Source: an uncultured Maribacter sp.
Lineage (GTDB): Bacteria > Bacteroidota > Bacteroidia > Flavobacteriales > Flavobacteriaceae
DNA length: 64,000 nt
Direction: 5' to 3'
NCBI GenBank assembly: GCA_947498505.1
Contig: CANMKG010000001.1
Span: forward strand, 930,001-994,000
The notes beneath the pieces were generated by a model. That model saw nothing but the letters and a program-made list of their open reading frames with translations, did no database searches and was not told where the DNA came from. The position numbers and the translations under genes were made by a program. Positions 1-64,000 of the stretch are shown here, in pieces (within the stretch, counting starts at the first letter, position 1; each line of letters opens with the position of its first letter).

Positions 1-2510
1 AACCCCATTCCCATAGTTGCCCATGAAACGTAAAGAATACTTTCATATGCATCACTCCAAGGAGCATGACCTGAAATGTACCAACGCAATACCAAGCCTG
101 CAGTATGCCAAAAAAAGAAGAGCATTATGGTTCCTTTAAAAAAGTAAATCGCTACTCTCCAGATTTCTCGTTCTTTAAATATTTGAAAAATCAAAGTAAA
201 AAACATTAACACGCCAAACATTGCGTAAAGCCTATAAAGATTGTTGAAAATGTTTAACTTGTTGTATAGTACTTCCGTTTTAATTTTTTCTTTAGAGGGT
301 AATATTTCGCTACCATGATTTTGCTGATTTTTCTTAAATGCTTCAACCAAACGATCAGCACTAGAGTAGTCACCAGTACTTTGCGCTTTACGTAAAGTCA
401 TTAAATAATAAGGGAAAGAGTTTTTTACAAAATTAGCATATAACGAATCGGAAACTTGATATTGTCCTCCACGATATTCAATTGCCGAAATCCACTTGTT
501 ATTTTCATCTTCTAATAAAGGAAATATTTTTACTATTTGCCCACTTAATGCCTGATCCAAAAGGCTTAATCGCATACTAGCATCTTTAATATCTTGTTGG
601 AATTTATTTGGATTGTTCGTGGACGTAGCATCCCTTAAAAAGGGTTCTAATTTGTAATTGCCATTATTGTCAAAAAAGTCAGTTGCCTTTGCAAAAGGTT
701 CTCCAGATGGTATCCCAATTGTATTACGAATACTATCATTTTGTTTTTTCTTATCAACAGCAATAAATTCTATATTATACCAAACAGCGGGGTTTAACAT
801 CATAGATAAAAACACCTGATCAGCATTCATATCCTCATACTTATCTTTTAAACTCAATTTCCGCAATAATTCAGACGAAAATGTGTTTATGGGTTTCATT
901 CTACCCGCTTCATCTTGAAGAACAATTTCTCCAAACTTAGCTGCGTGCTCTTTAGAAACAATGGTAGTTTGTAAAACAGAATCTATTTGCTCCGTAGTGG
1001 GCATTAAATTATGATCATGTCCGTCTCCATCAAAATGCTCATGTTCTTGAGAAAAAGATGGTGCCATACAAGCACATAAAAATAGTAAGGTTAGTGCTGC
1101 TTTTTTTGTTTTTAATTTATCTAGTGATTTAGATAAGTCTCTAAATCTTGTTTTTCCATAAAACATAATTCCCATTAACCCTATATACAGAAGAAAATAA
1201 CCAAGATATGTAATCCATGTGCCCCAAAAATCGTGATTTACAGACAATTTAGTTCCTGCCTCATCGGGATCAAAACCAGATTGAAAAAACCGATACCCTT
1301 TATGATCCAATATATTATTCATAAAAATATCATAGTCAAATGAGCGTTCATCCTCTACAGTAACTTTACTCATAAAAGAAGCATAACCAGCCTCAGTACC
1401 AGGATATTTTTCAGCAATAAAATCATTTAATTTAATACTAAACGGAAGCTCATAAACTTTAGAGCCAAACAAAACAGAAAAATCTAAACCTCCTACTGTA
1501 AACTTTTTTGTAAAACTTGAGGTCCCCTTTCCTCCTAAAACCTTTTTCTGCATAGTTTCATTTGCTGTTTTTATTTCTAACACCAACGCATCTAAACTGG
1601 TTTCGTTAACTTCATCATCAGGAATTTTAACCACTCCGTGTGTTCCTCGAATTAAAGAATCAGGAATTACAAATTGCATTCCTGCTGTGTTGTAAAGCGA
1701 ACGTAATTGTAATGGCTGAATACTATCTTTACTTAACTTTCCTCTAAACTGATCTGCCATTCGCATAAAATCTCCATCAAAAGGAGAGTTTACTAAATAA
1801 ACACTATCTGTAGTACTTATGTTAATTGCTCCACTGGTCTCCTTGTTTAAAGCAAATAAAACACCATGAATACTTGCTACTTTTCCATGCTCTAGATAAT
1901 GTTCATGACGTTGTCCTTCACCGGCTTCAACAATTTTTAAAAATTGATTTCCATTTTCATCTGGCAACAAACCTTCTTTAGCTCCGCGAATAAAATCAAT
2001 ATAGGAAATGGTAAAAGGTTCTCCATTAAAATCTGAATTCCATGGTAGACTTGTTTTTCGTGCTTCAGCAGTAACCATTAATTCGTCTTCAAGAACTTTT
2101 CGTTTTGGTTCTCCATTAATTTCTCCATCGGCATAAACAGTTAAAAAAGTTTTATCAGAATAAAATACTTTTTCAGACTGCCCTTCCCGTATTGGCATCA
2201 TTCCTTCAAAACTGATATACCTAGTTACAAACGCCCCAACAATTATTAATATCCATGAAATGTGAAGCAATAAAACGGCCCACTTTTCTCTTCTCCATAA
2301 TTTATACCTTGAAATATTACCCACGAAATTTATCACAAAAAACACCATAATTGCCTCAAACCATGTGGTATTATAAATCCATATTCTAGCAGTTTCTGTA
2401 CTATACCAACTTTCTATAAACGTTCCAAAAGCCATTGCTGTGGCAAAAACAATGAACAAAACTGACATTAAACGCGTTGAAAAAAATATCTTTTTTAATA
2501 CCTGAATCAT
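1..2510 (-). CDS. ccsBA: CcsBA-type cytochrome c biogenesis protein, 3' end outside window
   Basis: System II cytochrome c maturation protein that carries haem across the inner membrane and attaches it to apocytochromes. The frame opens with ATG at 2508-2510 and stays open to base 1, giving about 836 residues without the C-terminus. The first part is ResB/CcsB-like: membrane segments near residues 10-30, 50-70 and 85-105, then a long periplasmic domain, then another membrane segment near residue 440. It continues directly into a CcsA-like part whose last visible residues include GHAPWSDAYESILYVSW, matching the conserved region before the haem-binding WWD domain; the WWD motif itself would lie beyond the window. 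A His-rich stretch (HEHFDGDGHDHN) sits after the mid-protein membrane segment. The fused CcsB-CcsA order is usual in Bacteroidota. It is divergent from the 2629 operon. The fold assignment is firm; the end is unseen. Confidence 0.88.
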   Translation of the reverse strand, partial: MIQVLKKIFFSTRLMSVLFIVFATAMAFGTFIESWYSTETARIWIYNTTWFEAIMVFFVINFVGNISRYKLWRREKWAVLLLHISWILIIVGAFVTRYISFEGMMPIREGQSEKVFYSDKTFLTVYADGEINGEPKRKVLEDELMVTAEARKTSLPWNSDFNGEPFTISYIDFIRGAKEGLLPDENGNQFLKIVEAGEGQRHEHYLEHGKVASIHGVLFALNKETSGAINISTTDSVYLVNSPFDGDFMRMADQFRGKLSKDSIQPLQLRSLYNTAGMQFVIPDSLIRGTHGVVKIPDDEVNETSLDALVLEIKTANETMQKKVLGGKGTSSFTKKFTVGGLDFSVLFGSKVYELPFSIKLNDFIAEKYPGTEAGYASFMSKVTVEDERSFDYDIFMNNILDHKGYRFFQSGFDPDEAGTKLSVNHDFWGTWITYLGYFLLYIGLMGIMFYGKTRFRDLSKSLDKLKTKKAALTLLFLCACMAPSFSQEHEHFDGDGHDHNLMPTTEQIDSVLQTTIVSKEHAAKFGEIVLQDEAGRMKPINTFSSELLRKLSLKDKYEDMNADQVFLSMMLNPAVWYNIEFIAVDKKKQNDSIRNTIGIPSGEPFAKATDFFDNNGNYKLEPFLRDATSTNNPNKFQQDIKDASMRLSLLDQALSGQIVKIFPLLEDENNKWISAIEYRGGQYQVSDSLYANFVKNSFPYYLMTLRKAQSTGDYSSADRLVEAFKKNQQNHGSEILPSKEKIKTEVLYNKLNIFNNLYRLYAMFGVLMFFTLIFQIFKEREIWRVAIYFFKGTIMLFFFWHTAGLVLRWYISGHAPWSDAYESILYVSWATMGMG

Positions 2511-2628
2511 TATGGAGAAGGCTTTTAATTTTCTGATTGCAAAAATAAGCTATTTACGAGACAACTATCGTGTTATATACTATACACTTCTCTTTTTTAA
2601 CACCATAAAATATGATTAATTTAGCCGC

Positions 2629-3393
2629 ATGATTAAGATTACAATTATAGGAACTGGAAACATTGCTAAACATTTGTTTGATACGTTTAAGCTTAATAAA
2701 AATGTTAGCATTAACGAAATTGTAGGAAGAAACACTGAGGCATTAAAATATTTTGCAGCCACCGCACCTACACAAACTAATTTTAACAACTTAAAAACGT
2801 CAGACTTATATATTATTTCAGTCAGTGATGATGCGATTGAAGAAGTATCTACTTTTCTTGAGGATAAAAAAGGAGTTGTGGCGCATACCACGGGTAGTGT
2901 TGCTATGAGTGTTTTAAACAAACACACAAACCATGGCGTTTTTTACCCAATGCAAACATTTACTAAAAATCAAGTTGTGGATTTTAGGTCTGTACCAATG
3001 TGCATAGAAGCTAATAACGAAGAAAGTTATTCTGTGTTAAGCAATCTGGCTAATTATATTTCTAATGTCGTATACGACCTTAGCTCTGAACAGCGAAAAA
3101 AAATGCATCTAGCAGCTGTTTTCATAAACAACTTTAGCAATTACATGTATCAAATAGGTAATGAAATATGTCAAAAAAACAACGTTCCTTTTAGTATTCT
3201 GAAACCTTTAATTTTAGAGACCGCAAAAAAAGGAACTTCATTTGACCCAGAATCTATTCAAACGGGACCTGGTAAGCGTGGCGATTTAAAAACCATTGAA
3301 ATTCATAAATCACAAATTACAAATAAAGAGCACCTTAAAATATATACCGTTTTAACTGAGGCTATTTTAAATAAATATGGAAAAGAGTTATAA
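2629..3393 (+). CDS. Rossmann-like, DUF2520 domain oxidoreductase-like protein
   Basis: A 254-residue cytosolic protein. The N-terminus MIKITIIGTGNIAKHL is a dinucleotide-binding Rossmann loop (GxGNxA), and the C-terminal half, from about residue 120, fits the helical DUF2520 domain found in proteins resembling pyrroline-5-carboxylate and 3-hydroxyisobutyrate dehydrogenases. Substrate unknown. It starts an operon: its last 17 bases overlap the start of kdsC, and maf follows. This DUF2520-kdsC-maf order recurs in flavobacteria as I know them, but no functional link follows from it. ATG at 2629 was chosen because the glycine loop begins only a few residues in. The short divergent region toward ccsBA must hold both promoters; only a near match to the -7 box (TAATTTAG) was seen. 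Confidence 0.8.
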   Translation: MIKITIIGTGNIAKHLFDTFKLNKNVSINEIVGRNTEALKYFAATAPTQTNFNNLKTSDLYIISVSDDAIEEVSTFLEDKKGVVAHTTGSVAMSVLNKHTNHGVFYPMQTFTKNQVVDFRSVPMCIEANNEESYSVLSNLANYISNVVYDLSSEQRKKMHLAAVFINNFSNYMYQIGNEICQKNNVPFSILKPLILETAKKGTSFDPESIQTGPGKRGDLKTIEIHKSQITNKEHLKIYTVLTEAILNKYGKEL

Positions 3394-3904
3394 AGAGTAT
3401 TTAGCAAACATTACAACTTTTGTTTTTGATGTTGATGGTGTTTTCACCAATAGTAATGTATTAGTTACCACAAGTGGAGAAATGTTAAGAACAATGAGCG
3501 TAAAAGATGGGTATGCTGTAAAAGTGGCTATAAAAAAAGGGTACAACATGTGCATTATTACTGGAGGAGCAAACGAAGGAGTTAAAAGTAGATTGCAAGG
3601 ACTTGGAGTTAAAGATATTTACATGGGAGCTCACCTAAAAATAGAGCCCTTAACAGAATATTTAAGTACTAACAACATTGACCCTAACAATGTGCTATAT
3701 ATGGGAGATGATATGCCCGATATACCGGCTATGGAACATGTTGCATTGCCAACATGTCCGCAAGATGCCATACCAGAAGTAAAAAAAGTTGCTAAATATA
3801 TTTCGCACAAAAATGGTGGTGATGCTTGTGTTAGAGATGTTATTGAACAGGTTTTAAAAGTACGCGGTGACTGGTTAGGTAATTATAGCGCAGCAAACGA
3901 CTAA
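3377..3904 (+). CDS. kdsC: 3-deoxy-D-manno-octulosonate 8-phosphate phosphatase (HAD family)
   Basis: Removes phosphate from KDO-8-phosphate to give KDO for lipopolysaccharide inner core. The protein is 175 residues, the usual length of capless KdsC-type HAD phosphatases. HAD motif I is visible as FDVDGVFT near residues 17-24 (nucleophile Asp and the +2 Asp). Motif II is the Thr in IITGG near residue 61, and motif III/IV is YMGDDMPDIPAM near residue 108-120. The C-terminal GGDACVRDVIEQVL is typical of the family tail. It starts inside the end of the DUF2520 gene (17-base overlap), so translational coupling is likely. kdsA and kdsB are not in the window. A related HAD activity cannot be excluded from sequence alone. 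Confidence 0.88.
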   Translation: MEKSYKEYLANITTFVFDVDGVFTNSNVLVTTSGEMLRTMSVKDGYAVKVAIKKGYNMCIITGGANEGVKSRLQGLGVKDIYMGAHLKIEPLTEYLSTNNIDPNNVLYMGDDMPDIPAMEHVALPTCPQDAIPEVKKVAKYISHKNGGDACVRDVIEQVLKVRGDWLGNYSAAND

Positions 3905-3906
3905 CC

Positions 3907-4497
3907 ATGTTGCTGGAAAAAATTAAAGGATATAAAATTATTTTGGCTTCTGGATCTCCCAGAAGACATCAATTTTTTAAAGACCTAGGCTTACCGTTTG
4001 AGGTTAGGCTAAAAGAGGTTGATGAAATTTACCCTTCAAAACTTAAGGGTGCTGAAATATCAGATTATCTTGCCAAATTAAAAGCTTCTCCACAACAAGA
4101 AAATTTAAAAGAGAGGGAAATTTTAATAACATCAGATACTGTTGTTTGGTATAATAATGAGTCTCTTGCCAAGGCAAAAAATGAAGAGGAAGCTTTTGAA
4201 ATGCTCAATAAATTATCTGGAGATTGGCATCAAGTAATTACGTCTGTATGCTTTACCACAAACAATGCTCAATCTGTTGTTAACCATACTACCAAAGTAA
4301 AGTTTAAAAAAATAAGTGATGACGAAATTTGGTATTATATAAACAATTATAAGCCATTTGATAAAGCTGGTGCTTATGGTATTCAAGAATGGATTGGGTT
4401 AATTGCCATTGAAGAAATTCAAGGTTCATATACCAATGTTGTTGGATTACCTACTCAATTAGTATATAAAACACTTTTAGAAATTACTAGTAAATAA
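3907..4497 (+). CDS. maf: Maf family nucleotide pyrophosphatase
   Basis: House-cleaning nucleoside triphosphate pyrophosphatase of the Maf/YhdE family, acting on dTTP, UTP or modified pyrimidine nucleotides. The 196-residue protein begins with IILASGSPRRHQFF, the SxSPRR loop that binds the triphosphate, and later has ITSDTVVW with the catalytic Asp, and KAGAYGIQEW, the conserved GAYGIQ motif. The start lies two bases after the kdsC stop, so it is the last gene of the operon, and a strong hairpin follows at once. Maf was once called a septum formation inhibitor; the enzymatic role is the better-supported one. Confidence 0.9.
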   Translation: MLLEKIKGYKIILASGSPRRHQFFKDLGLPFEVRLKEVDEIYPSKLKGAEISDYLAKLKASPQQENLKEREILITSDTVVWYNNESLAKAKNEEEAFEMLNKLSGDWHQVITSVCFTTNNAQSVVNHTTKVKFKKISDDEIWYYINNYKPFDKAGAYGIQEWIGLIAIEEIQGSYTNVVGLPTQLVYKTLLEITSK

Positions 4498-4498
4498 A

Positions 4499-4527
4499 AA
4501 ATCCTTGATTTCATCAATCAAGGATTT
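4499..4527. terminator. Bidirectional intrinsic terminator after maf
   Basis: A perfect 12-base inverted repeat (AAATCCTTGATT / AATCAAGGATTT) with a 5-base loop lies right after the maf stop. It has A-rich and T-rich flanks on its two sides. It sits between convergent genes, so it can end both maf (+) and the outer-membrane protein gene (-). Confidence 0.85.
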
Positions 4528-4537
4528 TAAACATCTT

Positions 4538-5197
4538 TTAAAAATAGTAGGCTAACCCAAAAAGTAGTTCCGATGCGTCCAACGAAAATTCAAATCTATT
4601 ATTTTTAATGTCCCAGCTATTTTCACCTTTAGCTTCGTAATATGAATACCCTATAGCTCCAAAACTAGCTTCAAAAGCAATTTTTTTAGAAGCAAAAAAG
4701 GAAACTCCTGGTCTGGCCCCAACAAACGCACTTTTTCCATTGTTTTTTGTTTTCGACGAGTTCTCCGATTGGTATTCATACCATACTCTTGAATAGCTGG
4801 CCTCAGCCTGCCAATAAAAGGCTAATCTATTTCCCAACGCTCTATACCCTCTAATAAAAGGTCTAAAACCTAATGACGCTGAAGTGTTTTCAATACTTTC
4901 AAAACCCACTTCACGAGATGAAGATTCTGATATGCTATAATTAGTTACCAAACCTACCCCAACAATTAAATTATCTTTTAAACTGTAACCTAACATTGGG
5001 GAAAAGTTAAAACTTCTAGTTTTATCATCTATGTTTGTTGGATTATTGGCATTATTTCTAGTAATATCTAATATTCCAAAGGAAACATCTCCACCTAAAC
5101 GCCATGTTCCTTTTTCAATAGTGAACTTTGATTTTGATGTTTGAGCAGAAACTAATGTTACCATAAAAGCACTTGCAAAGAATAATAATTTTTTCAT
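4538..5197 (-). CDS. Outer membrane beta-barrel protein (porin-like)
   Basis: A 219-residue secreted protein with signal peptide MKKLLFFASAFMVTLVSAQ, followed by alternating amphipathic strands (GVGLVTNYSI, SLGFRPFIRGYRAL, FYWQAEASYSRV, GARPGVSFFA) and a C-terminal strand ending LLFGLAYYF. An aromatic last residue is typical of BAM-inserted barrels. Predicted location is the outer membrane; function unknown, perhaps small-molecule passage or structure. A longer frame opens 13 codons upstream at 5236, but I chose the internal ATG at 5197 because it begins the signal peptide directly. A tandem 11-base repeat lies in its upstream region. Confidence 0.8.
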   Translation of the reverse strand: MKKLLFFASAFMVTLVSAQTSKSKFTIEKGTWRLGGDVSFGILDITRNNANNPTNIDDKTRSFNFSPMLGYSLKDNLIVGVGLVTNYSISESSSREVGFESIENTSASLGFRPFIRGYRALGNRLAFYWQAEASYSRVWYEYQSENSSKTKNNGKSAFVGARPGVSFFASKKIAFEASFGAIGYSYYEAKGENSWDIKNNRFEFSLDASELLFGLAYYF

Positions 5198-5261
5198 TTT
5201 TAATATTTTAAGATTTATAATTGTACTTGGCATCAACCACTATACCAACACATTACAACTC

Positions 5262-5283
5262 CACTTAAATAACACTTAAATAA
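5262..5283. repeat. Tandem 11-bp direct repeat upstream of the porin gene
   Basis: The 11-base unit CACTTAAATAA occurs twice with no spacer, about 65 bases upstream of the porin start. The period is close to one DNA turn, so two regulator subunits could sit on the same face. That function is inference. Confidence 0.4.
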
Positions 5284-5368
5284 CCTTGTTTTAACCATTA
5301 CTTTTCTTACCAAATTGTAATTCGATGTTTTTAATTCCAAATCTGGTTTAAAAGGCAGTACTAATTTT

Positions 5369-5376
5369 ATTTTTGG
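5369..5376 (+). promoter_or_regulatory. Candidate -7 promoter box (TAnnTTTG) for the lipoprotein/mscS pair
   Basis: TATTTTTG matches the Bacteroidota sigma-ABfr -7 consensus TAnnTTTG exactly and lies 24 bases before the ATG at 5401. No clear TTTG -33 element was found at the usual 17-23 base distance. Confidence 0.45.
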
Positions 5377-5400
5377 TAATTTTATTGAAAACTTTGGGTT

Positions 5401-6348
5401 ATGAAACAAGTAAAAAGTATTCTAGGTATATTTTCTTTTTCGGCGCTATTATTACTATCATGCAAAAATGAAGTAAAACAGAATAATGAAATACTGGCAA
5501 TGGAATCTGGTGCCGTTGTGGAAAAAACCAAAAAACCAAAACGCCAACTTTCACAAGAGTTTAAAGATTATTGGTATGCTGGAAAGGCGGAAATATCTTC
5601 GTACGAGCTTACACAAGCTAGGTATGGGGAATTCCGAAAAGGCTCTGCGGTGTTAATATATGTTACCGAACCTTTTTTGGCAAAAAAACAAGTAAAAGCT
5701 GATGGTCACAACCCTGATAATGTTCAAGTATTAAAATTAAATAGTACAAAAAAATATCTCACAGGTATTTACCCCTACTCTATTATGAATAGCAGCTTTT
5801 ATCCTGTTTATGATAATCAACATGCTGTTAAAGTTTCGTTTTCTTCGCAAGAATGGTGCGGACATGTATATGCCCAAATTAATAATAAAGATGATTTTGA
5901 GGTAACATCACACTCCTATTTTGAAACTGAAGCCGATGAAAATTTCAATCTTGAAAAGCATCTCTTAGAAAACGAGATTTGGAATAAAATACGTATTAAT
6001 CCAAATGATTTGCCGATTGGGAAAATTAAAATGATTCCTTCTCTGGAGTATGTACGTTTGTCTCACAAAAAGCTAAAAGCTTATGAGGCCAAAGTATCTT
6101 TAAATAATAAAGAAAATACTTCCATATATTCTATTACCTATCCAGAATTACAACGAGAAATAAATATTACCTTTTCATCTAAATTTCCTTATGAAATAAA
6201 TAGTTGGACGGAAACTTTTTCAAGTGGATTTGGCGTTAATGCCAAGGTAATGACAACTACAGCAAAAAAAATAAACACTATTAAATCTCCTTATTGGCAA
6301 GAAAATAAAAATAGTAGCTTGCATTTAAGAGATAGCTTAGGATTATAA
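5401..6348 (+). CDS. Conserved flavobacterial lipoprotein of unknown function
   Basis: A 315-residue protein with a lipoprotein signal peptide; the lipobox is LLLSC near residues 17-21, followed by KNEVK. The rest is soluble and globular with no catalytic motif I recognise. I recall homologues in databases carrying the name septum formation inhibitor Maf, but none of the Maf motifs (SxSPRR, GAYGIQ) is present, while the true maf gene is at 3907. The MscS-type gene starts three bases after its stop, so the two are almost certainly co-transcribed. A role at the envelope with the channel is inference only. Confidence 0.72.
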   Translation: MKQVKSILGIFSFSALLLLSCKNEVKQNNEILAMESGAVVEKTKKPKRQLSQEFKDYWYAGKAEISSYELTQARYGEFRKGSAVLIYVTEPFLAKKQVKADGHNPDNVQVLKLNSTKKYLTGIYPYSIMNSSFYPVYDNQHAVKVSFSSQEWCGHVYAQINNKDDFEVTSHSYFETEADENFNLEKHLLENEIWNKIRINPNDLPIGKIKMIPSLEYVRLSHKKLKAYEAKVSLNNKENTSIYSITYPELQREINITFSSKFPYEINSWTETFSSGFGVNAKVMTTTAKKINTIKSPYWQENKNSSLHLRDSLGL

Positions 6349-6351
6349 TTT

Positions 6352-6873
6352 ATGACAGATTTCTTTTTAGAAAACACCAACAAGATATATTCTACAATTG
6401 CAACTTTAGTTGCCTTTATAATTATTAGATTCATAATTATAATTGTTGTTCGTAGAATAGGTAGACTAAATAATTTTGTAAAAGGTAGAGTAAAACTTAC
6501 CATAAAATATATGGTGCTTATTCTGGCATTCATTATTGTTGGAATTATTACTTTTATTTGGGGAGTTAACTTCGAAGAACTTGCTTTACTATTTTCATCT
6601 ATGTTTGCAATACTAGGTATTGCTTTATTTGCCCAATGGTCTATATTAAGTAACCTTTCTGCTGGGATAATTTTGTTTTTCGCCTTTCCGTTTAAAATTG
6701 GAGATAGAGTTAAAATCTTAGATAAAGATATTGATGGTGAAGGTCCTTATTTAATTGAGGATATAAAAGCTTTTCATGTAACCCTACGCTCAGAAAACGG
6801 TGGTAATTTAATATACCCAAATAGTTTAATGATGCAGAAACCGATTTCCGTTATAGAATCAAAAGAGTTTTAA
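6352..6873 (+). CDS. Small MscS-family mechanosensitive ion channel
   Basis: A 173-residue inner-membrane protein. Hydrophobic segments lie near residues 14-35 and 52-72. A third near residues 78-115 contains the pore-type helix ILGIALFAQWSILSNLSAGI, followed by FPFKIGDRVKI at the start of the beta domain, the hallmark order of MscS. At 173 residues it stops shortly after the beta domain and lacks the usual large C-terminal vestibule. It probably releases solutes under low osmotic pressure. The gene follows the lipoprotein by three bases. Confidence 0.82.
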   Translation: MTDFFLENTNKIYSTIATLVAFIIIRFIIIIVVRRIGRLNNFVKGRVKLTIKYMVLILAFIIVGIITFIWGVNFEELALLFSSMFAILGIALFAQWSILSNLSAGIILFFAFPFKIGDRVKILDKDIDGEGPYLIEDIKAFHVTLRSENGGNLIYPNSLMMQKPISVIESKEF

Positions 6874-6931
6874 CTAAAGCTACTATTTGTTAAAGAAGTT
6901 GTAAAAAAAATCCTCAGCTACATAATCTTTC

Positions 6932-6939
6932 TATCTTTG
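6932..6939 (+). promoter_or_regulatory. Candidate -7 promoter box for the PIG-L/symporter operon
   Basis: TATCTTTG is an exact TAnnTTTG match 24 bases before the ATG at 6964, the same distance as the box before 5401. No good -33 element was seen. Confidence 0.5.
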
Positions 6940-6963
6940 AGAATATCATAAATATTAAGAACT

Positions 6964-9495
6964 ATGCGGCATTTTGTGGTTTTGTGTTTTACAGCCATTT
7001 TATTTTCTAATCCAACATTTTCTCAATCTTCTAAAAACAACTCATCAACCGATATTTATCATAGCCTTCAAAAGCTTAATTTTTTGGGCACTGCGTTATA
7101 CATTGCAGCTCATCCAGACGATGAAAACACGCGGTTAATTTCCTACCTATCAAATGAGGTTAAGGCGCGTACCGCATATTTATCTCTAACAAGAGGAGAT
7201 GGAGGACAAAACCTTATTGGTACTGAAATTAGAGAACTGCTTGGTGTTTTAAGAACCCAAGAACTTTTAGCTGCCAGAAAAGTTGATGGTGGCGAACAAT
7301 TTTTTAGTAGAGCTAACGATTTTGGGTATTCCAAACATCCAGATGAAACTTTAAAAATATGGAACGAAAATGATATTCTTGCAGACGTTGTGCGTACCAT
7401 TCGTACATTTAAACCGGATGTAATTATAAATCGATTTGACCATCGTTCACCCGGAACAACACATGGACATCATACGTCATCTGCAATGCTAAGTGTTGAA
7501 GCTTTTGATCTTGTAAACAAAACAGATGCATACCCAGAGCAATTAAATTATACCGAAACATGGCAACCCAAACGTTTATTTTTTAATACCTCTTGGTGGT
7601 TTTATGGCAGTAGAGAAAAGTTTGAAAAAGCGGATAAAACTAACCTTTTAAATGTTGATATTGGAGTTTACTACCCTACACTTGGAGTTTCAAACAATGA
7701 AATTGCTTCTTTAGCAAGTAGTCAACATTTATGTCAAGGTTTTGGTAGGCTTTCTAGTAGAGGTTCCAATCAAGAATATGTAGAATTAATAAAAGGTGAC
7801 CTTCCACAAAGTAAAAATGATTTATTTGAAGGAATAAACACAACTTGGTCGAGAGTTAAAGGCGGAAAAGCTATTGGAGATATTTTATATAAAGTTGAAA
7901 ACAATTTTAACTTTAAGAATCCATCACAGCACCTTCCTGAACTACTAAAGGCTAGAAAACTAATAGCTTCATTAAAAAACAACCATTGGAAAACACTTAA
8001 ATCTGAGGCATTAGATAATATTATTGTAGCCATAACTGGTCTTTATCTTGAAGCTTCAACAGTTAAAGCTTCCGCAACTCCTGGGGAAACGGTTAATGTG
8101 AAAATTGAGGCTATAAATAGAAGCAATGCGGACGTTCATTTAAAATCTATTGAAATCACCAATAATAATCTTGTTTCAAAAAACATTCAACTTGGTAAAA
8201 ATCAAAAAATTGATTTTGAAACACCTTTACAAATAGCCACAGATGCAAACTACACTAACGCTTACTGGTTGAAAGAAAAGGGAAGCTTAGGAATGTATAA
8301 AGTTAAAAATGAAATGCTAATTGGGAAACCTGAAACTCCAAGGGCATTTCATGCAAGTTTTAATTTACGAATTAACAATGAAGAAATTACCATTACCAAA
8401 CCTGTTGTGCACAAATACGCCAAACCAGATAAAGGTGAATTGTATCAACCGTTTGAAATTATACCTGAAGCCACGGCAAGTTTTAAAGACAAAGTCTTAA
8501 TATTTGCTGATGACAATGCTAAGCAAATACCGGTTACCATTAAAGCGCACAAAGATAATATTGAAGGGCAAGTTCAACTATGCTTTTCAAAAGAGTGGAA
8601 AGTTGATGCGGAAACACAGTCTTTCAAAATTGAAAAGTCAGGAGATACTCAGGTAATAATATTTACTTTAACTCCACCCGAAGAGGAAAGTAAAAGTATA
8701 ATATCTCCACTTATTAAAATTAATGGAAAAGAGTACTCTAAAGAACTTGTTACAATTGCATACGATCATATTCCAACACAGACCGTATTACTACCTTCCG
8801 AAGCCAAAGTTGTACGTCTAAACATTGATAGAATAGGTGACAATATTGGTTATATAATGGGTGCGGGTGATAAAGTTCCCAATAGCTTAGAACAAATAGG
8901 ATATTCAGTTCATACTATTGACCCCAATACAATTGATAAAGAGTCTCTTAAAAAATACGACGCCGTTGTTTTAGGTATACGTGCCTACAATGTTGTATCG
9001 GAACTTAAATATAAGCAACGTTTTCTACTAGATTATGTGAAGGAAGGTGGCAACTTAATCGTACAGTATAATACTGCGGGTAGGTGGAATAAACAATTTG
9101 AAAATATTGCGCCCTACCCTTTAAAAGTATCTCGAGATAGAGTAACGGATGAACATGCAAAAGTCAAAATTTTGGCTAAAGAACATGCAATCGTAAACTT
9201 TCCAAATCCAATTAACGAAGAAGATTTCAACGGATGGGTTCAAGAAAGAGGTTTGTACTTCCCAAATGAATGGAGTGATGAATTTACGCCTATTTTAGAA
9301 ATGAAAGACCAAGGTGAGTCTGCGAAAAAAGGAAGCTTACTGGTCGCTCCATACGGCAAAGGAAATTATATATACACAGGTTTAAGCTTTTTTAGAGAGC
9401 TTCCTGCTGGTGTTCCTGGAGCGTATAAATTATTTTCCAACATGCTTTCTACTGGAAAAAGTGAAATAAAAGCGGAAAACAAAATTAAGGGATGA
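6964..9495 (+). CDS. Secreted PIG-L family deacetylase with long C-terminal region
   Basis: An 843-residue protein with signal peptide (VVLCFTAILFSNPTFSQ). The PIG-L/LmbE deacetylase domain occupies about residues 35-300. AAHPDDENTR carries the zinc ligands of the family (HPDD), RGDGGQN follows, and HGHH near residue 167 supplies the later His ligand. Family members remove acetyl groups from N-acetylglucosamine-type sugars. The remaining 500 residues are beta-rich, probably Ig-like, ending in a GATase-like region (YDAVVLGIRAYN, GGNLIVQYN, GKGNYIYTGLSFFRELPAG). The gene overlaps the next small gene as ATGA, and a sodium:solute symporter follows, suggesting that a deacetylated sugar is imported. 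Substrate unknown. Confidence 0.85.
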   Translation: MRHFVVLCFTAILFSNPTFSQSSKNNSSTDIYHSLQKLNFLGTALYIAAHPDDENTRLISYLSNEVKARTAYLSLTRGDGGQNLIGTEIRELLGVLRTQELLAARKVDGGEQFFSRANDFGYSKHPDETLKIWNENDILADVVRTIRTFKPDVIINRFDHRSPGTTHGHHTSSAMLSVEAFDLVNKTDAYPEQLNYTETWQPKRLFFNTSWWFYGSREKFEKADKTNLLNVDIGVYYPTLGVSNNEIASLASSQHLCQGFGRLSSRGSNQEYVELIKGDLPQSKNDLFEGINTTWSRVKGGKAIGDILYKVENNFNFKNPSQHLPELLKARKLIASLKNNHWKTLKSEALDNIIVAITGLYLEASTVKASATPGETVNVKIEAINRSNADVHLKSIEITNNNLVSKNIQLGKNQKIDFETPLQIATDANYTNAYWLKEKGSLGMYKVKNEMLIGKPETPRAFHASFNLRINNEEITITKPVVHKYAKPDKGELYQPFEIIPEATASFKDKVLIFADDNAKQIPVTIKAHKDNIEGQVQLCFSKEWKVDAETQSFKIEKSGDTQVIIFTLTPPEEESKSIISPLIKINGKEYSKELVTIAYDHIPTQTVLLPSEAKVVRLNIDRIGDNIGYIMGAGDKVPNSLEQIGYSVHTIDPNTIDKESLKKYDAVVLGIRAYNVVSELKYKQRFLLDYVKEGGNLIVQYNTAGRWNKQFENIAPYPLKVSRDRVTDEHAKVKILAKEHAIVNFPNPINEEDFNGWVQERGLYFPNEWSDEFTPILEMKDQGESAKKGSLLVAPYGKGNYIYTGLSFFRELPAGVPGAYKLFSNMLSTGKSEIKAENKIKG

Positions 9496-9602
9496 AAAAC
9501 ACTAAGGAACCTTTCATTTGGAAAAGAGAATACACACTGGTAGTTCTTTTTAACATAGCATACGTTTTGTTTTTTTATTTTCTAATGACCTCATTTATCT
9601 AA
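9492..9602 (+). CDS. 36-residue single-span membrane protein, possible symporter partner
   Basis: A short frame (ATG 9492, TAA 9600-9602) that overlaps the PIG-L stop as ATGA and ends one base before the symporter ATG, so the three genes read as a coupled unit. The peptide has a polar N-terminus (MKNTKEPFIWKREY) and one hydrophobic span (LVVLFNIAYVLFFYFLMTSF). A Trp plus basic residues before a single helix recalls the first half of small subunits that accompany some sodium:solute symporters (DUF4212 and DUF485 types), but it is too short for either. Function is inferred from position. Its exact fit between two genes argues against a chance frame. Confidence 0.6.
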   Translation: MKNTKEPFIWKREYTLVVLFNIAYVLFFYFLMTSFI

Positions 9603-9603
9603 A

Positions 9604-11337
9604 ATGAAAGTAATTGATTGGCTAATACTTGCTGGCACCCTTTTTTCTATAGTTGCATATGGTGTATGGAAAACAAAAGGAAGTAAAAATGTTAACGATT
9701 ATGTAAAGGGCGGTAACGAAACCAAATGGTGGACAATTGGTTTGTCAGTAATGGCAACTCAAGCTAGTGCTATAACCTTTTTATCCACCCCTGGACAGGC
9801 TTTTCATGATGGAATGGGGTTTGTGCAATTTTATTTTGGACTACCACTTGCCATGATTATTATTTGCCTTGTTTTTGTTCCCTTATATCATAGAATGAAG
9901 GTATACACGGCGTACGAATTTTTAGAAAGTCGTTTTGACCTTAAAACAAGAACATTAGCTGCTATTCTGTTTTTAATACAAAGAGGGTTAGCAGCGGGAA
10001 TCACAATTTTTGCGCCCTCAATTATTCTTTCTGCTGTATTGGGTTGGGATTTACGCACCTTAAATATATTAATAGGAACCCTTGTTATTATTTATACTGT
10101 TACGGGCGGTACAAAAGCTGTTAATGTTACTCAAAAGCAGCAAATGTTCATTATAATGACAGGAATGTTTATTGCGTTCTTTTTCATAATAGGTTATTTA
10201 CCTGCTGATGTTAATCTTACTAAAGCCCTTAAAATTGCTGGTGCAAGTGATAAGCTTAATATTCTAGATTTTAGTTTTGACACAAAAAGTAGATACACAT
10301 TTTGGAGTGGTATTACAGGAGGTCTTTTCTTAGCTCTTGCATATTTTGGCACGGACCAAAGTCAAGTACAACGTTATTTATCTGGAAAATCTATTAGAGA
10401 AAGTCAACTAGGGCTAGTTTTTAATGGTATTTTAAAAATACCTATGCAATTTTTTATTCTGCTGGTTGGTGTAATGGTTTTTGTCTTTTATCAATATAAC
10501 CCTTCCCCTTTGAATTTTAACCCTTCGGCCACTGAAGCCGTTTTAAATTCATCTTATGGTGATGATTACAGACTTCTGCAACAAGAACAAATTGAATTAG
10601 AAAACGAAAAAAGAATATCGCAAAACAAATTTTCTACCGCTTTAGAATTAAAGGAATTTAATGCTGTAAAGGAAGCTAAGGAACAAATTATTCATATTAA
10701 TAAAAAAGATAGTACAAATAGAGTTCTGGCAAAAGCTTTAATTAAACAAGCTAATAGTGATATTGAAACAAATGACAAGGATTATATTTTTATTCATTTT
10801 ATATTAAACAACCTACCAAATGGCTTAATAGGTCTATTGCTTGCAGTGATACTATCTGCAGCTATGTCTTCTACCGCATCCGAATTAAATGCACTAGGAA
10901 CTATAACAGCCCTTGACCTTTTTAAAAGAAATACAAAAACTGTTCATACTGAAAAATACTTTGTACTTGCTTCCAAAGGGTTTACACTACTTTGGGGTAT
11001 AATTGCTATAGTAATTGCATGCATTGCCAATTTATTTGATAACCTCATTCAATTGGTAAATATTATAGGTAGTATTTTTTATGGCAATGTTTTAGGTATT
11101 TTTCTTTTAGCCTTCTTTTTTAAGTTTGTTAGAGGAAATGCAGTTTTCTTTTCTGCCCTTTTAACACAACTTATTATATGTATTGTCTACTACCAATACA
11201 TTCACATATACCCGTCTGGTCAGGAAAAACTAGGGTATTTATGGCTAAATTTCATCGGTGCAGCACTAGTCATATTTATCGCAGTAATTTTTGAAGTAAT
11301 GGACCGTGTTCTTAAAAACAAGCCGTTAGAAGGTTAG
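9604..11337 (+). CDS. Sodium:solute symporter (SSS family)
   Basis: A 577-residue inner-membrane sodium-coupled transporter with about 13 helices. SSS features include the N-terminal ETKWWTIGLSVMATQASAITFLSTPGQAF (quoted in part: WTIGLSVMATQASAITF), GTDQSQVQRYLSGKS near residue 250, and AAMSSTASELNALGT near residue 420, which corresponds to the sodium-site helix. Between helices near residues 310-390 is a charged, helix-forming loop rich in Glu and Lys that is longer than in well-known members. It is the third gene of the PIG-L operon. The substrate is not evident; a sugar, perhaps an amino sugar, is the context guess. Confidence 0.88.
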   Translation: MKVIDWLILAGTLFSIVAYGVWKTKGSKNVNDYVKGGNETKWWTIGLSVMATQASAITFLSTPGQAFHDGMGFVQFYFGLPLAMIIICLVFVPLYHRMKVYTAYEFLESRFDLKTRTLAAILFLIQRGLAAGITIFAPSIILSAVLGWDLRTLNILIGTLVIIYTVTGGTKAVNVTQKQQMFIIMTGMFIAFFFIIGYLPADVNLTKALKIAGASDKLNILDFSFDTKSRYTFWSGITGGLFLALAYFGTDQSQVQRYLSGKSIRESQLGLVFNGILKIPMQFFILLVGVMVFVFYQYNPSPLNFNPSATEAVLNSSYGDDYRLLQQEQIELENEKRISQNKFSTALELKEFNAVKEAKEQIIHINKKDSTNRVLAKALIKQANSDIETNDKDYIFIHFILNNLPNGLIGLLLAVILSAAMSSTASELNALGTITALDLFKRNTKTVHTEKYFVLASKGFTLLWGIIAIVIACIANLFDNLIQLVNIIGSIFYGNVLGIFLLAFFFKFVRGNAVFFSALLTQLIICIVYYQYIHIYPSGQEKLGYLWLNFIGAALVIFIAVIFEVMDRVLKNKPLEG

Positions 11338-11374
11338 GCTATGAATTAGATGTTATTCTGTTTTTCTCGGATAT

Positions 11375-11389
11375 ACGTAATATTTACGT
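11375..11389. promoter_or_regulatory. Perfect palindrome, likely operator of the Nudix-like regulator
   Basis: ACGTAA-TAT-TTACGT is a perfect 6-3-6 inverted repeat, 41 bases before the regulator ATG at 11431. Its position suggests autoregulation by the downstream Nudix-HTH protein. The binding partner is inferred. Confidence 0.5.
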
Positions 11390-11430
11390 TATTTTGTTAT
11401 GGAATTAAATGCCGATGAAAATATAACTTG

Positions 11431-12135
11431 ATGAAATTAACAGATACTGCACATATGTACAATGTGCAACAAAAAATTTTAGTCGCTGTAGATTGCATAA
11501 TTTTTGGTTTTGACACGCAAAACTTAAAACTTCTATTGTTTAAACGAAAAGTAGACCCTTTTAAAGGAGATTGGTCGCTAATTGGTGCCTTTGTTAAGGG
11601 TAATTTATCAATCAATGATGCTGCAAAACAAATACTGTTTGAAACAACGGGACTTAAAGATATTTACTTAGATGAATTAAAAACGTACAGTGACTATAAT
11701 CGAGACCCAGGAGACAGAGTAATTTCTATTGCCCATTACAGTCTAATAAGTATTAATGATTTTGATATTGAAAAAGTTGAAGAGTTTGATGCCAAATGGT
11801 TTAATTTAGACGAAATCCCCGACTTAGTGTTAGACCATAACCAAATGGTAAAAGATGCCGTAAATCGGCTACGTAAAAAGGTAAAACACCAACCCATTGG
11901 GTTTAATTTACTTCCAGAATATTTTACTTTACCAAAGTTGCAACGATTATATGAAAGCATTTATCAGCGGGAATTAGATTCTCGAAATTTTAGAAAAAAA
12001 ATACTATCACAGAACATTTTAATTAAAACAGATAAAAAAGATAAATCAGAATCTAAAAAAGGCGCTTTCTTGTACTGTTTTGATAAAGACAAGTTTGATA
12101 TACTTAAGACAAAAGGCTACAACTTTGACATATAA
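11431..12135 (+). CDS. Nudix-like domain transcriptional regulator (NrtR/AraR type)
   Basis: A 234-residue cytosolic protein with an N-terminal Nudix fold (about residues 10-140) and a C-terminal winged helix (from HQPIGFNLLPEYFTLPKLQ onward), the architecture of NrtR-type regulators. In the Nudix box the catalytic REXXEE is replaced by QILFET, so hydrolysis is unlikely and the domain probably senses a ligand. In Bacteroides, a related AraR controls arabinose genes. Here galK and galT follow on the same strand 123 bases later, so a sugar or sugar phosphate of galactose metabolism is the best guess. The frame also opens at TTG 11428, but ATG 11431 is preferred. A perfect palindrome lies just upstream. 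Confidence 0.8.
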   Translation: MKLTDTAHMYNVQQKILVAVDCIIFGFDTQNLKLLLFKRKVDPFKGDWSLIGAFVKGNLSINDAAKQILFETTGLKDIYLDELKTYSDYNRDPGDRVISIAHYSLISINDFDIEKVEEFDAKWFNLDEIPDLVLDHNQMVKDAVNRLRKKVKHQPIGFNLLPEYFTLPKLQRLYESIYQRELDSRNFRKKILSQNILIKTDKKDKSESKKGAFLYCFDKDKFDILKTKGYNFDI

Positions 12136-12258
12136 CGCACAAGATGTAAGCAACTTAAGTTTAAAAAACAAAACAGAAGCAATAATTTTATTTATTAAAT
12201 GTAAAAAATACGTTTAATATTAAAAAATCCGTAACTTGCAAGTCTAATTTTAAGGATC

Positions 12259-13419
12259 ATGATAAAAGATAAAGTAGTTACTTATTTTAAAGAAAACTAT
12301 AGCCAAAACCCATTAATTATTAAGGCTCCTGGTAGAGTTAATATTATTGGAGAACATACTGATTATAATTTAGGGTTTGTACTTCCCGCATCAATAGAAA
12401 AAGCGATTTACTTTGCTGCCCAAACCAACAATACTGATACTATTAATATTGAAGCCTTTTTAACTTTTAAAGAAAAAGTGAGCTTTGATTTAAAGGGTCA
12501 AAATGAAGATTTTTCCGCATTTTGGGGAAAATACTTTAAGGCTATTATTCAAATATTAAATGAAAAAAATTATACTTTAAAAGGTATTGATTGCGTTTTT
12601 GGCGGAGATATCCCAATTGGTTCTGGACTTTCTTCCTCTGCCGCACTTTGTTGTGGATTCACATATGCAGTTTCTAACCTACTTGGTTTAGATATTTCTA
12701 GAACGGAAATTGCTTTAATTGCCCAGGCAGCTGAACATAAAATTGGTCTTAATTGCGGATTAATGGACCAATATGCTGTTCTTTTTGGTAAAAAAGGCAA
12801 TGCCCTTTTTCTAGATTGTAAAGATTTACAGCACAAATATGTCCCTATAAATTTAGATGGTTACAGCTGGTTATTAATCAACTCAAATGTCAAGCATGAA
12901 CTAGCGGTTGGAAACGAATACAACGATCGTAGAAACTCATGTGAAGCTATTGTTAATAAAATAAAAGAATCTAACGATACTGTTGCTTCGCTTAGAGATG
13001 TTTCTAAAGAAGCTCTTGAAAAAGTTAAAGATTTTGTAGACCCTGTTGACTACAAACGTTCTATATATATAATTATGGAGAATAAAAGAGTAGAAAGAAT
13101 GATTACCGCACTTGGTGATGGCAACGCTTCTGAAGTTGGTAAAATTCTTTTAGAAGGACACCGCTCCATGTCTCAAGATTTTGAGATTAGCACTTCTGAA
13201 ATTGATTATTTAGTAAATGTTAGTCAAGAACAAGATGGTGTTTTAGGTTCTAGAATGATGGGCGGAGGCTTTGGTGGATGTACCATAAATTTAATTAAAA
13301 CGGAACATCTAGAAAGTGCTCAATCAGCTATTGAAACTGCCTATAAAAAAGAAACTGGAATTGAAGCCGAATGCTTTCACTTAGAAATTGATGATAGCGT
13401 AAAAATTTTAAATGCTTAA
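12259..13419 (+). CDS. galK: Galactokinase
   Basis: Phosphorylates alpha-D-galactose at C1 with ATP, the first step of the Leloir pathway. The 386-residue protein has all GHMP-kinase landmarks: the galactokinase signature GRVNIIGEHTDYN near residues 26-38, the ATP loop PIGSGLSSSAA near residues 117-127, and MGGGFGGCTINL near residues 335-346. Length is normal. galT starts eight bases before the end of this gene, so the two are an operon. Upstream are a 12-base palindrome (TTTAATATTAAA) and a weak -7-like TAACTTG. No epimerase or mutarotase gene is in the window. Confidence 0.95.
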   Translation: MIKDKVVTYFKENYSQNPLIIKAPGRVNIIGEHTDYNLGFVLPASIEKAIYFAAQTNNTDTINIEAFLTFKEKVSFDLKGQNEDFSAFWGKYFKAIIQILNEKNYTLKGIDCVFGGDIPIGSGLSSSAALCCGFTYAVSNLLGLDISRTEIALIAQAAEHKIGLNCGLMDQYAVLFGKKGNALFLDCKDLQHKYVPINLDGYSWLLINSNVKHELAVGNEYNDRRNSCEAIVNKIKESNDTVASLRDVSKEALEKVKDFVDPVDYKRSIYIIMENKRVERMITALGDGNASEVGKILLEGHRSMSQDFEISTSEIDYLVNVSQEQDGVLGSRMMGGGFGGCTINLIKTEHLESAQSAIETAYKKETGIEAECFHLEIDDSVKILNA

Positions 13420-14440
13420 AGAACTTATGAACGATAATTTTAATGCTAATCCACATAAAAGGTATAACATTTTAACTGGAGAATGGGTTTTGGTTTCTCC
13501 ACATAGAACAAAACGACCTTGGCAAGGTAAAAAGGAAACTACTGCTAAAAAAGAAATGATAGCGCACGATCCCAGCTGTTACCTGTGTGCAATTAATACC
13601 CGAATTAATGGAGAGATAAATCCTGACTACAAAAACACATTTGTTTTTGCCAATGATTTTGGAGCTTTATTGCCAGATAGTGAAGATTTTAAAAGTGAAG
13701 ATGGTTTACTATTAGCGGAAGGAGAAACTGGTATTTGCAAAGTAATTTGTTTTTCACCAAATCACTCATTAACCCTTCCGGATATGGAAGTTTCGGCAAT
13801 AGAAAATGTAATTACTACTTGGCAGAATGAATATGCCGAATTAGGTGCTAAACCCGAAATTAACCATGTTCAGATTTTTGAAAACAAAGGTGCCACCATG
13901 GGATGCAGTAATCCGCACCCTCACGGACAAATTTGGGCTCAAAAGTCAATACCTAATGAAGTAGTGAAAAAAACAGAAAAACAAAAGGACTATTTTAATA
14001 AAAATGGAAAAAGTTTGCTAACTGACTATTTGGAGCAAGAATTAAAAGCTGATGAGCGAATTATATCCATGAATAATAGTTTTGTAAGTTTAGTTCCTTT
14101 TTGGGCAGTATGGCCATATGAGGTAATGATTATTCCAAGAGCGCATAGAACGCATATTGGAGAATTAACTGATACCGAGAAAAAAGATTATGCAGAACAA
14201 TTAAAAATTGTTACTCAAAAATATGACAAGTTGTTTGATACTTCTTTTCCATATTCTGCCGGTATACATCAAGCTCCAACAAATGGAGAACACCCAGAAT
14301 GGCATTTTCATATGAGCTTCTACCCTCCTCTACTTCGTTCGGCAACGGTTAAAAAATTCATGGTTGGTTATGAAATGTTTGGTATGCCGCAACGTGATAT
14401 TACTGCTGAAGTAGCAGCACAAAGTCTTAAAGCATTATAA
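13412..14440 (+). CDS. galT: Galactose-1-phosphate uridylyltransferase
   Basis: Swaps UMP between UDP-glucose and galactose-1-phosphate. The 342-residue protein contains the active-site motif NPHPHGQIWA (HPH, with the His that carries the uridylyl group) near residue 168, and CYLCAI near residue 52, which corresponds to the structural zinc Cys pair of class I enzymes. GEHPEWHFHMSFYPPL near residue 292 is the second conserved His region. The start overlaps galK by eight bases; an ATG at 13427 is also possible. A strong terminator follows, so galK-galT is a complete two-gene unit. Confidence 0.95.
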   Translation: MLKELMNDNFNANPHKRYNILTGEWVLVSPHRTKRPWQGKKETTAKKEMIAHDPSCYLCAINTRINGEINPDYKNTFVFANDFGALLPDSEDFKSEDGLLLAEGETGICKVICFSPNHSLTLPDMEVSAIENVITTWQNEYAELGAKPEINHVQIFENKGATMGCSNPHPHGQIWAQKSIPNEVVKKTEKQKDYFNKNGKSLLTDYLEQELKADERIISMNNSFVSLVPFWAVWPYEVMIIPRAHRTHIGELTDTEKKDYAEQLKIVTQKYDKLFDTSFPYSAGIHQAPTNGEHPEWHFHMSFYPPLLRSATVKKFMVGYEMFGMPQRDITAEVAAQSLKAL

Positions 14441-14454
14441 ATAATAATGAAAAT

Positions 14455-14487
14455 AAAAAAGCAGCAATATTAAATTGCTGCTTTTTT
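14455..14487. terminator. Bidirectional terminator after galT
   Basis: Inverted repeat AAAAAAGCAGCAAT / ATTGCTGCTTTTTT with a 5-base loop. Runs of A and T on the two sides let it work for galT (+) and for the convergent gene at 14511 (-). Confidence 0.88.
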
Positions 14488-14510
14488 TTACATTTCTAAG
14501 AAATAGAGGT

Positions 14511-15359
14511 TTACTCAACTTCTATTCCCCATTCTTTTAAAGAATCTTTATTCAATTTTATATAATCTGCATTACCTGCCTCTTTAGCCGCAGCTAGAGA
14601 TCTTTTTGCTGCAGCAATAGCATTTTTATTATCTCCTTGCTTTGCATAAATAAGAGATTGTTTTCTTGAAATCCAGAAAGCTTTATCATTCATAGATACT
14701 GCTTTATTAATCCATTCCTGTGCCTGTCTTAGCTCTTTACCTTCTTCAAGATAGTAAGCCGCAGCCGCATAATAATCGTTTGCAGTAAGCCCTTTCATTG
14801 CATTTTCAATACTTTTAGTTGCTTTAGCTACGGTTGGTACTTCAAACTTAATTCCAACATATGCTTTTTCCCACATAATACCTAAAGCAGCACCATTATT
14901 AGTTAAATCATCAATTGTGATTGTAAAAGTTTCAATAGAAACTGGCAAAGGATATACTTGTGTTGTGGTTTTAGCCGCTACTTTGCTCTCATCCCATTCT
15001 TTTGGAGTTCCCCAGTTTTGTGTATCTGCATAAAAAATAACTTCCCAAGAAGTTTCTCCAGGTTTAGCAAAAACTGCATAAGAACCCGCCTTAAGAATTT
15101 GGCCATCAACAACTACATCATCACTAAAAGAAACAATAGTATTTTTGTTAGCTCCTGTTCTCCATAACGTATTGTATGGCACTAAATCTCCAAAAATAGT
15201 TCTACCTTTCACTGAAGGTCTTGAATATTCTACGGTAACGTCGGTTAATCCAACTTTCTGCTCTAATTTAGAAAAAGGACTTGGCTGAGGTGTAGTAATT
15301 TGAGCTTGGGTTGAAAAAGCTGCCATAACTACAAATAATAAAAGTGATAATTTTTTCAT
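14511..15359 (-). CDS. Secreted DUF2911 domain protein
   Basis: A 282-residue protein with signal peptide MKKLSLLLFVVMAAFSTQAQ. DUF2911 covers about residues 28-185; its typical opening is visible as VTVEYSRPSVKGRTIFG. The C-terminal 90 residues are helical and TPR-like (YYLEEGKELRQAQEWINKAV, then YAKQGDNKNAIAAAKRSL). DUF2911 proteins are common in Bacteroidota and have no established reaction. An exact -7 box on this strand (TAGTTTTG, plus-strand bases 15384-15391) lies 24 bases upstream. The gene appears monocistronic. Confidence 0.82.
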   Translation of the reverse strand: MKKLSLLLFVVMAAFSTQAQITTPQPSPFSKLEQKVGLTDVTVEYSRPSVKGRTIFGDLVPYNTLWRTGANKNTIVSFSDDVVVDGQILKAGSYAVFAKPGETSWEVIFYADTQNWGTPKEWDESKVAAKTTTQVYPLPVSIETFTITIDDLTNNGAALGIMWEKAYVGIKFEVPTVAKATKSIENAMKGLTANDYYAAAAYYLEEGKELRQAQEWINKAVSMNDKAFWISRKQSLIYAKQGDNKNAIAAAKRSLAAAKEAGNADYIKLNKDSLKEWGIEVE

Positions 15360-15448
15360 TTCTTATAAGGTTATTAGTTTTCACAAAACTAGAGATAATC
15401 GGCCCTTACTTTTGTTAAGAAAGTCTTAAATAAAAGTGTGGAAAAAAT

Positions 15449-16585
15449 TCAATTTTTAATGAAAGCTTTCGTCGCAACGTCGTTACCAACATATAAAGTT
15501 AGATAATACAACGATGAATTTAACCAAGAAATATCAACCGTTTTACTGTCATCAGATACCATTGTATAATCTACAAGTCTTCCTGAAATATCAAAAATGG
15601 CTCTTCCGTGGTTAGCTCCTTTGGTTTCATATTGATAATAAAGTGTATTCGATTTTTGAGGTTTATATACAATAAAATCTTCTGTAATTTCATTTTTTAT
15701 TTCCTGCGATTCCTCCGTTTCCTCAGCTTCCCATTCCAAATCTATAAAGGAATATAATTGCGGATTTAATGAAGTCTCTGTTGTAGTATCTTTAAAAAGC
15801 TCCGAAGAAATAAAATAACGATTTTCACTTGTAAAAGTAACTCCTTCAATCTGCGCTATTCCAGTATCAAGATTTATTCTGTTTAATTTATTTCCATAAA
15901 TGTTTTCCAAAGAAGAATTTTCAAACCTAACAACAAAAGGATCTAGACTATCCGAATAGCCAACAAGTAATAACACATCAGACAACGTATTATAGGTGGC
16001 TCCAGTAATTAACCCATTAGCATTATAAATTTCAAGTCTTGAAGCTTTATAATCTCCCGCAATAGTTGGTATTTGGTAAGCCACCGTTTGTTTCCCCTTC
16101 CATTGCTTCGTAAAAACAACAAGATGATTTTCTAAAACTATTATAGATTCTGCATCCCAATCGCTCAATCCATCAGTATTAAAACTAACCTGATCTTCAT
16201 ATGAAAAGGTTATTTTTTCTGCGATAATAGCGTCTGAAACATCAAAATCGGATTTTTGAATCTTGTAAACAACCAAATCCTGTCTTGTTCCATTATTGTT
16301 GCCAATATCTCCAATATAAATATGGGTATCGTCCTGCGTAATGTCTTCCCAATCAATATTTGCAGCGTTAGAAATTGTAATTCTTCTTGTAATGTTTAAC
16401 GAAATAGTATCCAATTCAATAAGCTCTGGTAAATTACCTGAATCGTTGTGCGTTATTAACTTTCCGTTATAAAATATAAGTCCAGAATTTTCTTTTAAAC
16501 TCTCTGGCAAGTTTCCAACAAGAGTACCATTCTGCCCTAAAGCAGAACCAACTACAATCATAAAAAACAAACAGAAGAGTTTCAC
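15449..16585 (-). CDS. Secreted beta-propeller-like protein with T9SS-type C-terminus
   Basis: A 378-residue protein with signal peptide (LFCLFFMIVVGSALGQ). Residues 20-280 show repeated short motifs of a propeller (LIELDTISLNITRRI, DWEDITQDDTHIYIGDIGNN, WDAESIIVLENHLVVFTKQW), close to the DWEDIA-type family sometimes called SdiA-regulated or phytase-like. Residues 300-378 (FDISGRLVDYT ... LYYLTLYVGNDVATKAFIKN) look like a type A sorting domain of the type IX secretion system, so cell-surface display or release is likely. Function unknown. A TATTTTTG box for this strand lies at 16607-16614. Confidence 0.75.
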   Translation of the reverse strand: MKLFCLFFMIVVGSALGQNGTLVGNLPESLKENSGLIFYNGKLITHNDSGNLPELIELDTISLNITRRITISNAANIDWEDITQDDTHIYIGDIGNNNGTRQDLVVYKIQKSDFDVSDAIIAEKITFSYEDQVSFNTDGLSDWDAESIIVLENHLVVFTKQWKGKQTVAYQIPTIAGDYKASRLEIYNANGLITGATYNTLSDVLLLVGYSDSLDPFVVRFENSSLENIYGNKLNRINLDTGIAQIEGVTFTSENRYFISSELFKDTTTETSLNPQLYSFIDLEWEAEETEESQEIKNEITEDFIVYKPQKSNTLYYQYETKGANHGRAIFDISGRLVDYTMVSDDSKTVDISWLNSSLYYLTLYVGNDVATKAFIKN

Positions 16586-16606
16586 TTTCTTAAATTACAT
16601 TTCAAG

Positions 16607-16614
16607 CAAAAATA
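16607..16614 (-). promoter_or_regulatory. Candidate -7 box for the 15449-16585 gene
   Basis: Read on the minus strand this is TATTTTTG, an exact TAnnTTTG match 21 bases before the ATG at 16585. No -33 element was evident. Confidence 0.45.
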
Positions 16615-16724
16615 TACAAATTTGAAACTACAGTAAGTATGTAAATAAGCTTAGAGCTATAAATAATCAATTACCTTATTTTTTTGTTTAATTTTTCATT
16701 ATTTTTATTAAACAAAATAATTCT

Positions 16725-17219
16725 ATGAAGTTTTTCCAAATTAAATCTAAACAAGTTCTTCCAATAACTAAAGAAGAAGCATGGAACTTTCTGTCTACTC
16801 CAAAAAATTTAGCAACGATAACACCAAAACACATGAACTTTAATATATTATCTGGAGCAGATAAAAAAGTTTTTGCTGGTCAAGTTATCCACTATAACGT
16901 GTCGCCTTTTAAAGGTTATACAACACGATGGATTACAGAAATAACTCATGTTGAAAACGAAAGTTATTTTGTAGATGAGCAACGTTTTGGTCCCTACACA
17001 TTTTGGCACCATAAGCACTTTATTCACCCAACAAATAAAGGAGTTATTCTGGAAGATGTTATTGATTATAAACTTCCATTAGGAATACTTGGAAGTTTAG
17101 CTAACACCATTTTTGTAAAAAAGCAACTTCGCTCAATATTTGAATTTAGAGCTAAAAAACTACAGGAAATCTTCGGAGTTACTAATGCTCCTTTTGAATT
17201 GGAATTAAAATCTATTTGA
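16725..17219 (+). CDS. SRPBCC (START/Bet v1-like) family protein
   Basis: A 164-residue cytosolic protein of the SRPBCC superfamily, with a hydrophobic ligand cavity. Family-like stretches are PITKEEAWNFLSTPKNLATITP, quoted in part as EEAWNFLSTPKNLATITP, near residues 14-31 and the mid-protein RWITEI and DEQRFGPYTFWHHKHF. Ligand unknown. Its stop overlaps the TTG start of the photolyase gene, so the two are co-translated. The same pairing is known to me from other flavobacteria, where these genes group with light-stress functions; a link to photoprotection is inference. Confidence 0.8.
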   Translation: MKFFQIKSKQVLPITKEEAWNFLSTPKNLATITPKHMNFNILSGADKKVFAGQVIHYNVSPFKGYTTRWITEITHVENESYFVDEQRFGPYTFWHHKHFIHPTNKGVILEDVIDYKLPLGILGSLANTIFVKKQLRSIFEFRAKKLQEIFGVTNAPFELELKSI

Positions 17220-18532
17220 AATTGAAAACAACAGTAAATATTTTTTGGTTTCGAAGAGATTTAAGGTTTAATGACAATGTAGGGCTATATAACGCGCTAA
17301 AAAGTAAGTTTCCTGTACTTCCCATTTTTATATATGATTCAGAAATTTTAAATAAACTTCCTAAAAATGACGCAAGAGTAAATTTTATTTACGAAACTCT
17401 TCAAAAGTTAAATAGCGTACTTATAAATGAATTTTCAAGTTCGATTGGATTTTATCACGGAAAAACTAATCAAATCTTTGAATCTCTAATTAGCGAATAT
17501 CAAATTAATACGGTTTATACCAATCACGATTACGAGCCTTATGCCGAACAAAGAGATTTGGAAATTAAAAAACTGTTAGACAAAAATTCTATTTCTTTTA
17601 AAACCTTTAAAGATCAGGTGATTTTTGAAAAAAACGAAGTCGTTAAACCTGATGGCAAACCGTATGTAGTATATACTCCGTACAAAAACAAATGGAAATC
17701 TCTTTTCTCCGCTACTACAAATTTGACAACACATGATAGTTTAAAACTGCTAAATAACACTATTAAAACCAAAAAACTCCCACATATTTCAATGCAAAAT
17801 TTGGGTTTTATAAAATCGAATATTGTCGTAAGTGACTATTATTTAACACCTGATTTCATAGATACTTATGAAGGCACCAGAGATTATCCTGCGGCAAAAA
17901 ACGGAACATCCAATTTAGGTCCACATCTGCGTTTCGGAACTGTTTCTATAAGGCAAATTCTAAAAGAAGCTATTTTGTCTGAAAATGAAACTTTTTGGAA
18001 TGAACTTATTTGGCGTGAATTTTTTATGCAAATATTATGGTATTATCCCCATACGGTAACTCAGTCCTTTAGATCAAAATATGACAGAATTCAATGGCGA
18101 AATAACCCCAACGAATTCGAAAAATGGAAAAATGGATTAACAGGATACCCATTAGTTGACGCAGGCATGAGACAATTAAATTCTACTGGGTTTATGCACA
18201 ACCGGGTTCGCATGCTGGTTGCTAGTTTTCTTTGCAAACATTTACTAATTGATTGGCGTTGGGGAGAAGCTTACTTTGCCGAAAAATTACTTGATTATGA
18301 TTTAAGCGCAAATATTGGTAATTGGCAATGGGCTGCGGGTTCTGGTGTTGATGCCGCACCTTACTTTCGTATATTTAACCCTCAAACCCAAGTAATTAAA
18401 TTTGACAAACAAAAAGAATACATTAATCGATGGATTCCTGACCTTCAAGAATTTTCCTATCCTGAAAAAATAGTTGATCATAAATTTGCCAGGGAACGTT
18501 GTCTTTCTGCTTATAAAAATGCTTTAAACTAA
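17216..18532 (+). CDS. phrB: Deoxyribodipyrimidine photolyase / cryptochrome family protein
   Basis: Light-driven repair of pyrimidine dimers, using FAD and an antenna cofactor. The 438-residue protein has an N-terminal photolyase alpha/beta domain (FWFRRDLRFNDN near residue 10) and a C-terminal FAD domain with WRWGEAYFAEKLLDYDLS, then NIGNWQWAAGSGVDAAPYFR near residue 370, a hallmark of class I CPD photolyases including the active-site Trp. There is no ATG close to the conserved N-terminus; TTG at 17216, overlapping the stop of the SRPBCC gene, is the best start. (6-4) photolyase or signalling cryptochrome are less likely but not excluded. Confidence 0.88.
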   Translation: MKLKTTVNIFWFRRDLRFNDNVGLYNALKSKFPVLPIFIYDSEILNKLPKNDARVNFIYETLQKLNSVLINEFSSSIGFYHGKTNQIFESLISEYQINTVYTNHDYEPYAEQRDLEIKKLLDKNSISFKTFKDQVIFEKNEVVKPDGKPYVVYTPYKNKWKSLFSATTNLTTHDSLKLLNNTIKTKKLPHISMQNLGFIKSNIVVSDYYLTPDFIDTYEGTRDYPAAKNGTSNLGPHLRFGTVSIRQILKEAILSENETFWNELIWREFFMQILWYYPHTVTQSFRSKYDRIQWRNNPNEFEKWKNGLTGYPLVDAGMRQLNSTGFMHNRVRMLVASFLCKHLLIDWRWGEAYFAEKLLDYDLSANIGNWQWAAGSGVDAAPYFRIFNPQTQVIKFDKQKEYINRWIPDLQEFSYPEKIVDHKFARERCLSAYKNALN

Positions 18533-18634
18533 TTTTTGTTTTATTTTTTATGAATTTGTTACTCTAACCATCCCATAAAAATTGTACTTCTTTTCACTAT
18601 ATTTAAGTAATTAATCTGACTAATGTTAATTACT

Positions 18635-20065
18635 ATGAAAAAAATTACTTTATTGATTACACTACTACTTTTTGTAGTGTCTTTGAATGCTCAAAAAATG
18701 AGCAAGAATAAAAAAATTATAGTTGCTTCTGTGGAAAAGCACAAAGCTGATCTCATTAAAATAAGTGACTCTATATGGGCCGCCGCAGAAACGGCATTCG
18801 AAGAAACAAAATCTGCAGAAATTCTTGCAAAATATGCAGAAAAAAATGGTTTTAAAGTTACAAGAGGCGTTGCCAATATACCAACAGCATTCACTGCGGT
18901 TTATGGATCTGGTAAACCCGTAATAAGTATTCTTGGTGAATTTGATGCACTACCAGGTATTTCTCAGAAAGCCCAACCGATAAAAGAACCCCTTAAAGAT
19001 GGAGCTGCCGGACATGGGTGCGGGCATAATTTGTTTGGTGCAGCAAGCTTGGGAGCTGCAATAGCAATAAAAGAGCTTATGGCAAATGGAAAAATAAAAG
19101 GGACTATTAAATTTTTAGGTACACCTTCGGAAGAAAAGTACTTTGCAAAAATATGGATGGTTCGTGACGGTTTATGGGATGATGTTGATGTTAACCTGAG
19201 TTGGCATCCCTCTGCAAAAACTGAAGCTGATGTTCAAAGTAGTTTAGCTTTAGTAGATTTTAAGGTAGAATTCTTTGGGCAAGCCGCCCATGCATCTGGA
19301 GACCCTTGGAATGGCAGAAGTGCTTCTGACGCTTTAGAACTTTACACAACAGGTATTAACTATTATAGAGAACATATAAAACCTACAGTTAGAATACACT
19401 ATCACATTCAAGACGGTGGTCAAGTAGTAAATGTGGTTCCTGATTATTCCAAACTTTGGGTACGCGTTAGAGACACAAAACGTAGTGGAATGATGCCAGT
19501 TTATGAAAGGGTTAAAGAAATGGCAGAAGGTGCTGCAATTATGGCAAACGTGGACTACAAAATATCTTTAATTTCTGGTATATACGAAGTTCTTGTAAAT
19601 AGGTCTGGAGGAAAACTAATGCAAAACAATTTAGAGTTGCTTGGTCCACTAACTTACACCGAAGAAGAAACCCTATTTGGAAAAAAAATTCAAGAACAAA
19701 CAGGAAAACCTCAAGTAGGGATGGATAGCAAAATTAAACCCCTAAAAACCACAAAAGAACACCCTGGCGGAGGTTCTACTGATGTTGGTGACGTAAGTTG
19801 GAATGTTCCTAATATTAATTTAAGTGTTACCGTTGCACCGAAAGATACCCCATGGCATTCATGGGCCGTAGTGGCTTGTGGAGGTATGAGCATTGGGCAT
19901 AAAGGAATGCTTCATGCGGCTAAAGCTCTAGGTATGACCGCTACTGACCTTTTTGAGAATCCAAAGGCAATTGCTGATATAAAGAAAGAGTACACTGAAA
20001 GAAAAGGAGATGAAGTTTATGAACCCATAATTCCAGACGGCCCTCCTCCCGTAAAACAAAAATAA
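18635..20065 (+). CDS. Secreted M20 family metallo-hydrolase (AbgB-like amidohydrolase)
   Basis: A zinc-dependent amide hydrolase of the M20D group, which includes p-aminobenzoyl-glutamate hydrolase subunit AbgB. The protein has a signal peptide (MKKITLLITLLLFVVSLNAQ), so it acts in the periplasm or outside, unlike cytosolic AbgB. Motifs include GEFDALPG near residue 100, GHGCGHNLFGAAS near residue 127, the dimerisation-domain region HASGDPWNGRSASDALELY, and C-terminal GHKGMLHAAKALGM. I start at ATG 18635, which opens the signal peptide, rather than ATG 18623. The true substrate is unknown. Three small genes follow closely on the same strand. Confidence 0.82.
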   Translation: MKKITLLITLLLFVVSLNAQKMSKNKKIIVASVEKHKADLIKISDSIWAAAETAFEETKSAEILAKYAEKNGFKVTRGVANIPTAFTAVYGSGKPVISILGEFDALPGISQKAQPIKEPLKDGAAGHGCGHNLFGAASLGAAIAIKELMANGKIKGTIKFLGTPSEEKYFAKIWMVRDGLWDDVDVNLSWHPSAKTEADVQSSLALVDFKVEFFGQAAHASGDPWNGRSASDALELYTTGINYYREHIKPTVRIHYHIQDGGQVVNVVPDYSKLWVRVRDTKRSGMMPVYERVKEMAEGAAIMANVDYKISLISGIYEVLVNRSGGKLMQNNLELLGPLTYTEEETLFGKKIQEQTGKPQVGMDSKIKPLKTTKEHPGGGSTDVGDVSWNVPNINLSVTVAPKDTPWHSWAVVACGGMSIGHKGMLHAAKALGMTATDLFENPKAIADIKKEYTERKGDEVYEPIIPDGPPPVKQK

Positions 20066-20070
20066 TTACA

Positions 20071-20475
20071 TTGAAAATTAAAAATATACTAGCTAAAGAA
20101 ACATGGCCGATTAGGCGTACGGTTATGTGGCCAGAAAAGCCTTTTGATTTTGTAAAACTGGAAAACGATAGTGAAGGTTTCCATTTTGGAGGTTATGTAG
20201 ATGAAGAACTTATATGCATAGTTTCATTATTTATTAAAAATAATAAAGCACAATTTAGAAAGTTAGCAACCAAAGAAAATCACCAAGGAAAAGGATATGC
20301 TACCAAATTATTACATCATGTTTTTGAATTTGCAAAAAATAAAAACATGAACACCATATGGTGTAACGCTCGAAAAAATAAAACAAATTTTTATCACAAA
20401 TTTTCTATGACGGAAACAAACAGAACCTATAAAAAAGGGGGTATTGAGTTTGTTGTTATGGAAGTTACATTATAA
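20071..20475 (+). CDS. GNAT family N-acetyltransferase
   Basis: A 134-residue acetyltransferase-like protein. The acetyl-CoA loop is seen as RKLATKENHQGKGYATKLL near residues 66-84 (Q/RxxGxG/A as QGKGYA), followed by IWCNARKNKTNFYHKF, the usual end of the fold. The start is TTG at 20071, six bases after the preceding stop, since no ATG lies before the fold begins. Substrate unknown; it resembles the small ElaA-like group. Confidence 0.8.
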   Translation: MKIKNILAKETWPIRRTVMWPEKPFDFVKLENDSEGFHFGGYVDEELICIVSLFIKNNKAQFRKLATKENHQGKGYATKLLHHVFEFAKNKNMNTIWCNARKNKTNFYHKFSMTETNRTYKKGGIEFVVMEVTL

Positions 20476-20485
20476 ATAAACCTAT

Positions 20486-20929
20486 ATGAAAAGTAAGATA
20501 TTAGTATTAGCTTTAATTTGCAGCTCTTTTCTTTCTGCACAATCATTTGACTTTACTTACGACCACTATGCAGTTATTGTAAAAGATGTTGATAAAAGCG
20601 CTGACTTTTACGCCAACATTCTAAAGTTAAAAGAAACACCTCACCCTACACTAAAAAAAGGATTTAGATGGTTTATTGTAAGTGGAAATAGTCAAATACA
20701 TTTAATTCAGAAAGAGAACCCCGAATTCACAAAAAGTAAATCCGTACACTTATGTCTAGCCACGCAGAATTTGGATGTCTTTACCCATCATTTAAAACAA
20801 AATAACGTTCCCTATTTTGATTGGCCTGGAAAAGAAAATACCATAACCTTGCGCGCAGATGGTGTTAAGCAAATCTATTTCCAAGACCCCGATGGCTATT
20901 GGATTGAAGTTAATAACGCAAAACATTAA
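20486..20929 (+). CDS. Exported VOC (glyoxalase-fold) protein
   Basis: A 147-residue protein with a signal peptide (KSKILVLALICSSFLSAQ), then a vicinal-oxygen-chelate fold. DHYAVIVKDVDKSADFYANIL is its first module (quoted in part: HYAVIVKDVDKSADFY), and QIYFQDPDGYWIEVNN is the typical end with a Glu metal ligand; His ligands are likely in HYAV and VHLCL. A secreted VOC protein is unusual because glyoxalases are cytosolic. Substrate unknown. It sits in a row with the GNAT and pirin genes, with short gaps. Confidence 0.78.
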   Translation: MKSKILVLALICSSFLSAQSFDFTYDHYAVIVKDVDKSADFYANILKLKETPHPTLKKGFRWFIVSGNSQIHLIQKENPEFTKSKSVHLCLATQNLDVFTHHLKQNNVPYFDWPGKENTITLRADGVKQIYFQDPDGYWIEVNNAKH

Positions 20930-20932
20930 AAA

Positions 20933-21931
20933 ATGAGTACTAGTATCCAGAATATATTTCAGTTAGGTTTTCCATGGCAGACACAGGATCCTTTTTTATT
21001 TTGTGTTTATCATTACGATAAATACCCTAAAGGAAATGAAGATATGAGCCCTAATGCAACACTTGAAGGTCGCGTTTTGGGTAATGATTTTACAATTAAA
21101 GATGGTTGGCGCATGTATCATGGTCATACAATCCCTGGATTTCCGTACCATCCACATCGAGGTTTTGAAACTATTACTATAGCCAATAAAGGGTATTGTG
21201 ACCATTCCGATTCATTAGGTGCTGCTGGTCGTTTTGGAGAAGGAGATGTTCAATGGATGACCGCTGGTTCGGGCGTTCAACATTCTGAAATGTTTCCGTT
21301 ACTAAACACTGAAAAAGAAAATCCATTGGAGTTGTTCCAAATATGGCTTAATCTTCCAAAAAAGGACAAACTTGTTTCTCCTCATTTTGCAATGTTGTGG
21401 CATGAAGATATTCCTATTATCAAAGAAGACTCCGCTACGATTAAGGTTATTGCTGGTGACTATAATGGGAATATTGCGCCAAAACCAACCCCAAATTCAT
21501 GGGCTGCAGATAGTGAAAACGAAGTTGCTATTTGGAATATAAAAATTGAAGCAAATGCTACCTACACACTTCCAAAGTCTAGAGGTAATGTTAGCAGAAC
21601 ACTCTATTTCTATGAAGGAGATTCTTTAAATATTGAAGAAAATAAGATTTCACCAAATTATGGCGTGGAGTTAAGCTCTAATATTGACACTGTTATTAAA
21701 AATGGTAATGCTAAAGGGCATTTATTAATCCTACAAGGAAATCCCATTGACGAGCCCGTTGTTCAACACGGACCTTTTGTTATGAATAGCGAAGATGAAA
21801 TAAGACAAACCATGGAAGAATATCAGCTAACTCAGTTTGGAGGATGGCCATGGCAGTATCCAGATAATGTACACGAAAAAGAAAAAGGAAGATTTGCTAA
21901 ATTTCCTGATGGTACTATTGTTGAAAAATAA
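20933..21931 (+). CDS. Pirin family protein
   Basis: A 332-residue two-cupin protein. The N-terminal cupin shows PGFPYHPHRGFETITI (the HPHRG metal motif) near residue 66-81 and VQWMTAGSGVQHSEMFP near residue 102-118, both standard for pirins. The C-terminal cupin begins near residue 215. Pirins bind iron, and some act as quercetin dioxygenases; the role here is unknown. It is the last gene of the 18635-21931 run and ends in a terminator whose first A lies in its stop codon. Confidence 0.88.
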   Translation: MSTSIQNIFQLGFPWQTQDPFLFCVYHYDKYPKGNEDMSPNATLEGRVLGNDFTIKDGWRMYHGHTIPGFPYHPHRGFETITIANKGYCDHSDSLGAAGRFGEGDVQWMTAGSGVQHSEMFPLLNTEKENPLELFQIWLNLPKKDKLVSPHFAMLWHEDIPIIKEDSATIKVIAGDYNGNIAPKPTPNSWAADSENEVAIWNIKIEANATYTLPKSRGNVSRTLYFYEGDSLNIEENKISPNYGVELSSNIDTVIKNGNAKGHLLILQGNPIDEPVVQHGPFVMNSEDEIRQTMEEYQLTQFGGWPWQYPDNVHEKEKGRFAKFPDGTIVEK

Positions 21932-21964
21932 AAAAAGGAGGTGTTAAAAAACACCTCCTTTTTT
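21931..21964. terminator. Bidirectional terminator between pirin gene and murA
   Basis: A 15-base perfect stem (AAAAAAGGAGGTGTT / AACACCTCCTTTTTT) with a 4-base loop, flanked by T-runs on both strands. It serves the pirin gene and the convergent murA. Confidence 0.9.
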
Positions 21965-21982
21965 AATCTCTTATAATTTAAA

Positions 21983-23290
21983 TTACACTCTCACAATTTT
22001 AGCTCCAATAGCTCGCAAACGTTCGTCTATATTTTCATAACCACGATCTATTTGTTCAATGTTATGAATAGTGGATTCTCCTTTTGCTGATAACGCTGCA
22101 ATTAACAACGAAACTCCCGCTCTAATATCTGGAGAAACCATAGTTGTTGCTTTCAATGTAGATTTAAAATCATGACCAATTACTGTTGCTCTATGCGGAT
22201 CGCAAAGAATAATTTTTGCTCCCATATCTATTAATTTATCTACAAAAAACAAACGACTTTCAAACATTTTTTGATGTATAAGCACCTCTCCTCTAGCCTG
22301 GGAAGCAACCACCAAAATAATACTTAAAATATCAGGCGTAAGTCCTGGCCACGGAGCATCTGCAATAGTTAAGATAGAGCCGTCTATAAAATTTTGAATT
22401 TCATAACCATCTTTATGGCAAGGAATATAAATATCATCACCTTTCCTTTCAACAGTTACACCTAGTTTTCTAAAAGTAGTGGGTATTTGTCCCAAATCTT
22501 TCCAACTTACATTTTTTATAGTAAGTTCACTTTTTGTCATCGCTGCAAGACCTATCCAACTACCAATCTCAATCATATCAGGTAGCATTGTATGCTCAGT
22601 ACCTCCAAGAGTTTCAACTCCTTCAATGACTAGCATATTAGATCCAATTCCAGAAATTTTAGCCCCCATACGAACCAACATCTTACACAATTGTTGCAAG
22701 TATGGTTCACAGGCAGCATTATATATTGTAGTCTCACCTTCTGCTAAAACCGCAGCCATAAGAATATTTGCAGTTCCTGTAACCGAAGCCTCATCAAGCA
22801 ACATGTATGTTCCTTTTAATTTTTTAGCTTCAACTCCGTAAAAATGTTCTTCTTTATTATATCTAAATTTTGCACCAAGATTTATAAAACCTTCAAAATG
22901 CGTATCCAATCTTCTACGTCCAATTTTATCTCCTCCTGGTTTAGGAATGTAACCTTTTCCAAAACGAGCTAATAATGGCCCCACCAACATAATTGAGCCT
23001 CGCAGACCTCTACCATCTTGTTTAAACTGATCAGATTGCAAATATTCAAGATTAACGTCATCCGCTTTAAAGGTATATGTGCCTTTACCTCTTTTCTGGA
23101 TTTTAACCCCTAAGTCTTCTAACAGTGCTATAAGCTTGTTAACATCAACAATATCAGGTATGTTGTTAATTGTAACTTTTTCAGCAGTTAATAAAACTGC
23201 ACACAAAATTTGCAAGGCTTCATTTTTTGCCCCTTGAGGTGTTATTTCACCTGATAATTGGTGACCACCTTCAATTTTAAATGTTCCCAT
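21983..23290 (-). CDS. murA: UDP-N-acetylglucosamine 1-carboxyvinyltransferase, Asp-type active site
   Basis: First committed enzyme of peptidoglycan synthesis, transferring enolpyruvate from PEP to UDP-GlcNAc. The 435-residue protein has the EPT fold with the opening GGHQLSGEITPQGAKNEAL containing the Lys of the KN motif, and GSIMLVGPLLARFGKG. The active-site loop reads KPGGDKIGRRRLDTHF: residue 121 is Asp where E. coli has Cys115, the residue alkylated by fosfomycin. An Asp here is known from Mycobacterium and gives enzymes that are active but insensitive to the drug. Two small genes (DUF4290, DUF493) lie upstream on the same strand. Confidence 0.95.
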   Translation of the reverse strand: MGTFKIEGGHQLSGEITPQGAKNEALQILCAVLLTAEKVTINNIPDIVDVNKLIALLEDLGVKIQKRGKGTYTFKADDVNLEYLQSDQFKQDGRGLRGSIMLVGPLLARFGKGYIPKPGGDKIGRRRLDTHFEGFINLGAKFRYNKEEHFYGVEAKKLKGTYMLLDEASVTGTANILMAAVLAEGETTIYNAACEPYLQQLCKMLVRMGAKISGIGSNMLVIEGVETLGGTEHTMLPDMIEIGSWIGLAAMTKSELTIKNVSWKDLGQIPTTFRKLGVTVERKGDDIYIPCHKDGYEIQNFIDGSILTIADAPWPGLTPDILSIILVVASQARGEVLIHQKMFESRLFFVDKLIDMGAKIILCDPHRATVIGHDFKSTLKATTMVSPDIRAGVSLLIAALSAKGESTIHNIEQIDRGYENIDERLRAIGAKIVRV

Positions 23291-23308
23291 CTAGTTTTTT
23301 GAAGAAGA

Positions 23309-23959
23309 TTAATAGCGTTTTTTACCGCGATTATTATTACGTTGATTCTTTTTATTTGAAGATCTTGGATTCTTTGCCACCCTGTTTTTTAAGAATTGAC
23401 CACTATCCGTAAGATTTTCTCCATCAGCAGCAAGATCTATTCTCCCATCACTCAATTCATATAAATGATTAAAAATAGCTTTATCGTCTACAGTATCTTT
23501 ATTCCAATTTAAGTAGCACTTTTTCATGTGATTCGCAATAGCATATTCCAAACCACTACGCATATCCCCTTTTTCCCACTGTACCGCAACATCAATCATT
23601 CTTTTAATATTGTTTCCGTAAAAACGATATTTAGGAAAATTTTGAGGGTAAGGCAATGGGTCAGGTCTTTTTTGTAAAACCTCTTTAGAAGTTATTGGAA
23701 AAGGAGATTCAACATCTAATTTAAAATCGGACATTATAAACAACTGATCCCATAATTTATGCTGAAAATCGGGCACATCACGCAAATGCGGTTGTAAATT
23801 ACCCATAACGCTTATTATTGCCTTTGCAATCTTATTTCTTTCTCCTGCATCTTCTAATGAAACCGCATAATCCACCATTTTTTGAAAATGACGACCATAT
23901 TCTGGAATAATAAGTTGAGGACGCTCAGTATTGTACTCTAAGTTTTCTACTAAATTCAA
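23309..23959 (-). CDS. DUF4290 domain protein
   Basis: A 216-residue cytosolic protein restricted to Bacteroidota as I know it. The sequence is recognisable from LEYNTERPQLIIPEYGRHFQ (positions 6-25) and the following HLRDVPDFQHKLWDQLF. The last 30 residues are strongly basic and Asn/Arg/Lys-rich (VAKNPRSSNKKNQRNNNRGKKR), suggesting a flexible nucleic-acid-binding tail. It ends 18 bases before the murA start, so co-transcription with murA is likely. No function is established. Confidence 0.82.
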   Translation of the reverse strand: MNLVENLEYNTERPQLIIPEYGRHFQKMVDYAVSLEDAGERNKIAKAIISVMGNLQPHLRDVPDFQHKLWDQLFIMSDFKLDVESPFPITSKEVLQKRPDPLPYPQNFPKYRFYGNNIKRMIDVAVQWEKGDMRSGLEYAIANHMKKCYLNWNKDTVDDKAIFNHLYELSDGRIDLAADGENLTDSGQFLKNRVAKNPRSSNKKNQRNNNRGKKRY

Positions 23960-24046
23960 ATTGAAAAATTTATCTTAAAAATTATATAATAGAGAAGTAT
24001 TATAATAACGACTGCAAAATAATAAAATTATACTGTAATTACTATT

Positions 24047-24334
24047 TTACAAGGATATTACACCTTTTACTTTACCTACTTCTTTATATTTTTCGATTAC
24101 TGCATCTGGATTTTTCATATTAACGGTAATTGACATGCTGGTGTATTTTCCGTTTTTAGATTTTTTAGAATTGATAACTGCCCCAGTATTATCAAAAATC
24201 TTGTTTATTTTATCTGAGTTGTCCGAATCAGAAAGTACTATAAATTTATATAAATAGTTTGATGGCCATTTTGATGTCTCGGTCAATTGTTCTTTTAATC
24301 GAGAATAAAACTCTTCAGATTTTTCGGTGCTCAT
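24047..24334 (-). CDS. DUF493 family protein (YbeD-like)
   Basis: A 95-residue protein with the small ferredoxin-like fold of the YbeD/DUF493 family. Visible features are EEFYSRLKEQLTETSKWPSNYLYKF, quoted in part as FYSRLKEQLTETSKWP, near the start, and VTMKN-like strand SMSITVNMKNPDAVIEKYKEV near the end. A longer frame opens at 24373, but its first 13 residues would overlap a TATATTTG promoter box at 24351-24358, so ATG 24334 is chosen. Function unknown; E. coli YbeD is thought to have a regulatory-type fold. Confidence 0.82.
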   Translation of the reverse strand: MSTEKSEEFYSRLKEQLTETSKWPSNYLYKFIVLSDSDNSDKINKIFDNTGAVINSKKSKNGKYTSMSITVNMKNPDAVIEKYKEVGKVKGVISL

Positions 24335-24350
24335 TGGGTAACATTTTGTG

Positions 24351-24358
24351 CAAATATA
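24351..24358 (-). promoter_or_regulatory. -7 promoter box for the DUF493 gene
   Basis: On the minus strand this is TATATTTG, an exact TAnnTTTG match 16 bases before the ATG at 24334. It faces away from a second box at 24397-24404, so the two mark a divergent promoter pair. Confidence 0.55.
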
Positions 24359-24396
24359 ATGGTAAAGCTTCAATTTTTTAATCCTAAGGGTTTCAT

Positions 24397-24404
24397 TACT
24401 TTTG
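24397..24404 (+). promoter_or_regulatory. -7 promoter box for the AAA ATPase/recQ operon
   Basis: TACTTTTG matches TAnnTTTG and lies 13 bases before the TTG start at 24418. The short leader is typical of this phylum. Confidence 0.5.
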
Positions 24405-24417
24405 TTTACTTAAATAG

Positions 24418-24993
24418 TTGAATTTGATTGCTCAAAAAATTGTTATAACTGGAGGTCCAGGTACAGGTAAAACATCAATAATAAATGCATTAGAACAAGA
24501 CGGTTTTTTTTGTTTTCATGAGGTTATTAGAACAATGACTCTTGAGGCAAAAAAAGAAACTAATCCCAATTCCCAAGTTTCTAACCCATTAGCATTTGCC
24601 AATGACCCATTTTTATTCAACAAAAAATTACTTGAAGCTAGAATACAGCAGCATATTGAGGGTGATAGCATAAAAAAAAATGTGCTTTTTTACGACCGTG
24701 GCGTTCCTGATGTTTTGGCTTACATGGATTATTTTAAGCAAGAATATACCAAAACATTTATTGATGCTTGCAAAACGCATCAATATCAAAAAATTTTTAT
24801 CCTCCCTCCATGGGAAGAGATTTACATTTCAGACAATGAACGCCTTGAGAGTTTTGACGAGGCCATAGAAATTCATAATCATCTAGAAATCACATACAAA
24901 TTGTTTGATTATGATGTTATTTTTGTACCATTAGGTAGTGTTGAAGAACGAAAAAACTTTATCCTAAATCAAATCAAAAAAGATAGTGCTTAA
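24418..24993 (+). CDS. AAA_28/NadR-like P-loop ATPase
   Basis: A 191-residue P-loop protein. Walker A is IVITGGPGTGKTSII near residues 8-22, and FYDRGVPDVLAYM near residue 90 carries the DRG motif seen in nucleoside or nicotinamide riboside kinase-like P-loop proteins. The protein ends near the conserved FVPLGSVEERKNFIL. It may phosphorylate a small molecule; substrate unknown. The start is TTG, because the first ATG lies far inside the fold. The recQ gene starts within its last eight bases. Confidence 0.78.
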   Translation: MNLIAQKIVITGGPGTGKTSIINALEQDGFFCFHEVIRTMTLEAKKETNPNSQVSNPLAFANDPFLFNKKLLEARIQQHIEGDSIKKNVLFYDRGVPDVLAYMDYFKQEYTKTFIDACKTHQYQKIFILPPWEEIYISDNERLESFDEAIEIHNHLEITYKLFDYDVIFVPLGSVEERKNFILNQIKKDSA

Positions 24994-26881
24994 AAGTCCA
25001 AAAGATGTATTAGCTAAATATTGGGGATTTCCTAGTTTTAGAGGATCCCAAGAACAGATTATTAATACTGTTTTAAATGGCACTGATGTAATTGCACTTT
25101 TACCAACAGGTGGCGGAAAATCCATTTGTTTTCAGGTCCCGGCATTAATCAATGATGGAATTTGTATTGTTGTTTCTCCACTAATCGCTTTAATACAAAA
25201 TCAAGTAGATACCCTAAACCAAAAAGGAATTAAAGCTATTGGATTAACAGGCGGAAAATCATTTGAAGAGGTAAACAACTTGCTTGATAATTGTTTGTAC
25301 GGGAATTATAAATTTTTGTATCTATCACCAGAGCGGCTTCAACAGGATGTTATAAAGGACAGACTACTACAAATGAAAATTAATTTGTTTGTAATAGACG
25401 AGGCTCATTGTATTTCGCAATGGGGACATGACTTTAGACCTGCGTATTTAGCCTGCTCGCAGTTAAGAACATTGGTTCCTCATATTCCAATTATAGCACT
25501 CACAGCAACAGCGACAAAAAATGTAATCATAGATATTGGAGAAATTTTAAATCTTAAGAATCCATTAACTATTAAGGATTCTTTTTTTAGAAAAAACCTC
25601 GCTTTTAAAGTATTGGAAGATGAAGATAAAAACCACCAATTAAAGAGGCTGCTCTCTAACACTAAACATAGCAGTATTGTTTATGTTAGAAATAGAAAAT
25701 CTGCAGAGTCATTAGCTAAACTAATTGCAGCCTCAAATAGTACAGCTACCTTTTTTCATGGAGGAATTCCTCAAAAAGAAAAAAAAGAAAAGCTTCAGCA
25801 ATGGTTGGATAATAAGGTACAAGTAATGGTTGCTACAAACGCATTTGGAATGGGAATAGATAAGCCAGATGTTAAATTGGTTGTCCATTATCAAATTCCT
25901 GATTGTATTGAAAACTATTTTCAGGAAGCAGGTAGAGCTGGTAGAGATGGACAATACGCTGAAGCTATTTTAATTACTAATAAAGCTGATGAAACCAGGT
26001 TAAAAAGACAATTTTTAAGTGTTTTACCCGATATTTATTTTTTAAAAACCGCTTACAACAAACTAAACAACTATTTTCAAATATCATACGGAGAAGGACA
26101 TAACACGAAGCATCAATTAAACTTTAATGAATTCTGCAGTATTTATAAGTTTAATCCCTTACTAGCATATAACGCTTTCAAAATTTTAGACCAAAATTCT
26201 GTAATTGCTTTAAGCAAAGCCTACTTTACGAAAACCACTGTACAATTTATTACATCAAAAAATGTATTGATGGAATACCTACAAAACAATCAATACCTGA
26301 GTAATATTGTGCAAACTATCTTAAGAACTTATGGAGGTATTTTTGAATTTGAAACTAAAATAAATACGCACCTAGTTTCTAAAAAAGCTAGTGTACAAGA
26401 AAAAAATGTTATTTCAGCCTTAGAACAGCTTCAAGAACATAATATTGTTAACTATCAAGGAAAACATAGTGACCTTGAAATTACCTTTCTTGTTCCAAGA
26501 GAAGATGATATTGCAATTAACCTTTTTGCTAAAAAAGTTAAGGAACAGCAAAGCATAAAAATAGATAACATAAACAAAATGCTAACTTTTATAAACTCCA
26601 AAAGTGTTTGTAGAAGTATTCAATTGTTAAACTATTTTGGAGAATCAAAAAAAGAGGTTTGCGGGATGTGCGATGTTTGTATTTCTCAAAAACAAGAAAA
26701 CACAGAAGTTTCGACAATAGTTTCAGAAATAAAACAGCTTTTAAAGAAAAAAAAATATACTTCAAGAGAATTAATTTCTATGCTAAAACATAACCAAGCT
26801 TTGGTATTAGATATTTTAAAACAAATGCTGGAAGACAATATTATTGTTATTAATACAAAAAACGAATACACACTTAGTTAA
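24986..26881 (+). CDS. recQ: RecQ family ATP-dependent DNA helicase
   Basis: A 3'-to-5' DNA helicase used in recombination and replication repair. The 631-residue protein has the Q motif region (FPSFRGSQEQIINTVL), Walker A LLPTGGGKSICFQ near residue 37, DEAH as VIDEAHCISQWGHDFRP near residue 138, SAT-like LTATATK near residue 174, and motif VI QEAGRAGRDG near residue 318. The RecQ-Ct zinc ligands are seen in CRSIQLLNYFGE and CGMCDVC near residues 560-575. A canonical HRDC domain is not obvious in the last 50 residues. The start is GTG at 24986, overlapping the upstream stop. Confidence 0.92.
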   Translation: MLKSPKDVLAKYWGFPSFRGSQEQIINTVLNGTDVIALLPTGGGKSICFQVPALINDGICIVVSPLIALIQNQVDTLNQKGIKAIGLTGGKSFEEVNNLLDNCLYGNYKFLYLSPERLQQDVIKDRLLQMKINLFVIDEAHCISQWGHDFRPAYLACSQLRTLVPHIPIIALTATATKNVIIDIGEILNLKNPLTIKDSFFRKNLAFKVLEDEDKNHQLKRLLSNTKHSSIVYVRNRKSAESLAKLIAASNSTATFFHGGIPQKEKKEKLQQWLDNKVQVMVATNAFGMGIDKPDVKLVVHYQIPDCIENYFQEAGRAGRDGQYAEAILITNKADETRLKRQFLSVLPDIYFLKTAYNKLNNYFQISYGEGHNTKHQLNFNEFCSIYKFNPLLAYNAFKILDQNSVIALSKAYFTKTTVQFITSKNVLMEYLQNNQYLSNIVQTILRTYGGIFEFETKINTHLVSKKASVQEKNVISALEQLQEHNIVNYQGKHSDLEITFLVPREDDIAINLFAKKVKEQQSIKIDNINKMLTFINSKSVCRSIQLLNYFGESKKEVCGMCDVCISQKQENTEVSTIVSEIKQLLKKKKYTSRELISMLKHNQALVLDILKQMLEDNIIVINTKNEYTLS

Positions 26882-26883
26882 AA

Positions 26884-27831
26884 ATGAAAGACATTAAGAT
26901 AGTTTTTATGGGAACGCCAGACTTTGCTGTTACTATTTTAGATAGTTTGGTAAAGCAAAGCTTCAATGTGGTTGGAGTAATTACTGCTCCAGATAAACCA
27001 GCAGGAAGGGGGCGAAAAATTAATGAGTCTGCGGTTAAAAAATATGCGGTAGCTAATAATTTGACAGTTCTACAACCAACAAATTTAAAGGACGAAGCAT
27101 TTTTATCAGATTTAAAAGCCCTAGAAGCTAACTTACAAATTGTAGTTGCATTTAGAATGTTACCTAAAGTTGTTTGGAGTATGCCAAAGTTAGGCACGTT
27201 TAACTTGCACGCCTCGTTACTTCCGCAATACAGAGGTGCCGCGCCAATTAATTGGGCAATTATTAATGGAGAAAAGGAAACTGGAGTTACCACTTTCTTT
27301 ATAGATGATAAAATTGACACCGGAGAAATTATATTTCAAAAAAAATGTGCTATTAAGGATGATGAATCTGCTGGAGAATTACACGATAAATTAATGTATT
27401 TAGGAGCCGATTTGGTTATTGAAACCGTTACGCATATACAAAGCGGTACTGTTGAAACTAAAAAACAACCAGATTCTAGTACATTAAAGTCCGCATACAA
27501 AATTCATAAGTCCACTTGTCAAATTAACTGGAAAGATTCTATTCACAATATATATAATCATATTAGAGGACTTAGTCCTTATCCTGGTGCTTGGACTACA
27601 CTAACAAATGACAAAGAAGAAATACCATTAAAAATATATAAGGTAAGCAAAAGCATTGAAGACCATAATTTTAAGATTGGTGAGATTAAGAGCACAAAAA
27701 AAGAAATGAAAGTTGCCGTAGATGGGGGGTACATTTTGTTAGAAGAAATTCAACTTCCTGGTAAACGAAAAATGAAAACAATTGATGTATTAAATGGCTT
27801 AAATGTAGAAAAAAATCACTATGTCGCCTAA
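26884..27831 (+). CDS. fmt: Methionyl-tRNA formyltransferase
   Basis: Formylates initiator methionyl-tRNA. The 315-residue protein opens with IVFMGTPDFAVTILDSL and has PDKPAGRGRK near residue 38. The formyl-transfer motif is NLHASLLPQYRGAAPINWAI near residues 107-126, with catalytic Asn, His and Asp (in IDDKIDTGEI). The C-terminal domain begins near residue 205. The ATG lies two bases after the recQ stop, making it the last gene of the 24418-27831 operon. Confidence 0.95.
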   Translation: MKDIKIVFMGTPDFAVTILDSLVKQSFNVVGVITAPDKPAGRGRKINESAVKKYAVANNLTVLQPTNLKDEAFLSDLKALEANLQIVVAFRMLPKVVWSMPKLGTFNLHASLLPQYRGAAPINWAIINGEKETGVTTFFIDDKIDTGEIIFQKKCAIKDDESAGELHDKLMYLGADLVIETVTHIQSGTVETKKQPDSSTLKSAYKIHKSTCQINWKDSIHNIYNHIRGLSPYPGAWTTLTNDKEEIPLKIYKVSKSIEDHNFKIGEIKSTKKEMKVAVDGGYILLEEIQLPGKRKMKTIDVLNGLNVEKNHYVA

Positions 27832-27914
27832 AGCCCCGCTATCATTGGGCTGCCAGAAATGTAAATAATGCCCTACTTTATTAACAAACAGCATTAGTTA
27901 TCAACAAAAACAGC

Positions 27915-27950
27915 GATTTCCCCCCAATTTACTTGCGTTGGTGGGAAATC
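27915..27950. promoter_or_regulatory. Inverted repeat covering the -33 region of the HU promoter
   Basis: Arms GATTTCCC and GGGAAATC are perfect 8-base partners, followed inward by one mismatch and four more pairs (CCAA/TTGG), with a 10-base loop that contains the TTG of the -33 element. It lies upstream of the predicted transcription start, so it would act as DNA (an operator) for the HU gene, or as an RNA hairpin at the 3' end of the fmt message. No T-run follows it. Confidence 0.45.
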
Positions 27951-27962
27951 CATATAAATTTG
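27933..27962 (+). promoter_or_regulatory. Two-part sigma-ABfr promoter for the HU gene
   Basis: TTG at 27933-27935 and TAAATTTG at 27955-27962 with a 19-base spacer fit the Bacteroidota promoter pattern TTG-N17-23-TAnnTTTG. The predicted start leaves a leader of about 40 bases before ATG 28008. Confidence 0.65.
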
Positions 27963-28007
27963 TTGAAGGATTAAAATTATTTTAACAACAATTAATTTAA
28001 TTACATT

Positions 28008-28280
28008 ATGAACAAAACAGAATTAATCGATGCTATGGCAGCAGACGCTGGCATCACAAAAGCAGCAGCTAAAAAATCATTAGAGTCTTTCTTAGGTAAC
28101 GTAGAAGGTTCACTTAAAAAAGGAGATAGAGTTTCTCTAGTTGGTTTTGGATCATGGTCTGTTTCTAAAAGAAACGCTAGAGAAGGAAGAAACCCTTCAA
28201 CTGGAAAAACTATCCAGATTGCAGCAAAAAATGTTGTAAAGTTTAAAGCAGGTGCTGATTTAGGTAAAGCTGTAAACTAG
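28008..28280 (+). CDS. HU family DNA-binding protein
   Basis: A 90-residue nucleoid protein of the HU/IHF family that bends DNA as a dimer. The opening MNKTELIDAMAADAGITKAAAKKSL and the beta-arm region SLVGFGSWSVSKRNAREGRNPSTGK (quoted in part: GFGSWSVSKRNAREGRNP) are unmistakable, and the arm carries the DNA-intercalating Pro. Length is normal for HU. It is a single-gene unit with its own two-part promoter and a perfect palindromic terminator. Many codons differ from the A/T-richest choice, as expected for a highly expressed gene; this is an impression, not a calculation. Confidence 0.93.
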   Translation: MNKTELIDAMAADAGITKAAAKKSLESFLGNVEGSLKKGDRVSLVGFGSWSVSKRNAREGRNPSTGKTIQIAAKNVVKFKAGADLGKAVN

Positions 28281-28301
28281 TAAAAAATATTTATTTAGTT
28301 T

Positions 28302-28330
28302 AAAAAGCGCTTCATATGAAGCGCTTTTTT
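28302..28330. terminator. Terminator after the HU gene
   Basis: A 28-base perfect palindrome centred on CATATG (arms AAAAAGCGCTTCAT / ATGAAGCGCTTTTT) followed by further T residues. It follows the HU stop by about 20 bases. Confidence 0.9.
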
Positions 28331-28392
28331 TGTTACCCATTCTTTTCTTTTTATTATAAATGTCTTATTTTAGAGAATAAAGCCACAATTAA

Positions 28393-28953
28393 ATGGAAAA
28401 TTTATCACCACAAAAAGGAAAGCTTTTAATTGCTGAACCATCTTTGACGGGTGATGTTTCGTTCAATAGATCTGTTGTTTTGCTTGCAGAACATAATGAC
28501 GAAGGTTCGGTAGGTTTTATTCTTAATAAACCTTTAGAATATCTTATTAGTGATTTAGTTAAAGAAATAAATCTTCCTTTTCAAGTATACAATGGAGGCC
28601 CTGTAGAACAGGATAATTTATACTTTATTCATAAGGTTCCGGATTTAATTACAAATAGCATTGAAATATCTGACGGAATTTTTTGGGGTGGAGATTTTGA
28701 AAAAACCGTTGACTTAATAAATAACGAAACTATTTCGGAACACGATATTCGTTTTTTTCTTGGCTATTCTGGCTGGGCTTCATTGCAATTAGATGAAGAG
28801 TTATCTTCAAACTCTTGGATTATTGTTAAGAACGAGTACGAGAGTAACATCATTCAAAAGTCCACCGTTGCATTTTGGAAAGAAAAAATGATTGAACTTG
28901 GAGGGAATTACCTTCTATGGTCAAATGCTCCCGAAAACCCTAGTTTAAATTAA
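28393..28953 (+). CDS. YqgE/AlgH family protein
   Basis: A 186-residue cytosolic protein of the UPF0301 (YqgE/AlgH) family. The family start is clear in KGKLLIAEPSLTGDVSFNRSVVLL (quoted in part: LLIAEPSLTGDVSFNRSV), with GFILNKPL near residue 42, VYNGGPVEQDNLYFIH near residue 65, and FLGYSGWASLQLDEEL near residue 121. The biochemical role is not settled. It runs tail to tail with the aminotransferase gene, overlapping by four bases. Confidence 0.9.
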   Translation: MENLSPQKGKLLIAEPSLTGDVSFNRSVVLLAEHNDEGSVGFILNKPLEYLISDLVKEINLPFQVYNGGPVEQDNLYFIHKVPDLITNSIEISDGIFWGGDFEKTVDLINNETISEHDIRFFLGYSGWASLQLDEELSSNSWIIVKNEYESNIIQKSTVAFWKEKMIELGGNYLLWSNAPENPSLN

Positions 28954-29810
28954 TTGCTTTTTGTTTGTTCCAAACGCACAGCCATATTCAACTTTCCAAT
29001 TAAATCCTTGGCTAAAGTATTCTCAAATTGCTTTTTTCGGTACTTAGTTATTGATTGAATGCCCATCACGGTATTTGTTATAAACAATTCATCTGCTTTT
29101 TGTAAATCAAATGGAGAAATAGAAGCCTCTTCGAGCTGATAAGCTTCATTCTTTTTAAGAATTTCGATTAACTTTTTTCGAATTATACCATTTAAACATC
29201 CGTCTGATAATGGCGGTGTTTTTACAATATTATTCTTAACAAGAAAAATATTGCCATTTGTTGCTTCCACAATTTGTTTAGCATTGTTAATTAGTAAACA
29301 ATTGACGTAATCGTTTTCTTTAGCATAAATATTGGCTAAAACGTTAACAAGTTTATTACTGGTTTTAAGTGTAGACAACATATCACTATTAACCGTAAAA
29401 TCTTTAAACAATTCTACTTCGTACGCGTTATCATTAAAAGTATAAAAAGGTGTAGCTAATTCTTTGGCCTCTATGATGTACGAAACTTCACGGGTTTCTG
29501 GCATATACAAACCACCATCCTTTCTAAAAACCGTAAGTCTAACTCTTGACGGAGATTTTTCTAAACCATTAGCGGTAACAGTTTTTATAATTTGGTCCTT
29601 TAAAAACTCAAAAGTAAAATTCATTGGAATTTCCATACGTAAAATTCGCATTGAAGCCATCAGCCTTAAATAATGGTCTTCCCATAAAAAAACCTCTCCA
29701 TTCACTGCTCGAATAGTTTCAAATAATGCATCTCCATATCGTAATCCTCTATTTTCTTGATTCAGAAAAAAAGAATTTTTAGCAACTATATCTCCGTTAA
29801 AATTGACCAT
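28950..29810 (-). CDS. Class IV aminotransferase (aminodeoxychorismate lyase-like)
   Basis: A 286-residue PLP enzyme of fold type IV. Landmarks are RGLRYGDALFETIRAVNG near residues 22-39, the probable PLP Lys in LKTSNKLVNVLANIYAKE (the TSNK Lys near residue 147), the E region QIVEATNGNIFLVKN near residue 178, and TPPLSDGCLNGIIRKKLIE near residue 197. The family includes 4-amino-4-deoxychorismate lyase (PabC), branched-chain and D-amino-acid aminotransferases. PabC-like is my best guess given the length and the lack of branched-chain-specific features. No folate gene is adjacent. Confidence 0.8.
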   Translation of the reverse strand: MVNFNGDIVAKNSFFLNQENRGLRYGDALFETIRAVNGEVFLWEDHYLRLMASMRILRMEIPMNFTFEFLKDQIIKTVTANGLEKSPSRVRLTVFRKDGGLYMPETREVSYIIEAKELATPFYTFNDNAYEVELFKDFTVNSDMLSTLKTSNKLVNVLANIYAKENDYVNCLLINNAKQIVEATNGNIFLVKNNIVKTPPLSDGCLNGIIRKKLIEILKKNEAYQLEEASISPFDLQKADELFITNTVMGIQSITKYRKKQFENTLAKDLIGKLNMAVRLEQTKSN

Positions 29811-29863
29811 AAAAAAAGCCTTAAAAAAATTAAGGCCAAATATACTATTAATATCAGGGATGA

Positions 29864-30247
29864 TTAATTAGAACCTATAATATGTTTTAAATCGGAAACT
29901 TGATTCTCCCATAACATTTTAGCCTCATCCAATTCATCTTCTTCTGCAAAGTCGATAATAAATAATGAAACATCCTTTGTAATTTCATCTACTATTATGC
30001 GCATTTCAAAATAGCTATCATCATCATTCTCCGACCAAGCAAACTTTACAAAGTCATCATTCTTTTTCTTTAACAGTTTAGCTTCTTCTTCTGCCCCATC
30101 CCATATAAACGAAAAAATCTCTCCTCTTGAATTAACATTATCAGCAAACCATTCTGAAAGCCCAGAAGGTGTAGATAAATACTGATATAACAGTTGTGGT
30201 GACGCTTGTATTACAAACTCTATCTCAAATTTTATTTTATCACTCAT
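29864..30247 (-). CDS. START-like (AHSA1/SRPBCC) domain protein
   Basis: A 127-residue cytosolic protein with the SRPBCC/START fold. FEIEFVIQASPQLLYQYLST opens the first strand and helix, and PSGLSEWFADNV follows. A longer frame opens at 30340, but the first 31 codons are unlike the family, and ATG 30247 (MSDKIKFEIEF) fits. The C-terminus is acidic (EEDELDEAKMLWENQV). It reads toward the aminotransferase gene with a 54-base gap. Ligand unknown. Confidence 0.8.
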   Translation of the reverse strand: MSDKIKFEIEFVIQASPQLLYQYLSTPSGLSEWFADNVNSRGEIFSFIWDGAEEEAKLLKKKNDDFVKFAWSENDDDSYFEMRIIVDEITKDVSLFIIDFAEEDELDEAKMLWENQVSDLKHIIGSN

Positions 30248-30328
30248 TCTAAATTGTTTTCTATTGCCAATATATATATTTCTAAAAGATAAAAAAACAA
30301 AACAGATATAATATTTCCCTAAAGTAAT

Positions 30329-30360
30329 TTTGAAGATCAAAAAATTAAGCTATATATTTG
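30329..30360 (+). promoter_or_regulatory. Promoter of the tRNA-Met gene
   Basis: TTTG at 30329-30332 and TATATTTG at 30353-30360 are separated by 20 bases, a full match to the Bacteroidota promoter. The tRNA begins 20 bases after the -7 box. Confidence 0.65.
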
Positions 30361-30379
30361 CAGCCGCTTACAGCGAAAT

Positions 30380-30453
30380 GGCGAGGTAGCTCAGTTGGTT
30401 AGAGCGTCGGATTCATAACCCGGAGGTCACGAGTTCAACTCTCGTTCTCGCTA
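30380..30453 (+). tRNA. tRNA-Met (anticodon CAT)
   Basis: A complete 74-base cloverleaf: seven-base acceptor stem with G-U pairs at both ends, D arm AGCTCAGTTGGTTAGAGC, anticodon loop TTCATAA (CAT), and T arm ACGAG-TTCAACT-CTCGT. The 3' CCA is not encoded (the DNA continues CAA). Position 1-72 pairs as G-U instead of the C-A mismatch of initiators, so an elongator is more likely; a tRNA-Ile with modified CAT cannot be excluded. It sits at the left edge of the accessory glycan region. Confidence 0.93.
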
Positions 30454-30454
30454 C

Positions 30455-30505
30455 AAAATAAACCCATGGTTATTAGCAATATACTGCTTATTTTACCATG
30501 GGTTT
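30455..30505. repeat. Stem-loop repeat, copy 1 (next to tRNA-Met)
   Basis: An 11-base perfect stem (AAACCCATGGT at 30460-30470, ACCATGGGTTT at 30495-30505) encloses a 24-base loop that has its own AGCA/TGCT pairing. Its first 33 bases recur at 50103-50135 with one difference. It begins two bases after the tRNA and may end tRNA transcription, though no T-run follows. See copy 2. Confidence 0.75.
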
Positions 30506-30740
30506 GTTAATTTCGAACTATTATAATTCCCTTTGGAATTGCTTCGTAATTCCATTAAAGCTTGATTTTTACCTACCAGTTCTAACCTTAATAGTTTAAC
30601 TTCCTTTTGAAGCTCTAAAATATCTGTAGATAACTTTTCTTTAGTTCCTTATTAAATAACCATAATATCCTTGTTCTCTTTTTTTGATTGAATTATGTAT
30701 TCTTCATCATAAAGCATCTTTAATTTTGCTGGTTTAGACT
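30506..30740 (-). pseudogene. Possible decayed coding remnant
   Basis: The 290-base gap between tRNA-Met and the GH2 gene has no intact gene. On the minus strand one frame reads MLYDEEYIIQSKKENKDI, two stop codons, then EKLSTDILELQKEVKLLRLE and QALMELRSNSKGN, a heptad-like Leu pattern. The continuity of a protein-like frame across two stops suggests a dead gene, perhaps the tail of a transposase or regulator, but I do not recognise the family. Confidence 0.25.
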
Positions 30741-30743
30741 TAA

Positions 30744-33701
30744 TTAACCTTCATCTGGAAGTCCTTGCATACTTTCTTTAACCTCGGGGTTTGACGTATC
30801 AAATAGTGACGTAATTTGAGATACTTCAATCTGAGTATCTGGATTAAATGTTTTTGAAGCCATATAATTAATTAACGATTGTCTAAATTGTTTAGCAACT
30901 GGTCTGTTCTCTAAATTATTCTCAATATCAATAGCGCAAATTAAAAGTTTGCCTTTGCCTACTTTTGCCTCAACTACTAATCCTAATTTTCTATTCAACT
31001 TCCATGAATCTATAGGTTGAATGATAGGTTTGTAATTTATAGGCCAAGGATGTTTCTCTTCAAACTGGTCTAAAATCATTGGTTGGCACTCTGTTAATAA
31101 CTCCCACCAATTCCAATTGGCGTGAGAGTCTGTCTTAAAGTCCTTAAAGAATGTATGTTTAGGATTCATAGTAATGCCATTAGCTGAAGATTGCCCTCCT
31201 TTCTCACCAAAACTCGTCCAATAAAACGTCGTGAAACAACTTGGTAAGTTCCCTTTTAATGTTCCTTTTTTAGGCAATAATAATACTGTTTTTCCTTTCT
31301 TCAATTGCTTTAAAGTATTATTATCCCAGCTATTAGTTACCTTAATTGACTTTGGAAACTCGGTCACTTTACTGTCTGCATACACCCAAAAATCCCAATC
31401 ATTAGTTAATCCATTAACTTTTGATACTAACTGTAAATTATATTTTGAAGGCGCTACATCTGATAAATCCATTTGAAACGCTCCAACATCTTGTAAACCT
31501 TGATTTACTATAGCCTTTGATGGTATCTTTTTTGAAATGATAACTTTTCCTGCTTCATTGGTTATTATCATTTCTAAATCTTCTAAGTCTAAATTTTCGT
31601 TTCCATAGTGACTGACTTCGAACGTGGCAGAAAAACTATCTGAATTGGTAAAGACTCTTTTGGATAATCTAGCCAGTAACACAGATGTGCCACAGAATTT
31701 TTGCATTTCCTTAGCATCTACATAACTCTTTTCTTGGTAAAAAGCGTCTGTAAATCCTACAGGAGCTGTATTTTGTCCTGTAAAGTCATTTAATGACAAC
31801 CATTGAAACCCTGCCATCTCACCAGACCTGAATGCAGCCTCTATCTCTTCCTTAGTTAATTGCACTTGCCATTTACCAGAATCGTGTATAAAATTTGGCA
31901 ATTGATTAACTAAACCTCGCTCTTTTAGTTGGTCTGCAGCAATCTCTAAATACGTAGGTCTCAAGTATCCCTTGTATTTTTCTATTTCATTAAATACATC
32001 TGGATAAGCGCAAAATTGTGCTAATTCATGAGATATAATTGGATTGTTAAATTTTGAATTATACAAGTCTATTGATTCGTCCCAATCTATTGTTGTTTGT
32101 GGCTTTTCTGTATAAAACAATGAATTTTCGGGTATTGGAGGCCAAAATGCCTGATAACGTGTACGCCCTCTGCCTCTTTCAAAAGAGTCATCTTTTATAT
32201 GACTTACAACTTCAAAATCCATTTCATTCGGTATGCCTTGATTTTCAGCAATACTCGCTTTTACAGTATATAACCTTGTTGTATCAGTATTTTTCCATTG
32301 TTCTATTAAATCATCAGCTATTTCTGTATCAATCCCACTTTCATTTCCTAATCCCATCATTACAAACGACGGGTGATTATTTAAATAAGACAACATTTCA
32401 TCAGATTCTTCTTTAAAAAATTGATGTATTTCAGGGTCTTTAACCCAAGACCATTCGTGTACTTCTGGCGCCAAGTACACACCTAGTTCATCGGCAGCTA
32501 TAAAAGCTTGTTTTGGTGGACACCAAGAATGATATCTCACAAAATTTAACCCAAAATCTTTATGTTTTTGCAACACACGTTTCCATTCATTTACAGACAT
32601 GGGCGCATATCCTGTTTTAGGATATACTGCACAATCTACATTACCGCGTAAAAAAGTTTTAATACCGTTAATATAAAAATGCTTCCCATCGGTTTTAAAT
32701 GCTCTCATCCCAAATGTAACGGATGCAGTATCATGATAATTTTCACTTGAAGATTTAACTACTAAATCAACCTTTAGTTTATACAAATTTGGATTAAATT
32801 CACTCCATAGTTTAGTATCCTTTCCTAGAGTATAATTAAAGGTTAATTTTTGAATTTTATCGCCCGTTAAAACTCCTTTCTCGTTTTTTGCCAAAGGAAT
32901 ATGTTCATTACCATTATACCCATGCGCATCTAAACTCAAGTTGAACGCGCCTTTTAAACCTAATGTGTTTTCTACATCAACTAATACCTTGACAGTCTTT
33001 GTTTTTATATCTGGAATAGTCTTTACATTGGTAATTGATACTTTGTCTTTGGCATTTATTTTAATAGCGCCAACAATGCCGTTCCAAGTACCTTGAGTTT
33101 GGTCTGAAACACTGTGAGGCATATTACCTATTTTATAAATTTCGCTATTATCAATCCTAATTGTTAATCTATGTTTCCCTGTTTGTAATTCATTTAAAAC
33201 ATATTGATGTGGTACTGCTAAGGACTCATTAGAACCTAAAAGTTTCCCATCCAGCCATACTGTAGATTTCCAATGACAACGTTCTAGAAAAAGAACTTTA
33301 TTTTTATTTTCAAAACCTTCTGGGATTTCTATTTCTTTAGAAAACCAAGCAGCTCCAATATAATGGTGCCTTGGCATTAAAAACTGTATAAGTTTAAAAT
33401 TGTCGTCTTCCTGAGCATATTTATCAAGTGACGGATGCCTTTTTGATAAGTCTAAAGGTTTCCACCATTTTGTTTCTGGCCCAGGCTTTTCACCATAACC
33501 TTGCTCTTGTAAACAACCTGGAAGATTTACGCTGTCTTCAAAATCTATGTCATACCATTTCTGAGAAATGCCCTCATCTTTGGGGTCTAATTTCAAAGAC
33601 CATTCTCCGGATAAATCAATTTCATTTACCTGTTGCGCTTTTATCTTAAAAATAAAAGTACATATCAAAAAAACTAACATTATAAATTCTTTAAACCTCA
33701 T
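30744..33701 (-). CDS. Secreted glycoside hydrolase family 2-like enzyme
   Basis: A 985-residue exported enzyme (signal peptide near residues 5-22, LVFLICTFIFKIKAQ). The order is GH2: a jelly-roll sugar-binding domain (about 25-215; GAAWFSKEIEIPEGF, HWKSTVWLDGKLLGS), an Ig-like domain (220-340), and a TIM barrel from about 340 (FYINGIKTFLRGN, NFVRYHSWCPP). The acid/base is probably Glu454 in GLGNES, and the nucleophile probably Glu559 in IISHEL. The region after 700 is extra and ends in a GATase-like part. Substrates of GH2 include beta-galactosides, beta-glucuronides and beta-mannosides; beta-galactosidase fits the neighbours but is inference. It is the last gene of the minus-strand locus. 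Confidence 0.82.
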   Translation of the reverse strand: MRFKEFIMLVFLICTFIFKIKAQQVNEIDLSGEWSLKLDPKDEGISQKWYDIDFEDSVNLPGCLQEQGYGEKPGPETKWWKPLDLSKRHPSLDKYAQEDDNFKLIQFLMPRHHYIGAAWFSKEIEIPEGFENKNKVLFLERCHWKSTVWLDGKLLGSNESLAVPHQYVLNELQTGKHRLTIRIDNSEIYKIGNMPHSVSDQTQGTWNGIVGAIKINAKDKVSITNVKTIPDIKTKTVKVLVDVENTLGLKGAFNLSLDAHGYNGNEHIPLAKNEKGVLTGDKIQKLTFNYTLGKDTKLWSEFNPNLYKLKVDLVVKSSSENYHDTASVTFGMRAFKTDGKHFYINGIKTFLRGNVDCAVYPKTGYAPMSVNEWKRVLQKHKDFGLNFVRYHSWCPPKQAFIAADELGVYLAPEVHEWSWVKDPEIHQFFKEESDEMLSYLNNHPSFVMMGLGNESGIDTEIADDLIEQWKNTDTTRLYTVKASIAENQGIPNEMDFEVVSHIKDDSFERGRGRTRYQAFWPPIPENSLFYTEKPQTTIDWDESIDLYNSKFNNPIISHELAQFCAYPDVFNEIEKYKGYLRPTYLEIAADQLKERGLVNQLPNFIHDSGKWQVQLTKEEIEAAFRSGEMAGFQWLSLNDFTGQNTAPVGFTDAFYQEKSYVDAKEMQKFCGTSVLLARLSKRVFTNSDSFSATFEVSHYGNENLDLEDLEMIITNEAGKVIISKKIPSKAIVNQGLQDVGAFQMDLSDVAPSKYNLQLVSKVNGLTNDWDFWVYADSKVTEFPKSIKVTNSWDNNTLKQLKKGKTVLLLPKKGTLKGNLPSCFTTFYWTSFGEKGGQSSANGITMNPKHTFFKDFKTDSHANWNWWELLTECQPMILDQFEEKHPWPINYKPIIQPIDSWKLNRKLGLVVEAKVGKGKLLICAIDIENNLENRPVAKQFRQSLINYMASKTFNPDTQIEVSQITSLFDTSNPEVKESMQGLPDEG

Positions 33702-33959
33702 ACAGTATTATTTTATTTATTGTTACATCTCTTAATCAACATAAATCAAAAAAGATTAGCCGATTGAACCGAAATACATATTTTCCTTTACCTTCTACGA
33801 ACTTAAACCCAATAACCATTAAGAGGTCTATCTGGTCAGATTCCAAATATCTAACTGTTAACTAATCCTCTCAATTCCAATAAGGAACTGTAGTTGTATG
33901 GTTTGACTCCATTACAGAAAACTTCAGAGTTTTCACGAGATTATTTATGAATAATAATT

Positions 33960-33980
33960 ACACTTAGCTGAAAAAAGTGT
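33960..33980. promoter_or_regulatory. Inverted repeat with AAAAAAGTGTC motif, upstream of the GH2 gene
   Basis: ACACTT and AAGTGT are perfect 6-base arms 9 bases apart. The surrounding 353 bases (33702-34054) hold no gene. The right arm with its A-run (AAAAAAGTGTC) recurs before the GH27 gene and, nearly, before the GH110 gene, so it may be a shared regulator site. It lies about 260 bases from the GH2 start. Nothing else was recognised in this gap. Confidence 0.4.
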
Positions 33981-34054
33981 CAACATTGTAAAAATCACAT
34001 GCTTTAATACCATTTTTGCTACTATTTTTTCAAAAAAATTGCCTTTTATTGGTT

Positions 34055-37000
34055 TTAGGGCAAACTAATTTCCACCGTTATTTTGTTCTTAAACCTATGT
34101 GCTGCAACATGCATTGCATTTAAGTGTAACACTTCATTAAACAGCTGTAACGCTTTATTTTTATTACCAAGACCCAATTCTGTTAGCCCTATTAAATACT
34201 TGTTTTCCCAACTGTTTCTTTGTTGTAAGTCTTCTTCAAACACCAATAACAAAGGAAGTGAAGTCGCAAAATAATCTATCTTAACCGTCTCCTTCAACTT
34301 GTTTTCTGCATAAGCTCTTATACTAATCAACAAATCTGTAGCCTCCTTGTTTTCTCCTAATTCTTTAAGAGATAATGCTGAATAATAAGATAGTTCGGAA
34401 TAAGCATTCACAGCCATATCCACAAAATCACCTTGTTCGGTAGCACTTTGTTTAAAACATACCTCAGCTTCTTTAATTTTTCCAAGAGTTTTCAATGCTC
34501 TTCCTTGCCAATATTTTAAATGTGCCTTTGCCTGTAACGGATGATATTTCTCTCCTAGGTTATCAGGTGTATTTTCTGCCATATTAAAATACTCAAGTGC
34601 CTTTTCCGCGTCGTTAGAAGCCAACGCATTTTGTCCTTTTTTCAAACAAGTATACGTATACTGGCGAATGACTTGACCTTCACCCCCTTCCCATGGATGG
34701 AATTTTTTATTAATCATTACATCCATAGCCTTATCGTATTGCCCTGTAAAATTATAAAGCGCTGCTAGTTCTACACTAAAATCATCACGCTCTAAAATAG
34801 CCTCTAATTTAGTTTCTATAAAAGCTAAACGTTCTTTCGGACTATCGTTCATTTTTTTACGTAACTGATCGTATTCAAACAGAATTCGCATGTCATCTGG
34901 GGAAAATGATATAGCTTTTTCAAAGGCTTTACGTGCTTTTTCTCCATCTTGTTCATTATTCCAATAGGCAATCCCTAAATTTCTATAGAGCGTACCATAT
35001 TGCATATCCTTTTTTGCTGCAATTTCCCAAGAACCTATGGCTTCTTTATGCCTTTTTTTATCTAATAAATAATTCCCTAAACCGTAAGCTGCCAAGGCTG
35101 GATTAGTAGTATTCTTGATAACCCATTCCAATACAATTTGTTCATGAACTCTTGAAGGAAAACAATAATCTGGGTTTAACCCACTTGCTTTTTCTAAAAA
35201 GAGTTTAGATTTATCTACTTCATTATTCCTAGCATATAACCAAGCTAAAACAAACCAAGTAATTGTAGATTGCTTTAAAGGGTTAGGTACTGCCGAATCT
35301 GGAATTAAATTATCATGATGTAATTCAATTAATTCAATTGCTGCTTTATAGTTACCTGCATCTGTATAATCAAAAGTAATATCAAGGATAGTTTGTGCAT
35401 CGTTTCTAGAGCTTTCTAAAAACGTTTGATAATCTCCCGATATTCTTGCGAGTTCAAATTTTGCCCATTGGTCTAAGGCATCCGTTTTTAACACTTCTTT
35501 TAAAGTGTTTTTAGCTTCTTCTTTTCTATCAATTTCATGTAGCAAAATCGCTTTTAAAATGTAAGCCTTATTATTTTGTCTGTTGGTATCCAAAGATGCT
35601 TCAATATGCTCTAGAGCTAAAGATATATTACCTTTTTTGCTTTCAATATTCGCTAACAAATAGTTGGCTGCGGAACGCCATGTATAACTCCAGGTTGCTT
35701 TATACAATTTTGAATGTGCCTGTTCTAATTTATTTTGAAATAGGTAGGTTAATCCTGCAAAATAATGTGCTTCTCCCGTTTGTGGATTTGGATGATAAGA
35801 CGTTAAGGTTGTTATGGCAGAATTGAAATTCGCCAACGCCTCATCAAAACGTCCTTGTTTTAATTTGGATTTCCCTAGTTCGATAGCTGCATTAGAATCC
35901 TTAGAATTTCGTTCTAAAGCCTTTTTCCAGTAAGTTTCTGGGTATCTAGTTGGATGACGATATAATTCTAGGTGTTCACCTATAAGGTTTAATTCTGAAT
36001 TTGTTTCTACTTGTTGTGCTTCAAAAGGTTCTTTGGCTGTTATTCTATTTCTTGTTTTTGAAGTCTCTTTTTGATGGTATGCTAACAATTCATTGTCTAG
36101 CTTATCTATTACTGTTAAAGAAATATCATTTTCTTCTCCAGAAAGTATAGACTTTGAAATATCCTTCCAAGGTTGATTTGGAGAAATTGATACATTTTTA
36201 ATTTTAGTTTGTCTATCTCCAACTCTTAAAATAATATCAATATTTTCAATTTCTTTTGTTGATGCTACCCCCAAATCCAATTTGTTGTCTTGTTGCACTT
36301 TAAGCCTAATTGCTAAATCGTTATTCGCATTTTGAACTGGTCCTAAATTTTTATAACCCCACCAAAATTGAGAAAATGTTTTGGTTTCATACGGCGCCAA
36401 ATAGCTGAAATCTGGTTGATTATCTGTATAAACTCCAGCCATCAGTTCAAAATACGGGCCTCCTTTATCGGTAAGTTCTCTGTCCCATGCTCTTCCGAAC
36501 TCAGAGTTACCCCATGTCCATTGTTTTTTACCTGGTGCGATATGCCTATTAGCCACATGTATAAAACCACCATTAGTTTTGTGGTCGTAACCTCCAAAGA
36601 AATCATAATTGGTTTCACAAACCATATAACTTGTGGGCACAGGAATATTTGAATAACGCCTTAAATCGTTAGCTCCTTTTCGTTTATGGTATGGAATACC
36701 ATAATAATCGTTTTCCGCTAATGGAAAACTACTTTGAGCCCTTACAGCATGGTCTGCCACATAATGCACATCTGTTGGAAAGAAACTTTCGTATTTATCA
36801 TGTACTTCTACTGCTACATTTGCCCACCATAAAAAGGTTTGTATAAACGGCGTTCTGTTGAACAAACGCGCACGTAATTCTATGAGTGAACTATCTGGTC
36901 GTAATCGTAATCCGTGCATTCCTTTTAAACGATTCAATGGGTCATATTCAGACATCCAAATCGTTTTGGCACCATCGCTTTCATGTTCAATATGCACATC

Positions 37001-37396
37001 GGTAGGCAAATAGGTACCTGGTCTATGATGCTGAGGCCAGTTAAATTCTACACCACCACTAAGCCAAGGTCCCGCCAAACCTACGAGCGCTGGTTTTATA
37101 ACGTCCTGTTTATAGAAAAAATCATAATTATCATTGGTCTTATCTTGTGCTTCAAAAATACGTCCTCCAATTTCTGGCAGAATGGATAGACGTACATATT
37201 CATTTTCTAGTACAGCTTCTTTATACTTCTGGTCTATGGCATGGTCGTAAACCTTATCTACAAATGGTACTGGATATACTTTTCCGTTGGAACCTTGATA
37301 TACCCTTTTTTCAAAAAAAACAGGGTTTATTTCTGGTTTTCCCAACGCATAAGTTGGTATGATTCTATCGTGAATTTTTACACTTACCTTACTCAA
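34055..37396 (-). CDS. Cytosolic DUF5107 and TPR protein
   Basis: A 1113-residue protein without a signal peptide. Residues 1-400 are the DUF5107 domain, beta-rich like galactose-mutarotase and GH-associated super-sandwich folds. Conserved-looking residues include NEYVRLSILPEIGGRIFEA, SGGVEFNWPQHHRPG and QFWWGYKNLGP. Residues 480-1110 are about ten TPR repeats (AAIELGKSKLKQGRFDEALA and similar). Such proteins appear in polysaccharide loci of Bacteroidota, and the super-sandwich fold hints at a sugar-active enzyme; I do not know a proven reaction. Its start lies 28 bases after the MFS gene end, so both are one transcript, and the product would meet imported sugar in the cytosol. Confidence 0.8.
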   Translation of the reverse strand: MSKVSVKIHDRIIPTYALGKPEINPVFFEKRVYQGSNGKVYPVPFVDKVYDHAIDQKYKEAVLENEYVRLSILPEIGGRIFEAQDKTNDNYDFFYKQDVIKPALVGLAGPWLSGGVEFNWPQHHRPGTYLPTDVHIEHESDGAKTIWMSEYDPLNRLKGMHGLRLRPDSSLIELRARLFNRTPFIQTFLWWANVAVEVHDKYESFFPTDVHYVADHAVRAQSSFPLAENDYYGIPYHKRKGANDLRRYSNIPVPTSYMVCETNYDFFGGYDHKTNGGFIHVANRHIAPGKKQWTWGNSEFGRAWDRELTDKGGPYFELMAGVYTDNQPDFSYLAPYETKTFSQFWWGYKNLGPVQNANNDLAIRLKVQQDNKLDLGVASTKEIENIDIILRVGDRQTKIKNVSISPNQPWKDISKSILSGEENDISLTVIDKLDNELLAYHQKETSKTRNRITAKEPFEAQQVETNSELNLIGEHLELYRHPTRYPETYWKKALERNSKDSNAAIELGKSKLKQGRFDEALANFNSAITTLTSYHPNPQTGEAHYFAGLTYLFQNKLEQAHSKLYKATWSYTWRSAANYLLANIESKKGNISLALEHIEASLDTNRQNNKAYILKAILLHEIDRKEEAKNTLKEVLKTDALDQWAKFELARISGDYQTFLESSRNDAQTILDITFDYTDAGNYKAAIELIELHHDNLIPDSAVPNPLKQSTITWFVLAWLYARNNEVDKSKLFLEKASGLNPDYCFPSRVHEQIVLEWVIKNTTNPALAAYGLGNYLLDKKRHKEAIGSWEIAAKKDMQYGTLYRNLGIAYWNNEQDGEKARKAFEKAISFSPDDMRILFEYDQLRKKMNDSPKERLAFIETKLEAILERDDFSVELAALYNFTGQYDKAMDVMINKKFHPWEGGEGQVIRQYTYTCLKKGQNALASNDAEKALEYFNMAENTPDNLGEKYHPLQAKAHLKYWQGRALKTLGKIKEAEVCFKQSATEQGDFVDMAVNAYSELSYYSALSLKELGENKEATDLLISIRAYAENKLKETVKIDYFATSLPLLLVFEEDLQQRNSWENKYLIGLTELGLGNKNKALQLFNEVLHLNAMHVAAHRFKNKITVEISLP

Positions 37397-37424
37397 AATA
37401 TTACTATTATTTTTAATGTAATTA

Positions 37425-38810
37425 TTAGTTTTTGGTTAACTCTTCTTCTATTTCTTCTAAGGTTTTCCCTTTGGTTTCTGGTAATTTTTTAAGTGTAAAA
37501 ATGAAACCTAAAAAGCATATAACTCCATATAACCAAAATGTACCTGAAGTCCCTAAAGTTTCGTTCAATATTGGAAATGTATAAGTCAACAAGAAGCACG
37601 CTGACCATAGCGCTACTGTAGCTACTGCCATTGCTGCACCACGAACTCTATTTGGGAAAATTTCGGATAGTATTACCCATGTTACTGGTGCTAACGACAT
37701 GGCGTAACAACCAATGGATATAACAACCAAAAGCAACAATGGCCACCCAGAAATACTAAAATAATAGGCAAGTCCCATAACAGCATAAATACCTGCTAAA
37801 CCTCCTGCTCCAATAAGCATTAAAGCACGTCTACCTAATTTATCAACGGTATAGATGGCAATAAAAGTGAATATAAGGTTTACACCTCCAGTAACTACAA
37901 TATTAAAAAGGATGTCTGACACACCATAACCAGCCGCTTCAAAAATCTCTTCCGCGTAATTAAAAATAACATTGATACCACACCACTGCTGAAAAGCTGC
38001 TAAAACTATCCCTATGATTAATATAGGTCGTAATTCAGGTTTCAATAGCTGTCTAGCACCTACTTTCTTAACTGAAGAAGTTAAGGTTTTTGTTACATTG
38101 AATACTTCTGTTTTAGCATACCCTACTCCTCCAATTTTTTCCAAAATTTTACCCGCTTTATTTTCATATCCGTTTTGCATTAACCAACGTGGACTTTCAG
38201 GAACAAAAAACATGAGAATAAAGAAAAGTCCCGATGGAATAATTTCCGCCCAAAACATCCAACGCCATCCCCATTGCCCATTCCATGAAGCCAATATCTC
38301 AGCATCTGTTGCTGTTGTAGCTACAGGTTCTGCTATCATCAAATTCACAATTTGCGCTAACATAATACCAATAACTATTGTAAGCTGATTAAGCGATACA
38401 AACTTGCCTCGCGTTTTCGCTGGTGCGACTTCCGCTATATACATTGGTGATAAATTTGAAGCGAGACCAATACCAATTCCTCCTAAAATTCTATAAAAGA
38501 TGAACAAATTAAAACTTGATGTTGCTCCTGTTCCTAACGCAGAAACTACAAATAACAGAGCAGAAAAAATCAACAATCGTTTTCTACCAAATCTATCACT
38601 AAATACACCTGAGGTAATAGCTCCAAAGAGACACCCAATTAAAGCACAACTCATTGCCCATCCTTGTAGAGAAGGAGATTGTGATATATTAAAAAACTTT
38701 TCGTAAAAAGGTTTTGCTCCTCCAATCACCACCCAATCGTAACCAAAAAGTAATCCTCCCATAGCTGACACCATGGAAATGGTGAAAATGTATTTCGTAT
38801 TTAGTTTCAC
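37425..38810 (-). CDS. MFS sugar porter (SP family, XylE/GLUT-like)
   Basis: A 461-residue inner-membrane transporter with 12 predicted helices, importing monosaccharides with protons. SP-family motifs are GGLLFGYDWVVIGG near residue 18, SDRFGRKRLLIFSA near residue 71, the PESPRWLMQNGY motif before the middle loop near residue 205, and DKLGRRALMLIGAGG near residue 323, with PETKGKTLEEIEEEL at the end. The substrate is not readable, but the neighbours make galactose or fucose plausible. It seems the only intact transporter of the locus, as no SusC/SusD pair remains. Confidence 0.9.
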   Translation of the reverse strand: MKLNTKYIFTISMVSAMGGLLFGYDWVVIGGAKPFYEKFFNISQSPSLQGWAMSCALIGCLFGAITSGVFSDRFGRKRLLIFSALLFVVSALGTGATSSFNLFIFYRILGGIGIGLASNLSPMYIAEVAPAKTRGKFVSLNQLTIVIGIMLAQIVNLMIAEPVATTATDAEILASWNGQWGWRWMFWAEIIPSGLFFILMFFVPESPRWLMQNGYENKAGKILEKIGGVGYAKTEVFNVTKTLTSSVKKVGARQLLKPELRPILIIGIVLAAFQQWCGINVIFNYAEEIFEAAGYGVSDILFNIVVTGGVNLIFTFIAIYTVDKLGRRALMLIGAGGLAGIYAVMGLAYYFSISGWPLLLLVVISIGCYAMSLAPVTWVILSEIFPNRVRGAAMAVATVALWSACFLLTYTFPILNETLGTSGTFWLYGVICFLGFIFTLKKLPETKGKTLEEIEEELTKN

Positions 38811-39177
38811 TTAAACTTAATTTAGTATGACTTGATATTTTGTAAAATAAACGAAAACGTACTTTATAAAAAATGGAGTGGTTAACTAAATTAATGGACA
38901 ATCTTACTGTAGTTTGAATTCTAACATAAGCATAAGTCCTGTTCGGTGTAACTTCATATAATTATTCTAAAAGCAATTTTTGAAAAAGTTTTGTTTAAAT
39001 AAAGTCGCTCGAAATTGGTGTTTTATGTCATCAAAAGAACGTCACATGCTTCTGGGATAATTTAAAAAACATTGGATTATTTATTAGTACTACTAACCGT
39101 ATTTTACTCTAGATTGTTCTGCTATTACAAATCCGAGTAATTTTTTAGGGCAATCTTATTTTATCACAAAATGATAA
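38811..39177. other. Gene-free gap between MFS and GH27 genes
   Basis: This 367-base stretch holds the MFS gene's upstream region and the GH27 gene's 3' side. No intact gene, promoter box or terminator was recognised. On the minus strand one short frame (about 38894-38953) reads NRTYAYVRIQTTVRLSIN, faintly like the C-terminal region of SusC receptors, but it is too short to call. Confidence 0.3.
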
Positions 39178-40776
39178 TTAATTTACCCGAATGAAGATTA
39201 CACCATGAGATTGTACTATTGCTGGAAAACTGCCTTTGTAGTTACCAATGTCTTTCTGTCTCCAAAGGTCTCTTACATTTTTAACGCCTTCAATACCTAT
39301 ATCTTTCCAGTTTAATGTAATTTTTTGTTCTTCTTCTTTCAAATTAAAAAGACCTATAGCTTTACTACCATCTGACATTTCTTTAACTATTATTTCAAAA
39401 TCATCATCATAGTAAATAGATTTTCCGGGAATTCCTTTTGCATCTTGATTAACTGCTAGCACTTCTGAATTTGTTAATAGTTTTATGGTAAACTCATCCA
39501 TTCTTTCTATTGGACATCCAATTAATAAAGGCGATGCCCACAAACACCACAATGAGATATGAGAATATTGTTCATCAGCTGTCAAACGTGATGGGATTGG
39601 ATTTTTACTTTTCGTATTTACTTCTCCTATTACCAACATATCGGGGTCTGGAAAATGACCAGGTGCTCCTGCAAAACCTTCTTTCATCCAATCTCTATGC
39701 ACTTTCCACTCGTCTCTAATACTTTTATGAATACCTTCTCCGTCCCATCTATCTTTTAAATCACCGTAGGTTCTAAAACAGTTTACTATTTTTCCAAATA
39801 AGTCGGCATGCTCTAACGGTGCTGTATTAGAAATAGAATAAACAATGTCCCTACCACTATTTTTTAAAGCTTCTGCCATTCTAATTGTACTAGCTGGCTC
39901 ATTGGGGTTCCAGTCATACTTTAAATAATCTATTCCCCACTCTGCCCATTGAGTCGCATCATTAACATCAAAAGTATATTCTCCTAAACGAAGGTTAACT
40001 CTTCCTGGTTTTAAGTGTCTATCATCATAAGATTTATCCCAATGGCCATTTTCATCAGCGCTGGAACCTCCTACACGACCAGCATATGTTGTAATCCAAG
40101 GCGAAGAATATACACCTACCTTTAGCCCCATCTCATGAATTGTATTACTCATGGTCTCCATATCAGGAAATTTGATAGAATCTGCTATAATGGCATTGTA
40201 TTTTCCTCCTCTATGAGATTGCCAACCGTCATCTATATTTATGTAAGACCAACCATAATTTTTAAGTCCTTTATCCACCATTGCGTTAGCAGAAGCTATT
40301 ACATTTTCTTCTGTAACATATTCACCCCAACAGTTCCAACTGTTCCAACCTAAGGGGGGTGTTAAACAAATAGTTTCTCCAACCTTAATGGTAAAACTTT
40401 TTTTAGTTTCTCCTAAATCATTTTTTGCAACCAAGATTAGGTTGTAATTTTTTATAACGTTGTCGGCGATTTTTCCTCTTATTATACCAGATTCACTATT
40501 AACGGTTAAACCTTCTGGAAGGTTCTCAACTCTATAGGTCACTGGTTGCTTTCCTGTTGCGGGAATGGCATATAAAAAAGGAGAGCCTGGTCTCACTCCA
40601 AAAACCGAAGCTCCATGTATTTTAGGTTCGTCAACTTCATCGGGAGTCAAAATATATTTACCCACTCCTACTTCCGGAGTGTAAGTTTTTGTTTCACCTT
40701 TTTGACCACACGAGGATACAAACAATAAAATTAGTACTAGTTTTAATACGGGTTTCAAACTTCTTCTTAATAACAT
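39178..40776 (-). CDS. Alpha-galactosidase, family GH27, lipoprotein
   Basis: A retaining exo-enzyme that removes terminal alpha-galactose. The 532-residue protein is a predicted lipoprotein (lipobox FVSSC, Cys23). Residues 40-130 form a putative Ig-like domain (ENLPEGLTVNSESGIIRG). The GH27 barrel follows, with TPPLGWNSWNCWGEYVTEE near residue 139, INIDDGWQ near residue 179, and the nucleophile Asp288 in DYLKYDW; the acid/base is probably Asp339 in FRTYGDL. A C-terminal beta domain ends the protein. It may also accept beta-L-arabinopyranosides, as some GH27 enzymes do. It has its own upstream region with candidate regulator sites, and the decayed gene pieces lie beyond that. Confidence 0.9.
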   Translation of the reverse strand: MLLRRSLKPVLKLVLILLFVSSCGQKGETKTYTPEVGVGKYILTPDEVDEPKIHGASVFGVRPGSPFLYAIPATGKQPVTYRVENLPEGLTVNSESGIIRGKIADNVIKNYNLILVAKNDLGETKKSFTIKVGETICLTPPLGWNSWNCWGEYVTEENVIASANAMVDKGLKNYGWSYINIDDGWQSHRGGKYNAIIADSIKFPDMETMSNTIHEMGLKVGVYSSPWITTYAGRVGGSSADENGHWDKSYDDRHLKPGRVNLRLGEYTFDVNDATQWAEWGIDYLKYDWNPNEPASTIRMAEALKNSGRDIVYSISNTAPLEHADLFGKIVNCFRTYGDLKDRWDGEGIHKSIRDEWKVHRDWMKEGFAGAPGHFPDPDMLVIGEVNTKSKNPIPSRLTADEQYSHISLWCLWASPLLIGCPIERMDEFTIKLLTNSEVLAVNQDAKGIPGKSIYYDDDFEIIVKEMSDGSKAIGLFNLKEEEQKITLNWKDIGIEGVKNVRDLWRQKDIGNYKGSFPAIVQSHGVIFIRVN

Positions 40777-40822
40777 ATTAGTTTAGGTATTTACTAAACA
40801 GCGAAGAAAAAAATAAACCAAG

Positions 40823-40865
40823 AAAAAAGTGTCTGTCTCGGTTTAATTAATGTACCTGTGAGTAC
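40823..40865. promoter_or_regulatory. Candidate regulator sites upstream of GH27
   Basis: Two motifs lie 47-89 bases before the GH27 ATG. One is AAAAAAGTGTC (40823-40833), as found before GH2. The other is GTACCTGTGAGTAC (40852-40865), which shares GTA-N5-GAGTAC with a site before the GH29 gene. Function is inferred only from recurrence in the locus. Confidence 0.35.
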
Positions 40866-40980
40866 CAATATACCTTTTAAAGCTTACCTTAATCAATTTG
40901 TATATATTATTTCATGTTTCCTTCAATTTCAACAAAATAAACCTCGTTAGGTTATAGGTATTCCTCAGAATTAAATTTTG

Positions 40981-41400
40981 TTATAGATTTACCCCTGTTC
41001 CTTGCAAAGAACTATAATGTTCCCATATAATTAACCAAGGGTCTTTTGTTTTATGTTGAAAATCTTTCATTTTAGCTTTCATAAATTCCAAAATGTTTTT
41101 ATAACTATCATCACTAGCCAAATTGTTAGATTCACTAGAATCTGTTGATATATTGAATAATTCAAATTCTGGTCTAAACATATAATCTTTAACAGTTCGT
41201 TGCCCAAAATATTCTTCATCATTTCTGTAAATAGCCTGTCATGTTGATGCAGCCCATAAATCAGAAGCAAAAGGATAATACAATCTATAGGCTATATTCC
41301 ATATTAATTTGTAATCACCATCTATTACAACACGCATGGGGTAATACATTGTAATTTCATGAAAGGTATGTGATGCATAAATTTTATCTCCAAATTCCTT
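40981..41400 (-). pseudogene. Sulfatase C-terminal remnant (heparan N-sulfatase-like, S1 family)
   Basis: The last 140 residues of an S1-family sulfatase are readable: [46 protein letters not shown], then a TGA stop (41239-41241) where Trp is expected, then QAIYRNDEEYFGQRTVKDY and FELFNISTDSSESNNLASDD to a normal end. The catalytic N-terminal domain with the Cys/Ser that becomes formylglycine is absent. At the 5' side it is joined to a fucosidase remnant near 41382-41400. The gene is dead. Confidence 0.8.
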
Positions 41401-41610
41401 ACTTCCATTGCCAGTTCTCCTAAAATATCTTTTTTAGCTTCCATGTTTACTGAATTCTATTTGGTGAATTTGGAATTGTACATTGCAAAAGCATCATGAT
41501 GTTCGGCTACAGGGATTATGTATCTTGCTCCTGATTTTTTTAAAGAGTTTAGCCTATTTTTTAGCATCAAACTTTTCTGCTTTAAACATTCGGATGAAAT
41601 CTTTATACCC
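41382..41610 (-). pseudogene. GH29 alpha-L-fucosidase internal fragment
   Basis: Conceptual translation gives GYKDFIRMFKAEKFDAKK, a TAG stop (41554-41556) in place of Trp, AKLFK, a frameshift in a run of seven T (41535-41541), SGARYIIPVAEHHDAFAMYN, SKFTK, a second TAG (41457-41459) in place of Trp, and [19 protein letters not shown]. It aligns with residues of the intact GH29 at 44193 (GYKDFIPMFKAEKFNAKEWA and NAVNMGPKRDLVGEIASAV) but is diverged, so it is a paralogue, not a recent copy. Both ends are fused to other remnants. Confidence 0.82.
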
Positions 41611-41795
41611 AAACTATTTTTAGTAACAGAACCGTAGCCAATAGCCACAACTTCGTCTAAGTCATCAGCGGTTACATCCAATGCAACATTAATAGTAATT
41701 AAAACTTATTCTTTAAGGAGCTACTTGACGTTAATTTTAGTAGTGATAAATTTTACCAAATAACGCTACATATTCGTTTTAACAGTTTTCTTCAT
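41611..41795 (-). pseudogene. SusC/TonB-dependent receptor N-terminal remnant
   Basis: From an ATG at 41793-41795 the minus strand reads MKKTVKTNM, a stop, RYLVKFITTKINVK, more stops, then ITINVALDVTADDLDEVVAI and GYGSVTKNSL. The LDEVVxIGYGxVxK sequence is the signature between the carboxypeptidase-like domain and the plug of SusC receptors. Most of the carboxypeptidase-like domain and the whole barrel are missing. The frame joins the GH29 fragment at 41610/41611. Confidence 0.78.
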
Positions 41796-41807
41796 AGTAA
41801 TGTGTTT

Positions 41808-43715
41808 TTAGTTAAATGTTAATTTCTGCATTCTCTCTTCCGTTTTAAGGATATGATTCGCTTCACCCTTATATACATTGTTTTTGAATTCTATATTTTT
41901 TGAGGACTTTACGGTAATAGCATGCTCTTGACTGTGAAGCTTTGGAAAAGTCTTGGAAATAGATATTGTATTGTTTGAAAACCTAAGGTTATTAGTATTG
42001 GCTATTTCAAGAACTAAATTATCAAAATGGTTAAATGTATTCCCTTCTATTTTAATATTATTAAAAGCTATATTATCATTGTCATCATCTGTAACAAAGC
42101 GTATTACGCCTCGATTATAACCACTATAATTACAATCTTGAAAAACATTATTTTCAACAGTGATATTAGAGCCACTACCCGACTCATACCAATGTCCACT
42201 TTCTACTGGAATTAAAAGAGCTTCCATTTCTGTACTGAAAAAGTTATTTCGAATTATGGTATTATTCGGAGATGACAACAAAAGTCCTCTGGCTCTATTA
42301 CCGCTGATATCGCAGTTTTCAACGAGTAACTTATCTGGATAGCCATTTAAATTTTCCAATAGATCTCCTACTTTTAGTGTACTGGGAATAGCCTCGTTAA
42401 ATGTTATAATTTGATAACGGCTATTTATACGTTCTGTAGATTTAATTGTAATTTTCTCGTATGGCAAGAACGACTCGCTTAGTCTCACCAATCCAAGAGT
42501 ATCATTGGGCTTCCCTATTACAAAACCCTGTTGTTGAAAGTGTCCCATTCTTACTCCAATTGAATTCTCATCCAAAAGGTCTACTACTCTTTGGTAAGTT
42601 CCATGAACATTTGTAGCATCATCTAATTGATTATTAAACTTGCAGTTTTTTAATTCCACCTTTCCTCTACAACCTACAAAATGTGTTGCATCGGCGGTGG
42701 TAGAAACCATGCGGCCATTCGAAGGCGTAATAACTACTTTATCTAATATTAAATCTTTTGAATTTTCAGCAATTAATCCCATTCCTCCTGCATGATGGAT
42801 AGTTACATTATTCATGTTAAACCCATAAGTATTAGTTACCCTAACGGCTGGCGCTAATCTATTTAAATGTTGTTCTCCCTTACAAACTAATACCTTGCCA
42901 ACAGGGGGCATTTTTTTACCATGATTAAAAATTCTAACCACCCCAGGTTCAACTTCCTTAGCACGTAATCTATGCTCTCTACCTATTATTCTCTGACTTG
43001 GTGCAATTGGATCTAGTTTATATTTATAATTAGATACCTGTTTTAAAGACTTTTCTCTGCTCGCTAAGTTGTTATATAAAGTAAGTGGTGTATATGATTC
43101 TGTATCGTACGCTATAGCTTTTCTATCAACGTCATATAACATAGCTTGCCCTAGGTTATGTTCGTATGATTCTTTGATGAAATATAATTGCTCATTACGT
43201 ATTTCATACGGATAAGTGTTGGAGATTTTCATATCAAATGTTCCTTTTTCTTGGTCATTAGCAACTATTAACCCTTCACTATGAAAAGGTATCTCCCAGT
43301 CTATCTTTAGATTTTTAAGGGATATATTTTGAGATTCATTTATGAGAAAAGGAATCATTTTACCATGAAAAATAAACGTGGACCCCTGACCGTCAATAAC
43401 TAATTTTTTCATGTCAAATATTGGAAAAGCCGTTTTTATGACCACATCATTATGATTTGATATATAACAATACTTTTCTAACCCCTTGTCCGGATAAAAA
43501 TGATATGTTCCTTTCTCAAACTTTATCTCTGAAATAGGCCTTTCTTTTGCAGCCAATATTCGTTTTAACACATCTGGAGTTGCATCGCTTTTAATATCGT
43601 TTTTAAACAATACAGTTTCTGCTTCTATTTTTTTTGCAAAACATCCTAAGTTCAATACAAGTAAGACACTTCCTAAAAATAAAATGGTAATTGATTTTCT
43701 TTTTTTTGATAACAT
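41808..43715 (-). CDS. GH110-type alpha-1,3-galactosidase (right-handed beta-helix)
   Basis: A 635-residue exported protein (probable lipoprotein, LVLNLGC near residue 25) with a right-handed parallel beta-helix: DMKKLVIDGQGSTFIFHG, NNVTIHHAGGMGLIAENSKD, NTIIRNNFFSTEMEALLIP. The motif LDDATNVHGTY contains the adjacent acids Asp365-Asp366, matching the paired catalytic Asp of GH110, an inverting family that removes terminal alpha-1,3-galactose from blood-group B-type and some algal glycans. I recognise the overall sequence as the alpha-1,3-galactosidase-related family. Substrate in this organism is inferred. The SusC remnant begins only about 13 bases beyond its stop. Confidence 0.8.
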   Translation of the reverse strand: MLSKKRKSITILFLGSVLLVLNLGCFAKKIEAETVLFKNDIKSDATPDVLKRILAAKERPISEIKFEKGTYHFYPDKGLEKYCYISNHNDVVIKTAFPIFDMKKLVIDGQGSTFIFHGKMIPFLINESQNISLKNLKIDWEIPFHSEGLIVANDQEKGTFDMKISNTYPYEIRNEQLYFIKESYEHNLGQAMLYDVDRKAIAYDTESYTPLTLYNNLASREKSLKQVSNYKYKLDPIAPSQRIIGREHRLRAKEVEPGVVRIFNHGKKMPPVGKVLVCKGEQHLNRLAPAVRVTNTYGFNMNNVTIHHAGGMGLIAENSKDLILDKVVITPSNGRMVSTTADATHFVGCRGKVELKNCKFNNQLDDATNVHGTYQRVVDLLDENSIGVRMGHFQQQGFVIGKPNDTLGLVRLSESFLPYEKITIKSTERINSRYQIITFNEAIPSTLKVGDLLENLNGYPDKLLVENCDISGNRARGLLLSSPNNTIIRNNFFSTEMEALLIPVESGHWYESGSGSNITVENNVFQDCNYSGYNRGVIRFVTDDDNDNIAFNNIKIEGNTFNHFDNLVLEIANTNNLRFSNNTISISKTFPKLHSQEHAITVKSSKNIEFKNNVYKGEANHILKTEERMQKLTFN

Positions 43716-44039
43716 ATCTTAATAGTCAAAAATTGATAATGGTTTATGTAAAAGCTTTTAAATATTGAATGCATTTTTATTTAGTAGACTATATGGCATA
43801 TTATTAATATTATGCAGCTCTACTATAGCATAGAAGGGTGTTGTTTTTGGAATTTCACAAAAATGAGCGTTAAAAACTTCACATCTCATCTTTAACGCCA
43901 ATCAAACTCAATTAACTAACATGAAAACTATATGTGTTTATTAAATTTTAGTCGTTGGATTTAACATCCATTTATCAAAATTTATATTAAAATTTAACTC
44001 ATAACATATAGTTTAGTATTACCTCTTACACAAATAAAA

Positions 44040-44148
44040 ACACTATCCTTAAAAAAAGTGTATCTCAGAATAACAAGTAAGAGTCCATGGGTAAAAAAAA
44101 TATAATCAATTGATTATTAGCAATTAACAATTGATTGTATTACTGAGA
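44040..44148. repeat. Nested inverted repeats between GH110 and GH29 genes
   Basis: Within the 477-base gap 43716-44192, which has no gene, there are three pairings: ACACT/AGTGT (44040-44061), TCTCAG/CTGAGA (44063-44148) and an inner AATCAATTG/CAATTGATT (44104-44136) whose loop has TTATTAGCAAT, the same loop core as the stem-loop repeat at 30455 and 50103. It lies 3' of the GH29 gene and may end its transcript or bind a regulator for GH110. The rest of the gap is very A+T-rich and otherwise unrecognised. Confidence 0.45.
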
Positions 44149-44192
44149 GAATAAATTTTTAAGTTTCACTTAAAAACCTTAATTCACTCTTA

Positions 44193-45797
44193 TTACTTTG
44201 TGCTTTGTGGTATAACGTTTTTAAAGCTTAGTTTTATAGGGTAAGCAAATTTGTACTTAGGCTTTTTTCGTAGAAAAACTTCAAGCCCTTCGTTTTTTTG
44301 CTTATAAGATAATTCCCTTTTACTACCCAATAGTTGAATACTTTCTAAATCTTTTAAATTTACATTTGCCAATGATTTTATTAGGACCTTACCATCCTCC
44401 GGCCAGTCTAGAACTGTGGCATATAACACATTGTTTTCTTTGTTTCTTGTAAACCGTACATCTCTTGATGTAGCCATATACTTTTTATGTCCATGCTCAT
44501 CCCTTTCAACCCAATGCTCCCCTAATTCACCAAAAACTTCATAAGGACGTGTAGCATACACCGCTTCTCCACAAATACGCAACCATTCTCCTAATTCTAG
44601 CATTAACTTTTTTTGATCCTTTGGAAAACTCCCATCTGCCCTAGGAGCAAAAGACAGCATAAGTACTCCTCGTTTACTAATAATATCCATAAATTGATCT
44701 ACAATCATATTAGTAGGTTTAACTGGTATGCCTTCTCCATATCCCCAGTTATGCCCTAAATAAACTGATTCATCTGTTTGCCAAACCATATCATGTATAT
44801 CATCAAAGGCACCATGTTCAAAATCACGAACAGCACTTCCTGGTTTAAATGTTTTTTGGTTTTTATAGTTTAGTACAACATTTGGGGAGCCATAAAAGCC
44901 TTGACCATTTTCAACCGCATTATTATAATAATAAGCAGCAAATTCTTTACGCCAAGGTTCCCAAACAGTAGGGTTAATTCCCCAATCAAAATAATACAAA
45001 TCCGGTTGGTACATGCTAGCTAATTCTTTAGTACGCGCTAGCCATCTGGTTAAATCTCGATTACTAGGCTGTACCAAATTCCATCTCGATCGTTTTAACC
45101 AATCATTTCGTTTTTCATTAACCCCTATTCTAATAGTATCTGAGCTTTTGGGAATTATAGGATTTCCGTATAAATCTTCATTTTCAGGGTTCGTTGCATC
45201 ATAACGGTTAATATGATTCCATTGAAAAAACGCATGATTCCAAGCCGTATGGTTTGACACGCCAAATTTCATTCCTTTTTCTCTCACTGCAGAAGCTATT
45301 TCTCCTACTAAATCTCTTTTGGGGCCCATATTAACAGCGTTCCACTTACTTAACTTAGTATCCCACAAACAAAACGTATCATGATGCGCAGCCATCATTG
45401 TAAAAAACTTTGCTCCTCCTTGTTCGAATAAATCTGCCCATTCTTTAGCATTAAATTTTTCTGCCTTAAACATGGGAATAAAATCCTTGTAACCAAACTC
45501 CTCTGGAGGCCCATAAGTATTATTATGATGCAGATGCGTTGCATACCCTTGATTATTTCTACTGCTTTGTCCTTTCTGACTATACATCCATCGTCCATAC
45601 CATTCTGCTGCATGATCTCCTTTAAAGGCTGGTACAGAATAAACTCCCCAATGAACCCAATATCCCAGTTTTGCATCTTCATACCATTCTGGAGCTGCGT
45701 AATTTTTCAATGACTCCCAATTAGCTTCATACTTCTTTTGGGCATTAATTTTAGTAATACAAAAAACAATAGCGAGAAAAATAATTTTTAGTTTCAA
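44193..45797 (-). CDS. Alpha-L-fucosidase, family GH29
   Basis: A retaining exo-enzyme that removes alpha-L-fucose. From a TTG at 45797 the 534-residue protein starts with a signal peptide (KLKIIFLAIVFCITKINAQ). The longer frame from 45857 adds 20 residues unlike a signal peptide. Landmarks are EWYEDAKLGYWVHWGVYSVP near residue 36, GGAKFFTMMAAHHDTFCLWD near residue 130, and the nucleophile Asp271 in PDLYYFDWG. The C-terminal beta domain begins near residue 430. Without an obvious acid/base Glu motif, the subfamily is uncertain. It lies 145 bases after the regulator gene on the same strand, with candidate operators between. Confidence 0.88.
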   Translation of the reverse strand: MKLKIIFLAIVFCITKINAQKKYEANWESLKNYAAPEWYEDAKLGYWVHWGVYSVPAFKGDHAAEWYGRWMYSQKGQSSRNNQGYATHLHHNNTYGPPEEFGYKDFIPMFKAEKFNAKEWADLFEQGGAKFFTMMAAHHDTFCLWDTKLSKWNAVNMGPKRDLVGEIASAVREKGMKFGVSNHTAWNHAFFQWNHINRYDATNPENEDLYGNPIIPKSSDTIRIGVNEKRNDWLKRSRWNLVQPSNRDLTRWLARTKELASMYQPDLYYFDWGINPTVWEPWRKEFAAYYYNNAVENGQGFYGSPNVVLNYKNQKTFKPGSAVRDFEHGAFDDIHDMVWQTDESVYLGHNWGYGEGIPVKPTNMIVDQFMDIISKRGVLMLSFAPRADGSFPKDQKKLMLELGEWLRICGEAVYATRPYEVFGELGEHWVERDEHGHKKYMATSRDVRFTRNKENNVLYATVLDWPEDGKVLIKSLANVNLKDLESIQLLGSKRELSYKQKNEGLEVFLRKKPKYKFAYPIKLSFKNVIPQSTK

Positions 45798-45905
45798 AGT
45801 GTATTCTTTTATTATGTTCCGTTTATAATCTAAATAAAGACCAAAAATCTTTACCAAGCTAAGAAAAAAACAATACGCGAAATATGTGTATACCTTAATA
45901 ATTAA

Positions 45906-45925
45906 AAAGTATACAGGAGTACTTT
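45906..45925. promoter_or_regulatory. Inverted repeat upstream of the GH29 gene
   Basis: AAAGTA and TACTTT are 6-base arms 8 bases apart. The core GTATACAGGAGTAC (45909-45922) shares GTA-N5-GAGTAC with a site before GH27. It lies 112 bases before the TTG start and just beyond the regulator stop. Regulator binding is inferred. Confidence 0.35.
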
Positions 45926-45942
45926 ATATTATTACTGATTAA

Positions 45943-48900
45943 TTAAGAATGTTTCTTTTCACTATCAGCGGCATACTTTCCGGGAGTTGTTCCGTATTTT
46001 TCTTTAAACAGTCTAGTGAAGTGAGTTCTACTTTTAAAACCAGTTCGTAGCGCTGCTTCTTTAACAGAAAGCTGCTCCTGTACCAAAAGTTCTGCTCCTT
46101 TTGTTATTCTATACAGCTTAAGTAATTCAAAGGGTGTATGATTCGTTAAATCCTTCACCTTTTTATAAAACAAGGTTCGGTTTAAGAACAATTCTCTTGC
46201 AAATTTATTTATATCCAAATCTTGATTGTCTAAATTTTCAGCCATCAAATTATATAGCTTCTCTAAAAATGCGTTATCATTTGCATTGTTTTTATTATTC
46301 TCCTTGGTTAATGGAATACCAATTTGATAACGCTCTCTTAATTGCTTTCTGTTTAACAATAAAGCTTCTACTCTAGTTACCAAATGCTCCATATCAAATG
46401 GCTTTTTTATATACGCATCAGCCCCATCTCTTAACCCTCGAATTCTATCTTCACTATTTACACAAGCCGTTAATAATATTAATGGAATATGACTTGTTTT
46501 AACATCCGATTTTACACGTTTACATAAATCCAATCCATTTAATTCAGGCATTAACAAATCACTAATTATAATATCTGGCCATTCATTTTCCATCGCATCT
46601 ATACATTCTTGACCATTAACAAACGTTTTTACATTAAAGAATTTTGACAATGATTGAGACACAAACATGCGCATATCTAAATTATCCTCTGCATAAAAAA
46701 TAGTAGCATTCATAAAGTCCGAAGCTACTTTAATATCTCCAATACCTTCTTTAATAATTAAATTTGTGTTTTTTTCCAGTGCTTTCTCAGCTTTAAGTAA
46801 TATTTCACCTTGTTCCGTTTCAGTATCACCTTTTTGCTTTTTAACAATGGGCAATCTTACTGTTAAGGTTGTACCTTTTCCTACTTCACTTTCCGCATTA
46901 ATGTAACCGTAATGCATTTCCACAAGACGCTTGGAAAATGCTAGTCCAATACCCGACCCCCCAATGTAAGATTCATGCCTTTTGTGCGATTGGTAAAATC
47001 TTTCAAAAATATGCTGCAAATCTTCACTATCAATACCTCTTCCCGTATCTCTAACAGATACTATTAAATCCTTATCCTCTCTACTTATTTCTACTAAAAC
47101 CGAATCTCCTTGTTTTGTATATTTAAAAGCATTATTAAGTAAATTGTTAAATACTTTTTCCAATTTTTCTTTATCCGCTGACACATAAACATTTTCAGTA
47201 TTATGCTTAACCGTAAGGGTTTTACCCTCAGTTTTAGCCATAAACTCAAAATCTCGTATAAGTTCCTCTATATATGGATTAAAATAAAAATGAGAGTAGT
47301 TCATTTTTAACAACTCAAAATCAGCTTTTTGAAAATCATGAACCTGATCTACTAGCTCTAGTATTTTTTTAGATTGACGCTGAACAAGCTTAAGTTTATC
47401 TATAGCCCCAAAATTCTTTTCAAGTTCTTTTATTAATAAATTTATTGGACCAGATATGAGTGTTAAAGGCGTTTTTATTTCATGCGAAATATTAGAAAAA
47501 AACCTCAATTTAGCAGCGTTTAAATACTTCACATTGTCGACTTCCATTTGCTCTATCTCCACCTTATGATTTAACGATTGAATCCTAAAAATCACTTGAA
47601 CGACAAAAAAAACAATAAGTGTTGTAGCTAAAAAATATAAAAAATAAGCCCATTTTGTTTTCCAAAAAGGAGTTGAAACTGTTATTTTTAATGATTTAAC
47701 TGGCGTCCATTCATTTAAAGAATTTGAAGCCGAGGTATTAAGTACATATTCACCAGGCTGTAGACCACTAAAATAAATTGTTTTTTCATCAGAAGGTATT
47801 TCAATCCATTCTTCGTTTAGTGGTAATAACTTGTACCTGATATAATGGTTTTTGGGGTTAGAAAAATGTAGACTTGTTAGTTCTAATGAAAAAACATTCT
47901 CATTATGCTTTAGTTTTACTTCTTCAGTTTCAGCTAACCGATTACTTAACAACACTCTACCTCTTATTGAATCTCCAACTTCAACCAGTTTATTAAACAA
48001 CTTGAAGTTTCCCACTTCAAACTTTGGTAATGTTTCTTCGTTAAAAACATCTTCTGGTTTAAAATAACAAAAACCATCTAAACCCGAAAAAATCAAATAC
48101 CCATTCTTCAAATGCTTGGAGGTGTACCAAAAATCTTCAAAAGGTAAACCATCAGAATCTGTAAATCTCCTAAAAGTATAATCTGTTGTATTAAATTTAT
48201 TTAAACCAATATTAGTTGCAATCCAAAGGTTATTGTCTTTATCATACAACATGCTTTTTATAACGTTATTAGACAAACCTTGCTTTTCTGAAAAAGTTTC
48301 AAACTTAAAATTGGTCTTGCTTTCTATTAATTTACAAACTCCACCTCCTTCTGTACCTATCCATAATTCCTTACTTGGTAGCCTAATAATAGAACTCACA
48401 AAATTACTTGAAAGTGAGTAAGGGTTGTTATCTTCAGCAACGTATTGTTTGATTTTAGTTTCATGCAATTTATCTTTAGCATTAACCCTAAAAAGACCAT
48501 CTTTATCCGTTCCAATCCAGATATAATCATATAATGGGTCTACGTATACACAACGTACAAAACCCAATTTCTTAGTTTCAAAAAATACATTATCGTTTAT
48601 AGTTTCTACATTTAGTATCTCATTTTTATCATTTAAAACAACTTTAAAAACACCTTGATTACCAACAAGCCAAATGTTACCATCTTTATCTTCAGTTATA
48701 TCATGAAAATGTATCTGAGGAAATAATGGTGGCTCTGAGTTATTTACTATTTCATAATTTTCTTCATTAGATTTTATCCTACATAATCCAACATTTGAAA
48801 TTCTACACCATACATTTTTTCTAGAATCTAAATACACTTTACCAAACTCTAAACCACTACTATTAAAGGCATTGTATTCGACATCCTCAAAAGTCTCGGT

Positions 48901-50067
48901 TTCTGTATTAAAAACAGAAACGTCTCCTCCACTTGTCGTTAGGTAAACTCTATCTTTATCAATTAGGGAAATAGTGGTTACGTTATTTGATTTTAAACCA
49001 TTCATAAACCCCATGTTAACATTGTACTTCCGAAACGAATTTTCAACCATGTTAAATTTAAAAAGTCCTTCGTTGAATGTACCATACCAACAATTACCCG
49101 TTGTTGTCTCATAAAAACAGCTACTTTTTACATACCCCGAATTATGTTCAAAATAGGAAACATCATCGCTGATAGAATTTAAAATATCAGCACTATTAAT
49201 TTGAATAAACCCATCATCTATTATGCCCAACCATAAAGTTCCTGAAGAATCTACCATGCTACTATTAAACCTATAGTCAAAGAACAGTTCATTACCAATT
49301 GTAAAGCTGTATTCATTAGGGTTAGTATTATTTTTATCGATTACGACTAATCCATATTCTAAGGTAACCAGTACCTTATCATTAATACTTAAAATTGAAT
49401 TACATGAAAATACTTTGTCTCTTAATATTGGGGTGAAAATTTCATCTTTTACATTGAAAACAAAAAGTCCTTTTGATGTAGCATATAAAAAATTAAACTC
49501 ATCCAACATAACCCCTTGAAAAAATTGAATTTCCTCCTCCGCTTCATGTTTCTTAGGTCTATACTTCCCCTTTAAATTATAGTTGTTATCAAAAACTAAA
49601 ATACCGGCTTCCTGAGTAGCACACAAAACCAAACCATTTTGTGTTGAAATAATGTTTCTTACCGTTGGTCCATTTAAACCCTCATTAATCAATTTATTTG
49701 AATACAAATTAGCAAACCTATTATTAGATAAATCAAATAGATTAATCCCATCATCTGTTCCTATCCAAATCTTATTATTTTGATCTTCAAATAAAGTTCT
49801 TACCCGATTACTTATAAGAGGTTTTTCATCAACGCTGTTTTTGTAAATGTTAAACTCGTAACCATTATATACACTTAAACCTTCATAAGTTCCATACCAT
49901 AAATAGCCATTTGAAGCTTCTAAAATAGAAGTAATACCATTATGAGATAAACCATCAGAAATAGTTAATTTTAAGCTTGGTTCTAAGGTATTTTTTTGAG
50001 CAGAGATACTAATACAAAAAAACAAAAGTAAATATCTATATATAAACTTATGCTGTTCTTTTGTCAT
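45943..50067 (-). CDS. Hybrid two-component system regulator (HTCS)
   Basis: A 1374-residue single-chain sensor and regulator of the type that controls polysaccharide loci. The order is a signal peptide; two seven-bladed propellers of Reg_prop repeats (WYGTYEGLSVYNGYEFNIY, KIWIGTDDGINLFDL and many more; about 25-700); a Y_Y_Y domain (about 710-795); a membrane span (about 807-827, YFLYFLATTLIVFFVVQVIF); HisKA with the phospho-acceptor His in FSNISHEIKTPL (about 861); HATPase (NNLLNNAFKYT, GGSGIGLAFSKRL); a receiver domain with Asp near 1168 (IISDLLMPEL); and an AraC-type DNA-binding domain ending RTHFTRLFKEKYGTTPGKY. Its ligand is probably a released oligosaccharide, and its targets the flanking hydrolase genes; both are inferred from location. 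Confidence 0.95.
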   Translation of the reverse strand: MTKEQHKFIYRYLLLFFCISISAQKNTLEPSLKLTISDGLSHNGITSILEASNGYLWYGTYEGLSVYNGYEFNIYKNSVDEKPLISNRVRTLFEDQNNKIWIGTDDGINLFDLSNNRFANLYSNKLINEGLNGPTVRNIISTQNGLVLCATQEAGILVFDNNYNLKGKYRPKKHEAEEEIQFFQGVMLDEFNFLYATSKGLFVFNVKDEIFTPILRDKVFSCNSILSINDKVLVTLEYGLVVIDKNNTNPNEYSFTIGNELFFDYRFNSSMVDSSGTLWLGIIDDGFIQINSADILNSISDDVSYFEHNSGYVKSSCFYETTTGNCWYGTFNEGLFKFNMVENSFRKYNVNMGFMNGLKSNNVTTISLIDKDRVYLTTSGGDVSVFNTETETFEDVEYNAFNSSGLEFGKVYLDSRKNVWCRISNVGLCRIKSNEENYEIVNNSEPPLFPQIHFHDITEDKDGNIWLVGNQGVFKVVLNDKNEILNVETINDNVFFETKKLGFVRCVYVDPLYDYIWIGTDKDGLFRVNAKDKLHETKIKQYVAEDNNPYSLSSNFVSSIIRLPSKELWIGTEGGGVCKLIESKTNFKFETFSEKQGLSNNVIKSMLYDKDNNLWIATNIGLNKFNTTDYTFRRFTDSDGLPFEDFWYTSKHLKNGYLIFSGLDGFCYFKPEDVFNEETLPKFEVGNFKLFNKLVEVGDSIRGRVLLSNRLAETEEVKLKHNENVFSLELTSLHFSNPKNHYIRYKLLPLNEEWIEIPSDEKTIYFSGLQPGEYVLNTSASNSLNEWTPVKSLKITVSTPFWKTKWAYFLYFLATTLIVFFVVQVIFRIQSLNHKVEIEQMEVDNVKYLNAAKLRFFSNISHEIKTPLTLISGPINLLIKELEKNFGAIDKLKLVQRQSKKILELVDQVHDFQKADFELLKMNYSHFYFNPYIEELIRDFEFMAKTEGKTLTVKHNTENVYVSADKEKLEKVFNNLLNNAFKYTKQGDSVLVEISREDKDLIVSVRDTGRGIDSEDLQHIFERFYQSHKRHESYIGGSGIGLAFSKRLVEMHYGYINAESEVGKGTTLTVRLPIVKKQKGDTETEQGEILLKAEKALEKNTNLIIKEGIGDIKVASDFMNATIFYAEDNLDMRMFVSQSLSKFFNVKTFVNGQECIDAMENEWPDIIISDLLMPELNGLDLCKRVKSDVKTSHIPLILLTACVNSEDRIRGLRDGADAYIKKPFDMEHLVTRVEALLLNRKQLRERYQIGIPLTKENNKNNANDNAFLEKLYNLMAENLDNQDLDINKFARELFLNRTLFYKKVKDLTNHTPFELLKLYRITKGAELLVQEQLSVKEAALRTGFKSRTHFTRLFKEKYGTTPGKYAADSEKKHS

Positions 50068-50102
50068 AGGGTGTTGTGATTTACTTTAGCTACTAAAGTA
50101 TT

Positions 50103-50152
50103 AAAATAAACCCATAGTTATTAGCAATATACTGCCAACTTACTATGGGTTT
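50103..50152. repeat. Stem-loop repeat, copy 2 (upstream of HTCS gene)
   Basis: The stem AAACCCATAGT (50108-50118) / ACTATGGGTTT (50142-50152) differs from copy 1 by G-C to A-T, a compensatory change that keeps the pairing. The loop again contains TATTAGCAATATACTGC. On the minus strand the stem is followed by TATTTTAA, so it could terminate the PKD-lipoprotein gene that ends at 50174. Confidence 0.75.
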
Positions 50153-50173
50153 ATCTTAAATTTTAAATTTATT

Positions 50174-51631
50174 TTACATTCCAGGTGCATCTGGAATTAT
50201 CTGCGTTTCATCAACAAAATAAGGTCCATCCCACGATGCTGGTAGCTGACTTACACTGTTATTCAGTTTATTTTTAAATTCTCCTATACTGGTATTGCCT
50301 CTTTCCGTTAACCTAGCTCCACCAAGGATAACTTCTACGTTGTATTCCGAAGCAAAATAATTGTTTTCAACAATAACATCATGTACACCTTGTACCTTGT
50401 TACCATTTTCTGCACATACCGTCATTGCCCATCCGTTAGGTTGAGGCTCGCCATTACCCATTTTGTTATTAGCTACAACAACCCACCTAGTGGCACTAGA
50501 TAGACTATTTTTTACTAATCTTTCGTTTTCGTTCTCAAGTATACCTTCTGAATGTATTTTAATGTTATGTTTGGTACGAGCGGCCCTGTATAATAAATTA
50601 TGGGCAATAAAAGCTTTTACCAAATAGGCTGTTCTAATATTGTGTTCAACAGGGTCTGACATTTCAACACCTAATATATTTAATCCTCTAGATAGTACCC
50701 ATGCTCCAATACCTCTAGATTCATATATAAAGATATTTTCTGGCCATATGAGATCTTCATTTCCTTTATCAACTACCCAATGTTTAACGGAGCTTCCTAT
50801 GGTTATACCAGTATTAGACCCTCTAATAACATAAACATCTTCAGATGAGTTAGGAATACTAACACTTCCAGCTTTTAAATCTGATATAACTACTTTTTTA
50901 GACCAGTTTAATGGAGCTGTTCCACGATCAACATCTACTTGTTTAACAATAGGATCTGCTCCTGAACCAATTTTTCCTATTTGTATATCTTGATGTTGAT
51001 ATATATCTATATCACCAAACGATGAAAAATCTTGTCCCGCCATTAACAAATAGCGTTTTCCAGATTCCCATTGCGGCCAACTTGTTTGATTAGTTAATAC
51101 CTGCGCTTCCGAAGGAGCTCCCTCTGTTTCTGTATTTGTACTAATAACCACCGTATTATTCCCTGCATAAACGGTATCTGGATCAGTAACGGTTATTGTG
51201 ATCGATTCATCACTATAATTACCATCCGCATCCTGTGCTCTAACGCTTACAGTATAAACCCCAGCTTTTTCAAACACATGTGCCGCTATTGGACCTCCTA
51301 TTTGAGAATTTTTGGATTTACCACTGTGTTCCCAAGTTCCGCTAGTAGCATCATCAAACGTAAAGTGATAACCTAATTCTCTATAAGTATCTATGTCTGA
51401 ATCTTTATGAGAAGTATCTATAGCATTAAACTGTACTGCTAATGGTGCAGGGCCTTCTATCCTACTTGCACTTAATTTTGCAGTAACAATAGCGTTAGGA
51501 TTATTCCCATCACCATCCCCACTCCCATCTCCGTCATCAATTGATAGACTGTCCGAACTACAGCTAACAAGAGCCGTAATCATAATAAAAATAATTAATC
51601 TTGAAGTTTTTTTTACTGTTTTGAGTTTCAT
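50174..51631 (-). CDS. PKD-domain, beta-helix surface lipoprotein
   Basis: A 485-residue predicted lipoprotein (ITALVSC, Cys near residue 24). A strongly acidic, Gly-rich linker follows (DDGDGSGDGDGNN), resembling flavobacterial export signals for surface lipoproteins. Residues 50-150 are a PKD domain (VQFNAIDTSHKDSD, HVFEKAGVYTVSVRAQDADG). The rest looks like a parallel beta-helix (NIFIYESRGIGAWVLSRGLN, DVIVENNYFASEYNVEVILG), a fold shared by polysaccharide lyases and GH families, but no catalytic motif was identified. Upstream gene of the locus; a role in glycan binding or cleavage is inferred. Confidence 0.78.
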   Translation of the reverse strand: MKLKTVKKTSRLIIFIMITALVSCSSDSLSIDDGDGSGDGDGNNPNAIVTAKLSASRIEGPAPLAVQFNAIDTSHKDSDIDTYRELGYHFTFDDATSGTWEHSGKSKNSQIGGPIAAHVFEKAGVYTVSVRAQDADGNYSDESITITVTDPDTVYAGNNTVVISTNTETEGAPSEAQVLTNQTSWPQWESGKRYLLMAGQDFSSFGDIDIYQHQDIQIGKIGSGADPIVKQVDVDRGTAPLNWSKKVVISDLKAGSVSIPNSSEDVYVIRGSNTGITIGSSVKHWVVDKGNEDLIWPENIFIYESRGIGAWVLSRGLNILGVEMSDPVEHNIRTAYLVKAFIAHNLLYRAARTKHNIKIHSEGILENENERLVKNSLSSATRWVVVANNKMGNGEPQPNGWAMTVCAENGNKVQGVHDVIVENNYFASEYNVEVILGGARLTERGNTSIGEFKNKLNNSVSQLPASWDGPYFVDETQIIPDAPGM

Positions 51632-51753
51632 TTTAATTTAAGGTTTAAGTTCATATAACTTTTTTAATTTCTTAAAACCGTTTAGTCAAGACGGCTTTAG
51701 ATAACAATCAAAAATGAGCTGTATTAAAATACAATGCAAAGAAATTTAACGAC

Positions 51754-51769
51754 ATTTGTTGCAACAAAT
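51754..51769. promoter_or_regulatory. 16-bp perfect palindrome between divergent genes
   Basis: ATTTGTTGCAACAAAT is its own reverse complement. It lies in the 279-base gap between the PKD lipoprotein (start 51631) and the cNMP/DUF294 gene (start 51911), so it could control either. The central GC with symmetric arms resembles LacI-type operators, but no such regulator is in the window. Confidence 0.4.
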
Positions 51770-51887
51770 TGTTTTGAGATTAATAATTAACAATTAGACA
51801 ATTTTCATTTTTGGTGTGATTATGTAATTTCAACTCAATAGATATCATCCATTTGTAGCTCAGAAGTCTATAAAAAAATCTATATCT

Positions 51888-51895
51888 TATCTTTG
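51888..51895 (+). promoter_or_regulatory. -7 promoter box for the cNMP/DUF294 operon
   Basis: TATCTTTG matches TAnnTTTG exactly. It overlaps the first possible TTG start codon (51893-51895), so that codon would not be in the transcript. The next in-frame TTG (51911) lies 15 bases after the box. Confidence 0.55.
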
Positions 51896-51910
51896 CACAA
51901 AACACAGCAT

Positions 51911-53827
51911 TTGAAAAATATAATCTCTGAACGAGTAGCCGATTTTTTAAAAAACTTCCCTCCTTTTAACATGATTCCAAAAAAGGAATTACAAAACTTG
52001 GCTGAACAAGTTACCATAGTTTATCATGAAAAAAACAGCCTTGTTTTCGCCAAAGATGAATCACCACATGCCAATTTTTATATAATTCATAAAGGAGCTG
52101 TTGCTTTAAAAAAAATAGTGGATGACGAAACTATGGATATCTGTGATGAGGGAGATATTTTTGGTCTTCGCCCCCTAATTGCTAACGAAAACTATCAACT
52201 AGAAGCAAGGGCTTATGAGGAAAGTATATTATACGGAATACCAATAGACTTTTTTAAACCATATGCTAGAAACAACCACCGAATAAGTAATTTTTTGCTT
52301 GAAAGTTTTGCGTCTAATACAAGAAATCCGTATTCAAAAGAAAATAAGGGCAAATTGTTAGGTAGCTCATCCATTGAGGATAAAGCAAATCTAGAATTAT
52401 CGGATTTACAACCTATAAGGTATTCCAAAAAACTAATTGCCTGCGACCAAGATATGCCAGTTAAAGAGGTTGCCATTTTAATGTCCAAAAATAATGTGGG
52501 TTCCATATTAGTGGTAAAAGATGAGCTTCCTATTGGAATAATAACGGATAAAGATTTTAGAAACCACATTGTTTCTGGTGAGTTTCCAATAACTACCCCC
52601 GCCTCAAATGTAATGTCTTCTCCTGTGGTTACGTACTCCAAAAACATGACCATTACTCAAGCTCAAATGGCAATGATGAAAAGTAGTATTAGCCACATTT
52701 GTTTAACCCAAGATGGTACGGTGAACACAAAAGCGGTTGGCATTTTGTCTAAGCATGATGTAATGGTTTCATTAGGTAACAATCCTGCTGTTCTGGTAAA
52801 GGCAATAAAACGGGCAAAAAAATACAAACGCATAAAGGCTATTCGAAAAAGTGTAATGCAGCTTCTGCAAGGATATTTGGATAATAATATTCCTATGGGA
52901 TTAACTGCAAAAATAATTTCAGAACTTAACGACGCTTGTATCAAAAAAACCATTGAACTTTCTTTACAAAAAATGGAGACTCCGCCTCCTGTAAAATTTG
53001 CATGGTTAGCCATAGGTAGTCAAGGTAGAAGTGAACAATTATTGCATACCGACCAAGATAATGCTATAATCTTTGATGATGTATCAGATGACAAACTACC
53101 TACTGTCACTAATTATTTTTTAAAACTAGCCAAACATGTTACTAAAGGATTAAACACAATTGGTTACGAATATTGTCCAGCAGAAATGATGGCATCTAAT
53201 CCAAAGTGGTGTTTAAGCCTTCAGGAATGGAAAAATTTAGTTTCGCATTGGATTATTAATCCTGGTGCAGATGAAGTTTTAATGTCTTCAATATTTTTTG
53301 ACTATACGGTTTCATATGGTGATAAAGCTATTGTAAACGAGCTCACAGAGCATATTTTTTTCAACACAAAAAAGTATCCTATTTTTTATGTGCATCTCGC
53401 TCATGGAGCATTGCAAAATCCCTCGCCTACTGGTTTTTTCAGGCAATTTTTGGTAGAACAAGATGGAGAAAACAAAGATTTTTTTGACATTAAAAGAAGA
53501 GCATTAATGCCACTTGCAGACGCTGCACGTGTACTTACACTCTATCACTCTATAAAATCTATAAGTAACACTTGGGAACGCTATGAGAAACTAGCAGAAC
53601 TGGAACCACCAAATGCCGAACTTTACCTTTCCTGCTCTTATGCAATGAAGGCGCTACTAAAATTTAGAACCAGACAAGGATTATTACATCATGACTCTGG
53701 AAGATATATTGCACTAGACCAACTTACCAAGGAAGAAAAAATGAAATTAAAACGGACTTTTAAAACTATTAAAGAAATTCAAGAACTCATTTCAAATAGG
53801 TTTAAAGTTGCTAATCTTTTAGGGTAA
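51911..53827 (+). CDS. cNMP-binding, CBS and DUF294 nucleotidyltransferase-like protein
   Basis: A 638-residue cytosolic protein of modular design. A cyclic-nucleotide-binding-like domain comes first (about 10-120; NFYIIHKGAVALKK, CDEGDIFGLRPLI). A pair of CBS modules follows (about 155-280; VGSILVVKDELPIGIITDKDF). Next is a DUF294 nucleotidyltransferase domain (about 295-450; WLAIGSQGRSEQLLHTDQDN, the GSxxRxE and DxD pattern), then a DUF294 C-terminal helical domain. Related proteins resemble GlnD-type transferases; substrate unknown. The frame also opens at TTG 51893, but that codon lies within the promoter box, so TTG 51911 is preferred. Its stop overlaps the exonuclease start by one base (TAATG). 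Confidence 0.85.
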   Translation: MKNIISERVADFLKNFPPFNMIPKKELQNLAEQVTIVYHEKNSLVFAKDESPHANFYIIHKGAVALKKIVDDETMDICDEGDIFGLRPLIANENYQLEARAYEESILYGIPIDFFKPYARNNHRISNFLLESFASNTRNPYSKENKGKLLGSSSIEDKANLELSDLQPIRYSKKLIACDQDMPVKEVAILMSKNNVGSILVVKDELPIGIITDKDFRNHIVSGEFPITTPASNVMSSPVVTYSKNMTITQAQMAMMKSSISHICLTQDGTVNTKAVGILSKHDVMVSLGNNPAVLVKAIKRAKKYKRIKAIRKSVMQLLQGYLDNNIPMGLTAKIISELNDACIKKTIELSLQKMETPPPVKFAWLAIGSQGRSEQLLHTDQDNAIIFDDVSDDKLPTVTNYFLKLAKHVTKGLNTIGYEYCPAEMMASNPKWCLSLQEWKNLVSHWIINPGADEVLMSSIFFDYTVSYGDKAIVNELTEHIFFNTKKYPIFYVHLAHGALQNPSPTGFFRQFLVEQDGENKDFFDIKRRALMPLADAARVLTLYHSIKSISNTWERYEKLAELEPPNAELYLSCSYAMKALLKFRTRQGLLHHDSGRYIALDQLTKEEKMKLKRTFKTIKEIQELISNRFKVANLLG

Positions 53828-54495
53828 TGTGGTGGGCCAAAAAAAAACAAGAGTACCCAAATTTTTGGAATACTTATACCGAGTTATTTACAAAAAAACA
53901 AGAGCTCAATTTAAATTTAAGTGAAACCACTTTTACCGTTTTGGATACCGAAACTACTGGGTTTAATTTTAGCGATGATAGAATTTTATCTATTGGTGCT
54001 CTAAAACTTGTTAAAAATGCAATTGCAATTGACCGTGTTTTTGATGTTTATGTAGAACAGGATATCTATAAAAAAGAAAGCATTAAAATTCATGGTATTC
54101 TTAAACATACCAAACGAAAACTTATTTCAGAACAAGAAGCCCTCATTAAGTTTTTAGCTTACGTTGAAGATAACATAATTGTTGCGCATCATGCAAAGTT
54201 TGATATTACGATGATTAATAGAGCATTACGTCGCAATAATTTACCAGAATTAAAAAACAAAGTTTTAGACACTTCAACGCTTTACAAAAAAACTTTGTTA
54301 CGATCTAATCTTTTAAAACAGAAAGATGCTTATTCTCTAGATGAACTTGCAGAAAAATATAATATCTCAATGAAAGACAGACATACTGCTTTAGGAGATG
54401 CATACATTACCGCTGTGGCGTTTTTAAAAATACTTACCAAGCTTAAAGAAAAAAAAGCAATTTCGCTAAAATGGTTGTTAAAGCAGGCTACTTAG
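53827..54495 (+). CDS. DnaQ-like 3'-5' exonuclease
   Basis: A 222-residue DEDDh exonuclease related to the epsilon proofreading subunit. Exo I is [13 protein letters not shown] near residues 36-48, Exo II lies in [18 protein letters not shown] near residue 117, and Exo III is [16 protein letters not shown] near residue 184 with the catalytic His and Asp. It is coupled to the cNMP/DUF294 gene by a TAATG overlap. That pairing of nucleotidyltransferase-like and DnaQ-like proteins also occurs in proteobacteria as I recall, and suggests a joint nucleotide-related role. The real epsilon subunit function is possible but less likely here. Confidence 0.85.
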
Positions 54496-55438
54496 ACAAA
54501 TATGCCAAAACGTTTTTTTCAACGCGCTGTTGAATATTAGAAACATCTGCTTTTACAAAAGTTTCCCCTGTTATATTCTCATAAAGTTCAATATAACGTT
54601 CAGAGACCGATGTAATATATTCATCCGACATTTCTGGAACGGTTTGCCCTTCTAAGCCTTGAAAATTGTTGCCAATTAACCATTGACGAACAAACTCCTT
54701 TGAAAGTTGTTTTTGTGCTTCACCCATTGCTTGACGCTTCTCATAACCCTCAGCATAAAAATATCTAGAAGAATCTGGTGTGTGAATTTCATCAATTAAT
54801 ACAATATCTCCATCCTTGGTTTTTCCGAACTCATATTTAGTATCAACTAAAATCAATCCTCTTTTAGCGGCTATTTCTGTTCCTCTTTGAAACAATGCTT
54901 TGGTATATTTCTCTAAAACAATATAATCTGCCTCAGAGACAATGCCTTTTTTCAAAATATCTTCTCTAGAAATATCTTCATCGTGATCTCCCATATCCGC
55001 CTTTGTAGCTGGTGTAATTATAGGTTCTGGGAATTTATCATTTTCTTGCATTCCTTCTGACATGGGAACACCACATAAAACTCTCTTCCCAGCTTTATAC
55101 TCACGAGCTGCATGGCCAGACATGTATCCACGTATCACCATTTCTACCTTAAAAGGCTCACACATTTTACCAACAGCCACATTTGGATCTGGAGTGGCAG
55201 TTAACCAATTGGGAACTATATCTGCCGTTTCCTCCATCATTTTTGTAGCAATCTGATTTAAGATTTGTCCTTTAAAAGGTATTCCTTTAGGCATTACAAC
55301 ATCAAAAGCAGATAACCTATCCGTAGCTACCATTACTAAAACATCATCATTTAAGGTATAAACTTCTCTAACCTTTCCTTTATATACATTTTTTTGACCT
55401 GGAAAATTAAAGTCAGTATTGGTAATCGTATTACTCAT
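54488..55438 (-). CDS. purC: Phosphoribosylaminoimidazole-succinocarboxamide synthase
   Basis: ATP-dependent ligation of CAIR and aspartate in purine synthesis. The 316-residue protein shows [20 protein letters not shown] near residue 15, [19 protein letters not shown] near residue 39, [16 protein letters not shown] near residue 98, and [20 protein letters not shown] near residue 203, all typical of the longer SAICAR synthase form. The start is ATG 55438; a TTG three codons upstream is less likely. It overlaps the exonuclease gene tail to tail by eight bases and follows phoH closely. Confidence 0.95.
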
Positions 55439-55447
55439 TTTTTGCAA

Positions 55448-56401
55448 TTAATTTTGATGTTCTATACTTCGGTAAGCGTCAATCACCTTTTTAACAAGTT
55501 TGTGTCTAATTACATCCTTGTCATCAAGATAAATAACCTCAATTCCTTCTACATTATTTAAAATTAGCAACGCCTCTTTTAATCCTGAAATAACTCTTCG
55601 TGGTAAATCTATTTGCCCTGGGTCACCTGTTACCAAAAACTTTGCGCTTTTACCCATACGGGTTAAAAACATTTTCATTTGAGCATGGGTTGTATTTTGA
55701 GCTTCGTCTAGTATCACAAAAGCTTTATCTAACGTACGCCCACGCATAAAAGCCATTGGGGCAATTTGTATAGTTCCATTCTCTATATAATGGGTAAGTT
55801 TTTCAGCAGGTATCATATCTCGTAACGCATCATACAATGGCTGCATATACGGATCTAATTTTTCTTTTAAATCTCCGGGTAAAAAGCCTAAATTTTCTCC
55901 AGCTTCAACAGCAGGTCTGGTAAGTATTATGCGTTTTACCTGCTTTTCTTTTAATGCCTTTACTGCCAAAGCAACACTGGTATATGTCTTTCCAGTTCCA
56001 GCGGGTCCAATCGCAAAAACCATATCACTTTTTCGAACCGCTTCTACTATTTTTCTTTGATTAGCTGTTTGCGCTTTTATGAGCTTTCCACTAACACCAT
56101 GCACTAAAACTTGTCCGCTTTTTTCCGAAGAAGTATAGTCTGCTTCGCTGTCACTAGTTAATACACGCTCAATAGAATTTTCGTCAATTTTGTTGTACTT
56201 CACAAAATGTGCGGTGAGCATGTCAAAACGCTTTTCAAACTCTTCTAAAAGTTCTTCATCACCAAAAACTTTAATCTTATTTCCGCGGGCTACAATTTTT
56301 AGTTTTGGAAAATACTTTTTTAATAAATCAATATTTTCGTTTTGTTGCCCAAAAAACTCTCTTGGGCTAATCTCCGTAAGTTCTAAGATAAGTTCGTTCA
56401 A
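55448..56401 (-). CDS. PhoH family ATPase
   Basis: A 317-residue P-loop protein of the PhoH family, linked in other bacteria to RNA metabolism and ribosome quality. Walker A is AIGPAGTGKTYTSVALA near residues 131-147, then RIILTRPAVEAGENLGFLPG and Walker B-like AFVILDEAQNTTHAQMKMFL near residue 232. An N-terminal RNA-binding-like region (residues 1-100) includes KIVARGNKIKVFGDEELLEE. The start is TTG at 56401; no ATG is available near the conserved N-terminus. purC follows nine bases later. Confidence 0.92.
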   Translation of the reverse strand: MNELILELTEISPREFFGQQNENIDLLKKYFPKLKIVARGNKIKVFGDEELLEEFEKRFDMLTAHFVKYNKIDENSIERVLTSDSEADYTSSEKSGQVLVHGVSGKLIKAQTANQRKIVEAVRKSDMVFAIGPAGTGKTYTSVALAVKALKEKQVKRIILTRPAVEAGENLGFLPGDLKEKLDPYMQPLYDALRDMIPAEKLTHYIENGTIQIAPMAFMRGRTLDKAFVILDEAQNTTHAQMKMFLTRMGKSAKFLVTGDPGQIDLPRRVISGLKEALLILNNVEGIEVIYLDDKDVIRHKLVKKVIDAYRSIEHQN

Positions 56402-56529
56402 AGAATAGACATGTTTATAATTATAGCAGGGAATTAATACGTTCCCTTGGCTTTTTTTTGTTTAATTTTGTTTAACAAATTTAAGTAAATTTTCACTTTT
56501 ATTAACCAAAAACATATCAACATTGCTGC

Positions 56530-57363
56530 ATGGCAATAATTACACTAACCACTGATTTTGGATTAAAAGACCACTTTGTAGGTGCCTTAAAAGGTGCCAT
56601 ATTTAGTGAAATTGCAGATGTTAATATTGTGGACATATCGCACGGTATTAGTCCGTTTAATATTCCAGAATGCGCCTATATTCTGGAAAACTCCTATAAA
56701 AATTTCCCAAAGGGTACCATTCATTTAGTTGGTGTTGATGCAGAACCTACTGTAGAAAATCAACATATAGCCGTGTTAGTTGATGGTCATTATTTTATTA
56801 GTGCTAACAACGGGGTTATTGGGTTAATAACTTCAGAAAAGAAGCCCGAAAAAATTGTTCAAATAAATCTCCCTAATAATCATGAAAATGGTGCTTTTCC
56901 AGAAATGGATGTTTTTGTAAAAGTGGCTTGTCACTTAGCACGAGGAGGTACTTTAGAGGTTATTGGACAACCTTTTAATGCTTTAAAAGAACTGCGTGAG
57001 TTTTCTCCTCAATTTGCAGACAATGGCAACAAAATAATTGGAAGTATTATTTATATTGATAATTATGGAAACGTAATTACCAATATTCTTAAGCAACAAT
57101 TTGAAGGTTACCGCAACGGACGCGAATTTGAACTTATAGCTCGTAGTCACAAAATACATCAAATTCATGAACGCTATAGCGATATAGTAAACTTTGATGT
57201 CGAAAAAAATAAAAGAAAAGGTGCTGGAGATTTATTAGCACTATTCAATTCCTCCGATTACATAGAATTAGCTATTTATAAAAGTAACCTAAATACTGGC
57301 GGTGGAGCATCAACATTATTAGGTTTGGAATACCGAGATACTATTACCATAAATTTTAAATAA
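56530..57363 (+). CDS. S-adenosyl-L-methionine hydroxide adenosyltransferase
   Basis: Family PF01887 (formerly DUF62), related to fluorinases, that splits SAM to adenosine and methionine with hydroxide. The 277-residue protein begins IITLTTDFGLKDHFVGALKG, with the catalytic-type Asp in TTDFG. GTIHLVGVDAEPT near residue 61 and FISANNGVIGL near residue 90 complete the family pattern. Its role in the cell is not settled. The ABM-like gene starts one base after its stop, and gldF follows; this layout is common in flavobacteria. Confidence 0.9.
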   Translation: MAIITLTTDFGLKDHFVGALKGAIFSEIADVNIVDISHGISPFNIPECAYILENSYKNFPKGTIHLVGVDAEPTVENQHIAVLVDGHYFISANNGVIGLITSEKKPEKIVQINLPNNHENGAFPEMDVFVKVACHLARGGTLEVIGQPFNALKELREFSPQFADNGNKIIGSIIYIDNYGNVITNILKQQFEGYRNGREFELIARSHKIHQIHERYSDIVNFDVEKNKRKGAGDLLALFNSSDYIELAIYKSNLNTGGGASTLLGLEYRDTITINFK

Positions 57364-57364
57364 G

Positions 57365-57661
57365 ATGATTGTACGGATTGTGAAGTTGACATTTAAAAAA
57401 GAAAACGTTTCTAATTTTGAGCAAATTTTTGAGGAAACTAAGGAAGGTATTAGAGCCTTTAATGGATGTAATCATTTAGAACTGTTTCAAGATATTCATA
57501 ACAAAAACACTTTTTTCACATATAGTTATTGGGATAAAGAAGATAGCTTAAATCTATATCGAAATTCTGATTTTTTTAAAGCAGTTTGGGCAAAAACTAA
57601 AGTTTTATTCGATGCAAAACCTGAAGCCTGGAGTGTTCACAAAAGACACATTTTAAACTAA
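57365..57661 (+). CDS. Antibiotic biosynthesis monooxygenase (ABM)-like protein
   Basis: A 98-residue dimeric alpha-beta barrel (ferredoxin-like) protein. Visible strands and motifs are VRIVKLTFKKENVSNFEQIF, GIRAFNGCNHLELFQDIHN and FTYSYWDKEDSLNLYRNS. Members include YgiN-like quinol monooxygenases and haem-degrading enzymes; no specific catalytic residue is diagnostic here. It is in an operon with the SAM hydroxide adenosyltransferase and gldF-gldG. Confidence 0.82.
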   Translation: MIVRIVKLTFKKENVSNFEQIFEETKEGIRAFNGCNHLELFQDIHNKNTFFTYSYWDKEDSLNLYRNSDFFKAVWAKTKVLFDAKPEAWSVHKRHILN

Positions 57662-57666
57662 AATTC

Positions 57667-58395
57667 ATGCTTGCCATTTTTAAACGAGAAATACAATCGT
57701 TCTTTACAGCCCCTATTGGGTATTTAATTATAGGATTGTTTTTAACACTAACTGGATTATTTTTATGGGTCTTTAGTGGTTCTTTTAATATATTGGAATA
57801 TGGTTTTGCTGACCTTAGTAACTTTTTTAAACTTACACCATGGGTCTTTTTATTTTTAATTCCTGCCATTACTATGCGCAGCTTTTCTGAGGAAAAAAAA
57901 TTAGGCACTTTAGAACTTTTGTACATTAAACCTATTGGTTTAACCAACATTGTGTTCGGAAAATTTTTAGGAACCTTAGCCTTAGCGATTATTGCTCTTG
58001 TTCCAACATTATTATATGTTTATACTATTTCAGAATTGGGTGTAGTAACCGGTAATTTAGATACCGGTATTGTTTTAGGTTCTTATTTTGGTGTTCTATT
58101 TTTGATTGCCGCTTATACTGCCATCGGAATTTTCACCTCTGCATTATCTGAAAATCAAATTATCGCTTTCATTTTAGGTGTGGCACTATGCTTTTTATTT
58201 TTCTATGGTTTTGAAAGTTTGTCTACTTTATTTGAAGGCAGCACCTCATTATTCGTAAAAAAACTTGGAATGAAAACGCATTTTGATGGCATTTCTCAAG
58301 GTGTTATAGACACCCGAAGCATTGTGTATTTCGTAAGCATTACCCTATTTTTTGTTTTTATAACTACTGTTCAACTTAAAAACGCATCAAGGTAA
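57667..58395 (+). CDS. gldF: Gliding motility ABC transporter permease GldF
   Basis: A 242-residue ABC-2 type permease with six predicted helices, beginning KREIQSFFTAPIGYLIIGLF. The MRSFSEEKKLGTLELLYIKP motif near residues 70-90 is highly typical of GldF. With GldG and the ATPase GldA (not in the window) it forms a transporter needed for gliding in Flavobacterium johnsoniae, although some gliding species lack it. The stop overlaps the gldG start (TAATG). Confidence 0.92.
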   Translation: MLAIFKREIQSFFTAPIGYLIIGLFLTLTGLFLWVFSGSFNILEYGFADLSNFFKLTPWVFLFLIPAITMRSFSEEKKLGTLELLYIKPIGLTNIVFGKFLGTLALAIIALVPTLLYVYTISELGVVTGNLDTGIVLGSYFGVLFLIAAYTAIGIFTSALSENQIIAFILGVALCFLFFYGFESLSTLFEGSTSLFVKKLGMKTHFDGISQGVIDTRSIVYFVSITLFFVFITTVQLKNASR

Positions 58396-60059
58396 TGAGT
58401 AAAACAGTATTGACAATTGTAAAAGGACTGCTACTACTAATATTGGTAAACATTTTAGCAAACTTTATTTACACGCGAATAGATTTAACCGAGGATAAAA
58501 GATATACGTTAACTACCGAGGCCATACAAGCAACCAGTAATATTGATACTCCGGTAATTATTGATGTACTTTTAGATGGCAATCTGCCACCTGAGTTTTT
58601 AAAACTAAAAAGTGAAGTAAAGGAACTATTGCTAGCATTTGAAGCCAAGAACAACAATATAAAATTCAGTTTTGTAGACCCTCTGGAAGGAGCCGAAAAT
58701 ATTAATACTGTTGTAACCGATTTACAAACTCTTGGCCTTACTCCAACCCAAATTACTGTAGAAAACAAGACCGCTGTTTCTCAAAATATAGTTTTTCCTT
58801 GGGCAATGGTGAATTATAAAAACACAACCGTAAAAGTACCCTTATTAAAAAACAAATTAGGCGCTAGTACTGAGGAACGCGTTAACAATTCCGTTCAGCA
58901 TTTAGAGTATGCCTTTGCGGATGCTTTTACTAAAGTAAGCATCACCAAAAAGAAAAAAATTGCGATTATTAAAGGTAATGGTGAACTTGCTGATATACAC
59001 TTGGCAGATTTTTTAACTACAATTCGAGATTACTATAATATTGGTGCTATTACCCTAGACTCTGTTCAGAATAACCCAAAAGGTACGCTAGTAAAATTAA
59101 AAGATTATGACCTTGCTATAATTGCAAAACCTCAACTAGCTTTTTCAGAAAAAGAAAAGTATGTACTAGATCAGTACATTGTAAATGGAGGAAAATCACT
59201 TTGGTTAATAGATCAAGTACACATGGAGCTCGATAGTCTTTTTAATGAAAAAGGCACAGCCATGGCAGTTGGTAACAACTTAAATCTCAACGACTTTTTG
59301 TTTAATTATGGAGTAAGAATAAACCCAACACTGGTGAACGACATGTATTTTACGCAAATCGTCTTGGCATCGGGCGATGGTAATGCTGCGCAATATAATC
59401 CCGTTCCATGGGTTTATCACCCGATGGTGTTTTCTAAAAACAATCATCCCATAAATAATAATATTGAAGCATTAAAATTTCAGTTCGCAAGTAATATCGA
59501 CACCATTTCAAATACAAATAAAAAAACCATTCTATTACAAAGTTCACCACTTTCTAAGGTAGATGGTACTCCTGCACAAATAAGCTTAAGCCTAACAAAA
59601 AATCCACCAAAAAAGGAGCTTTATGTACATGGTAACAATCCTTTAGCAGTTTTAATTGAAGGAGATTTTAAATCGGCTTATGCAGACAGAGTAAAACCAG
59701 TAAAGCTCAATGATTTCCGCAAAAAAGGGGATGCAAATAAAATGATTGTGATTTCTGATGGTGATCTTATCAAAAATCAATTGCGTAATGGCAGGCCCTT
59801 AGAGTTGGGGTATGATAAATGGACAAACAACTTTTACGGTAACAAAGAATTTTTGGTAAACAGTGTAAATTACCTCCTTGACGATACAGGACTTATAAAC
59901 ATTAGAAATAAAAAAGTAGCGATTCCTTTTCTTGATGAGAAAAAAATCGAAGAACAAAAAACCAAATGGCAGCTAATAAATATTGGTGTTCCCATAAGTC
60001 TTGTGCTTCTTTTTGGGTTTATTTTTAACCATTTCAGAAAGCGTAAATACGCCTCTTAG
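58395..60059 (+). CDS. gldG: Gliding motility-associated GldG protein
   Basis: A 554-residue auxiliary ABC transporter protein with one N-terminal membrane helix (about 8-27), a large periplasmic region resembling the ABC_transp_aux domain (RIDLTEDKRYTLTTEAIQAT near residue 28; NFIYTRIDLTEDKRY is the usual signature), and a C-terminal helix (about 522-545). It works with GldF and GldA. The start overlaps the gldF stop. dnaN follows 127 bases later with its own promoter box, so the operon likely ends here, though no terminator hairpin was seen. Confidence 0.92.
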   Translation: MSKTVLTIVKGLLLLILVNILANFIYTRIDLTEDKRYTLTTEAIQATSNIDTPVIIDVLLDGNLPPEFLKLKSEVKELLLAFEAKNNNIKFSFVDPLEGAENINTVVTDLQTLGLTPTQITVENKTAVSQNIVFPWAMVNYKNTTVKVPLLKNKLGASTEERVNNSVQHLEYAFADAFTKVSITKKKKIAIIKGNGELADIHLADFLTTIRDYYNIGAITLDSVQNNPKGTLVKLKDYDLAIIAKPQLAFSEKEKYVLDQYIVNGGKSLWLIDQVHMELDSLFNEKGTAMAVGNNLNLNDFLFNYGVRINPTLVNDMYFTQIVLASGDGNAAQYNPVPWVYHPMVFSKNNHPINNNIEALKFQFASNIDTISNTNKKTILLQSSPLSKVDGTPAQISLSLTKNPPKKELYVHGNNPLAVLIEGDFKSAYADRVKPVKLNDFRKKGDANKMIVISDGDLIKNQLRNGRPLELGYDKWTNNFYGNKEFLVNSVNYLLDDTGLINIRNKKVAIPFLDEKKIEEQKTKWQLINIGVPISLVLLFGFIFNHFRKRKYAS

Positions 60060-60098
60060 GTGTTAATAAAATTGTTTCGATATCAGAACCATTTAAAA

Positions 60099-60106
60099 TA
60101 TCTTTG
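60099..60106 (+). promoter_or_regulatory. Candidate -7 box for dnaN
   Basis: TATCTTTG matches TAnnTTTG. The nearest upstream TTG (60072-60074) is 24 bases away, slightly longer than usual. It lies 80 bases before the dnaN ATG. Confidence 0.5.
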
Positions 60107-60186
60107 TTTGAAGGCACTCCGCTAAAAACTATCTGATTTTAGTTTTTAAATTGTCTTTTAACTTGCTAATAAAATAAAAGAGAAGA

Positions 60187-61305
60187 ATGAAATTTATAGT
60201 ATCTAGTACATACTTATTAAAGCAATTACAAATATTAGGTGGTGTTATTAATAATAGTAACACATTACCTATTTTAGATAATTTTCTTTTTGACCTAAAA
60301 CAAAACAAGCTTACTGTTTCGGCTTCTGATTTAGAAACCACAATGAGTTCTGTTTTAGACGTTGATTCAGATAACGAAGGTACCATAGCTGTACCTGCAA
60401 AATTGTTATTGGAAACCTTAAAAACATTTCCAGAACAACCTTTAACTTTTGTTATTGAAGATAATAATACGGTAGAAATAAGCTCTAATCATGGTAAATA
60501 CGCTTTAGCATATGCTGATGGAGCGGAATTCCCTAAAGCAGTAGAATTGGCTGACCCAAGTGCTACAACTATTTTAGGAGACATATTAGCTACCGCTATT
60601 AACAAAACTATTTTTGCTGCGGGTAACGATGATTTACGCCCAGTAATGAGCGGTGTATTTTTTCAGTTTTCTCCTGAGAATTTAACCTTTGTGGCTACTG
60701 ATGCACATAAGCTGGTTAAATACAAAAGAGAAGATGTTACTGCTTCGCAAGTAGCAGAATTCATTATGCCTAAAAAACCATTAACATTGTTAAAGGGAAT
60801 TTTAGCAGGTAGCGAAACTGATGTTACTATTGAGTACAACGAGAGTAATGCCAAGTTTACTTTTGATAATACAGAGCTTATTTGTAGACTAATTGATGGT
60901 AAATACCCTAATTATGAAGCGGTAATACCAAAAGAAAATCCTAATAAACTATCTATCTCAAGAAACCAGTTTTTAAGCTCGGTTCGTAGAGTTTCTATTT
61001 TCTCAAATAAAACTACACACCAAATACGTTTAAAAATTGCTGGTGCAGAGCTTAATATTTCTGCGGAAGATATTGATTACAGTAATAAAGCAGAAGAGCG
61101 TTTAACGTGCGCCTACCAAGGTGATGATATGCAAATTGGTTTTAATTCTCGCTTTTTAACCGAAATGCTGAATAACCTTAATTCTGATGAAGTTTCGTTA
61201 GAAATGAGTTTACCAAATAGAGCAGGTATTTTAACTCCTGCTGATGGTTTAGATGAAGGTGAAAATGTTACTATGCTTGTTATGCCAGTAATGCTTAACG
61301 CATAA
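60187..61305 (+). CDS. dnaN: DNA polymerase III beta sliding clamp
   Basis: Forms the ring-shaped clamp that holds polymerase on DNA. The 372-residue protein shows MKFIVSSTYLLKQLQILGGV and NNSNTLPILDNFLFDL at the start, and PVMSGVFFQF near residue 150. RLIDGKYPNYEAVIPKENPN near residue 236 and the C-terminal LVMPVMLNA (the VMPxR/L-type end) are typical. It follows gldG on the same strand in a layout common in flavobacteria, and a terminator ends it. Confidence 0.95.
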   Translation: MKFIVSSTYLLKQLQILGGVINNSNTLPILDNFLFDLKQNKLTVSASDLETTMSSVLDVDSDNEGTIAVPAKLLLETLKTFPEQPLTFVIEDNNTVEISSNHGKYALAYADGAEFPKAVELADPSATTILGDILATAINKTIFAAGNDDLRPVMSGVFFQFSPENLTFVATDAHKLVKYKREDVTASQVAEFIMPKKPLTLLKGILAGSETDVTIEYNESNAKFTFDNTELICRLIDGKYPNYEAVIPKENPNKLSISRNQFLSSVRRVSIFSNKTTHQIRLKIAGAELNISAEDIDYSNKAEERLTCAYQGDDMQIGFNSRFLTEMLNNLNSDEVSLEMSLPNRAGILTPADGLDEGENVTMLVMPVMLNA

Positions 61306-61323
61306 AGTAAAACTATAAATAAT

Positions 61324-61363
61324 AAAAAAGACCGTTACTTTTTAAGGAAACGGTCTTTTTTTT
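61324..61363. terminator. Bidirectional terminator after dnaN
   Basis: Stem AAAAAAGACCGTT / AACGGTCTTTTTT with a 12-base loop, followed by more T residues, lies between dnaN (+) and the convergent DUF4870 gene (-). Confidence 0.87.
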
Positions 61364-61379
61364 ACCACACTAAATTTAA

Positions 61380-61745
61380 TTAAGAAATAAAAGGTATTGC
61401 TCCAAAATTACTAGGTGCCTCTCCTCTACTTGCCCTAACTGCATTAACAATGGGCATAATAAAGCCTAATAAACCGGCAAAAATTAAAATGAATATTCCG
61501 AGACCTAATAGTAATATAGACGGAATACCAATTATGATATACAGTATTAAACTTAACTGAAGATTAATTACTGATTTTCCATGTGCATTCATACCCACAA
61601 CGCGATCTCTATTCGAAAGCCACAGAATAAGTGGAACAATTAAGCCTCCAAAACCTGTAACATAATCCAAATATTGAGAAAGGTGAGTTATAACAAGTAA
61701 CTGGTTATCTTCTCTAACCGCTACGTTTTGATTTATGATTTCCAT
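61380..61745 (-). CDS. DUF4870 domain membrane protein
   Basis: A 121-residue membrane protein with three to four helices. LSQYLDYVTGFGGLIVPLIL is the first (about 23-42), INLQLSLILYIIIGIPSILL the second (about 60-79), and a long span (LGIFILIFAGLLGFIMPIVN) follows. The HLSQ...GGLIVPLILW pattern with a mid-protein NLQLSLILY matches the Tic20-like DUF4870 family. Function unknown. It reads away from the Lys-rich gene with an 79-base gap to the left of that gene. Confidence 0.85.
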   Translation of the reverse strand: MEIINQNVAVREDNQLLVITHLSQYLDYVTGFGGLIVPLILWLSNRDRVVGMNAHGKSVINLQLSLILYIIIGIPSILLLGLGIFILIFAGLLGFIMPIVNAVRASRGEAPSNFGAIPFIS

Positions 61746-61824
61746 TTTTTTGATTGATTTTAAGATGAATAACTATCTATACGACGCCTAATCAATCAAT
61801 TTGTTACAAAAAATAATTATAGTA

Positions 61825-62289
61825 TTATTTTTTAAGCAGTTTGGCCAACTTGTTTTTGTTCTTTGCAATATTGTTCGTAGCCTTATCTATTTTCCCGTTT
61901 ATTTTAGCAATATCGGCTGGAGATAATGTTCCTTTACTTTTACCCTTTACCAGTTTCTGTTGCAACTTTTTAATTTGCCTTTCGTTTTTACGAATTGCCT
62001 TTTCTTTGTTTTCAATGTTTTTGGCAAGTTTTTCTTTCTTTTTGGCCTCTTTTTCAGCTTTTTTAATCTTTTTCTCTGCCTTTTCCGCCTTTTTCTCAGC
62101 TTCAGCAACTTTTTTTTCTACCGCTTCACGTTCCTCTTTTTCAATTTCGGTTGCTACATTTTCCGCTTTTACTGTTGTTTCAGATACAGCTAAAATGGTT
62201 TTGCCTTCAGCCTCTTGAGCCAACATTACATTTGTTCCTAAAACGGTTAAAACTAATAGTAAACTAAATACACTTTTCATGATTTTCAT
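61825..62289 (-). CDS. Exported Lys/Glu-rich coiled-coil protein
   Basis: A 154-residue protein with a signal peptide (SVFSLLLVLTVLGTNVMLAQ), then a long charged helix of Glu and Lys repeats (EKKVAEAEKKAEKAEKKIKK and onward, about residues 50-110). A second Lys-rich part (NKNKLAKLLKK) ends the protein. Net charge after the acidic segment is strongly positive. No domain was recognised; a periplasmic coiled coil or envelope-binding protein is a guess. ATG 62280 is an equally good start. The opposite strand shows a long open frame here, which is a by-product of the Lys/Glu repeats. Confidence 0.72.
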   Translation of the reverse strand: MKIMKSVFSLLLVLTVLGTNVMLAQEAEGKTILAVSETTVKAENVATEIEKEEREAVEKKVAEAEKKAEKAEKKIKKAEKEAKKKEKLAKNIENKEKAIRKNERQIKKLQQKLVKGKSKGTLSPADIAKINGKIDKATNNIAKNKNKLAKLLKK

Positions 62290-62374
62290 TTTTTATAATT
62301 TTCTTTTTTATATACAGACCTAAATCCATTTAACACCCGTGTTCAAAAACCAATATCCATATCATCATTTTACC

Positions 62375-62382
62375 TATTTTTG
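62375..62382 (+). promoter_or_regulatory. -7 promoter box for mnmE
   Basis: TATTTTTG matches TAnnTTTG and ends three bases before ATG 62386. The last three bases are the in-frame TTG codon at 62380. The transcript would have almost no leader. No -33 element was found. Confidence 0.45.
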
Positions 62383-62385
62383 CCA

Positions 62386-63786
62386 ATGATGCAAATAACT
62401 ACAAACGATACTATAGTAGCCTTAGCTACACCTTCTGGTGCTGGCGCCATTGCGGTTATCCGTATTTCTGGACAAGATGCAATTACACTCGCGTCAAATC
62501 ATTTTAAATCTCTATATAATAAGACCCTTAAAAATCAAAAAAGTCACACCATACTTTTAGGGCATATTGTAGATGGTGACCGTGCATTAGATCAAGTATT
62601 GGTTTCTGTTTTTAAAGCACCCAACTCATATACAGGAGAAAATATTGTTGAAATTTCGTGTCACGGTTCACCTTATATTCAACAAGAAATCATCCAATTG
62701 TTTTTGCGTAACGGCTGCCGTATGGCAAATGCAGGAGAATTTACCCTTAGAGCATTCTTAAACGGAAAAATGGATTTAAGTCAGGCTGAAGCCGTGGCAG
62801 ATTTAATTTCATCTGAGAACGAAGCTTCGCACCAAATAGCCATGCAGCAAATGCGTGGTGGTTTTAGTAACGAGATTAAAAGCTTGCGTGACCAACTCTT
62901 AAATTTTGCATCACTTATTGAGTTAGAGTTAGATTTTGCCGAAGAAGATGTAGAATTTGCAGACCGTACGCAATTTGTAGCGCTTATAAATCGCATTCAA
63001 ATTGTTTTAAAAGGACTCATTGATTCTTTCGCCGTAGGTAATGTCATTAAAAACGGAATTCCCGTGGCTATTGTTGGTGAACCTAATGTAGGGAAATCTA
63101 CACTCTTAAATGCTTTGCTAAACGAAGAAAGAGCAATTGTAAGCGATATTGCTGGTACCACACGCGATACTATCGAAGACGAAATTACCATTGGCGGAAT
63201 TGGTTTCCGATTTATTGATACTGCTGGAATTAGAGACACTAAAGATGTTGTAGAAAGCATTGGTATTAAAAAAACTTTTGAAAAAATAGACCAAGCTCAA
63301 GTGGTATTATTTTTGGTTGATGGACAATTGTTAAATGCAGATACCATTACCAGCTTAAAAGTTGAAATTGAAAAAATTAAAAACAAATACCCTTTAAAAC
63401 CTACCGTATTATTAGTTAATAAGGCAGATGTATTGTCTGATGATATTAAACAAAGCATAAGCAAAAGCTTAGACGCAATAAACTATATCTCTGCAAAAAC
63501 TGGTGAAGGTGTAGATGCACTTAAAAACAAATTGCTAGAATTTGTTAATACAGGGGCATTGCGTAATAACGAAACCATTGTTACCAATACGCGCCATTAC
63601 GATGCCTTGCTCAAAGCGTTAGAAGCCATACAAAAAGTACAGTTTGGTATTGACGAAGAATTGCCTAGCGACCTTATGGCGATTGATGTTAAAGATGCCC
63701 TGTACCATCTTGGGGAAATCACGGGGCAAGTCACTAATGATGAGCTTTTGGGCAATATTTTCGCGAACTTTTGTATCGGAAAATAG
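62386..63786 (+). CDS. mnmE: tRNA uridine-5-carboxymethylaminomethyl(34) synthesis GTPase MnmE
   Basis: GTPase that works with MnmG to modify wobble uridine in tRNA. The protein (about 466 residues) has the N-terminal tetrahydrofolate-binding domain (NDTIVALATPSGAGAIAVIR; SCHGSPYIQQEI), a helical domain, and an inserted G domain with GEPNVGKSTLLNALL near residue 229, DTAGIRD near residue 275 and NKAD near residue 345. It ends with the family-specific FCIGK, whose Cys is conserved in the family. ATG 62386 is preferred over TTG 62380, which lies inside the promoter box; ATG 62389 is equally possible. Confidence 0.94.
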   Translation: MMQITTNDTIVALATPSGAGAIAVIRISGQDAITLASNHFKSLYNKTLKNQKSHTILLGHIVDGDRALDQVLVSVFKAPNSYTGENIVEISCHGSPYIQQEIIQLFLRNGCRMANAGEFTLRAFLNGKMDLSQAEAVADLISSENEASHQIAMQQMRGGFSNEIKSLRDQLLNFASLIELELDFAEEDVEFADRTQFVALINRIQIVLKGLIDSFAVGNVIKNGIPVAIVGEPNVGKSTLLNALLNEERAIVSDIAGTTRDTIEDEITIGGIGFRFIDTAGIRDTKDVVESIGIKKTFEKIDQAQVVLFLVDGQLLNADTITSLKVEIEKIKNKYPLKPTVLLVNKADVLSDDIKQSISKSLDAINYISAKTGEGVDALKNKLLEFVNTGALRNNETIVTNTRHYDALLKALEAIQKVQFGIDEELPSDLMAIDVKDALYHLGEITGQVTNDELLGNIFANFCIGK

Positions 63787-63900
63787 TCCAACTCCAAACA
63801 ATTTACACATGCTTAACCTTATGTAAACCAAAAACTTACGATTTGCATTGCTGTTTTTAGTACATTAGTAGCCACTTCCCCCTACAATAACAATGTATTT

Positions 63901-64000
63901 ATGGCACACAAGTTTGTTAATCTAGGGCTCAAGGGTAAAAAAGTATATTTATACAAGTTTAATATCAGCACACAAAAATTTAGTGCTGTACGCCAAGTAC
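63901..64000 (+). CDS. Partial open frame at the window edge, unknown
   Basis: An ATG at 63901 opens a frame (MAHKFVNLGLKGKKVYLYKF, then NISTQKFSAVRQV) that is still open at the window end, 33 codons in. The basic, Phe/Tyr-containing start is protein-like, but no family is recognised. It lies 114 bases after the mnmE stop. The end of mnmE is an integration site for some genomic islands in other bacteria, so the sequence beyond could be accessory; this cannot be judged here. Confidence 0.35.
   Translation, partial: MAHKFVNLGLKGKKVYLYKFNISTQKFSAVRQV

Follow-up and report, generated by a model that had tools for sequence, protein, structure and literature searches.

Polysaccharide-utilisation loci (PULs) of the Bacteroidota bring together SusC/SusD, glycoside hydrolases, and sulfatases, and the locus in our window, by which we mean the whole 64-kb stretch of DNA analysed, shares with them a block of hybrid two-component regulator (HTCS), GH110, GH29, GH27, GH2, and MFS genes. 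Relatives of this locus add SusC/SusD and sulfatases, whereas the window copy is without both sulfatases of its sister locus and without the SusC/SusD pair that serves as a criterion of an active PUL. The other close parallel is the pseudogene remnant left by serial deletion, which the window matches in its truncations, short junction repeats, premature stops, and frameshift; unlike the usual examples, it packs three genes into 0.8 kb, and these are of two ages that a sister genome can separate. Dead bacterial genes are usually deleted without readable traces, so remnants that keep a readable order of loss are useful. Judged from sequence comparison, the region is very probably the scar of serial deletion in a PUL of a Maribacter-type flavobacterium. 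As a set of pseudogene remnants in a PUL under erosion the finding is of an ordinary kind, and its value is the order of events that relatives resolve. Among the papers listed on PUL pseudogenes and gene loss and on GH110 and carrageenan, PMC12549532 and PMC12323373 included, the titles and abstract openings named no such locus, which is no sign that none has been described.

The scar occupies positions 40981 to 41795 of the minus strand and holds leftovers of a SusC receptor, a GH29 (fucosidase family) gene, and a sulfatase. From 41795 the minus-strand frame begins MKKTVKTN, crosses three stops, and reaches ITINVALDVTADDLDEVVAIGYGSVTK. The features below are given relative to the sister genome G002 (uncultured Maribacter sp. 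isolate 4-549, contig CANLTE010000007.1), which belongs to the same genus as the window genome.

41616–41795, minus strand: SusC N-terminal remnant; the same fossil occurs in G002 (L016 9368–9544)
41619–41699, minus strand: TonB-box stretch of the SusC remnant, ITINVALDVTADDLDEVVAIGYGSVTK
41379–41627, minus strand: GH29 fragment, frameshifted and with two stops, about residues 132–209 of the 529-aa G002 gene
41554–41556, minus strand: TAG in the GH29 piece, TGG in G002
41535–41541, minus strand: run of seven T (plus-strand letters), one base longer than in G002, which frameshifts the GH29 piece
41457–41459, minus strand: TAG in the GH29 piece, TGG in G002
40984–41393, minus strand: sulfatase C-terminal fragment with one stop, residues 350–485 of the 485-aa G002 gene
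41239–41241, minus strand: TGA in the sulfatase piece, TGG in G002
40981–40983, minus strand: natural stop codon of the sulfatase fragment, retained

The sequence-only reading had SusC passing into GH29 at 41610 and GH29 into the sulfatase C-terminus near 41390, close to the overlaps of the aligned pieces at 41612–41627 and 41379–41393. Its three stops at expected Trp sites and its frameshift in a T7 run were likewise borne out by G002, which reads TGG at each site and has a run one base shorter.

Pfam finds nothing in the SusC piece, and its identity therefore rests on direct comparison. SusC proteins have a TonB-box-like motif, LDEVVxIGYG, ahead of the plug, and the remnant carries such a motif (LDEVVAIGYGSV). 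Against 13 SusC N-termini from behind GH110 genes, ITINVALDVTADDLDEVVAIGYGSVTK scores 53–93 (BLOSUM62), compared with 47 for the best of 1000 shuffles, and the TonB-box DNA aligns to one of these N-termini over 80 bp at 73.8% (E 5e-8). The codons ahead of it, a shortened start region with three stops, gave no significant match of their own, and would belong to SusC by frame and position. Because the window has neither the plug domain and barrel nor a SusD behind them (G002 still has a piece of the plug), this is a remnant and not a working SusC. The GH29 piece matches PF01120 (2e-23, profile positions 87–152 of 345, with letters typed across the frameshift) and is too short to hold a complete catalytic domain. 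The sulfatase piece has weak Pfam matches below the cut-offs (Sulfatase_C 0.0022, SGSH_C 0.0077) and is 89% identical to its counterpart residues in the intact G002 sulfatase, which matches PF00884 at 2.8e-47. Sulfatases of this family carry a formylglycine motif, C-x-P/A-x-R, which the intact G002 gene has as CAASR (residue 81) and the window's piece lacks.

We searched 60 relatives with the three pieces, scoring eight candidates per genome, and obtained matches in 19. The pieces were found in order but apart on one G002 contig, where the intact sulfatase and GH29 genes lie side by side between GH27 and GH110. Compared with G002, the window is missing four segments with a net sum of about 19.4 kb, of which the visible scar makes up the lesser share.

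41612–41627, junction 1: 485 bp net missing; the 8-bp AACTCTTT is common to both G002 arms, with one mismatch in the window
41379–41393, junction 2: 2064 bp net missing; G002 arms share AAATTT (6 bp)
39099–39108, junction 3, beside GH27: 13,971 bp net missing; G002 arms share TATTTTACT (9 bp)
37381–37436, fourth difference: a 948-aa G002 GH2 gene is absent (net 2843 bp), with no clear repeat where the flanks meet

Neither the larger loss beside GH27 nor the difference at 37381–37436 figured in the sequence-only reading. The 13,971-bp segment in G002 holds an FG-GAP protein, SusD, SusC, an AraC regulator, GH2, and a second sulfatase. At the fourth difference, where the 948-aa GH2 gene sits between the MFS and DUF5107-TPR genes in G002, either a loss in the window or a gain in G002 is possible. 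When the window genome was searched with the missing 14-kb segment there was no close copy among the best 40 of 144 and the best 40 of 130 candidates scored; the matches were short or distant, the best-scoring being 66% over about 384 bp and 70% over 206 bp. The best-scoring other matches in this genome were 37% identical to the G002 SusC and 32% to the G002 sulfatase, none of the 40 SusC matches fell inside the 64-kb window, and a search with the G002 SusD at E 1e-5 gave nothing there either. At three of the four junctions the G002 arms share repeats of 9, 6, and 8 bp, which suggests deletion by slippage or through microhomology; repeats of 6–9 bp in AT-rich DNA can arise by chance. The alignment of the window to G002 is collinear, with overlapping matches at the junctions, and supports serial deletion.

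If the assembler had misjoined pieces of separate genes, the junctions would be peculiar to this assembly, and we did see them in none of the seven other genomes of the genus (two of these had no match, G002 had the SusC fossil, and the other matches were sulfatase or GH29 homologues or short SusC-like stretches). Such a chimaera is nevertheless very improbable: the pieces have the order and strand of a single G002 contig, their flanks are 89–97% identical and collinear, no closely similar intact copy was found elsewhere in the genome, the SusC fossil is present independently in G002, and the stops and frameshift are not expected of intact genes.

The genes around the scar are intact. Their dN/dS values come from pairwise comparison and are no proof of selection since the losses.

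37425–38810, minus strand: MFS sugar transporter
39178–40776, minus strand: Melibiase_2 (GH27-type); dN/dS 0.11 and dS 0.120 against G002
41808–43715, minus strand: GH110-type (GLAA-B, beta-helix); 99% amino-acid identity, dN/dS 0.08, and dS 0.064 against G002
44193–45857, minus strand: second GH29; dN/dS 0.17 against G002
45943–50067, minus strand: HTCS; dN/dS 0.10 and dS 0.35 against G002

A recombination boundary at the junction was considered, with identity to G002 at 96.5% on the left, up to 41393, and at 90.8% on the right, from 41612, and was rejected because dS in the genes on either side is 0.12 (GH27) and 0.064 (GH110). The lower right-hand average is due to the second GH29 (dS 1.02), the HTCS (0.35), and a PKD gene (0.21). 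The second GH29 (44193–45857), at dS 1.02 and 74% amino-acid identity to G002 beside a GH110 at 0.06 and an HTCS at 0.35, looks like a gene replaced on its own by recombination.

The SusC remnant has a longer history than its neighbours in the scar. Of 40 GH110 loci taken from the genome collection, 23 have a SusC relative that starts no more than about 350 nt behind GH110; the 13 of these that were checked have open frames of 1024–1055 aa, and in two others of the 23 (L034 and L038) the relative was matched in two pieces. G002 carries the same fossil as the window, at 80% amino-acid identity, and shares two of its three stops, the third being a sense codon there. A second SusC piece lies just before the G002 GH29 gene, where GIPQENDSDIAPSYIESINILK matches the intact SusC plug DGIPQEGDPGIAPSDIESIDILK; at the DNA level this piece had matches to five SusC genes, with E no higher than 0.002, from 578–581 nt into each. 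Since G002 has the same fossil, with the two shared stops and the plug piece, the SusC loss precedes the split between window and G002, and the remnant is best read as the SusC linked to GH110, already gone when the two species separated. The loss of three genes proposed from the window alone is supported and divides into two ages, with SusC already a fossil in the ancestor shared with G002. GH29 and the sulfatase were cut and joined as proposed. SusC was not cut just once, because its fossil in G002 consists of non-adjacent stretches (TonB box and plug).

Polarised against the outgroup G026, 213 positions of GH29 gave 10 substitutions on the window branch, 1 on the G002 branch, and 3 unpolarised, and 396 positions of the sulfatase gave 8, 9, and 2, respectively. 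The window branch is enriched in changes at second positions (6/18 against 1/34, p 0.005) but not in those at positions 1 and 2 together (11/18 against 13/34, p 0.15), and an excess at positions 1 and 2 is seen in these stretches for G002 as well, where the copy is intact (6/10 against 4/28, p 0.01). This equivocal codon-position test, together with the 95–96% identity of the sulfatase piece to G002, could be accommodated if the fused stretch were functional now, for example as a regulatory RNA or operon spacer kept by selection. We consider this very unlikely, given that the pieces carry stops and a frameshift and that the SusC fossil differs from that of G002 at 23 of 195 aligned positions (11.8%), more than the GH110 dS of 0.064 and similar to the GH27 dS of 0.120, as expected of unconstrained DNA.

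G026 (uncultured Flavobacteriaceae YR2-618, CANNAN010000001.1) comes from another genus of the family and has, on one strand, HTCS-GH29-GH110-SusC-SusD and then GH29-sulfatase-GH27-sulfatase-GH2, with the second GH29 about 38 kb after that SusC. Identities between G026 and G002 are 79% for GH29, 86% for the sulfatase, 79% for GH27, 81% for the second sulfatase, and 77% for GH2, and G002 preserves the G026 order minus the stretch between SusC and GH29. The span from HTCS to GH27 is about 57.8 kb in G026, 13.5 kb in G002, and 10.9 kb in the window; measured from HTCS to the outermost GH2, it is 38.7 kb in G002 against 19.3 kb in the window. G004 and G007, two further members of the genus, carry relatives of the sulfatase adjoining an HTCS (71–72% and 51%) in a different arrangement, and a search of 80 kb from each showed no match to these GH29 genes. 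With GH29 and the sulfatase intact and side by side in both G002 and G026, the comparison with close relatives agrees with the suggestion that the locus once held a SusC, another fucosidase, and a sulfatase; for SusC, the frequent relative right behind GH110 points the same way. That these were lost by deletion plus point mutation is also upheld by G002.

Because G026 shares GH27-sulfatase-GH2 with G002, the window's absence of the second sulfatase and GH2 is a loss. The SusD, SusC, AraC, and FG-GAP genes of the 14-kb block are a possible gain in G002, and the extra genes of G026 could be gains. PULs are often horizontally acquired and G002 has more genes, yet the notion that the window state is old and that G002 gained GH29, the sulfatase, and the 14-kb block by insertion is scarcely credible, as the window has, just where they are expected, an inner portion of GH29 and the sulfatase C-terminus, which insertion would not leave, and the order GH29-sulfatase-GH27-sulfatase-GH2 recurs in G026, a member of another genus.

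Under serial deletion, the losses fall into two stages, the first resolved by one genome (G026) and the second by one (G002). In the first, before the split from G002, the SusC behind GH110 was destroyed, leaving its TonB-box and plug pieces, and the DNA from SusC to GH29 was probably lost as well, which for a G026-like ancestor would amount to as much as about 41 kb. In the second, in the window lineage, deletions of 485 and 2064 bp removed the rest of the SusC fossil, the two ends of GH29, and the sulfatase up to about residue 349, as comparison with G002 shows. The 14-kb deletion beside GH27 removed the second sulfatase and GH2, for which there is outgroup support, and may also have taken a second SusC/SusD pair, the regulator, and the FG-GAP gene, if these were present in the ancestor. 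The remnants also carry the three Trp-to-stop changes and the one-base insertion. G026, G002, and the window are three states of one locus, in which the order of importer, sulfatase, and glycosidase loss can be asked.

Relatives of the same two sulfatases are internally deleted or stop-bearing in Flavivirga aquatica (L059), Maribacter aquimaris (L065), and Gelidibacter salicanalis (L048), where the lesions differ from those of the window and GH110 and the SusC relative were matched nearly in full. Among sulfatases with at least 53% identity to the two in the 40 GH110 loci, 3 of 24 are decayed (two of the 24 being G002's own), against 0 of 19 GH2 genes (one being G002's own and one partial at a locus end), a difference that is not significant (p 0.24) and a count that rests on draft genomes. 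The pattern hints at a sulfatase decay bias in GH110 loci, a lead drawn from genome comparison. Because sulfatases have decayed independently in three other GH110 loci, there is also a hint that the erosion may be adaptive: the window would retain a scavenging set without importer or sulfatases (HTCS, GH110, GH29, GH27, GH2, and MFS) for oligosaccharides with galactose or fucose that neighbours release and that are already desulfated, and sulfatases and SusC/SusD would repeatedly be the first lost in GH110 loci. We regard this as speculative and rather unlikely. If the stripped locus works, finding glycoside hydrolases would by itself say little about whether the whole polysaccharide is used.

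The GH110 protein of the window had a match in nine plasmid records, the best at 61% identity among the five shown. The sulfatase of Flavivirga aquatica (L059 4334–5238) is without a stretch after about residue 214, where its frame then breaks. In Maribacter aquimaris (L065 5341–5880), only residues 1–52, 364–430, and 435–472 of the second-sulfatase relative were matched, near relatives of GH2, GH110, and SusC. Gelidibacter salicanalis has a short sulfatase piece with two stops (L048 7124–7282) near GH110.
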